This document shows positions 1-35,629 of a DNA stretch of 35,629 nucleotides, piece after piece (position 1 is the first letter of the stretch; each line of letters begins with the position of its first letter). This DNA comes from Clostridia bacterium. GTDB taxonomy: Bacteria; Bacillota; Clostridia; Oscillospirales; CAG-272. A model generated the notes under the pieces. It was not told the DNA's origin. It saw nothing but the letters and a program-made list of their open reading frames with translations, and did no database searches. A program made the position numbers and the translations under genes. The stretch spans positions 1-35,629 of the forward strand of contig JAFWXZ010000057.1 of assembly GCA_017522795.1 (NCBI GenBank), written 5' to 3'.

Positions 1-8
1 AATCTAAA

Positions 9-22
9 ACGCACTTGTGCGT
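9..22. repeat. Short perfect palindrome
   Basis: The stretch ACGCAC-TT-GTGCGT is a perfect 6-bp inverted repeat with a 2-base loop. It lies at the left edge of the window, outside any gene. I see no tail or neighbouring gene start that assigns it a role. Confidence 0.35.
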
Positions 23-54
23 CGCCAGTAACAGTTAGGGCTATGCCCGAAAAT

Positions 55-94
55 GCAATACCCCCCGTTTTACGGGGGGATATTTATTTATTGC
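55..94 (-). terminator. Probable terminator after rhaBAD
   Basis: A seven-pair GC stem, CCCCCCG (61-67) with CGGGGGG (73-79), has a 5-base loop. An outer GCAATA/TATTGC pairing (55-60 with 89-94) encloses it. It lies about 80 bp downstream of the rhaD stop codon. The minus-strand RNA continues with a U-containing but interrupted tail, so termination is plausible rather than certain. An AU-rich stretch on the other side means it could also serve a plus-strand gene to the left of the window. Confidence 0.55.
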
Positions 95-157
95 TTATCC
101 GTCGGGATCTTGTTTTTTGAAGAAAACTCTTTAGTTATCGATTAAATCATTTGCTGA

Positions 158-973
158 TCAAAGATTCAGAAAATCCCTTCTGTACTTCACACCAAAGAAT
201 TCGGCAAGGCGTACCATCTCCTCGTCCTTGATAGTATTGACGCGGGGAAGATGGGCGGTGAGCATATAGATCTGGGCCGCCTTTTCAACAGTTTCAATAA
301 GGCCGAAGGTTTCGTCCATAGTCTTGCCTGCGCCATAGATGCCGTGCATACCCCAGAGTACAAGGCGGAATTCCTTCATTTTTTCTGCGGTTGCTTCGCC
401 TATCTCGTTAGTACCGCATAGCATCCAAGGGAGAACACCAACGCCGTCGGGGAACACAACTATACACTCGGTACACATCTCCCAGAGGGTGTGGGTAAAT
501 TTCTTCTCGTCAAGCTCGTGAACGTAGTTCATTGCAAGGGTGTGAGTGGGGTGAGAGTGCATAACAACTCTGTTCTCGGGGTCAACAGAAAGACGCGCGA
601 TATGGCTCATCAGGTGCGCGGGAAGCTCGCTTGTGAATCTGCCGCCATCCCTGTAGCCCCAGAGAAGCCTTGCAGTCTTGCCGTCCTCTGCGATACGGAT
701 AATTCCGAGGTTGGTTTCGGGATCGTCATGGACGTTCTTAAAGTACTTGCCCGTACCCGTGACGATAAAAATTTTGCCGATCAGCGCCGTTGCATCAAAG
801 CCAAGGGGTATTTCGCGAATGGAGCTGTTTATATCGAGGTATTCTGCTACCTCGTTTTCTTCAAGCATATAGCTGATGTTTCCGCCGTTGCGCTCGTCCC
901 AGCCAAGACGGTACATATTGGCGCAGGTGTTTCTCATCTCTGTGACAAAGGGCGCGTTAAGTATATTTTTCAT
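158..973 (-). CDS. rhaD: Rhamnulose-1-phosphate aldolase
   Basis: This 271-residue protein is a class II zinc aldolase that splits L-rhamnulose 1-phosphate into dihydroxyacetone phosphate and L-lactaldehyde in the cytoplasm. The expected active-site residues are visible: the zinc ligands H139 and H141 in MHSH, H210 in WGMHG, and the catalytic Glu at E116 in TSELPAH. These sit within two positions of the E. coli RhaD equivalents, and the length matches the family. The start overlaps the rhaA stop by 4 bp (ATGA), so it is the last gene of a translationally coupled rhaB-rhaA-rhaD operon. No lactaldehyde reductase or oxidase gene is in the window to handle the second product. Confidence 0.95.
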   Translation of the reverse strand: MKNILNAPFVTEMRNTCANMYRLGWDERNGGNISYMLEENEVAEYLDINSSIREIPLGFDATALIGKIFIVTGTGKYFKNVHDDPETNLGIIRIAEDGKTARLLWGYRDGGRFTSELPAHLMSHIARLSVDPENRVVMHSHPTHTLAMNYVHELDEKKFTHTLWEMCTECIVVFPDGVGVLPWMLCGTNEIGEATAEKMKEFRLVLWGMHGIYGAGKTMDETFGLIETVEKAAQIYMLTAHLPRVNTIKDEEMVRLAEFFGVKYRRDFLNL

Positions 974-2208
974 CTCTTTGATAAAACCTCGCTTTCGTAT
1001 TTTCTGACCTCGCTGAGATAATTTTGCGCTACGCCCTCGCGGTCAAGAAATTCGTTCCATACGTCGCCAAATGGCATAGTTTTCATTTCCTCGGAAAGAT
1101 ACATTATGTCGGTAAAGTTGCTTTCGTCCTGGAGCTTTTTCATCTTCGCGTCAGGCTGAAGCAGAGCAAACAGGAGTGCCTTCTGCACGCTTCTCACACC
1201 CGTCACCCAAGCGGAGATTCTGTTGATTGACGCATCGAAGTAGTCGGTTGCAATAAATACTCGCTCAAGAGCGTCATTTCTTACGATCTCCTTTGCTATC
1301 TCCTTGGTCTCGTCATCAAGAATTACAACGTGGTCGGAGTCCCAGCGCACCGCGCGGGTGACGTGAAGGGCGATCTTTTCATTAAAAAGGAGCAGTGAGG
1401 AGATCTTGTCGCTAACCACCTCGGTGGGGTGATAATGTCCGTTGTCCATAAGGGGAGTAATTCCCTTGTAATCAGAGTAGGAAAGGCAGAATTCTGCCGA
1501 GCCGACCGTGTAGCTTTCAAGTCCAATGCCGAATACCTTTGATTCAAGGGTGACGTAGACCTTGCTTTTATCGTAGGGAGTATCAAGGATCTCGTCAAGA
1601 GAAGCTTTAAATCTTGCCCTTGGAGAAAGACGGTCAGCGGGAATATCCTTATATCCGTCGGGAATCCATATGTTCATTACGCAGGGGATACCCGTTTCGG
1701 TGGCAAAGTATTCCGCAATTTTAAGGCAGGCAATGCCGTGGTTTATCCAGTATTTTCTGACCTGCTCGTCGGGCGAAGAAAGGGTAAGACCGTCCTTTAC
1801 CATAGGATGAGCAAAGAAGGTCGGGTTGAAGTCGATACCCATTCCGCGCTCCTTGGCAAACGCAACCCATCTTTTGAAATGCTTTGGCTCAATTTTATCT
1901 CTGCCAACCGCTTCGCCATCGGCAAAGATGGCGTATGATGCGTGAAGGTTAAGCTTCTTCTTGCCGGGGATAAGAGAGAACGCCTTGTCGTAGTCCGCCA
2001 TAAGCTCCTCGGGTGTATTCGCCTTGCCGGGATAATTGCCTGTTGTCTGTATTCCTCCCGAGAGGGATTCGCGGCTATCAAAGCCAATTACGTCGTCACC
2101 CTGCCAACAATGTACGCTTATGTTGACATTTTTGAGGGTTTCTAACGCCTTTTCTGTGTCGATGCCATATTCGGCATACATATTTTTTGCTTCAAGATAT
2201 CTGCTCAT
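970..2208 (-). CDS. rhaA: L-rhamnose isomerase
   Basis: This 412-residue enzyme interconverts L-rhamnose and L-rhamnulose. It shows the family's metal-site stretches: TLESK (E222), LMDNGHYHPTE (about 253-263) and RWDSDHVV (about 288-295). Length is normal for RhaA (about 420). The ATG at 2208 overlaps the rhaB stop by 4 bp. Its Shine-Dalgarno sequence GGAGG lies inside the last codons of rhaB, which indicates translational coupling. Confidence 0.96.
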   Translation of the reverse strand: MSRYLEAKNMYAEYGIDTEKALETLKNVNISVHCWQGDDVIGFDSRESLSGGIQTTGNYPGKANTPEELMADYDKAFSLIPGKKKLNLHASYAIFADGEAVGRDKIEPKHFKRWVAFAKERGMGIDFNPTFFAHPMVKDGLTLSSPDEQVRKYWINHGIACLKIAEYFATETGIPCVMNIWIPDGYKDIPADRLSPRARFKASLDEILDTPYDKSKVYVTLESKVFGIGLESYTVGSAEFCLSYSDYKGITPLMDNGHYHPTEVVSDKISSLLLFNEKIALHVTRAVRWDSDHVVILDDETKEIAKEIVRNDALERVFIATDYFDASINRISAWVTGVRSVQKALLFALLQPDAKMKKLQDESNFTDIMYLSEEMKTMPFGDVWNEFLDREGVAQNYLSEVRKYESEVLSKR

Positions 2209-3503
2209 TTATCTGCCTCCATTTGTATTTTAAGATTTCCGAGGGCGGTCGCCTCAATGGGCAGAGCCACCACTCTTTTGCCTGTAAATTCCTCTGTCAG
2301 ACGGTTAAGATAGCCGTTCTTTGCGCCGCCGCCTACAATATAGATTTTTTCATATTTTCGGTTGGTATTTGCTTCAAGCTCCTCTATTGCAACTCGGTAG
2401 CTCAGAGCTAAGCTGCGATAGGCGCAGCGGAAATAATCTCCCACGCCTTCAATACCTCCCGTGGCTTTGTCAAAGGCAGCCCTCATGCTCTCCGGAGCTA
2501 AAAACTCCTCTGCGTTTGCATCAATAAAAACGTCGCATAAGCTTTTTTCTGCCATTTCAACGATTTTTCCGAAGGGTGTATCGGGGCAAAGCTCCCGCCT
2601 CAGCTCGTTAATAAGCCACATACCCATAATGTTTTTCTGATATCGGTTATAGCCTACGCCGCCCTCGTTAGAGTAGTTGGCAAGCTCACTGCCCTTATCG
2701 GTTATGGGCTTTTCGGTCTTTACGCCGAGCAGCGACCAGGTTCCCGAGGATATGTATGGGTGGTTTTCCTCCATTGGTATACCCTCAACGGCAGATCCCG
2801 TGTCGTGAGTTGCGCAGAGCATCACCCTGCAATCTCCGCCGACCTGCTCTCTTACCTGAGGAAGAAGTGTTCCGAGAACGGTTCCCGGCTGCGAAAGCCT
2901 TGGGAAAAGCCGGCTCGGATAACCGAGCGCGCCGGTAATTTTCTCGTCGAATTCACCCGTCACGGCGTTCACCATTCCCGTTGTCGTGGCGTTGGTATAT
3001 TCTCTTGCTTTTACTCCCGATAGCCTCCACATAAGGTATTCGGGAATCATAAGCATATCGGTTGATCTGTCCAAGCGGCCGTTTTTCTTGTCGTCATAAA
3101 GCTGATATATCGTATTAAAGGGCTGGAATTGACAGCCGACGCGCGAATACAGCTCGGAGAAGGGAAGTATGCCGTGCACCTCGGGGATAACCGCCTCGGT
3201 TCTGCTATCGCGGTAGGCGTAAACGGGGAAGATCTCGCGCTCTCCCTGCATAAGTACGTAGTCCACGCCCCAGGTATCTATTGAAAGGCTTTCGATTTTT
3301 GGATAAAGGCGAAATGCCTCGCGAATTCCCTCAACCACACTATTATAGAGAGCCTCGGTGTCCCAGACGAGATGACCGCCTTCCCGTTTCACTCCGTTGG
3401 GAAAACGAAAAACCTCGTTTGTCTTGATCTCTCCGCCCTCGCGCCAGCCAACGATATGTCTGCCCGAGGATGCTCCGATATCTATTGCTAAATAATATGC
3501 CAA
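2205..3503 (-). CDS. rhaB: Rhamnulokinase, TTG start
   Basis: This FGGY-family sugar kinase phosphorylates L-rhamnulose. I place the start at the TTG at 3503, because a GGAG Shine-Dalgarno sits 7 bases upstream (3511-3517) and the protein then begins (M)AYYLAIDIGASSGR, the family's N-terminal phosphate loop. A longer upstream reading frame begins before the likely promoter and is not credible. Visible motifs are SIDTWG (74-79), ATHDTGSA with the catalytic Asp at D234, SSGTWSL (252-258) and a C-terminal GGGAKN. At 432 residues it is about 40-60 shorter than typical RhaB (E. coli 489). It ends soon after the ALGNL motif, where homologues usually continue with a final helical segment. Confidence 0.93.
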   Translation of the reverse strand: MAYYLAIDIGASSGRHIVGWREGGEIKTNEVFRFPNGVKREGGHLVWDTEALYNSVVEGIREAFRLYPKIESLSIDTWGVDYVLMQGEREIFPVYAYRDSRTEAVIPEVHGILPFSELYSRVGCQFQPFNTIYQLYDDKKNGRLDRSTDMLMIPEYLMWRLSGVKAREYTNATTTGMVNAVTGEFDEKITGALGYPSRLFPRLSQPGTVLGTLLPQVREQVGGDCRVMLCATHDTGSAVEGIPMEENHPYISSGTWSLLGVKTEKPITDKGSELANYSNEGGVGYNRYQKNIMGMWLINELRRELCPDTPFGKIVEMAEKSLCDVFIDANAEEFLAPESMRAAFDKATGGIEGVGDYFRCAYRSLALSYRVAIEELEANTNRKYEKIYIVGGGAKNGYLNRLTEEFTGKRVVALPIEATALGNLKIQMEADK

Positions 3504-3518
3504 GATAAGTCTCCTTTC

Positions 3519-3534
3519 ATAGTTAACTATTGTA
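3519..3534 (-). promoter_or_regulatory. Candidate rhaB promoter -10 and palindrome
   Basis: On the minus strand a TACAAT hexamer (3529-3534) precedes rhaB but has no good -35 hexamer. That pattern suits an activator-dependent promoter. A perfect 12-bp palindrome, ATAGTTAACTAT (3519-3530), overlaps the -10 and the expected transcription start and could be an operator. Confidence 0.35.
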
Positions 3535-3563
3535 ATGATACCATATGTCGTGAAAAAATAAAA

Positions 3564-3598
3564 GAACACTATTTGTTTAAAAAAGTGTCCTTATTTGT
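3564..3598. promoter_or_regulatory. Candidate AraC-type binding sites between rhaB and the regulator
   Basis: The divergent intergenic region carries an imperfect inverted repeat, GAACACT (3564-3570) and AGTGTCC (3584-3590), separated by 13 bases. It also carries a direct repeat of TATTTGT (3570-3576 and 3592-3598) at 22-bp spacing. AraC-family activators commonly bind direct half-sites about two helical turns apart. Which of the two, if either, is the operator cannot be decided by reading. Confidence 0.35.
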
Positions 3599-3599
3599 A

Positions 3600-3628
3600 T
3601 TGATTTTTCCACCGCAATATGTTAAAAT
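3600..3628 (+). promoter_or_regulatory. Promoter of the AraC/cupin regulator
   Basis: TTGATT (3600-3605), a 17-base spacer and TAAAAT (3623-3628), with an upstream TGT making an extended -10. The predicted transcription start (about 3635) falls almost on the Shine-Dalgarno of the gene, so the 5' leader would be only about 10 bases. Confidence 0.55.
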
Positions 3629-3644
3629 AAAGCGAGGTGATATT

Positions 3645-4601
3645 ATGATAAAGCAGGAGATACTAAACGAGCTTATTCCCATAACCGAGGAGGAAAGAGC
3701 GATACTTGACGGCGCGGGCGTCGATAAAAGCATATACACTACCCACGGCGGCAGCGTTATCAGGCATAAAAAGCTGCTCTCCGACGGCAGACTTATCCGT
3801 GTGAGAGCTCATACCCGATTCGTGCATTTCCCCGAGCATACCCACGATTATATAGAGGCGGTCTATATGTGCTCAGGAGAAACAACACACATAATAAACG
3901 GCAAGGAGCTGATTCTAAAGGAGGGCGAGCTGCTATTTCTCGGGCAGAATGCGCGCCAGGAGATACTGCCCGCCGGCGAGGGCGATATTGCGGTGAATTT
4001 TATTATTCAGCCCTTGTTTTTCGACAAGACTCTTGAGATGCTCGGCGCCGAGGAAACGCCTATAAAAAGCTTTTTGCTTCGTTCTCTGCTTGACGGAGTA
4101 AATCAAGGCTATCTGCATTTTAAGGTGTCGGGAGTACTTCCTGTGCAGAATCTGATCGAAAATCTTATCTGGACACTGATACATAATACGTCTAACAAAA
4201 GAAACATTAACCAGACGACGATGGGTCTGCTCTTTATGCAGCTGTTAAACCACACCGACAGGCTTGCCTATGAGAGCCGCGAGGACAGAGCGATAATGGA
4301 GATCCTTCGCTATATTGAAGGAAATTATAAGGACGGCTCGCTTACCGAGGCGGCGAGGCTCTTGCACTATGATTTTTATTGGCTTAGCCACGAGATAAAA
4401 AACAGAACAGGCAAGACGTATACCGATCATTTGCAGGAAAAAAGGCTATCACAGGCGGCGTTTCTCCTTAAAAACACAGGGCTTTCCGTGGAAGAAATTG
4501 CCCTTGCCGTCGGCTATGAGAACAAAAGCTATTTTCATAGAATCTTTACTGCAAGATATGGCACAAGTCCTAGAAAATACAGAACCAATATAAGCGAATA
4601 A
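3645..4601 (+). CDS. AraC-family regulator with cupin domain
   Basis: This 318-residue protein has an N-terminal cupin sugar-sensing domain (HFPEHTHDYIEAVYM near 61-75) and a C-terminal double helix-turn-helix AraC domain (about 218-318, ending in YGTSPRKYR). I start it at ATG 3645, preceded by GAGGTGA. A longer frame from 3573 would add 24 residues and run through the -35 and -10 hexamers. Being divergent from rhaBAD, it is the likely rhamnose-responsive activator of that operon, in the manner of RhaR/RhaS. The ligand assignment is inferred from position only. Confidence 0.88.
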   Translation: MIKQEILNELIPITEEERAILDGAGVDKSIYTTHGGSVIRHKKLLSDGRLIRVRAHTRFVHFPEHTHDYIEAVYMCSGETTHIINGKELILKEGELLFLGQNARQEILPAGEGDIAVNFIIQPLFFDKTLEMLGAEETPIKSFLLRSLLDGVNQGYLHFKVSGVLPVQNLIENLIWTLIHNTSNKRNINQTTMGLLFMQLLNHTDRLAYESREDRAIMEILRYIEGNYKDGSLTEAARLLHYDFYWLSHEIKNRTGKTYTDHLQEKRLSQAAFLLKNTGLSVEEIALAVGYENKSYFHRIFTARYGTSPRKYRTNISE

Positions 4602-4640
4602 AAGAAAAATGACAAGCACTGTGTCTTGTCATTTTTCTTT
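4601..4640. terminator. Bidirectional terminator, perfect 16-bp stem
   Basis: A perfect 16-bp inverted repeat (4601-4616 and 4625-4640) with an 8-base loop fills the 39-base space between two convergent genes. The A-rich left arm and T-rich right arm give a U-rich tail in both directions. It therefore ends both the AraC regulator and the GH1 operon. The left arm begins inside the regulator's TAA stop codon. Confidence 0.85.
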
Positions 4641-5921
4641 TTATTTAGCATAGCTTCCGAGCAGATACAGACTCTCTTTAGGGTGTCTTGTTTGGCTGCT
4701 TCTATCAACTGCAACAAGACCGAAGGTGATAGCATAGCCCTTCTGCCACTCGAAGTTATCAAGCAGGCTCCAATGACAATATCCACGGAGCTTTATTCCG
4801 TCCTCTACGCATTTTTGAATACCGGCCATAGCGGTTTCTATAAATCGGCATCTTTCCTTATCATCGCTGGTGGCAATGCCGTTTTCAGTAACCAAAATTT
4901 CGCCTTCAAATTCCTTCGCAACAGCCCTTACCACGTTGGCAATAGCCTCGGGGTAATACTCATATTTCATTTGAGTTAGGGGGGCGTCCTTTGCAGGATC
5001 CTTCTGACCGAAGAAGCCGAACTGATAGCGAGTGTAGTTCTGAACACCGATAAAATCGTCATCCTTGATAAAGGGGAGATAGTGGCCGAACTCTCTGTAC
5101 CATTCCTTCTTCGCATGATATTTACCCCATTTGCCCGGCTGCATATCGTGGAAGCTGAGGGTAAGTCCAACCTTTGCGTGGGGGGCGTGCTTTTTTATAG
5201 CCTCCTTTGCCGCTACATGTGCTCTGGCAATAAGCAGGTCGCCCTCCTCGCTTCTTGAGGAAACAAAGGAGTTCAGCTTTTCAGTGCCAAATACCTCAAG
5301 GTTTTCGGCTTTGGCTATCTTCATATTATCTATCATATGCTGAAGATTTACGCCAACCTGTGCCTTGCCGTCCGTCTGCTTCTTTTTGCCGAAGAGCAGG
5401 TCTTTCATATATCTCTTTGCTATTGCGGCAAGCTGAAGACCCATATTTGCCTCGTTTATAGTGCAGATATAGTTCAGTTTGTTGCCGAGCCTTTCGGCTA
5501 CGACGCCACAGTATCTTGCAAAATACTTAACAGTTTCCTCGCTCTCCCAGCCACCCTTTTCGATAAGCCACTTTGGGCTTGTAAAGTGATGTAGCGTTAC
5601 GATGGGCTCAACTCCAAGAGAATAGCAAAAATCAAGCATTTTTTCGTAATGCAAAATCTCTGCTTCGTTAAACTCACCCTCGCTGGGCTCGATTCTTGCC
5701 CACTCGATAGAGAAGCGGTAGGCATTAAGTCCCGCCTCAGCAAGAAGCCTTATGTCTTCTTCGTATCTGTTGTAATGGTCAACTGCATCAAGGCTGGGCT
5801 CGAGGAAGCTTGTGGAGTGCATCTGCTCCATCGTCCAGTAGTCGCTATGTACGTTATTGCCCTCTACCTGATGGGCGGCGGTTGATGCACCGATAAGAAA
5901 GCCTTCAGGAAATCTTTTCAT
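4641..5921 (-). CDS. GH1 beta-glucosidase
   Basis: This 426-residue glycoside hydrolase family 1 enzyme has the acid/base E157 in TINEAN and the nucleophile E346 in VTENG. The HWSLLDNFEW stretch (383-392) is the form seen in beta-glucosidases acting on non-phosphorylated sugars; 6-phospho-beta-glucosidases differ there. This fits uptake by the symporter upstream in the operon rather than by a PTS. There is no signal peptide, so it is cytoplasmic. Its start overlaps the rhamnosidase stop by 17 bp and has GGAG upstream. It is the last gene of a symporter-GH78-GH1 operon and probably removes glucose after the rhamnosidase has removed rhamnose. Confidence 0.92.
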   Translation of the reverse strand: MKRFPEGFLIGASTAAHQVEGNNVHSDYWTMEQMHSTSFLEPSLDAVDHYNRYEEDIRLLAEAGLNAYRFSIEWARIEPSEGEFNEAEILHYEKMLDFCYSLGVEPIVTLHHFTSPKWLIEKGGWESEETVKYFARYCGVVAERLGNKLNYICTINEANMGLQLAAIAKRYMKDLLFGKKKQTDGKAQVGVNLQHMIDNMKIAKAENLEVFGTEKLNSFVSSRSEEGDLLIARAHVAAKEAIKKHAPHAKVGLTLSFHDMQPGKWGKYHAKKEWYREFGHYLPFIKDDDFIGVQNYTRYQFGFFGQKDPAKDAPLTQMKYEYYPEAIANVVRAVAKEFEGEILVTENGIATSDDKERCRFIETAMAGIQKCVEDGIKLRGYCHWSLLDNFEWQKGYAITFGLVAVDRSSQTRHPKESLYLLGSYAK

Positions 5922-8097
5922 TTTTTTCTCCTATCAAAAATGTATATTCTCCCGCACATTTTTCAAATTCTCTTCCGTCGGGCAAAATGATTTTCGCATC
6001 TCTATTTGTGGAAATATGCAAACTACTATTGTCATATTCTACGAAAATTCCTCTGTAATTGCCCTTGAATGAACCGATACGGGAATCAATAAATGGTTTG
6101 ATTTGCACTTTTTCAAAGCCGGGATCAAGCGGCTTTATGCCAAGTATATATTCATAATAAAACTCGCCAACGCTGCCAAAGGAATAGTGATTGAACGACA
6201 CCATATTATCGCTTGACATTTTGCTCTCATTTACGCTTCCGTCGGGAAGTAGAGCGTCCCAACGCTCCCATGTGGTAGTCGCACCACGCTCAACCTGGTA
6301 CATCCATCCGCCAAGTCTTGTGCTGAGGAGCAGGTCGAACGCAAGGCTCGTATCGCCGTTGTCTGCAAGGAGAGGCAGAATATATTCGGTGGCAAAGAAG
6401 CCGGTCTGCATACCGTCGTGCCTTAATTTTTCGGTAAGCTTATCGTATATTTTATCCCACAGCTCGCCATTCGGAACTACCATCTTCAGTGCCATAACGT
6501 ATGCACCCTGATAGTCGTCACGCATCGTTCCGTCCTTTTTAATATAAGCTTTGATATAAGCTCCTCGGGTTTTCTCAAGCTGTTCTTTGTATCGGATAGT
6601 GTCATCATTTTTTCCCAGCAGCTCGGACGCCCAGATCATAATTCGCAGATCATTAACTATGAAAGCGTTTGAAACGGGGCCGTTGTGCATTGCCATGTAT
6701 TTCACGTCTCTGCCCATTGCCAGCCAGTCGCCAAGGCTGGGAGCGATCCAAAGATCTTTCTTGCCGAAAATGCCGCCCATTTTGCTTATTTCCAGCTCAA
6801 CGAAGCTTTTCATACAGTCGTAGTATTCCCTGACGTAAGAGTCCGTGCCATAGTGGTGATAAAGCAGCTCGGGAATGATGCAAATGCAGTTTCCCCAGCC
6901 AAGCATGGACATAAAACCGACACCCTGATCACCGGGTGGTGCAGGAATGGTGGGTGCTACGTAGCCAAGCTTATTTCTATTTTGAGAATACTTGATATCA
7001 CGAAGGAATTTTGCCCAGAATTTTTCTGTATCGAAGTTGTAGGCACCGGTTTTTGCAAAGACCTGACCGTCGCCGGTGTAGCCCATACGTTCATCGCGCT
7101 GGGGGCAGTCTGTGGGAACCTCAACGTAGTTGGATTTCTGTCCCCAGACTTGATTTTTATATAGTCTGTCAACCAGAGGATTCTCGCAGGTAAAGTCACC
7201 CGTTCTATCCATATCGGAATAGATGGCGTGAGCGGTAATCAACCCCTCCTCGTACGGAACGCCCGAAAGCTCTGCATAGCGAAAGCCCATATAGGTAAAT
7301 CTGGGGCGATAAACATCATCTCCCTCGCCCTTGCGGTAGATAATTTCTGCCTTTGCCTTACGGAGATTCGCGGTATAAAGGCTGCCGTCGGAATTAAGCA
7401 TCTCACCGTGGTGCAGCCTAAGCTCACTTCCTGCCATTTTTGACGGATCAATAGAAATAATACCTGCAAAATTTTGACCGAAGTCGATTATCGTGCTATC
7501 TCCACGCACCGTTACCGATTTTATAGGCATCTTTTCACGAATGCGAACCGAGATAGTGCTTTCCTCTATGTTTTCGGGAATATGCCCCTCAAATCTTACG
7601 GGATCAAGTATCTCTGTTTCGTTTTTTTCATCATAAATCTCGCCGTCATAAAATCCTGCATAAACGTAAGGCGAGCGTTCGCCTTTTACGTTTTCGTCGC
7701 TGGAAAAACAGGTATGCGTTCCTTCATTGTCGGTTACAGTAAGCTCCCAGGAAACCGCAGGGACGCTGCCGTAGATCTGATTTTTGTTTTCAAAGGTAAA
7801 ACGTCCGGAATACCAGCCCTGACCGAGATATACCTTAAAGCTGTTTTCGCCATCCTTCAGCATATCAGTCACATCATAGCTCTGATAGTAAAGATGGTCG
7901 GGATAGTATGTAAATCCGGGAGCAAAAAGACGGTCGCCAACCTTCTTTCCGTTGATTTCCACCTCATAGACACCGAGGGCGGTTATCTTCAGCGTGGCTT
8001 TTAAAATGCCCGATGCTCGGACCGTCTGACAAAAAACCTCAACTGCCCCCTCGGCGTATGGACGAACGGTGGTTATAAAATGGTTTTTAAGGTTCAT
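5905..8097 (-). CDS. GH78 alpha-L-rhamnosidase
   Basis: This 730-residue family 78 glycoside hydrolase removes terminal alpha-L-rhamnose. The N-terminal half has the bacterial rhamnosidase beta-sandwich modules (about 30-150 and 160-300, with FGQNFAG at 206-212). The (alpha/alpha)6 barrel follows, with the catalytic-acid motif PTDCPQRDERMGYTGD (acid E336), and the likely base is E611 in TTWERW. There is no signal peptide, so it acts inside the cell. It starts one base after the symporter stop, which implies co-translation. It lacks the extra N-terminal beta domain of about 110 residues carried by the second GH78 in this window, and it is only distantly similar to it. Confidence 0.93.
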   Translation of the reverse strand: MNLKNHFITTVRPYAEGAVEVFCQTVRASGILKATLKITALGVYEVEINGKKVGDRLFAPGFTYYPDHLYYQSYDVTDMLKDGENSFKVYLGQGWYSGRFTFENKNQIYGSVPAVSWELTVTDNEGTHTCFSSDENVKGERSPYVYAGFYDGEIYDEKNETEILDPVRFEGHIPENIEESTISVRIREKMPIKSVTVRGDSTIIDFGQNFAGIISIDPSKMAGSELRLHHGEMLNSDGSLYTANLRKAKAEIIYRKGEGDDVYRPRFTYMGFRYAELSGVPYEEGLITAHAIYSDMDRTGDFTCENPLVDRLYKNQVWGQKSNYVEVPTDCPQRDERMGYTGDGQVFAKTGAYNFDTEKFWAKFLRDIKYSQNRNKLGYVAPTIPAPPGDQGVGFMSMLGWGNCICIIPELLYHHYGTDSYVREYYDCMKSFVELEISKMGGIFGKKDLWIAPSLGDWLAMGRDVKYMAMHNGPVSNAFIVNDLRIMIWASELLGKNDDTIRYKEQLEKTRGAYIKAYIKKDGTMRDDYQGAYVMALKMVVPNGELWDKIYDKLTEKLRHDGMQTGFFATEYILPLLADNGDTSLAFDLLLSTRLGGWMYQVERGATTTWERWDALLPDGSVNESKMSSDNMVSFNHYSFGSVGEFYYEYILGIKPLDPGFEKVQIKPFIDSRIGSFKGNYRGIFVEYDNSSLHISTNRDAKIILPDGREFEKCAGEYTFLIGEKNEKIS

Positions 8098-8098
8098 T

Positions 8099-9517
8099 TT
8101 ATTCTGCTGTTATTTTTTCTGTGATTATATCTTCTGCCTCTGCCTTATCCTGATTTTTCTTGAGATTTTCCTCAATTTCAGGGATCTTTTTCGAAAGCTT
8201 GGAGAGCATAAATGCAGTTACAGCAAGAAGCACCATAAGTGCCAGAGGAATAAGGCTGTAGAGAAGCTTTATCATTGTAATTGCACTCTCGGGCTGAGGA
8301 ACCACGGTATCGCCCTCGGATGCAACGTAGCCTGCTGCAGTAAGTGCAAAGCCGAGAAGCCAACCGCCAAAGCCCTGGCCAAGCTGTGTTCCAAAGCCAT
8401 TGAAGATCGCTCCGATGGATGCATCCATTCTGGGAAGACCGAGGTGCTGGTTGTAGGTGCAAAGATCCATTTGTATCATATTACCGAGATAGGAGATAGG
8501 CAGCATTGCAAAGGCTGTGATGATAGAGCCGATTATAAGCATAGTCATACTGCTTCCTGCAAAGAAGTTAATAAGGTAGCCGAGGCAGGAGATAATACAG
8601 CCAAAGCCGATGATCTGAGGAGGATTAAGCTTCTTCATAATAAGAGGGAAGAGGAACATTACGGGCATAACGATAAAGCTCATAATGCTGAGAAGACCTG
8701 CCGAGCCAACATCGCCTACAATGTACTTGAAGTAGTAGGAAAGTGCACTGATAGACTGGATCGTTTGGAATAGGAACATAAGTGCAAGATAGATCCAGGC
8801 GTACTTATTCTTGCATATGAGTGTCCAGATTTCCTTGAGTGTAACCTTATCTCTGACTTGGCCTGCGTCTATCTCGGGATTTTCCTTAACGAAAATAAAG
8901 CGTAGCACTCCAAGAACGGTGAGAGGAATCATATAGATGAGAATAAGAGTAGTCCATCCGCTCTGGGAGGTTGCGAGGGCTGCCATAGCCTTGGGGAAGG
9001 TGAGAGAAACCACCATAGCACCCATAGTGGTGACAAATCCGCCGTAGGACGAAACCTTACCGATAAGCGTGCGGTTGTTATCGAATGCACGGATAAGGTA
9101 GGGGACGTTTGCCGCATTTCTGGCTGTGTTGAACACGCCGTAGAGGAAGGTATACATGCAGAATACCCAAACGGTCTTGAGAGTGTCGCTCCAGCCAACG
9201 GGAGTTACGAAGATAAGTGTGGTGCATATTGTCATACCGATAGCACCCAGCTCATAGGGACGTGCCTTACCGAGCTTGGTCTTTGTGTTGTCGATAAGGT
9301 ATGCAGCAATAAGGTCGGTAAAGAAGTCTATAATATTACTGATGAGGATGATATTACCTACTGCCATAGGCGTCATGCCGAGGAAGTCGGTGCAGAAAAT
9401 AGACATATAGGTTCCAACGATAAGGAAGATACCTGCACTGGTGATGTCAGAGGATTTCCACGCCAGGAATTTGCCTAGTGGCAGACGGTTAGGATTTCTA
9501 GATTTTGTTTTTTCCAT
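8099..9517 (-). CDS. GPH-family sugar:cation symporter
   Basis: This 472-residue protein has about 12 hydrophobic segments and belongs to the glycoside-pentoside-hexuronide branch of the major facilitator superfamily. The characteristic loop motif is present as NTKTKLGKARPY after the second or third helix. It is the first gene of the operon, so it probably imports the glycoside that the two downstream cytoplasmic hydrolases cut. The charged C-terminal tail is cytoplasmic. The exact substrate cannot be read from the sequence; rhamnosyl-glucosides are inferred from the neighbours. Confidence 0.88.
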   Translation of the reverse strand: MEKTKSRNPNRLPLGKFLAWKSSDITSAGIFLIVGTYMSIFCTDFLGMTPMAVGNIILISNIIDFFTDLIAAYLIDNTKTKLGKARPYELGAIGMTICTTLIFVTPVGWSDTLKTVWVFCMYTFLYGVFNTARNAANVPYLIRAFDNNRTLIGKVSSYGGFVTTMGAMVVSLTFPKAMAALATSQSGWTTLILIYMIPLTVLGVLRFIFVKENPEIDAGQVRDKVTLKEIWTLICKNKYAWIYLALMFLFQTIQSISALSYYFKYIVGDVGSAGLLSIMSFIVMPVMFLFPLIMKKLNPPQIIGFGCIISCLGYLINFFAGSSMTMLIIGSIITAFAMLPISYLGNMIQMDLCTYNQHLGLPRMDASIGAIFNGFGTQLGQGFGGWLLGFALTAAGYVASEGDTVVPQPESAITMIKLLYSLIPLALMVLLAVTAFMLSKLSKKIPEIEENLKKNQDKAEAEDIITEKITAE

Positions 9518-9568
9518 AATTTTTCTCCTATTGTTTTGTACAAGAGTATAAAATTTTTATTCTACCTC

Positions 9569-9597
9569 TTTACTTTTATTATACAATATGCTATAAT
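9569..9597 (+). promoter_or_regulatory. Promoter of the TetR regulator
   Basis: TTTACT (9569-9574), a 17-base spacer and TATAAT (9592-9597), with TGC just upstream forming an extended -10. It lies inside the spacer and -10 region of the divergent symporter promoter, so the two cannot easily fire together. Confidence 0.55.
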
Positions 9598-9606
9598 CTA
9601 AAACAA
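9578..9606 (-). promoter_or_regulatory. Promoter of the symporter-GH78-GH1 operon
   Basis: On the minus strand TTGTTT (9601-9606), a 17-base spacer and a perfect TATAAT (9578-9583) precede the symporter, with transcription expected near 9571. Confidence 0.6.
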
Positions 9607-9615
9607 GAAACAAAT

Positions 9616-9636
9616 TGCGACAAAGTGTTGCACTTT
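9616..9636. promoter_or_regulatory. Candidate TetR operator
   Basis: Between the overlapping divergent promoters and the TetR start lie two nested inverted repeats: TGCGACA-AAG-TGTTGCA (9616-9632, 6 of 7 pairs) and AAAGTG-TTG-CACTTT (9622-9636, perfect). Placement just downstream of the TetR start of transcription and just upstream of the symporter -35 is typical for an autoregulating TetR repressor. Confidence 0.4.
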
Positions 9637-9646
9637 CGGAGGGTAT

Positions 9647-10207
9647 ATGGATATTTCAACCAGGACAGGCTCATATAGAAAGGCTGATGCGGCTATCACA
9701 GGCGCCCTTTTCTCGCTTCTCGAAACAAAGGATTTTCATAAAATCAGCGTTTCAGACATTATAAAAAAGGCTAAAATAAACCGCTCCACCTTCTACCGCC
9801 ATTACGTTGACAAATACGACATTCTCGACCATATCAAGGATATGGCAGCACCTCTTGGCGAGAAAATGCTCTCGGCATCCACAGATGATTCAAAAAGCCA
9901 CTTTGACCTTCTCTTTAACAGCGATTACCTTAAGAGGGGCGTTCCCGAGCACTACAAAAAGACACTGCTTCTGCTTATGAAGGTGAGAACGGAAAGCTTT
10001 GATATGGAAAAAATCGTTAAGTCAGGCTTTGCCTCGCAATATAAGCCGGGGGAGGATTCTTATGCTGTTAGCCTGGAGAGAGAGCTATACGCTGACGTAT
10101 GCTACAGACTCCTTATAAGATATATTTCAGACGAGGGCTCAGCAGAGCATACGGATGCTTGCGAAATCTTAAAAAATCTTGTTAATTATATTTGCAAAGA
10201 AAAATAA
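9647..10207 (+). CDS. TetR-family regulator
   Basis: This 186-residue protein has an N-terminal TetR helix-turn-helix (about 15-60; ISVSDIIKKAKINRSTFYRHY at 33-53) and an all-helical C-terminal domain with no recognisable ligand signature. The start at 9647 is supported by GGAGGG 4-9 bases upstream. It is divergent from the symporter-GH78-GH1 operon and is the likely repressor of that operon and of itself. The inducer, perhaps the glycoside or an aglycone, is unknown. Confidence 0.85.
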   Translation: MDISTRTGSYRKADAAITGALFSLLETKDFHKISVSDIIKKAKINRSTFYRHYVDKYDILDHIKDMAAPLGEKMLSASTDDSKSHFDLLFNSDYLKRGVPEHYKKTLLLLMKVRTESFDMEKIVKSGFASQYKPGEDSYAVSLERELYADVCYRLLIRYISDEGSAEHTDACEILKNLVNYICKEK

Positions 10208-10225
10208 TTTTGTTAAAAAGTGCAA

Positions 10226-10263
10226 AAAAAGACTACCATTATTTACATTTTGGCAGTCTTTTT
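10226..10263. terminator. Bidirectional terminator between TetR and AraC genes
   Basis: A 13-bp stem (10226-10238 with 10251-10263, one A-C mismatch) with a 12-base loop lies between two convergent genes. It has A-rich and T-rich flanks that give U tails in both directions. Confidence 0.8.
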
Positions 10264-10266
10264 CTC

Positions 10267-11466
10267 TTATGTGTGCAACTCGCGATATTCGGCTGGGGTT
10301 TTATTTGTGTATTTTTTGAACACCTTTGAAAAGTGGCTGTGGGATGAAAATCCCAGATACTGTCCTATGGTGGTGAGGGATTTATCGCTATAACGAAGGA
10401 GCCTTTTAGCCTCCTCGATTTTTTCCTTTAAGATAAAGTCTGTCAGGGTTAATCCCGTTTCCTTTTTGAATTTTGCCGCCAAATGAGTTCTGCTTATAAA
10501 CATAGATTTTGCCATCTCGTCTACGTTCAGGGGCTTTGAGAGATTATGCTGAACGTAGTTTGTCACTTGCATCAGCAGCTTTGACGGATTTCTGCCGAGC
10601 CGCACTCGTTCAACTCTGCGCGTGTAATCCAGAACCATATGATATTGAAGATTCACGATCTGCTCCACGTCCGAAAGTATCTCGCATTTTTTGATATAAT
10701 CGTCAGAGAGCGAAAGAGCATCCTCCGCATCAAGTCCCCCTTTTATGGCGGCTCGTGATGCCAGGGTTGCGGTAACGATAAAGGTGTTTTTCAGCTGACG
10801 AAGAGCATCGTTCGCTATAATTCCACCGCGAACGCTGGGAGCGTGAGATAACCATTCACAGAGTGCGCCAACGTCTCCCTTTGTAATCATCTGCATCAGG
10901 GTCTGCTCAAGAGCAAGAGTATTATGCACCTCTCTTGGAGAATAGCTCGCGTTTTGTTCGTAATTTCGAGCAATCCTTTCGTTTTCTATGGTGTTTTCAA
11001 TATTCATTTGCTCAAAGTCGAAAATACTTACGTCCTCAAGCGACAGCTTTTCCCCATTCATAACGTAGTTCATAGTGCAGAGTATCTGCAGAATACTTCC
11101 GAGAGGCATCTGCACAAGACTTCTCATTGCAGAGATAAACTCGTCTGTCTTTTCTGGCAAAAGGTCGCACTCAAATGCCAGCGAACGCATATCCCGCTCA
11201 CTCATAGGAGTCTGCCTTGACGGACCAAGCACCACCGTATATATACCCGAGCGTACGATGCCGTAATAGTTAAAGTACGGTGTGGTGAAATATCCCACCT
11301 TTTCAGTGATTTCAAGCACGCGCTCCACATAGGGCTTTATGGGATCTGCGGGAATATCCACCACCGAGTAGTAGAATATTTGAGATGCGTTTTTGTAAAT
11401 TCTTATAGGTATGCCTGCAAGGTTGCCGATAACTCTGCAAATATATTCAAGGTCGATTTTCTTCAT
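10267..11466 (-). CDS. AraC-family regulator with long sensory domain
   Basis: This 399-residue protein has a C-terminal AraC DNA-binding domain (about 300-399, with LNVDEMAKSMFISRTHLAAK as the first helix-turn-helix and a YTNKTPAEYR ending). The N-terminal half of about 290 residues is not a cupin and I cannot assign it to a family. It contains a hydrophobic, possibly PAS-like or GAF-like sensory region (about 1-150) followed by helices. The start at 11466 has GGGAGGG upstream, spaced 12 bases, which is rather long. It is divergent from the GH3-symporter-GH78 operon and is its likely activator. Confidence 0.85.
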   Translation of the reverse strand: MKKIDLEYICRVIGNLAGIPIRIYKNASQIFYYSVVDIPADPIKPYVERVLEITEKVGYFTTPYFNYYGIVRSGIYTVVLGPSRQTPMSERDMRSLAFECDLLPEKTDEFISAMRSLVQMPLGSILQILCTMNYVMNGEKLSLEDVSIFDFEQMNIENTIENERIARNYEQNASYSPREVHNTLALEQTLMQMITKGDVGALCEWLSHAPSVRGGIIANDALRQLKNTFIVTATLASRAAIKGGLDAEDALSLSDDYIKKCEILSDVEQIVNLQYHMVLDYTRRVERVRLGRNPSKLLMQVTNYVQHNLSKPLNVDEMAKSMFISRTHLAAKFKKETGLTLTDFILKEKIEEAKRLLRYSDKSLTTIGQYLGFSSHSHFSKVFKKYTNKTPAEYRELHT

Positions 11467-11490
11467 TTTTTTCGCTATCCCTCCCTATAA

Positions 11491-11520
11491 AACAATACAA
11501 TTATATCATAAATAATACAA
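11491..11520. promoter_or_regulatory. Candidate AraC half-sites (direct repeat, 20-bp spacing)
   Basis: AACAATACAA (11491-11500) and AATAATACAA (11511-11520) are 9 of 10 identical and exactly 20 bp apart. That spacing is usual for the two half-sites bound by an AraC-family protein. They overlap the regulator's own -10 and spacer and lie upstream of the GH3 operon promoter, so binding could activate one side and repress the other. Confidence 0.4.
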
Positions 11521-11528
11521 AAATGCAA
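11500..11528 (-). promoter_or_regulatory. Promoter of the AraC regulator
   Basis: On the minus strand TTGCAT (11523-11528), a 17-base spacer and a perfect TATAAT (11500-11505), with transcription expected near 11493. Confidence 0.6.
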
Positions 11529-11547
11529 GAAAAATAACATTTTACTG

Positions 11548-11556
11548 TGTTAAAAT
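11548..11556 (+). promoter_or_regulatory. Extended -10 promoter of the GH3 operon
   Basis: TGTTAAAAT (TG at 11548, hexamer at 11551-11556) is an extended -10. No -35 match lies at the right distance, which suits an activator-dependent promoter. The gene start is 35 bases further on, with GGAGAG as ribosome binding site. Confidence 0.45.
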
Positions 11557-11590
11557 ATACATGTAATTATTTATTCGAAGGAGAGTTCTT

Positions 11591-13960
11591 ATGAATATTA
11601 AAGAAATAATATCAAAAATGACTCTTAAGGACAAAATTTCACTTTGTACAGGCGGTGATTTCTGGCACACCAAGGAGATGAAAGAGTACGGTATTCCGTC
11701 TGTTATGATGTGTGACGGCCCTCACGGCTTAAGATGCCAGAAGGGCGATACCGATATGATAGGCATAAACGATTCTTTGCCTGCAACCTGCTTTCCTACC
11801 GCTGTTACTGCGGGTGCGACCTGGAACAGAGAGCTTTACAGAAGAGAGGGCGAGGCTATAGGCAGAGAGGCACTCGGATATGAGGTTTCTGTCGTTTTAG
11901 GACCCGGCTGTAACATAAAGAGAAATCCCCTCGGTGGCAGAAACTTTGAGTACATATCCGAGGATCCTTATATTGCTGGTCATATGGCGGCTTCCTTTAT
12001 TCAAGGTGTTGAGGGAGTTGGCGTTGGCACAAGCCTTAAGCACTTTGCTGTAAATAGCCAGGAATATAAAAGAATGAACGGCGATTCAAGGCTTGACGAG
12101 AGGGCGTTTAGAGAGATTTATCTTGCACCCTTTGAGATTGCGGTAAAAAATGGACATCCCGCCACTATTATGTGCGCATACAACAAAATAAACGGCGTTC
12201 ACGCAAGTGATAACAAAAAGCTTCTTACCGATATTCTTCGTGATGAATGGGGCTTTGACGGTATGGTGGTGACCGACTGGGGCGCATTATATGATAGAAC
12301 CGAAGCCTGCAAGGCCGGTTGCGATCTAAATATGCCCGGCGGCTCAAAATATATGGAAAATGCTACGCTTAAGGCTGTAAAAAATGGCGATCTTGACGAA
12401 AGCCTTATTGATAAAACTGTTGAAAGAATACTCAGCCTTGTGAAAAGAGGCTCGGAAATTCAGCCCTATAAGGTGGATTTTGATGCACACCATAGTCTTG
12501 CAAGAGAGATTGCAACCGAGGGTGCGGTGCTTATGAAGAATGATGATAACATTCTTCCCTTGGATGAGAGCGACACCGTGATTATCGGTTATATGGCAGA
12601 GCATATTCGCTATCAGGGTAGTGGCAGTAGCCATATCAATCCCACAAAATTAACAAACGTGACCATGGCTATGCCCGATGCACTCTACTTCTCCTGTGCT
12701 GATGCTTACGGAAATATTTCTCACGAGGAGATTGAAAGAGCGGCAAAAATGGCAAAGGATAGAAAAGTTGCGGTAGTAGTCATTGGCCTTCCCGACAGCT
12801 ATGAGTCGGAGGCATTTGACCGAGAGCATATGCGGCTGCCAGATGGCTATAATTCTTTGGTAAATGCAGTTTCCGAGGCAAATCCGAACACAGTGGTAGT
12901 TCTCCTCGGCGGTAGCGTTATGGAGCTGCCCTTTGCTGACAAGGTAAAGGCTATTCTCTATATGGGACTTCCCGGGCAGGCAGGTGGCGAGGCTATGGCA
13001 GACCTTCTCACAGGCAGAGCAAACCCCTCGGGCAAGCTTACCGAGTCCTGGCCCATTAGCTATGATGACGTTATTTCAAAAGAAACCTTTGGCGTGCGTG
13101 ATCCTGAATATAGAGAAAGCATCTACGTAGGATACCGTTATTACGATAAGGCTAACGTACAGGTTCGCTATCCCTTCGGTCACGGACTTTCTTACACAGA
13201 ATTTGCATATAAGAACCTTACCGTAAACGGAAGAGAGATTTCTCTTGAAATAGAAAATATCGGTAGTGTAGCAGGCAAAGAGGTCGTACAGCTTTATATT
13301 GCTCCGAAAACCGATGGTATTTTCCGCCCTGTAAGAGAGCTTCGCGAATTTGAAAAGATTTCTCTTATGCCGGGGGAAACCAAGCAGGTACACTTTACAC
13401 TTGATGACAGAAACTTTGAAGTTTGGTCGGGTGGCTGGCATATCCCCTCGGGAGAGTATATAATTGAAGTAGGCTCGTCAAGCAGGGATATAAGGCTTTC
13501 CGAGAGCATTACCGTTGTAGGTGAGGATGTTAAGTCAAGCTGTCCCGACAGCTGGTACCACTCTCTCATCGGTAAACCTACCCGCGAGGAATGGGAAAGA
13601 CTTATGGGACATAGCATTCCACTCTCGGTCGAACCCCAAAAGGGTGAATTCACTATGGATAATAGCTGTATGGAAATGAAGGATCAATCCTTTATGATGA
13701 AAATACAGTATAAGGTAACAGAGGGCATTATTGCGAAAAGCTTTGGCGGCAAGCGTGATATGAGTGATCCGGCGTTTAAAATGATGATGGTCTGTGCCAC
13801 CGATTGTCCTATGAGATCTGTAATTATAAGTAGCGGCGGCGCAATGAACGATACTCTGGCGAAATTTATGCTGCTTATGGCAAACGGAATTTTCAGCAGA
13901 ATTAAAGGTTTATTTACGGGAGCTAAGACTTCCGTTCTTTCAAAAGGAAAGGAGATATAA
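11591..13960 (+). CDS. GH3 beta-glucosidase
   Basis: This glycoside hydrolase family 3 enzyme has 789 residues. The N-terminal barrel carries [18 protein letters not shown] (104-121), KHFAVN (150-155) and the nucleophile D229 in VVTDWG. The second domain holds the likely acid/base E406 in YESEAFDR. A fibronectin-III-like domain follows (about 540-640). The last 140 or so residues (about 650-789) form an extra tail outside the three standard domains; I do not recognise its function. There is no signal peptide, so it is cytoplasmic. As first gene of an operon with a symporter (2-bp gap) and a GH78 rhamnosidase, it probably releases glucose or another sugar from de-rhamnosylated glycosides. Confidence 0.92.
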
Positions 13961-13962
13961 AA

Positions 13963-15519
13963 ATGACAAAATTACTTGACAAAAAGATTTTTGACTCCCG
14001 TGTAAAAAGCGAAGGCGTAACCCACAAAGAAAAATGGCTTGGTTATCTTCTCGGTCCCGCGGGTGCATTGCTTCTTAACGCGGTGCTTGCGACCTATCTT
14101 AACATTTACTATACCGACGTTCTTGATCTTACAGGCATCTGGGGTGGTCTGTTCCTTACGGTATTTCCAATCATTTCTAAAATCATAGATGCGTTTACAA
14201 ACGTGATTATGGGATACATAATCGACCGTACAAGGACAAAGCAGGGAAAGGCTCGTCCTTGGCTGCTCCTTTCAGCACCCCTTGTTGCCATAACGGGCGT
14301 GCTTCTGTTTACAGTTCCGTCGGCAAATGAAACGGTTCAGGTTATCTGGATTATGGTTTCATATAATCTGTTCTATTCCTTTGCTTACACTATTTTCAAC
14401 ATGAGCCATAACCTTATGGTTCCGCTTTCTACAAGAAATACTACCGACCGCGGCGGCCTTTCGGTATTTAATCAGATTGCGTCAATTATGATGAGTGGTA
14501 TTCTTGTTGCTCTTATCTTCCCGATGGTAATTATGCCTATGCTCGGCGTCGATAAGGCAAAGTGGATAGCCGTTATGAGCGCGCTTTCTATTATAACTCT
14601 TCCTCTTATTCTCCTTGAATACTATTTCACCAAGGAGAGAGTCACAGAGGAAACAGAGGGGACAGAGGAGAAAAACGTGCCCTTCCTTACTCAGCTTAAG
14701 GTCGTTTTCTCGGATAAGTATTTCCTTATCGTTATAGCATATTTCTTCATCTATACTTTTGGTGTATCTATGAAGAACCTCGGCCTCGTTTACTACTGCA
14801 ACTGGGTTCTCGGTACGTATAATGACGGTATTACTCAGATGCTGGTATCGGTTATCGGCGGAGTTCCTATGGGTATCGGTATCTTTGCGGTTTGGCCTCT
14901 TGCAAAGAAATTCGGTAAGCGAAACGTGACTATGTGGGGCTTCGTGCTTTACGCTATAGGAAGTCTTGTGTGCTGGCTCGTTCCAAGCAATCTCGTTATC
15001 GTTCTTATCGGTCAGTTTATAAAGAATATCGGCGGACTGCCTTGTGCATACGTCTTTATGGCACTCTTTGCAGATACTCTTGATCACATTGAGTGGAAGA
15101 GCGGCATCCGTTGCGACGGCGTGGCTATGTCGGTCTACAACGTTATTGCCTGTGCTCTTATCGGTATCGTGACGGGTATCTTTAACGGACTTCTCAGTAG
15201 CTCGGGCTACGTAGCTCCGAAATTTGACGAGATGGGCAATCTTCTTACTACTCAGCCCGACGCAGCAAAGAGCTTTATCACCTTTGCTTTCGTTGGCCTT
15301 GAAGTGTTCACGGGCATAATTCTCGCTGTGCTTCTTATCTTCTTCTCGGTTGAAAAGACGGTGACCAGAAAGCAGGCGATCATCAAGGCTCGCCAGGGCG
15401 CGGAATACACGGACGAGCTTCCCGCACTCAACGAAAAGGAAGAGGCTGCATGGAAAAAGGAAAAGGCAGAGGGCGAGGCTTATTATCAAAAGATACAGGC
15501 TGAGCTCTCGGGTAAATAA
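13963..15519 (+). CDS. GPH-family sugar:cation symporter
   Basis: This 518-residue transporter has about 12 hydrophobic helices. The GPH signature loop is present as [15 protein letters not shown] and is more canonical than in the other symporter of the window. The C-terminal tail after the last helix (about 460-518) is long and highly charged. It begins 2 bp after GH3 and ends 2 bp before GH78, with a Shine-Dalgarno (AAAGGAG) inside the GH3 end, so the three genes form one tight operon. The substrate is probably a rhamnose-containing glycoside, inferred from neighbours. Confidence 0.9.
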
Positions 15520-15521
15520 AT

Positions 15522-18065
15522 ATGAAGGCTATAAGACTTAAAACCGAGTTTTTATATAATCCTATTGGCGTTGATTTTCAGAATCCGCTGCTGACCTGGA
15601 ACTGTGAGGGCGGTACAAAGCAGACCGCCTACCGTATTATAGCAAGGTCAAACGGTGCTGACGCTTGGGACAGCGGAAAGGTGAAAAGCGGCTCTATGAG
15701 GGCTACTTACCCCTTAGAGCTTCACTCCCGCGAAATAGTTGAATGGAGCATTACTCTTTGGGACGAAAATGGCATTGAGGGCGAGTCAAGTGAAGCGTTC
15801 TTTGAAATGGGACTTCTTCACCCCGAGGATTTCAAGGCAAAGTGGATCACGGGCAATTATAAGGTGAATAAAAAGGAGCGATATCCTGTCGATTGCTTCA
15901 GAAAAATCTTCACCGTAGAAAAGGTAAAAAAAGCAAGACTCTACGCCACATCTTGCGGCCTTTACGAGGCGCATATCAACGGCAAAAGAGTGGGTGATTT
16001 TGTTCTCGCTCCCGGCATTACCAACTATAAAAAGCGACTCCAATATCAAACCTATGACGTCACCGACCTTTTGAGCGATGGCGAAAATGTTCTGACGGCT
16101 TCTCTTGCAGACGGGCTTTATCGCGGCTCCTGTGGTGCTTGGGGAATCAGAAACCAGTATGGAACAGAAACCAAGCTCTGGCTGCAGCTGGAGATCGTGT
16201 GTGAGGATGGAAAGCACCTCATTTGCACCGATGAAAGCTTTGATTGGACTAACGGCGGACCTATAAGATTTGCAGACAACAAGGATGGCGAGATTGTTGA
16301 TTCAAGAATCAAAAAACACTATATTTGTAAAGCAAAGCTTACAAAATACGCAGTTTTGCCGTCTGCATCCAACAATGTTAATTTAACCGAGCACGAAAAA
16401 TTCAAGGGAAAAATCATTATCACCCCATCGGGTAAGAAGGTTATTGATTTTGGGCAGAATATTGCAGGATACGTTGAATTCACAGTCAACGCAAAGGCAG
16501 GCGAAGAGCTTCATCTCCGCTTCGGTGAGCTTATTGACAAAGACGGCGAGCTGACGCTGAAAAACATTCAATGTACTAATGGCAAAATTGCCACACCTCT
16601 TCAAGAGGTTCATTACACCGCGAAGGATGGCATAAATCACTATAAGACGAAATTTGCCATTTTCGGCTTCCAATACGTAGAGGTGGTTGGTAACATAGAA
16701 TGGTCGGCAGAGGACTTTACTGCCATTGCGGTTTACTCCGATATGGAAGAAACGCTTGATTTTAACTGCTCACATTCACTCATAAATAAGTTTGTTGAGA
16801 ACACTCGTTGGGCTGCAAAAAACAATCACGCAGAGATTCCCACCGACTGTCCCACAAGAGAGCGCCACGGCTGGACGGGCGATGCGCAGATCTTCGCCTC
16901 TACAGCAGGCTATCTCTTTGACTACACCGCATTTGCAAGAAAGTTTGTCAGAATGATGGGCGACGATCAAAGCAAAAACGGCAAGATCAAGCAAATCGTT
17001 CCACCTGGTGGCACTGACTTTTATATGGCACCTATGGACGGATGTGCAGGTTGGGCTGATGCTGAGATAATTATTCCATACAAAATGTGGAAGCTGCGCG
17101 GCGACGAGGGTATCATCAAGGAAAACTACGATAATATGAAAAAATATGCCGACTATACCCTGTGGAAGATCGGAAAAATCTATCCCACCTCGGAGATAAT
17201 CGGCATTAGCCCAAAATATTCAAGACATATAATCAACTACGGTCAGGCATACGGAGAGTGGGCAGAGCCAGACGACGTTAAGGCTATGCATTGGACTGAC
17301 TTCATTTTAACTAAGCCCGAGGTCTCTACTGCATACGGTGCGTACGTTCTCTCGCTAATGGCAGAGATGGCAGAGTATATGAATGACTGCGCGGCGGCAG
17401 AGAAATACAGAGCCGCGTCCGAAAGACTGAAGGTGGGCTATCAAGCACTCCGAAGGACGAAAAAATATCCCCTTGATACCGACAGACAGGCACAGCTCGT
17501 GCGACCTCTATACTTTGGTTTGCTTGATAAAGTGGACACCGAGTATGCAAAAGCAAGGCTTATCAAGGCGCTGGATAATTACGACTGGCGAGTTGGAACA
17601 GGCTTTCTTTCCACACCGCTGATCCTATATGTTCTGGCAGATATAGATATCGAATACGCATACCGTCTTTTGGAAAACGAAGCGATGCCGGGGTGGCTCT
17701 TTATGCCTAAAAACGGCGCAACCGCTATATGGGAAGCATGGGAAGGAAACTCCACCGAAAACGGCGGTATCGCATCCCTTAATCACTACTCCAAGGGAGC
17801 GGTTTGCGAATGGATCTTTGGCGAGATGTGCGGTATAAAGGTTGCTGAAGACAACACCTATATCGTTGCTCCCAAGGTCGGCGGAAGTATTACTCACGCC
17901 TCCTGTGAATACAACGGAATCTGGGGGAAGATAAAGAGCGAGTGGGAACGTGAAAGCGGCAAGACCGTGTACACCATTACCGTTCCTGCCAATACTACCG
18001 CAAGGGCAATCCTTCCTGACGGAGAGCATATATTATCAGCAGGTAACCACACCTTTAAGCTATAA
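15522..18065 (+). CDS. GH78 alpha-L-rhamnosidase
   Basis: This 847-residue family 78 enzyme has an extra N-terminal fibronectin-like domain (about 1-110), beta-sandwich domains (about 120-400, with DFGQNIAGY at 309-317) and the (alpha/alpha)6 catalytic barrel. The catalytic acid is E447 in TDCPTRERHGWTGD and the base is probably E738 in IWEAWEG. This is the layout of the well-studied Bacillus RhaB-type rhamnosidase. There is no signal peptide, so it is cytoplasmic. It starts 2 bp after the symporter and is followed by a strong terminator, so it closes the operon. The other GH78 of the window differs at the acid motif (DCPQRDER rather than DCPTRER) and in length, so the pair is not a recent duplication. 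Confidence 0.95.
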   Translation: MKAIRLKTEFLYNPIGVDFQNPLLTWNCEGGTKQTAYRIIARSNGADAWDSGKVKSGSMRATYPLELHSREIVEWSITLWDENGIEGESSEAFFEMGLLHPEDFKAKWITGNYKVNKKERYPVDCFRKIFTVEKVKKARLYATSCGLYEAHINGKRVGDFVLAPGITNYKKRLQYQTYDVTDLLSDGENVLTASLADGLYRGSCGAWGIRNQYGTETKLWLQLEIVCEDGKHLICTDESFDWTNGGPIRFADNKDGEIVDSRIKKHYICKAKLTKYAVLPSASNNVNLTEHEKFKGKIIITPSGKKVIDFGQNIAGYVEFTVNAKAGEELHLRFGELIDKDGELTLKNIQCTNGKIATPLQEVHYTAKDGINHYKTKFAIFGFQYVEVVGNIEWSAEDFTAIAVYSDMEETLDFNCSHSLINKFVENTRWAAKNNHAEIPTDCPTRERHGWTGDAQIFASTAGYLFDYTAFARKFVRMMGDDQSKNGKIKQIVPPGGTDFYMAPMDGCAGWADAEIIIPYKMWKLRGDEGIIKENYDNMKKYADYTLWKIGKIYPTSEIIGISPKYSRHIINYGQAYGEWAEPDDVKAMHWTDFILTKPEVSTAYGAYVLSLMAEMAEYMNDCAAAEKYRAASERLKVGYQALRRTKKYPLDTDRQAQLVRPLYFGLLDKVDTEYAKARLIKALDNYDWRVGTGFLSTPLILYVLADIDIEYAYRLLENEAMPGWLFMPKNGATAIWEAWEGNSTENGGIASLNHYSKGAVCEWIFGEMCGIKVAEDNTYIVAPKVGGSITHASCEYNGIWGKIKSEWERESGKTVYTITVPANTTARAILPDGEHILSAGNHTFKL

Positions 18066-18097
18066 TATTCTGCTTATTCGACCTTGTAATACTCCGG

Positions 18098-18152
18098 GTC
18101 ACCAAAAACCACCTAATCCGAACTCGGATTAGGTGGTTTTTCTTTTGGTGAC
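18098..18152 (+). terminator. Strong terminator after the GH3-GH78 operon
   Basis: An 18-bp perfect inverted repeat (18104-18121 with 18124-18141) with a T-rich 3' arm follows the rhamnosidase stop. Outside it, GTCACC (18098-18103) pairs with GGTGAC (18147-18152) across a 5-base bulge, so the whole structure is longer than a usual terminator. The outer pairing suggests it may belong to the hairpin-rich element that follows. Confidence 0.85.
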
Positions 18153-18330
18153 TCGTACGAGGAATCTCACCCGGCGACGTATGTCGCATTGGTTCGCATA
18201 CCCCACGCGAAGATCTGAAAGCTCGCTTTCAAGGTAGCGAAGCGGCACGAAGGTCTAAGAAAACGATTGATAATCGTTTTCCCCTGAGTGTGACCGAGCC
18301 GAAGCGAGAAGGGCGTGAGTAATAATTGCG
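18152..18330. repeat. Hairpin-rich intergenic element, no gene
   Basis: This GC-richer noncoding stretch holds a series of small perfect inverted repeats: CTCGTACGAG (18152-18161), GCGAC-GTAT-GTCGC (18174-18187), TGAAAGC-TC-GCTTTCA (18216-18231) and AAAACGATT-GAT-AATCGTTTT (18260-18280). I see no convincing coding frame; a minus-strand frame across it has no ribosome binding site. It could be a dispersed intergenic repeat of this genome or a structured RNA. The sequence from there to 18443 is AT-rich with nothing further I recognise. Confidence 0.4.
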
Positions 18331-18443
18331 CACTTGACAGGGCATTAGGACAAGGCGAGATAATTGCCGTTTGGTCATTTTGTATAATAAACGGAGTAGT
18401 TTTTGTTGAAAAGCACCATGAATAAGAAAATTTAATAATTTTA

Positions 18444-18461
18444 TTTGGAAACATTTCCAAA
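18444..18461. promoter_or_regulatory. LacI-type operator O1
   Basis: TTTGGAAACATTTCCAAA is a palindrome with perfect 8-bp arms around a central CA, the symmetric form typical of LacI-family operators. It lies just upstream of the -35 hexamer of the fructan operon and is identical to O2, 56 bp (centre to centre) downstream. Confidence 0.85.
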
Positions 18462-18467
18462 AAGCCC

Positions 18468-18496
18468 TTGCTTTTTTCTTTTAATTAGTTTATAAT
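18468..18496 (+). promoter_or_regulatory. Promoter of the fructan operon
   Basis: TTGCTT (18468-18473), a 17-base spacer and TATAAT (18491-18496) lie between two identical operators. Transcription should start near 18503, inside the downstream operator. No other strong promoter is obvious up to the window end. Confidence 0.8.
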
Positions 18497-18499
18497 GAC

Positions 18500-18517
18500 T
18501 TTGGAAACATTTCCAAA
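18500..18517. promoter_or_regulatory. LacI-type operator O2
   Basis: This exact second copy of TTTGGAAACATTTCCAAA covers the predicted transcription start. A repressor bound here would block initiation, and together with O1 could loop the promoter. The LacI-family gene at 25842 in the same operon is the obvious candidate. Confidence 0.85.
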
Positions 18518-18590
18518 TTGGCTTAATTTGTTCAACATGCGCATAGAATTAAGTCAAAGGATAGTAATTAAGAAAAAGGGGAAGTCATCA

Positions 18591-20033
18591 ATGGCAAATT
18601 TATTATTAAGGCACATTTACAAAATTTACCCCGGTGTTGGCAAGGTTAAGAAGAATGCCAAGGGCGAGGCAAAAAAGAGAAGCGGCGATTTCGTTGCGGT
18701 AAAGGACTTTAATATGGAGATCGCTGACGGCGAGTTTATCGTATTCGTAGGTCCTTCGGGCTGCGGTAAATCAACCACTCTTCGTATGATCGCAGGTCTT
18801 GAGGAGATCAGCGGCGGCGAGCTGTATATCGACGATCAGCTTGTCAACGACGTTGACGCAAAGGACAGAGATATAGCTATGGTGTTCCAGAGCTACGCGC
18901 TTTACCCTCACCTTACAGCCTACGACAACATAGCCTTCGGTCTTAAGATGCGAAAGGTAGCCGTTCCTAAGCTTGATAAGGAAGGAAATCAGATCGTCGC
19001 AATCGACGAGAAGAAGATCGGCGAGCTTAAAAATAAGCTGAAGAGACTTTATAAGGAAAACGAGTCTCTCGCAAAGGAGATCGAATCCCTCAAGGCAGAC
19101 GGCGCAGAGGGCGACTCTATTTATTACACAGAAAAGAAGGCACTCCTCGTAAAGCGCATCAACGATGCCGAGGAGGAGCTTAAATATTATAAGAACACTC
19201 CCGTTCCTATGGTCACCTACGTTCATATGTCCAAGCAGGAGATTGACGAGAAGGTGCAGTGGGCGGCAGGCGTCCTCGGAATTGAGGAACTGCTTGACTC
19301 CAAGCCCGCAGAGATGTCGGGCGGTCAGCGTCAGCGTATCGCTCTCGGTCGCGCAATGGTCCGCGGACCTAAGGTGTTCCTGCTTGACGAGCCTCTCTCC
19401 AACCTGGACGCGAAGCTCAGAACCGCAATGAGAGCCGAGATCGTAAAATTACATAATCAGCTGAAAACTACCTTTATATATGTAACCCACGATCAGATCG
19501 AGGCAATGACGATGGGTACCCGTATCGTAGTTATGAAGCTTGGCGTTATTCAGCAGATCGACACACCCACAAACCTGTTCGACTATCCCGAGAACAAGTT
19601 TGTGGCAGGCTTTATCGGAACACCTCAGATGAACTTCTTCGAGGTTGATATAAAGCGTGAGGGCGATAAGCTTGGCGCTACCTTCGAGGACGGACAGAGC
19701 ATCAGCCTTGAGCTTTCGAAGCTACGCACCATTCAGGACAAGTATCTTGACGGCGCCACCCACAGAGTTTATCTCGGTATCAGAGGTGAGAACGTAAAGC
19801 TTGACGACGCTGGCATCAAGGCAACCCTTACTATTAAAGAGGTTCTTGGCAACACCACACAGCTCTTCGTTCGCCTGCGTGAGAATGATCAGGACTTCAT
19901 CGTCAGTGTGCCTGAGAGAAACGATCTGAAGCCCGGCGATAAGGTAGGCGTAAGCTTCGGTGAAGCATTCGTTCATCTCTTCGATAAGGAAACCGAGCTT
20001 TCCATTATGTCGAGAGAGTATGGAAATAAGTAA
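18591..20033 (+). CDS. ABC transporter ATPase (MsmK/UgpC type) with coiled-coil insertion
   Basis: This 480-residue ATPase powers sugar import. Visible are Walker A GPSGCGKST (54-62), Q-loop Q100, signature MSGGQ (242-246), Walker B KVFLLDEP (261-268), the H-loop H300 and the MalK-type C-terminal regulatory domain (about 330-480). It is about 100 residues longer than usual MsmK or MalK. The excess lies at about 121-215, between Q-loop and signature, and is a Lys/Glu-rich helical stretch with heptad-like leucines, probably a coiled coil. There is also a Lys-rich insertion at about 18-30. I start it at ATG 18591, after AAGGGGAAG. An earlier in-frame ATG (18495) lies upstream of the transcription start. 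Its partner permeases are encoded about 10 kb downstream. Confidence 0.9.
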   Translation: MANLLLRHIYKIYPGVGKVKKNAKGEAKKRSGDFVAVKDFNMEIADGEFIVFVGPSGCGKSTTLRMIAGLEEISGGELYIDDQLVNDVDAKDRDIAMVFQSYALYPHLTAYDNIAFGLKMRKVAVPKLDKEGNQIVAIDEKKIGELKNKLKRLYKENESLAKEIESLKADGAEGDSIYYTEKKALLVKRINDAEEELKYYKNTPVPMVTYVHMSKQEIDEKVQWAAGVLGIEELLDSKPAEMSGGQRQRIALGRAMVRGPKVFLLDEPLSNLDAKLRTAMRAEIVKLHNQLKTTFIYVTHDQIEAMTMGTRIVVMKLGVIQQIDTPTNLFDYPENKFVAGFIGTPQMNFFEVDIKREGDKLGATFEDGQSISLELSKLRTIQDKYLDGATHRVYLGIRGENVKLDDAGIKATLTIKEVLGNTTQLFVRLRENDQDFIVSVPERNDLKPGDKVGVSFGEAFVHLFDKETELSIMSREYGNK

Positions 20034-20036
20034 TAT

Positions 20037-21353
20037 ATGAAAAAATGGTTTAAATTCTTCGGAACTGCTTTCTTTTCACATAAGGAAGCAAAGGGAGCGA
20101 CGAAGCGGGGATATACGAACGTATTTTTTGGATTTCTCCTTGTGATCGTATTCCTGTTCACCGCCCTGGTCGGCTCGGATATGCTGCCCTTCGGCGTGCA
20201 TTACGCAAGCTCCCCCGATCTTATGGCTACCGCCCACGCCCTGCTTGCCGATGCCGACAATCGCATCGTGGCCGAGATCTTGGACGGCGACCTGAGAATG
20301 AAGAAGCAGGGGGGCGAATACACAGCGGCGCTGTTAGTAAACACCCTTGAAAATGCCGCCGATAAGCAAAGCTATTCGGTAAACGGCTTTGACGTGGTCG
20401 TTGACACCCGCCCCGCGAAGGCACTTGCCGAGGTAGAGGCCTACTGCCTTTCAAACGACGGCAATAATACCGAGATCTCATACGAGGATTACCTCACGTT
20501 AAGCGAGGTTGCAAGGCTGAACTTTGATTTTAAGCTTAAATACACGGGCAGGGAGCTTGTGCTTACCGACGAGTCTGTGACTGGCTATCTTGAATACCTT
20601 GCGGCACACTCGGAGGAGAGCCGCGCAAAAGTCGAGGGACTGAAAAACGACCTCTCGGGCGAAAAGATCTCGAAGGATGAGTATCATAGGGCGGTGTACG
20701 AGCTTTACTTTGAAGCCTACTACCCAGAGATAACCGCCTATGAGAGCAGCTCGAAGGTACCTCTTCTCAGAAATTATTACTACCATCAATATATAAGTAA
20801 GAATATAGATAACTATCTATTTATATTTGATGATTATATGACAGGATCCTTTGAGACGGTCAGCGGAAACGAGGTTTCCTTCTACGGATTCTTTGGCAAT
20901 ATGGAAAACGGAGCCTTGATCCCCGACGGATGCTCCGAGCAGGAGGCAAACAAAGCCGTAGACGACTTTATCAACGACGCCTTTTGGGCAAACTGGTTCT
21001 TAAAGGCGTACGCTCACCTGATAAACACAATTTCGCTCTCACCCTTTATCGCGCTGATGCTTATGGTCGCGGCGCTTCTGTCCTACTCACTGCTTAGGCT
21101 TATGGGAGTAGAGAGCATCAGCTCTCTCGGTGCGGGTCTGAAGATCGTCGGATCATTCTCCTGGTTCTCGGGACTTTCGGCAGCGGTGATCGCCCTTGCG
21201 CTTTCATTCTTCGTGGACAGAAATTGGATAACGGCTCTGCCGCTGGTGCTGTTCTTTATAGCGCTTATTACAAGGTCGGTAGTATTCGTTATCACCGAGA
21301 AACAGTTATTCGTAAAACAATCCGAGCAAAAAGCTCTGCAGTCGGAGGTGTAA
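20037..21353 (+). CDS. Membrane protein of unknown function, large extracellular domain
   Basis: I do not recognise this 438-residue protein with confidence. One hydrophobic helix lies near the N-terminus (about 28-46) after a basic cytoplasmic start. A predicted extracytoplasmic region of about 290 residues follows, then three helices near the end (about 337-358, 372-393, 397-420) and a short cytoplasmic tail. This one-plus-three layout resembles DUF1189 proteins such as YvdJ, which sits in the Bacillus maltodextrin operon, but that is only an architectural resemblance and this protein is much longer. It starts 3 bp after the ATPase with a weak ribosome binding site and precedes fructokinase, so a role with the ABC transporter or in sensing is plausible. 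Confidence 0.8.
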   Translation: MKKWFKFFGTAFFSHKEAKGATKRGYTNVFFGFLLVIVFLFTALVGSDMLPFGVHYASSPDLMATAHALLADADNRIVAEILDGDLRMKKQGGEYTAALLVNTLENAADKQSYSVNGFDVVVDTRPAKALAEVEAYCLSNDGNNTEISYEDYLTLSEVARLNFDFKLKYTGRELVLTDESVTGYLEYLAAHSEESRAKVEGLKNDLSGEKISKDEYHRAVYELYFEAYYPEITAYESSSKVPLLRNYYYHQYISKNIDNYLFIFDDYMTGSFETVSGNEVSFYGFFGNMENGALIPDGCSEQEANKAVDDFINDAFWANWFLKAYAHLINTISLSPFIALMLMVAALLSYSLLRLMGVESISSLGAGLKIVGSFSWFSGLSAAVIALALSFFVDRNWITALPLVLFFIALITRSVVFVITEKQLFVKQSEQKALQSEV

Positions 21354-21354
21354 A

Positions 21355-22260
21355 TTGTTAATTTGCATTGGAGAGATCCTTGCCGATATGATAGGCGAGG
21401 AGAAAAACGGAATTACAACATATGAAAGAAAAGCAGGCGGCGCGCCCTTTAACGTAGCCTGCGCATTAAAGAAGTTCGGTGCGGACGTTAAGTTCGTCGG
21501 CAGTGTCGGAGACGACCTTATCGGTAAGTTTCTGATAAAATACGCCGCGGACTTCGGTATGGACACCGAGTATATCCACAGGTGCGAGGACAGAAACACC
21601 ACCCTTGCCTTCGTGGAGCTGAACGAGGAGGGGGAGAGATCCTTCTGCTTCTACAGAAAGAATACGGCGGATTACTGTATGCCCGCTGTAAGTGACGAGC
21701 TGATTAAATCGGCGGACATCGTTTCTGTCGGTTCGCTTATGCTTGCGGACGATACCTGCGTGGAATACGCCCTTGATATAATCAGACGCGCTCATTCCTT
21801 TGGCAAGACGGTTGCCTTTGACGTAAATTACCGCACCGATATCTTCAGAGATAAGGAAAGCGCCGTGAGAACCTACAAGAAGATTCTCGCCGCGGCGGAT
21901 ATAGTTAAGTTTTCCGAGGACGAGGTAGAGACCTTTACCGAGGAGTACGTAGACTCGCTTTCCAACAAGCTGGTGCTTATCACTCTCGGTAAGGACGGCA
22001 GCGAGTGGAGATATGAGGGCAAGAGGGGCAAAGTACCCACCATCACCGTCAAGCCCGTAGATACCACGGGTGCCGGCGACGCCTTCTTCGCAGGAGCGTT
22101 GTCTATATTAAATAATAATGTAGGAAAGCCTCTTACAGAGGAGATCCTGAACGAGTCGCTGAGATTCGGAAATATTGCAGGTGCGCTTAACACCACAGGC
22201 CGCGGTGCTATCGACCATCTGCCTGACTTAGACACTATAAAAACATATCTTAATATATAA
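21355..22260 (+). CDS. scrK: Fructokinase, PfkB/ribokinase family, TTG start
   Basis: This 301-residue cytoplasmic kinase most likely converts fructose to fructose 6-phosphate. It shows the N-terminal GGAPFNVA motif (28-35), sugar-site residues around NTADYCMP, and the C-terminal signature DTTGAGDAF (236-244) with catalytic base D242. The start is TTG 21355, one base after the previous stop, with GGAGG 8-12 bases upstream inside the end of the membrane-protein gene. The location between transport genes and GH32 enzymes supports fructose as substrate; the PfkB fold alone would also allow other sugars. Confidence 0.88.
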   Translation: MLICIGEILADMIGEEKNGITTYERKAGGAPFNVACALKKFGADVKFVGSVGDDLIGKFLIKYAADFGMDTEYIHRCEDRNTTLAFVELNEEGERSFCFYRKNTADYCMPAVSDELIKSADIVSVGSLMLADDTCVEYALDIIRRAHSFGKTVAFDVNYRTDIFRDKESAVRTYKKILAAADIVKFSEDEVETFTEEYVDSLSNKLVLITLGKDGSEWRYEGKRGKVPTITVKPVDTTGAGDAFFAGALSILNNNVGKPLTEEILNESLRFGNIAGALNTTGRGAIDHLPDLDTIKTYLNI

Positions 22261-22275
22261 GGGAAAGGAGCAGTA

Positions 22276-25200
22276 ATGAAAATCTGGAATAAGATCATAT
22301 GTCTGGCACTTGTTGCCGTGATAAGCTTTTCATTAGTTGCATGCAGTGTTTCCAACGCGACACCTAATAATAACGGTGCCTCTGACGGAAACGACAGCAC
22401 AGGTGTATCAAAGATCACCGACACCGATACCACAAAGCAGGAGGCCGGTACGGGAAATGGCGAAGCGGGTGACGATGTCACCTTCGAGGACGTCACAAAG
22501 TACGATACCACCCTAAGCGATGTAAGTATGGAGAGCGGCACCGACAGCTTTACTCTTATGGATAAGGCGTACGCCGCTGACGAGAGCTTCGTTTACACCG
22601 CAATGGTTTCCTTTGAGGGCGGCGTTGCGGCAGGACTTGCCTTCGGCGCGGAGGACGGCTCTCACTACTGGGTATTCAACGTAGACAGACAGGCTAACCT
22701 CGTTAAGCTGCTTTACTTCACCGTAAAGGACGGAAAGACCTCTGCCACAGAGCTTCTCACCGACTACTTTATCGGTAATGACAAGATGACCGACAGCGAG
22801 AAGCGCCTCGTAGGTTCTAAGGTTGCGGGAATCGAGAAGGTTCAGCTCAAGGTTGTTATCACTCCCGAGGAGGATGGCGTTTACGCAGAGTTCTATGCAG
22901 ACAACATCCGCAGATTCGGCATCGACAATACCATCGAGCTTAATTCTCTTGAAAAGCTCCCCGAGAACGTAGCATACGCGGGCGGCAGCATCGGCTTCAA
23001 CTGCTTCAATTCCAAGGTTAAGTTCGATAATATCTATTACGGCAAGAGCGACTATTCCTTCTACACCGAGCTCTACCGTAACCAGTATCACTTCTCCCAG
23101 TACGCACACTGGAACAACGACCCTAACGGTCTTATCTACTTCGACGGCTACTATCACCTTTACTATCAGCATCACCCCTATAACAACTATTGGGGCGATA
23201 TGTATTGGGGACACGCAAGAAGTAAGGACCTTGCACATTGGGAGCTTCTTCCCATCTGTCTCTTCCCCGATGAGGACTGGGGCGAGGGCGCAGGCTATAT
23301 GTGGTCCGGCTCTGCCTATGAGTACAGAAAGGGCGACAGCGCCACCATCGACGGCTTCAACTGGTTCCCGAACGGTGAGGGCAACGGCATTATCGCCTTC
23401 TACACCCGTGACGGAGGCAGACAGGATCAGATGATCATGTCAAGTGATGACGGCGGTATGACCTGGACCAAGCGCAAGCTTATTCCTCAGGACGTGGCAA
23501 CCGGCATCGACGGCATCTTCCACAAGGTTGCCTGCCGTGACCCCAAGGTATTCCCCGTAGCGACTGATGAGAACGGCAAAACCACCGCATGGGGTATGGC
23601 TCTCACAGGCCAGCAGGAGAACAGAGTATGGTTCTTAAAGTCCACTAACCTCTGGGATTGGTCCTATGCAGGTCAGTATGCTATCAACGTTCCTGAGTGT
23701 CCCGACGTTCTGACGCTGACCGCCGATGACGGTAAGGTGTTCAACGTTATGACACTTACCTCAAGAGAGTACATAGTAGGTCATCTTAATTACGACGGCA
23801 ACTCCATCGTATTCACCGATAAGGACGGCGGCGCTATCGATCCCGCCGATATTCAGAGAATGGACTTCGGTCCCGACTCCTACGCAGCGCAGACCTTCAG
23901 CATCAGAGATGAGCAGAGCGACTACTTCGGCAAGACCGTTGCTATCCACTGGTTCGCAGGCGTTCCCGCAGATACCGACAGCGGCATTTATGCCAACGCG
24001 AGAAAGATCTGGAACGGTAGCGGTATGACTATCCCCGTTATCTACGGACTTGCTAAAGACGGTGACGGATACAGACTTACCCAGACTCCTATCACCAAGG
24101 ACAGCGAGGCGTTTGATAAGGAAAATCTTATCACTATTAAGGATACAAAGATCGACAAGACTGGCGAGAATCTTCTCTCTGACGTAAATACACATATATT
24201 CGAGATGCTTCTCAGCATCGATAACCCCAATAATGAGGCAATCTCCATCAAGATCAACGTAGGCGACGACGAGTATACCGAGATCGGCTGGAATAAGGAG
24301 GACGGCTACTTCGTAGACCGTAGATTCACTTCTTCCGCAGGCCTCAGCATCAGAGATTATCACTTCAAGTTTACCTCGGGTCCCAGAGATTTTGATTCTC
24401 AGGACTTCTACATCCTCTCGGATAACGGCGGCGTTGAGGTGTTCTGCGACGACTTCAAGATCCCCTTCTACGTTCTGACTCTCGCTTCTCCCTACTCGGT
24501 AAAGGCAGAGCTTTCGGTAGGCGGTGAGGTGACCGTTGAGAATCTTCAACTTAACGAGATCGCGTCGGTATGGCGCACAGGTGAGGTCGTAGACGGCGAG
24601 ACCGTCCTCTACGTAAGCGATAACGCAGTAGAGCTTGACACCTCCCTCGCTACCGAAAAGCAGGTGACCGCATACTCCACCTCCGGTCAGGCTATCGCTT
24701 GGGAGCTTGTAGAGGGAGACGACGTGGTTTCTCTTGAAAACACCACAGGCGGCGTTATCATCAAGACTCTGAAGGCAGGAAAGGCGGTTCTCATCGCAAC
24801 CTGCGGTAATCAGAAAAAGGCGATCGACGTCACCGTACACGAGGGTGATCCCGAGACCGACGTTCCCTTCACAGCGGACGGCATCGTATCGGGTAATTGG
24901 ATCGCAAAGGGCTCTGAGATCATCGCCAACACTCCCGCAGGCGACGGATATCTCCTCTCCGAGAGGGGCGCGGCAGACTTCAGCTGCTCTGTATCCTTCT
25001 CCCTTAATGCAGTTGCTGCTGCATTCATCTTCAGAGCGACTGAGGATATGAGCGATTATATAATCTTCAACTACGATAACAACGAGAGAGTCGTTAAGAT
25101 GTGGTCGCCTCGCGGCGAGATCGGCAGAGCGGCTGCTCCCGATGTGGATCTTAACAACGTAGTTTTAAGAGTAGAGGCAAGCGGCAAGTCCATCAAGGCG

Positions 25201-25788
25201 TATATCAACGGCAGACTTGCTATCGACACCGTTCTCGGTGACGAGGAGCCCACCGAGGGTCTCTTCGGACTTAACGTCTACTCGGGTACCGCTACCTTCA
25301 AGTCCTTCGTTAACTTCAACGACGAGTACAGCTACGGTGGCAGCGGCAGCCTTACCGTTGTAGGTGACTCCAAGCAGATGATCACCTCTCTTTACAACAA
25401 GACCATGGCTAACACCAAGGTTGACAGAGCCTTCTATACCACTGATGGCAGAAACCTTGTTATTGACGCTACCTACTTCGAGCTTCTGCCCGTTGGCACA
25501 TACACCTTCAAGGCGTCAAGCGGCGCCAGCGCCTATGAGTTCACCGTAAACGTCACCGCAGTGACAAAGACCACCCTCAGGGATCTGACCGTTGAGGAGG
25601 GCTGCAACGCGGTTATCTACCTCGGAAATATTGAGGTTGAAACGGTTAAGCTTAACGGCACCGAGCTTCGTAAGGATCAGTATAAGATCGAAAACCTGAT
25701 GCTTACGATCAAGGCAGAGCTTCTTACAGAGGAAGCAAACGAGATAGTAATTAACGGCGAAGAAACCGTTACCGTAACAATTGATTGA
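22276..25788 (+). CDS. Multidomain GH32 fructanase lipoprotein
   Basis: This 1170-residue surface enzyme probably hydrolyses levan or inulin. A lipoprotein signal peptide ends in LVAC (C23), followed by an Asn/Asp/Gly/Thr-rich tether to about 68. Next is a beta-sandwich domain (about 70-256) resembling the CBM66 levan-binding type. The GH32 five-bladed propeller starts near 270, with nucleophile D282 in WNNDPNG (usually WMNDPNG), RDP at 421-423 and acid/base E474 in PECPDV. A GH32 C-terminal sandwich (about 630-765), a Big-type Ig domain (about 785-856), a second CBM66-like domain (about 865-1015) and a final region of about 150 residues follow. It is co-transcribed with fructokinase and the ABC system. 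The domain families away from the catalytic core are assigned by general resemblance. Confidence 0.9.
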   Translation: MKIWNKIICLALVAVISFSLVACSVSNATPNNNGASDGNDSTGVSKITDTDTTKQEAGTGNGEAGDDVTFEDVTKYDTTLSDVSMESGTDSFTLMDKAYAADESFVYTAMVSFEGGVAAGLAFGAEDGSHYWVFNVDRQANLVKLLYFTVKDGKTSATELLTDYFIGNDKMTDSEKRLVGSKVAGIEKVQLKVVITPEEDGVYAEFYADNIRRFGIDNTIELNSLEKLPENVAYAGGSIGFNCFNSKVKFDNIYYGKSDYSFYTELYRNQYHFSQYAHWNNDPNGLIYFDGYYHLYYQHHPYNNYWGDMYWGHARSKDLAHWELLPICLFPDEDWGEGAGYMWSGSAYEYRKGDSATIDGFNWFPNGEGNGIIAFYTRDGGRQDQMIMSSDDGGMTWTKRKLIPQDVATGIDGIFHKVACRDPKVFPVATDENGKTTAWGMALTGQQENRVWFLKSTNLWDWSYAGQYAINVPECPDVLTLTADDGKVFNVMTLTSREYIVGHLNYDGNSIVFTDKDGGAIDPADIQRMDFGPDSYAAQTFSIRDEQSDYFGKTVAIHWFAGVPADTDSGIYANARKIWNGSGMTIPVIYGLAKDGDGYRLTQTPITKDSEAFDKENLITIKDTKIDKTGENLLSDVNTHIFEMLLSIDNPNNEAISIKINVGDDEYTEIGWNKEDGYFVDRRFTSSAGLSIRDYHFKFTSGPRDFDSQDFYILSDNGGVEVFCDDFKIPFYVLTLASPYSVKAELSVGGEVTVENLQLNEIASVWRTGEVVDGETVLYVSDNAVELDTSLATEKQVTAYSTSGQAIAWELVEGDDVVSLENTTGGVIIKTLKAGKAVLIATCGNQKKAIDVTVHEGDPETDVPFTADGIVSGNWIAKGSEIIANTPAGDGYLLSERGAADFSCSVSFSLNAVAAAFIFRATEDMSDYIIFNYDNNERVVKMWSPRGEIGRAAAPDVDLNNVVLRVEASGKSIKAYINGRLAIDTVLGDEEPTEGLFGLNVYSGTATFKSFVNFNDEYSYGGSGSLTVVGDSKQMITSLYNKTMANTKVDRAFYTTDGRNLVIDATYFELLPVGTYTFKASSGASAYEFTVNVTAVTKTTLRDLTVEEGCNAVIYLGNIEVETVKLNGTELRKDQYKIENLMLTIKAELLTEEANEIVINGEETVTVTID

Positions 25789-25841
25789 TCCCGAGCGTTT
25801 AGCACCCATCGCGGCGACTTGACGTCGGATAATAAAAAAAT

Positions 25842-26810
25842 ATGGAAACAACAATTAAAGACGTAGCAAAATATGCAGGCGTTGGCGTCGGCACCGTGTC
25901 GAGAGTTATCAATAACGAGAAGGCGGTGGGCGACAAGACCAGGGAAAAGGTTCTCGAGGCGATGAGAGTGCTTAACTATTCGCGCAACAATATGGCGTTT
26001 CGGTTAAGAAAGAACGAAAATCTCATTATCGCCCTCCTGGTACCCGTTATAAATCACCCCTTCTTCGCGAAACTTGCGTATTACGTAGAGGACGAGGCAG
26101 GTAAATTCGGATATTCGGTGATTCTGGTTTCCTCACAGCAGAAGGTTGATAAGGAGACCGAGATCATCACCAAGATCAAGCACAGAGAGATCGACGGAGC
26201 AGTTTTCGTCACTCACTATATGCATGATGAAGAAGACCTGCAGAATTGTCCTATAGTATCAATAGACAGAACCTTCGGTCAGGATATTCCTTACGTCACC
26301 AGCGACAATTACGACGCTACGAGGGAGGCGATAAGGTATATGATAGAGAGGGGAGCAAAGAAGGTTGGATTTCTTGGCTCAAAGCCTCTCGTAGCCTCCG
26401 AGGTTATGGAAAGAGAGCGGGCATACCTTGACGTTATGAAGGAATACGCTATGCAGCCCCGTATGTTAAACGAGGTAATGCAGCACGGTGAGGAGATGTC
26501 CATAGCTCCCGATTTTATGGAGCGCTATCCCGACGTAGACGGCGTTTTCGTCTCGGGATATACTCTCTCGCAGTTTCTCTACGAGGCTGCGATAGAGCAG
26601 GGGAAAAGGATCCCCGACGATCTTCAGATAGTATCCTATGACGGCAGCTTCAAGCAATGGGGCATCAGTAATATGACCAGCGTGGAGCAGCCCATTGAGG
26701 AGATGGCAAGGCAGGTCGTAAGGCTGCTTATCAAGAAGATCCACGGCGAGCAGACCTGTCAGAGAACGGTTCTGAAAACCAAATTCGTGCTTGGCGCGAC
26801 TACAAAATGA
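25842..26810 (+). CDS. LacI-family repressor of the fructan operon
   Basis: This 322-residue regulator begins with a typical LacI helix-turn-helix (IKDVAKYAGVGVGTVSRVIN, residues 5-24) and hinge (about 45-57), followed by a periplasmic-binding-protein-like effector domain. It probably binds the two identical palindromes around the operon promoter at 18444-18517. Since it is encoded within the operon, it would also limit its own synthesis. The inducer is unknown; fructose or a fructooligosaccharide is likely from context. The start has only a weak purine stretch (GGA about 14 bases upstream), suggesting low translation as expected for a repressor in a highly expressed operon. Confidence 0.9.
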   Translation: METTIKDVAKYAGVGVGTVSRVINNEKAVGDKTREKVLEAMRVLNYSRNNMAFRLRKNENLIIALLVPVINHPFFAKLAYYVEDEAGKFGYSVILVSSQQKVDKETEIITKIKHREIDGAVFVTHYMHDEEDLQNCPIVSIDRTFGQDIPYVTSDNYDATREAIRYMIERGAKKVGFLGSKPLVASEVMERERAYLDVMKEYAMQPRMLNEVMQHGEEMSIAPDFMERYPDVDGVFVSGYTLSQFLYEAAIEQGKRIPDDLQIVSYDGSFKQWGISNMTSVEQPIEEMARQVVRLLIKKIHGEQTCQRTVLKTKFVLGATTK

Positions 26811-26849
26811 TTATTATAAAAAATAAAGTTGTATAAAGGAGAAAAAATC

Positions 26850-28175
26850 ATGAAAAAGCTTTTATGCTCACTTACTTCACTCTTACTCGTGGTTATTATG
26901 CTGTTCGGTATGACCGCCTGTGTTGGAGGCAATCCTGACGGCACCGGAGACGGAGATGGCACCTCTACCGATAAAGAGGGCAATACCATAGTCAAGATTA
27001 TGTTCCACGTTGATAAGTCCTCTACCGAGGGTCAGGCTTATCAGAAGAGAATTGATGCCTTCAACGCGGCTTACAAGGATCAGAAGATCAAGGCTCAGGC
27101 TATTTTCAAGGCGCGCTCCGCAGGCGCATCGGGCTATGAGACCGAGCTTCAGAACAATCAGCTTGAGGGAACTCTCGCAGACATCATCACCTTCGACGCA
27201 CCTAACACCGCTGCATACGCAAGCGCAGGTCTGCTCTACGATATCAGCGATCTTATCTCTAAGGATGAGCAGGATAAGTTCTTCTCTCTCAATATGTACA
27301 ACGGCAAGCTTTACGGTCTTCCCATTCAGGAGTCCAGCGCAGGCTTCTTCTATAATAAGAAGATCTTCCGCGAGGCAGGCATAGATGTCGGCGGCTACAC
27401 CGCAGAGAACCCCTGGACCTTCGAGCAGTTCAAGGACGTTTGTGCAAGACTCAAGGCACACGGCGTGACTCCCGTTGATATGCGTCTTGACGCTACCAAG
27501 GACGAGACCGCTCCTTACCTCCTCTATCCCTTCATCTACGCGGCAGGCGGCGACTTCGTTTCCTCTGACGGATATACCGCAAAGGGCTATTACAACTCCG
27601 CTGAGACCGCGAAGGGCTTCCAGTTCATCAAGGATCTCATCACCGCAGGCTACACCTCCTACTCCATCGGCGCTACCGACTTCTTCACAGGTAAGGTTGG
27701 TATGTATCTTTCTTCCGGTTGGACTATTCCCGATCTTGATAACAAGTACAGAGAGCAGTTCGCTTCCCGCGATGACTGGGGACTTCTTCCTTATCCCAAG
27801 GGCGCAGAGGCTGCCAGCGCAACAGGTAGCTGGTCCTACGCAATTACAAACAACCACCACGAGGACAAGACCGCATCTCTCGAGCTTCTTAAGTGGATGA
27901 CCTCTGCAGAAAGCTCTGAGGCTATCACCACCGCAACAGGTATGATCCCCGCCCGCAGAGACGTAGTTAAGAACTATGCGCAGGGCTCTCCTGAGTACAC
28001 TCTTCTGAAGCAGCTTGAGCTCAGCGGCAGAGAGCGTCCCGTAACCGTTGCATACCCCACCTTCTCCACTACCTTCAACCAGATCATTTACGGTCTTGGC
28101 AATGGCAATGTGACCGACCTTCTTAACAATGCAACCAACACTCTTCAGGATGCAATGGATAAGGTTAAAAAATAA
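26850..28175 (+). CDS. ABC transporter solute-binding lipoprotein
   Basis: This 441-residue family 1 extracellular solute-binding protein delivers a sugar to the permeases encoded next. It has a lipoprotein signal with MTAC lipobox (C24), a Gly/Asp/Thr-rich linker (25-45), then the two-lobed fold of the maltose-binding type. I start at ATG 26850, after AAAGGAG; the frame is open seven codons further upstream from a TTG but that would include the ribosome binding site. Codons in the mature part are strongly biased, with almost only AAG for Lys, GAG for Glu and no TTA, CTA or TCA from 26886 to 27860, consistent with high expression. The substrate is inferred to be a fructooligosaccharide or fructose. 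Confidence 0.92.
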   Translation: MKKLLCSLTSLLLVVIMLFGMTACVGGNPDGTGDGDGTSTDKEGNTIVKIMFHVDKSSTEGQAYQKRIDAFNAAYKDQKIKAQAIFKARSAGASGYETELQNNQLEGTLADIITFDAPNTAAYASAGLLYDISDLISKDEQDKFFSLNMYNGKLYGLPIQESSAGFFYNKKIFREAGIDVGGYTAENPWTFEQFKDVCARLKAHGVTPVDMRLDATKDETAPYLLYPFIYAAGGDFVSSDGYTAKGYYNSAETAKGFQFIKDLITAGYTSYSIGATDFFTGKVGMYLSSGWTIPDLDNKYREQFASRDDWGLLPYPKGAEAASATGSWSYAITNNHHEDKTASLELLKWMTSAESSEAITTATGMIPARRDVVKNYAQGSPEYTLLKQLELSGRERPVTVAYPTFSTTFNQIIYGLGNGNVTDLLNNATNTLQDAMDKVKK

Positions 28176-28205
28176 AACACAAAAACAAACTGACTAAATG
28201 AAAAA

Positions 28206-29177
28206 ATGACAAACACTTCATTAATAATTTTAGGATTGTTTATATGCGCTTTCTGTGGCTTTGCCGTCTATGACTTAGCCACAGCAAAGAGGCATAAAGA
28301 GGTTTATCGAGCTAAATCCTCGATAACGGCATATCTTATGCTGCTTCCGTCGGTAGCCCTTGCCTTCCTATTTATATTATTACCTATTTTATATTCGTTA
28401 GGCTACGCTTTTACCGACTACTATTTATTAAAGCCGAATGAGATCGGATTCGTATTCCTTGATAATTTCGCCGAGCTTTTCAAAGAGATCTCGGAGAAGG
28501 GAATGCTTTATAACGCGATCATCAATACGGTCACCTTCGTGGTAGGCGTCGTGCCCTTACAGATCGGACTTGCTCTTCTGCTTGCTCTCTTTGTAAACCG
28601 CCCCTGCTTCGGAAGTAAAATATTTAAGGTTTGCTTTTTCGCTCCCGTCGTAATCTCGCTGTCGGTCACGGCGTTCCTCTGGGAACAGATCCTTGCCCCC
28701 GGCGAGGGAGGACTTCTGAACGCTATGCTTGGTATGTTCGGCGTACCTCCTCACGACTGGCTTCGCGATCCCAATACCGCGATGCCCTGTATCATCGTGC
28801 TCAGTGCATGGCAGGGCTGCGGATATCAGATGCTGATCTTCCTCTCGGGACTTTCCAATATCAGAAAGGATCTGTACGAGGCAGCAGCTCTGGACGGAGC
28901 AAACGGATGGCATAAATTCTGGAACGTGACCTGGGTAGGACTTCGCTCCACCTTCGTCTACATACTTATCACCGTGTTTATCGGTGCGTGCAGAATTTTA
29001 ACTCAGCCTATGCTGATGACGGGATATATGAGCCACACGGTCACCTTGTCCTACTATATGTACAACCTCGGATATACCGAGCGTTGGGTAGGAGAATCCT
29101 CGGCGGTCGCACTGCTTATGACCATCTTCATCGGTGGCGTGACGCTGATTCAGCGCAGAATGTTCAGGGAGAAGTAA
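28206..29177 (+). CDS. ABC sugar permease, MalF/UgpA type
   Basis: This 323-residue membrane permease has the EAA loop at 225-232 (EAAALDGA) that contacts the ATPase. It carries an additional hydrophobic helix at the very N-terminus (about 5-24), ahead of the usual first helix (AYLMLLPSVALAFLF, about 42-56), so it has about seven membrane segments rather than six. No clear Shine-Dalgarno precedes the ATG. A three-codon reading frame (ATG AAA AAA TGA at 28198) overlaps the start. It follows the binding protein by 30 bp without a terminator, so reduced translation relative to the binding protein is likely. Confidence 0.9.
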   Translation: MTNTSLIILGLFICAFCGFAVYDLATAKRHKEVYRAKSSITAYLMLLPSVALAFLFILLPILYSLGYAFTDYYLLKPNEIGFVFLDNFAELFKEISEKGMLYNAIINTVTFVVGVVPLQIGLALLLALFVNRPCFGSKIFKVCFFAPVVISLSVTAFLWEQILAPGEGGLLNAMLGMFGVPPHDWLRDPNTAMPCIIVLSAWQGCGYQMLIFLSGLSNIRKDLYEAAALDGANGWHKFWNVTWVGLRSTFVYILITVFIGACRILTQPMLMTGYMSHTVTLSYYMYNLGYTERWVGESSAVALLMTIFIGGVTLIQRRMFREK

Positions 29178-29178
29178 T

Positions 29179-30093
29179 ATGGATGAAATAAAGAATCTGC
29201 CTAACTTCAGGCCTAATAAAACACCCGTCAAGAAAACCGTAAAAGAGGTTATCTATTACGTTGTCGGAATAGTTTTATCCTTAATATTCATACTGCCCAT
29301 ACTGTATATGCTGGCAACCTCCACAAAGAGCGAATCGGCTTACGCTGAGAGCGTTGGAACGCTCAGTATGTTCCTGCCCGATTTTGCAAATCTCGGAATT
29401 GCCTTTGATAACTACAAGAGCGTTCTGGTCAACTACGACATCTGGAAATACGCTCTGAACAGCTTTATCTACGCGGCTATCGTTATCGTACTCAATATAC
29501 TGATCAACGGTCTTGCGGGCTACGCTATGGCAAAGCTTACCTTCCCGGGTAAAAAGCTTCTGTCCTTTATGATCATCTTCCTGATCGTCGTACCCGTCGA
29601 AACCTCGATAATCCCCCTTTACTCCATAGTTAAGATAATGCTTGGATTAAAGCAGGAGATGTCGGTCATCGGTGTAATTCTCCCCGCGGCGATAAGCATA
29701 TTCAACATATTCCTGTTTATGCAGTTCTTCCAGAATATTCCGAAGGAGTATGAGGAAGCGGCGCGTATGGACGGCGCAAACACACTTGACGTATTCTTTA
29801 AGGTAATAATGCCCCTGTCAAAGCCCATTCTCGCGACGGTAGCGGTATTCTGCTTCATCGGTGTCTGGAACGATTATCTCTGGCCCTCGATGATACTGCC
29901 CGCAGCCGACGACGGATCCTGGTCGCTTTTACCTATTCAGACGGCGCTTATCACCATAAAGAGCATAGAGGGTATTACCACGGGCGAGATAATGGCTTCG
30001 CTGGTAATCACAAGTATACCTATCTTCGTGACTTACGTTGCGGCACAAAAATACATTGTACAAGGCTTTGGCACGTCCGGGCTTAAAATGTGA
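29179..30093 (+). CDS. ABC sugar permease, MalG/UgpE type
   Basis: This 304-residue permease has six hydrophobic segments and an EAA loop at 192-200 (EEAARMDGA). It starts one base after the previous permease, with AGGGAGAAG upstream. The C-terminus (KYIVQGFGTSGLKM) matches the usual end of this family. It forms a heterodimeric channel with the preceding permease. The only ATPase visible for it is the one encoded at 18591. Confidence 0.92.
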   Translation: MDEIKNLPNFRPNKTPVKKTVKEVIYYVVGIVLSLIFILPILYMLATSTKSESAYAESVGTLSMFLPDFANLGIAFDNYKSVLVNYDIWKYALNSFIYAAIVIVLNILINGLAGYAMAKLTFPGKKLLSFMIIFLIVVPVETSIIPLYSIVKIMLGLKQEMSVIGVILPAAISIFNIFLFMQFFQNIPKEYEEAARMDGANTLDVFFKVIMPLSKPILATVAVFCFIGVWNDYLWPSMILPAADDGSWSLLPIQTALITIKSIEGITTGEIMASLVITSIPIFVTYVAAQKYIVQGFGTSGLKM

Positions 30094-30099
30094 GGAAAT

Positions 30100-32637
30100 A
30101 TGAAACTTAACAGAATTATAGCATTAATACTACTTCTGGTTATGCTAATTGGCACTGCTACGGGATGTAATCTCTTCCCCGGAAGCAATCCCGATACTGA
30201 TACCGATACGGATAAGTCTCCCGCGGGTAAAGAATCCCTCGTGCTGAATTATTCGCTTGACGAGGCATCGGGCAGTCTTACCAAGGAATCGGTAAGCGGT
30301 AATGACTATACCATTAACTACGTGTTCAACGAGCAGAACGCTGCCAATCTCTTCAAGGAGCCTAACGATCCCCTGAGAAGACCCGGTGTAAAGGGCAACG
30401 CCTTATATATGGACGGCTTCTCAAACAATATTGTAAACAGGGATTTCGTAGCTCCCTCCTCGGCAATAACCATGTCCGCCTGGGTAGCACCCAGAGTATT
30501 TGAAAATATCGTTTATTACGGTGGCGAGACCGCGGGCGCAGGCCATACCCGCCTTACCTCTATCATCAACAAGGGTGATATCGAGATGGGCGAGGGCTTC
30601 CTTCTCGGCTATGGCAGACTGGGCCTCTGGGGCATTCAGCTTGCATTGCATAGCGAGGAAACAGGCGAGGACTTCGTAATTGGCTTCTACGATCCCATCA
30701 ACGCCCTTCCTCTTTACGAGTGGTCTCACGTTGCCGTCACCTTCGACGGTGAGACTGGATATATCGCCCTCTTCTTCAACGGCGAGAAGTCCTACGAGGC
30801 GCTTATTCCCGAGCTTGTTGCTACAAGCATCATTTCCACCGAGGAGCCCCTTCGTATCGGCGCATACGTCACCCCCCAGATCGAGTTCGGTATCAAGAGA
30901 CAGATGGTCTCCGGACTTCTCGACGAGGTGCAGATTTACTCCGCATCTCTGACACCCAAGGAGATCGCTGAGATCTATGCAGATACCGATTCCGAGGCAG
31001 AGCATCCCTATCTTGACTGGAAGGACATTGCACTTGACTCCTCTGTTTACGAGGGTGACCGCTACCGTCCCCAGTACCACGCAATTCCCCCTGCAGTATG
31101 GATGAATGAGCCTCATTCTCCCTTCTACTACAAGGGTATGTATCACGTATTCTATCAGCACAATCCCGCAGGCCCCTATTGGTCGCAGATCCGCTGGGCT
31201 CATATCGTAAGTGAGGATATGGTTCACTGGAAATACGTTAAGGACGCCGTAGTTCCCACCGCTGGCATCTGTCCCGAGGGTATCTGGACGGGCGGCGCAT
31301 GCATCGGTCCCGACGGCACACCCTGGCTTGCAATTACCGCGGGTACGAACCTGTACGGTAATCCCAACCACGGCGGTCAGAACGTTGCATTTGCCCACGC
31401 GGCAGATCCTAACGATCCTTATCTCGTTGATTGGATCGTCGAGGATAAGCTTGTTATCACCCAGCCTAACGACAATACCCAGGGCGAGAGAGAGCAGTTC
31501 CGTGATCCCTTCGTCTGGTATGACGATGGCACATATTATATGATGGTCTCCACCTCTATCCCCGGTGCGGGCGGCTCGGCAGTTGTTTACACCTCCGAGA
31601 ATATGAGAGAGTGGGATCACCGCGGATATCTCTATCAGTGCGATTACAACAGATATCCCGAGCAGGGCGCTCACTGGGAGTGCGTAGTAATGCTTCCCAT
31701 CAGCACCAAGGACGGCTCCAAGACAAAGTACATTCTCTTTGACTGTCCTCAGTACACCGTAGACGGCTACACCGTTGAGTGCTACTACTGGATAGGAACC
31801 TTTGATAAGGAAAACTGCAGATTTATTGCAGATGACGATAAGCCTAAGCTCTTTGACCTGGGCAGAGGCGTATATACAGGTCAGAACGGCTTCTGCTTCC
31901 TCACCGAGGAGCAGATAGCGGCAGGCAAGTCCTACGAGGACGGCAGAACTATCCTTTACGCTATTGCGCAGGGTAAGGACGCAGGTACCGCGCAGAACGC
32001 TACTGCAGGCTGGGCGCACAACTTTGCAATTCCTCTTGAGCTCTGGCTCTCCGACGACGGCACCGAGGTAATCCGCGAGCCCGTTAAGGAGATCGAAAGC
32101 TTAAGAAAGGAAACGCTTTACTCCTACAGCGGCGATGGTAAGACCGCAGACGAGGTCAACGGCGAGATCTCCGAGCTTCGCGGCGACCTTCTTGAGATCA
32201 GAGCGACAGTTGAGCTTGATCCTACCAACCCCGATTACTCCGCAGGCTTCTTCGTAAGATATAATCCTTACGATCTTGACGGTAGAACCGAGAGAACCGA
32301 GATCAGATTCTGTGACGAGGGCGTTCTGGTTGACAGAATTCAGTCCTCAATGCTCGATTACGTCAGCCGTCAGCCCAGCCACACATGGGATCGCGTTAAG
32401 AAGGAATATGAGATCACCATTCTTCTCGACCGTTCTATGCTGGAGGTTTACGTTGACGGAGTTATCAGCTTCACAACGAGAATTTATCCCAAATACGGCG
32501 ACTCTGATTTCTTAAGAGTCTTTGACAACAATGCAAACATTAAGTTTACCGAGCTTCACATTTACCGTATGGGCAGCGCGTACAGCGATACCGTAACGCC
32601 TCCTTACTACGGCAATATGGGAAACTTAGGTGAATAG
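30100..32637 (+). CDS. GH32 family lipoprotein with Glu at nucleophile position
   Basis: This 845-residue surface protein has lipobox ATGC (C23), an Asp/Thr-rich tether (about 30-40), an N-terminal LamG/concanavalin-like domain (about 46-300), a GH32 propeller from about 320 and a C-terminal GH32 sandwich (about 660-830, with LLDRSMLEVYVDG). The second and third catalytic motifs are normal: RDP at 468-470 and E527 in HWEC. The first motif reads WMNEPHSP (334-341) in place of WMNDPNG, so the nucleophile Asp is replaced by E337 and the following Asn by His. It may still be an enzyme, with altered specificity (for example transfer rather than hydrolysis), or mainly a binder. It lies between the permeases and a binding lipoprotein, in one operon. 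Confidence 0.88.
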   Translation: MKLNRIIALILLLVMLIGTATGCNLFPGSNPDTDTDTDKSPAGKESLVLNYSLDEASGSLTKESVSGNDYTINYVFNEQNAANLFKEPNDPLRRPGVKGNALYMDGFSNNIVNRDFVAPSSAITMSAWVAPRVFENIVYYGGETAGAGHTRLTSIINKGDIEMGEGFLLGYGRLGLWGIQLALHSEETGEDFVIGFYDPINALPLYEWSHVAVTFDGETGYIALFFNGEKSYEALIPELVATSIISTEEPLRIGAYVTPQIEFGIKRQMVSGLLDEVQIYSASLTPKEIAEIYADTDSEAEHPYLDWKDIALDSSVYEGDRYRPQYHAIPPAVWMNEPHSPFYYKGMYHVFYQHNPAGPYWSQIRWAHIVSEDMVHWKYVKDAVVPTAGICPEGIWTGGACIGPDGTPWLAITAGTNLYGNPNHGGQNVAFAHAADPNDPYLVDWIVEDKLVITQPNDNTQGEREQFRDPFVWYDDGTYYMMVSTSIPGAGGSAVVYTSENMREWDHRGYLYQCDYNRYPEQGAHWECVVMLPISTKDGSKTKYILFDCPQYTVDGYTVECYYWIGTFDKENCRFIADDDKPKLFDLGRGVYTGQNGFCFLTEEQIAAGKSYEDGRTILYAIAQGKDAGTAQNATAGWAHNFAIPLELWLSDDGTEVIREPVKEIESLRKETLYSYSGDGKTADEVNGEISELRGDLLEIRATVELDPTNPDYSAGFFVRYNPYDLDGRTERTEIRFCDEGVLVDRIQSSMLDYVSRQPSHTWDRVKKEYEITILLDRSMLEVYVDGVISFTTRIYPKYGDSDFLRVFDNNANIKFTELHIYRMGSAYSDTVTPPYYGNMGNLGE

Positions 32638-32647
32638 GGAGGGCAAT

Positions 32648-35140
32648 ATGCGTAAAATAACAACCATAATTTTAAGCATTATATGCGTTATCTTACTGTG
32701 CGCTGGTATGGTCGGCTGTCAGTGGTTCAATCCCGATACAGATCCCGATACCAAGCCCGATCCCGACAACATCGTGGTTAAGCCCATTGTAAACGGCGGC
32801 TTTGAATCTGCTGACCTTTCGGGTTGGACTGTAGAATACGGCGACGCCTTTGACGACGATTGCGTCTCCTCGCAGAAGACCTTTATGTTCGAGAATGATG
32901 CAAACAACAATATTCTGTCCATCAACCACACGGGCAACTGGTATCTCACCGGTAAGGGCTATCACGGCAAGTATTCCGGTGCCAGAACGGGCGCTATCCG
33001 TTCTACTGCCTTCACCGTTCCCGAGGACGGTATAGTCAGCCTGAAGCTTGCGGGCGGCTCTCTTACCGTTGGTAAGGGCACCGGCGCACCCCAGAAGGCA
33101 AAGGAAAGACTTTGCTTCGTTGGCTTCTATCTTGCGGAGAATGATAAGATGATCGCAATGCAGACCAACGAGTATTTCCACGAGCATACCGAGGAATACA
33201 TTATTCCCGAGAGATATGCCGCAGGTGTATATAACACCGATAACTTCTACGAGTATTTCCTTGACCTGTCCGAGTATGCAGGCGAGGAGGTATATATCAG
33301 AATAGTAGACAACGATGAGAGCTACTATTACGGCTATATCGCAGTAGACGATATAAAGATCGGCAGTGATGCCGAGCCTCAGACCGAGGGCAACTTCTTC
33401 ACCAAGGTCACAGATTATGCTACCGACGCAGAGGCTCCCTCCATCTACGAGATCGCAAACGGCGACTTCGAGCTTGGCTCTCTTGCAGGCTGGACGGTTG
33501 TTTCGGGCGATGCATTCTCCAACGAGGGTGTAAATACCGAGAGCGTCTGGTGGAATGAGAACATCACCTACTCCCGTGACGGTGACTACCATTACGGAAA
33601 GTATATGCCCTCCGCAACAGGCGTGCTTCGCTCCTCCGAGTTCGTTCTCGGTGGCTCCGGCTACATCAGCTATAAGCTCGGCGGCTGTGAGGATAACGGC
33701 AGAACCTACCTCAGATTTATGGTTAAGCAGGGCGACGAGGCGATCGAGGTCGCAAGATACTCTAACTTCAAGTTCTGGAATTATCAGTTCCCCTACGTTC
33801 AGAACGGCATGCGCCTTCTGAATATGGTTCAGTACTATGCAGACTTCTCGGCATACCTTGGCGAGACTATGTATATTGAGGTGGTTGACACCAACACCTC
33901 CTCCAACGAGCTTGGCTGTATCGTTCTCGATAGCGTCAAGACCTATTGGGAGGAAAAGCCTCTCTGGATCGACAGCGAATCCTTCCTCGTTAAATACGAG
34001 CCCGACATTATGATCGAGAGCGAAAATCAGATCACTAACGGCGGCTTTGAGACAGGCGATCTCACAGGCTGGACCGCAGAGGGTGATAAGATCGGTAGCG
34101 TGACAAACGCTTCCGGTTGGTGGAACGAGAACCTTCCTTATAATAAGAAGGGAACATATCTCTTCTCGGGTATTTCGGATGAGGCAGGCAGAGGAACTCT
34201 TACCAGCTCCGCCTTCACCGTTGGCGGCTCGGGCTACATCACCTTCCTTATGGGCGGTGGCGGAAACCCCCTTGAGTGCTACATCTCTATTATTGATGCC
34301 GAGACCGAGGAGGAGGTTGCCCGCTTCGCTAACAGACTCTTCAACGATAAGGGCATTGGCATAATAAATAACGGCAGTAATCTTGCTAACATGGTGCTCT
34401 ATAAGGCAGATCTCTCCGAGTTTATGGGCAGAAGCCTGAAGATCCGCGTGGTAGATAACGCTACGAGCGGATGGGGACTTATCACCGTGGATAGCTTCGT
34501 CACCTATTATAAAGAAGCATCGAACGTTCCTGCGAAGGCAAACGAGGCTGTGGACATCAAGCCCCAGCCTCTGCCCGACACCGTTCTCGGTGAAAACGAT
34601 CCCTACCAGGTTCTGAACGGCGACTTTGAGACAGGCGACCTTGAGGGCTGGACTATCACTAAAACGAGTGGCAGCACCGAGATGGGCTACGTTTCCGGTC
34701 AGGACGTTTTCTGGAAGAATGCCGATAAGTCCTATAACAAGGACGGCAGATTCCTCTTCACAGGCATTGAGGACGTTATGGGCAGCATGGAGGGCGCGCA
34801 CGGCGTGCTTACCAGCTCTGATTTTACCGTCGGCGGCTGTGGCTTCATCACCTTTAAGCTTGGCGGTGGCTACAACCCTGAATGCTATATCGAGATAGTT
34901 GATGCCGAGACCGACGTTGCAATAGCAAAGTATCACAACGACAATGAATCTCATAACGAGGGACGTATGTTCCTGTTCAAGGCTGATCTTACCGAGTTTA
35001 TGGGAAGAAATGTTTACATTAGAGTGGTAGATAACGCTTCTGCTGACTGGGGATGCCTTGCGGTAGACAGCTTTATCACTCATTACGAATCAATCGAGCA
35101 GCTGCCCGAGGCGGCTCTCGCTGATAATAAGCTTAATTAA
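32648..35140 (+). CDS. Lipoprotein of four tandem GH32-associated binding-type modules
   Basis: This 830-residue protein has no catalytic domain that I can see. The signal peptide ends in MVGC (C24), then comes an Asp/Pro tether (NPDTDPDTKPDPD). Four related modules of about 160-190 residues start at about 49, 271, 464 and 657. Each opens with NG(G/D)FE-x-GxLxGWT, has a TG-x-LxSS-x-F-x-(V/L)GGSG(Y/F)I core and ends in a MG-x-x-(V/L)-x-IRVVDN and DSF segment. Modules of this kind are found attached to bacterial fructanases, so surface fructan binding is likely but unproven. I start at ATG 32648, after GGGAGGG; an overlapping in-frame GTG at 32630 is less likely. The codons contain no TTA, CTA or TCA from 32696 to 35083. 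Confidence 0.88.
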   Translation: MRKITTIILSIICVILLCAGMVGCQWFNPDTDPDTKPDPDNIVVKPIVNGGFESADLSGWTVEYGDAFDDDCVSSQKTFMFENDANNNILSINHTGNWYLTGKGYHGKYSGARTGAIRSTAFTVPEDGIVSLKLAGGSLTVGKGTGAPQKAKERLCFVGFYLAENDKMIAMQTNEYFHEHTEEYIIPERYAAGVYNTDNFYEYFLDLSEYAGEEVYIRIVDNDESYYYGYIAVDDIKIGSDAEPQTEGNFFTKVTDYATDAEAPSIYEIANGDFELGSLAGWTVVSGDAFSNEGVNTESVWWNENITYSRDGDYHYGKYMPSATGVLRSSEFVLGGSGYISYKLGGCEDNGRTYLRFMVKQGDEAIEVARYSNFKFWNYQFPYVQNGMRLLNMVQYYADFSAYLGETMYIEVVDTNTSSNELGCIVLDSVKTYWEEKPLWIDSESFLVKYEPDIMIESENQITNGGFETGDLTGWTAEGDKIGSVTNASGWWNENLPYNKKGTYLFSGISDEAGRGTLTSSAFTVGGSGYITFLMGGGGNPLECYISIIDAETEEEVARFANRLFNDKGIGIINNGSNLANMVLYKADLSEFMGRSLKIRVVDNATSGWGLITVDSFVTYYKEASNVPAKANEAVDIKPQPLPDTVLGENDPYQVLNGDFETGDLEGWTITKTSGSTEMGYVSGQDVFWKNADKSYNKDGRFLFTGIEDVMGSMEGAHGVLTSSDFTVGGCGFITFKLGGGYNPECYIEIVDAETDVAIAKYHNDNESHNEGRMFLFKADLTEFMGRNVYIRVVDNASADWGCLAVDSFITHYESIEQLPEAALADNKLN
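32792..33364 (+). repeat. Binding-type module 1 of 4
   Basis: This first and most divergent copy of the repeated module has a longer central part (with FHEHTEEY and NTDNFYEYF) and lacks the GGSGYI core, having PEDGIVS instead. Confidence 0.7.
33458..33949 (+). repeat. Binding-type module 2 of 4
   Basis: This copy opens with NGDFELGSLAGWT and carries the WWNEN and GGSGYISYKLGG stretches shared with module 3. It reads MYIEVVDTNTSS where the others have IRVVDN. Confidence 0.75.
34037..34513 (+). repeat. Binding-type module 3 of 4
   Basis: This copy opens with NGGFETGDLTGWT and carries GGSGYITFLMGGG, DAETEEEVARFAN and EFMGRSLKIRVVDN. It is the closest relative of module 4. Confidence 0.75.
34616..35089 (+). 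repeat. Binding-type module 4 of 4
   Basis: This copy opens with NGDFETGDLEGWT and carries GGCGFITFKLGGG, DAETDVAIAKYHN and EFMGRNVYIRVVDN. It differs from module 3 mainly in the first third. Confidence 0.75.
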
Positions 35141-35158
35141 AGTTTCAAGGAGAGCAAT

Positions 35159-35629
35159 ATGAAAAGTATATTAAGAATTTCTTTAGTTTTATTAATCTGC
35201 GCTCTTATTATGACCGTTGTGGGCTGTGTGAATGATAACGATAAGCCCCACACCCACCAATACAGTGAGGAGATAACGAAGGCTCCCACCTGTACCGAGG
35301 AGGGCGTAAAGACCTTTACCTGTACGGTAGAGGGCTGTGATAAGCCCACCTATACCGAGCCTGTTGCAAAGCTTCCTCACACAGAGGTAAAGCTTGACGG
35401 CAAGGCAGCAACCTGTACCGAGGCAGGACTTTCCGAGGGCAAGAAGTGCTCCGCGTGCGGTGAGATCACCGTAAAGCAGGAGACCATTCCCGCGGCAGGA
35501 CATAAGGAGGAAACTCTCGCTGCCAAGGCACCCACCTGTACCGAGACCGGACTTACCGCAGGTAAGAAGTGCTCGGAGTGCGACATCGTACTCGAGGCAC
35601 AGAGCACCGTTCCCGCAACAGGACACAAG
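35159..35629 (+). CDS. CxxC-repeat surface lipoprotein, partial
   Basis: The gene starts at ATG 35159 with AAGGAGAG upstream, 18 bp after the previous stop, and is still open at the window end (157 codons visible). A lipoprotein signal peptide ends in VVGC (C23). The rest consists of tandem repeats of about 34-36 residues built as (A)xTCTExGLxxGKKCSxC followed by a variable strand and an IPAxGH-type end. Two complete copies (about 84-118 and 119-157) follow one degenerate copy with CTVEGCDKPTYTEP (about 42-75). Such repeats are common in large clostridial surface proteins, and the Cys pairs may bind metal or form disulfides. Downstream domains, where any activity may lie, are outside the window. 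Confidence 0.85.
   Translation, partial: MKSILRISLVLLICALIMTVVGCVNDNDKPHTHQYSEEITKAPTCTEEGVKTFTCTVEGCDKPTYTEPVAKLPHTEVKLDGKAATCTEAGLSEGKKCSACGEITVKQETIPAAGHKEETLAAKAPTCTETGLTAGKKCSECDIVLEAQSTVPATGHK

Follow-up and report, generated by a model that had tools for sequence, protein, structure and literature searches.

A coiled-coil-like insert within the helical domain of an MsmK-type ATPase from a putative clostridial fructan operon

The locus and its ATPase

The window, by which we mean the whole 35,629-nucleotide stretch of Clostridia bacterium contig JAFWXZ010000057.1 that was analysed, carries what appears to be a fructan operon under local control and equipped with an ATPase of its own (Table 1); the genome encodes several further MsmK-type ATPases. 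The open reading frame of this ATPase starts at 18495, but the conserved start (MANLLLRH) lies at 18591 and gives a protein of 480 residues that ends with the stop at 20033. Upstream stand two copies of an operator-like palindrome; exact matches to TTGGAAANNTTTCCAA are confined, in this genome, to these two sites. Paired GGAAA-NN-TTTCC palindromes, 54-56 bp apart, precede the ATPase gene at 10 of the 15 loci of its clade and a single copy at one more; the pattern was absent from L033 (where the sequence is partly N), L034, L144 and L146. The twin palindromes are the likely site of the LacI-family regulator encoded at 25842, and the operon with its local operators suggests an ATPase dedicated to one importer. 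A 17-pair terminator-like hairpin was also seen at 18104-18141, between a GH78 gene and the ATPase gene, and the second GH32 gene is followed (32630-35140) by that of an 836-residue protein that begins like a lipoprotein and matches only CBM_4_9, weakly (E 0.0074).

Table 1. Features of the ATPase locus, with positions in the window
Feature	Position	Strand	Basis
Operator-like palindrome TTGGAAACATTTCCAA, first copy	18445..18460	.	pattern search
Operator-like palindrome TTGGAAACATTTCCAA, second copy, 56 bp after the first	18501..18516	.	pattern search
MsmK/UgpC/MalK-type ATPase, arm in helical domain	18591..20033	+	Pfam ABC_tran, OB_MalK, TOBE_2; NCBIfam UgpC
Lys-rich second insert, about 17 residues, A-loop region (beta1-beta2), limits approximate	18633..18686	+	Walker A Lys position; orthologue alignment
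Whole insert, residues 122-216, between R121 (MsmX R104) and E217 (MsmX E110)	18954..19238	+	alignments; excerpts of PMC7658222
Stem A, first conserved end, residues 122-139	18954..19007	+	alignment; identity of residues 122-138 over 55 pairs (67.4%)
Helix 1 of hairpin, residues 140-168, predicted	19008..19094	+	heptads
Hairpin tip, residues 169-175, near which orthologue length differences cluster	19095..19115	+	alignments
Helix 2 of hairpin, residues 176-201, predicted, weaker heptads	19116..19193	+	heptads
Stem B, second conserved end, residues 202-216	19194..19238	+	alignment; identity of residues 207-216 (66.5%)
Membrane protein MEMB438: a single TM helix, a large domain and three further hydrophobic segments	20037..21353	+	hydropathy scan
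PfkB-family kinase (fructokinase-like)	21355..22260	+	PF00294
GH32 enzyme, 1170 aa	22276..25788	+	PF00251
LacI-family regulator	25842..26810	+	PF00356
Sugar-binding protein	26829..28175	+	PF13416, PF01547
Permease 1	28206..29177	+	PF00528
Permease 2	29179..30093	+	PF00528
Second GH32 enzyme, with Laminin_G_3 domain	30100..32637	+	domain match

Domains and sequence place the protein among the MsmK/UgpC/MalK (CUT1) importer ATPases, as a variant, despite a spacing of 142 residues between its Q-loop and signature. All three Pfam scores exceed their cut-offs: ABC_tran 107.3 bits (25), OB_MalK 28.9 (27) and TOBE_2 34.5 (21). The NCBIfam UgpC model reaches 416.7 bits, under its cut-off of 432, in a match split into two stretches that flank the insert, which is the likely reason for the shortfall. 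Residues 213-474 share 53% identity with paralogues of the same genome, and the nucleotide-binding domain (NBD) is close to MsmK proteins of the phylum in both identity and tree position. The ATPase resembles MsmX (PDB 6yir) and other MsmK/UgpC proteins in its domain make-up and in its closest solved sequences (7x0q and 6yir); the best solved matches, of 355-408 residues, align in separate stretches around the insert. It also keeps all four residues linked to multitasking in MsmX in excerpts of PMC7658222 (D77, R104, E110 and K154), here as D94, R121, E217 and K261. Unlike MsmX, it has 90 extra residues and an insert in the A-loop region, and it is encoded in its own operon, which has local operators. 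The A-loop insert moves the Walker A lysine to residue 60, versus 43 in ordinary relatives, and is present in aligned orthologues as well as in L034, a relative without the arm. Both this insert and the conserved ends of the larger one are additions to the initial annotation.

A helical-domain insert with conserved ends

From Q100 of the Q-loop to M242 at the start of the signature we count 142 residues, exactly the number first reported. The search for relatives kept 80 loci, and in 73 of the 79 full ORFs with the motifs this spacing is 52, the other six having 70, 107, 124, 180, 183 and 229. It is likewise 52 at all 18 ordinary MsmK loci read from the genus (L122-L139), in ABC2 of EttA, and in MsmX (Q83, signature 135-139; excerpts of PMC7658222): these sets make up our reference. 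The 90 extra residues fall at the alpha3-alpha4 loop of the helical domain, between R121 and E217, whose MsmX equivalents were taken from an alignment with a first row co-numbered with MsmX (K43, Q83, D159, E160). The initial annotation had drawn the insert at 18951-19235, one codon from its alignment-based limits, and had described it as a coiled-coil-like element of the helical subdomain, a description borne out by the alignment and by the heptads of helix 1, less so by those of helix 2.

An artefact or frameshift was rejected, since 14 distinct loci keep both the frame and the two ends, with spacings of 124-229. These loci are the window, L031, L032, L033, L140-L148 and L175, with L031 and L176 lying on one contig and counted once; most come from metagenome-assembled genomes of varying completeness. 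Among the 14 aligned inserts the consensus of stem A is about PVPKLDKEGNQIVAID, or in a longer form about RK[IV]PVPKLDKxGNQxxxID, and that of stem B is about TPVPxxxYVHMSK, extending to TPVPxxxYVHMSKxEID.

The middle of the insert has the look of a coiled-coil hairpin, a reading for which helix 1 speaks strongly and helix 2 weakly. The 62-residue hairpin has no proline, and its mean helix cost of 0.386, compared with 0.457-0.638 for stretches of 66 residues elsewhere in the protein, puts its helix propensity outside the range of the remaining sequence. In helix 1, the a/d positions are 82% hydrophobic over the 14 sequences versus 16% elsewhere, a contrast reached by none of 2000 column shuffles, and the best period is 3.45-3.65 in every sequence. 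The corresponding figures for helix 2 are 78% versus 28%, reached by 63 of 2000 shuffles, with a single-sequence periodicity better than shuffles at p < 0.05 in one of the 14; chance composition is thus ruled out for helix 1, not for helix 2 taken alone. A profile of the insert found no significant relative among solved structures, the best of its 44 weak matches having an E value of 0.23; many of these are coiled coils and others are BiP chains. Such heptads could also pair across chains. Each importer of this family is expected to contain two ATPase copies, and their arms might join, either inside one ATPase dimer or from one importer to the next, and hold complexes together. However, two helical stretches with a short tip and conserved ends suit an intramolecular hairpin, and we consider pairing between arms very improbable.

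The insert evolves much faster than the domain that bears it. Over the 55 pairs formed by 11 sequences, identity is 93.9% in residues 1-121 and 96.6% in 217-345, versus 67.4% in 122-138, 49.3% in 139-206, 66.5% in 207-216 and 74.1% in 346-480, and 1090 of the 1160 gap cells lie within residues 139-206. Hairpin length varies from about 45 to 149 residues among orthologues. Approximate dN/dS values, which are pooled and serve as a rough guide because synonymous sites are near saturation and single pairs gave zeros, are 0.14 for the hairpin; the NBD gives 0.024 and 0.016 in its two parts, and the C-terminal domain 0.098. The arm is thus kept under selection, though loosely.

Distribution, relatives and neighbouring genes

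The arm is rare. ATPases bearing it were found in 10 of 70 genomes of the genus, while the insert profile matched in 5 of 390 genomes of the family and, of 391 genomes of the class, only in that of the window. In a phylum sample of 149 genomes, none of the 144 MsmK-type matches that were listed, beside six of the window's own genome, from 72 other genomes had a net insert of at least 20 residues, the largest among them being 19, with the reservation that a match split by an insert could drop below threshold, though the second half of the window's own ATPase passed. Together with the uniform spacing of ordinary MsmK proteins in the genus, this led us to reject the idea, considered at the outset, that the insert is a general trait of MsmK proteins in this clade. 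The titles and abstract openings of open-licence literature that we read mention neither an insert nor a coiled coil for any MsmK, MalK or UgpC ATPase.

Within the clade, 14 of 15 members keep the arm. The exception, L034, belongs there with support of 100/99 and 100/100 in two trees, has a spacing of 70 and shows no coiled coil. A tree of the core NBD (86 rows, omitting L072-L106 and duplicate loci) places armless L034 inside the arm clade and L033 outside (94/89, not starred); a second tree with more columns and 31 rows left the base unresolved, with the 14 arm rows on one side at support of 31/0. Gain of the arm after the split of L034 and its loss in L034 fit the two trees alike.

The same Q-loop-to-signature segment has been enlarged in other MalK-type ATPases, which differ from the arm clade in their sequences and in their branches of the tree: a 437-residue type at five loci (L155-L159; spacing 78, own clade at 100/100), a C10 type (L152 and L154; 165), and proteins of Mycoplasma sp. 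Ms02 (L037; 183) and Nodosilinea (L035; 107). L037 and the C10 type group at 97/87 on long branches, and their mutual independence is unsure. The C10 protein at L154 (7879-9912 of G000:C10) is a 678-residue MsmK paralogue from the same genome, with an unrelated 113-residue extension at this loop and, towards the C terminus, another long additional stretch; in L155 (6871-8181) and L156-L159 the extension is of 26 residues, RDKSGNPILDENGNQI-like, and perhaps forms a beta-hairpin, a simpler stem. No match to MEMB438 was found in the stretches fetched around L152 and L154-L159.

These recurrent, unrelated extensions speak for the chief alternative to a functional arm, namely that it is a tolerated decoration: a loop away from the active site would have acquired first a short hairpin and later a self-folding coiled coil, which stays foldable, has no partner and drifts in length. 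In agreement with this reading, spacing drifts from 124 to 229 within an NBD that is 94-97% identical, and L034 manages without the arm. Against it stand the conservation of both ends and of the helix 1 heptads, a pooled pN in the hairpin (0.329) below pS (0.738), and the retention of the arm in 14 of 15 clade members. Decoration is a serious possibility, which we hold almost as likely as the explanation that we favour below.

The arm is also tied to its gene neighbours. The PfkB kinase and GH32 genes lie downstream at 13 of the 14 arm loci, the L033 contig ending before them, and the binding-protein gene is reached at ten. Orthologues of permease 1 (66-100% identity) occur in 9 of the 70 genomes of the genus, each an arm genome, the remaining matches being at most 33% identical among those listed; in the tenth arm genome, G008, the contig stops inside the GH32 gene. 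A further link is with the membrane protein MEMB438, whose gene directly follows that of the ATPase at all 14 arm loci. The genus sample has MEMB438 in 11 of its 70 genomes; in the wider samples it occurs in 6 of 395 (family) and 3 of 394 (order). Ten of the 11 genomes in the genus sample and five of the six in the family samples also have the arm ATPase, and every arm genome of the genus has MEMB438.

MEMB438 matched no Pfam or NCBIfam family and has no significant relative among solved structures. The idea that it might be a DUF1189/MalA protein was not supported, as PF06691 was unmatched in all 13 members up to an E value of 10. The only trace of PF06691 in the genome of the window is a 9.7-bit stretch elsewhere than MEMB438, and a search of 59 genomes of the order returned one sub-threshold match, whose reading frame resembles a histidine kinase.

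The initial annotation had named the product of this next gene as a possible partner of the arm; on that reading the arm would dock specifically on MEMB438, an extra importer subunit. The gene linkage is firm, and the co-occurrence agrees with such docking, but an obligate partnership is argued against by two loci. At L034, MEMB438 adjoins the armless ATPase, in the company of a GH3 gene and of two that we take for nagB and nagA, and with no fructan gene seen on the 9.3 kb contig; in G063, a diverged MEMB438 (26%) has glycosidases close by, but the 18 kb fetched there yielded no MsmK-type ATPase. MEMB438 therefore does not need the arm. Moreover, the longest arm, that of L033 (spacing 229), is paired with the shortest MEMB438 (390 residues). 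Specific docking on MEMB438 is thus quite unlikely, and the single armless case, L034, does no more than tilt the balance toward the permeases as the contact of the arm.

Comparison with ABC-F arms and a possible role

Long insertions between the Q-loop and the signature of ABC-type ATPases are known from the DNA-acting proteins SMC/Rad50 and UvrA. A nearer parallel is offered by ABC-F proteins. In E. coli EttA, taken as a control, the spacing is 87 in ABC1 as against the 52 of ABC2, and the Arm of ABC1 aligns (MAFFT) at the same loop as the insert, between the Q-loop helix and the helix before the signature. As described in excerpts of PMC6723617, ABC-F arms are rich in charged residues, poorly conserved and variable in presence and length, have been lost in several Uup lineages, and in EttA contact the L1 stalk. 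The insert of the window resembles them as a charged helical insertion of variable length at the same Q-loop-to-signature loop. The host proteins differ: EttA has two fused NBDs, lacks transmembrane partners and acts on the ribosome (excerpts of PMC6723617), whereas the present protein is an importer ATPase with one NBD and OB/TOBE domains, not two fused NBDs with a linker. The alignment with EttA points to the same place, not to common descent of the arms.

We tentatively favour an arm of the ABC-F kind, evolved separately, on a dedicated ATPase and in contact with its own importer, while rating this somewhat below an even chance. The insert would be an antiparallel coiled-coil hairpin on conserved ends, built into the alpha3-alpha4 loop of an ATPase that probably serves one operon-encoded fructan/sucrose importer. 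Like the ABC-F Arm, it may act as a lever or brace that moves with the helical domain during the ATP cycle; such movement should be expected because, in a simulation of MalFGK2E, helical subdomain changes reach the transmembrane domains via the coupling helices (excerpts of PMC3150292). The arm would add an extra contact, mainly via its base: an exact contact of the tip is unlikely, as the hairpin evolves fast and varies widely in length. The likeliest contact is the cytoplasmic side of the importer, formed by the two permeases, and the arm may favour assembly with this cognate transporter over the other importers of the cell.

In support of this explanation, permease 1 orthologues are confined to arm genomes in the genus sample and no fructan gene was seen on the contig of the armless L034. 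It is further supported by the insertion site with the four multitask residues retained, the EttA Arm at the same loop and the likeness to ABC-F arms in charge and variability, the helix 1 heptads, the retention of the arm across the clade and the twin palindromes. Against it, any gene sharing the operon should co-occur with the permeases, the heptads of helix 2 are weak, just a single relative without the arm is known, and the L033 neighbourhood is truncated by the end of its contig. A statement in excerpts of PMC7658222, that MsmX R104 and E110 lie outside the interface with the transmembrane domains, also weighs against it. The same excerpts assign R104 to the alpha3-alpha4 loop and E110 to alpha4, and report for their joint replacement (R104A/E110A) a cumulative effect on growth via AraNPQ compared with the single mutants.

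The strongest form of the proposal, in which a type I sugar importer evolved independently a moving arm in the style of ABC-F proteins, coupling the ATP cycle to its permeases or to MEMB438 as an undescribed extra subunit, we regard as unlikely. At the least, the clade provides a case from an importer at the position that bears the arms of ABC-F proteins, and this arm sits exactly between two residues reported in the multitask signature of MsmX (excerpts of PMC7658222). Why some sugar importers share an ATPase and others have a private one is an unsettled question discussed in the same excerpts, for which this small clade offers a private-looking ATPase in a fructan operon with local regulation, and one close relative without the arm to compare it with. 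If the strongest form of the proposal holds, the arm clade would show how a shared MsmK ATPase turns dedicated, and coiled coils that read partners, in ribosome factors as in importers, would have a general socket in the alpha3-alpha4 loop of ABC ATPases.
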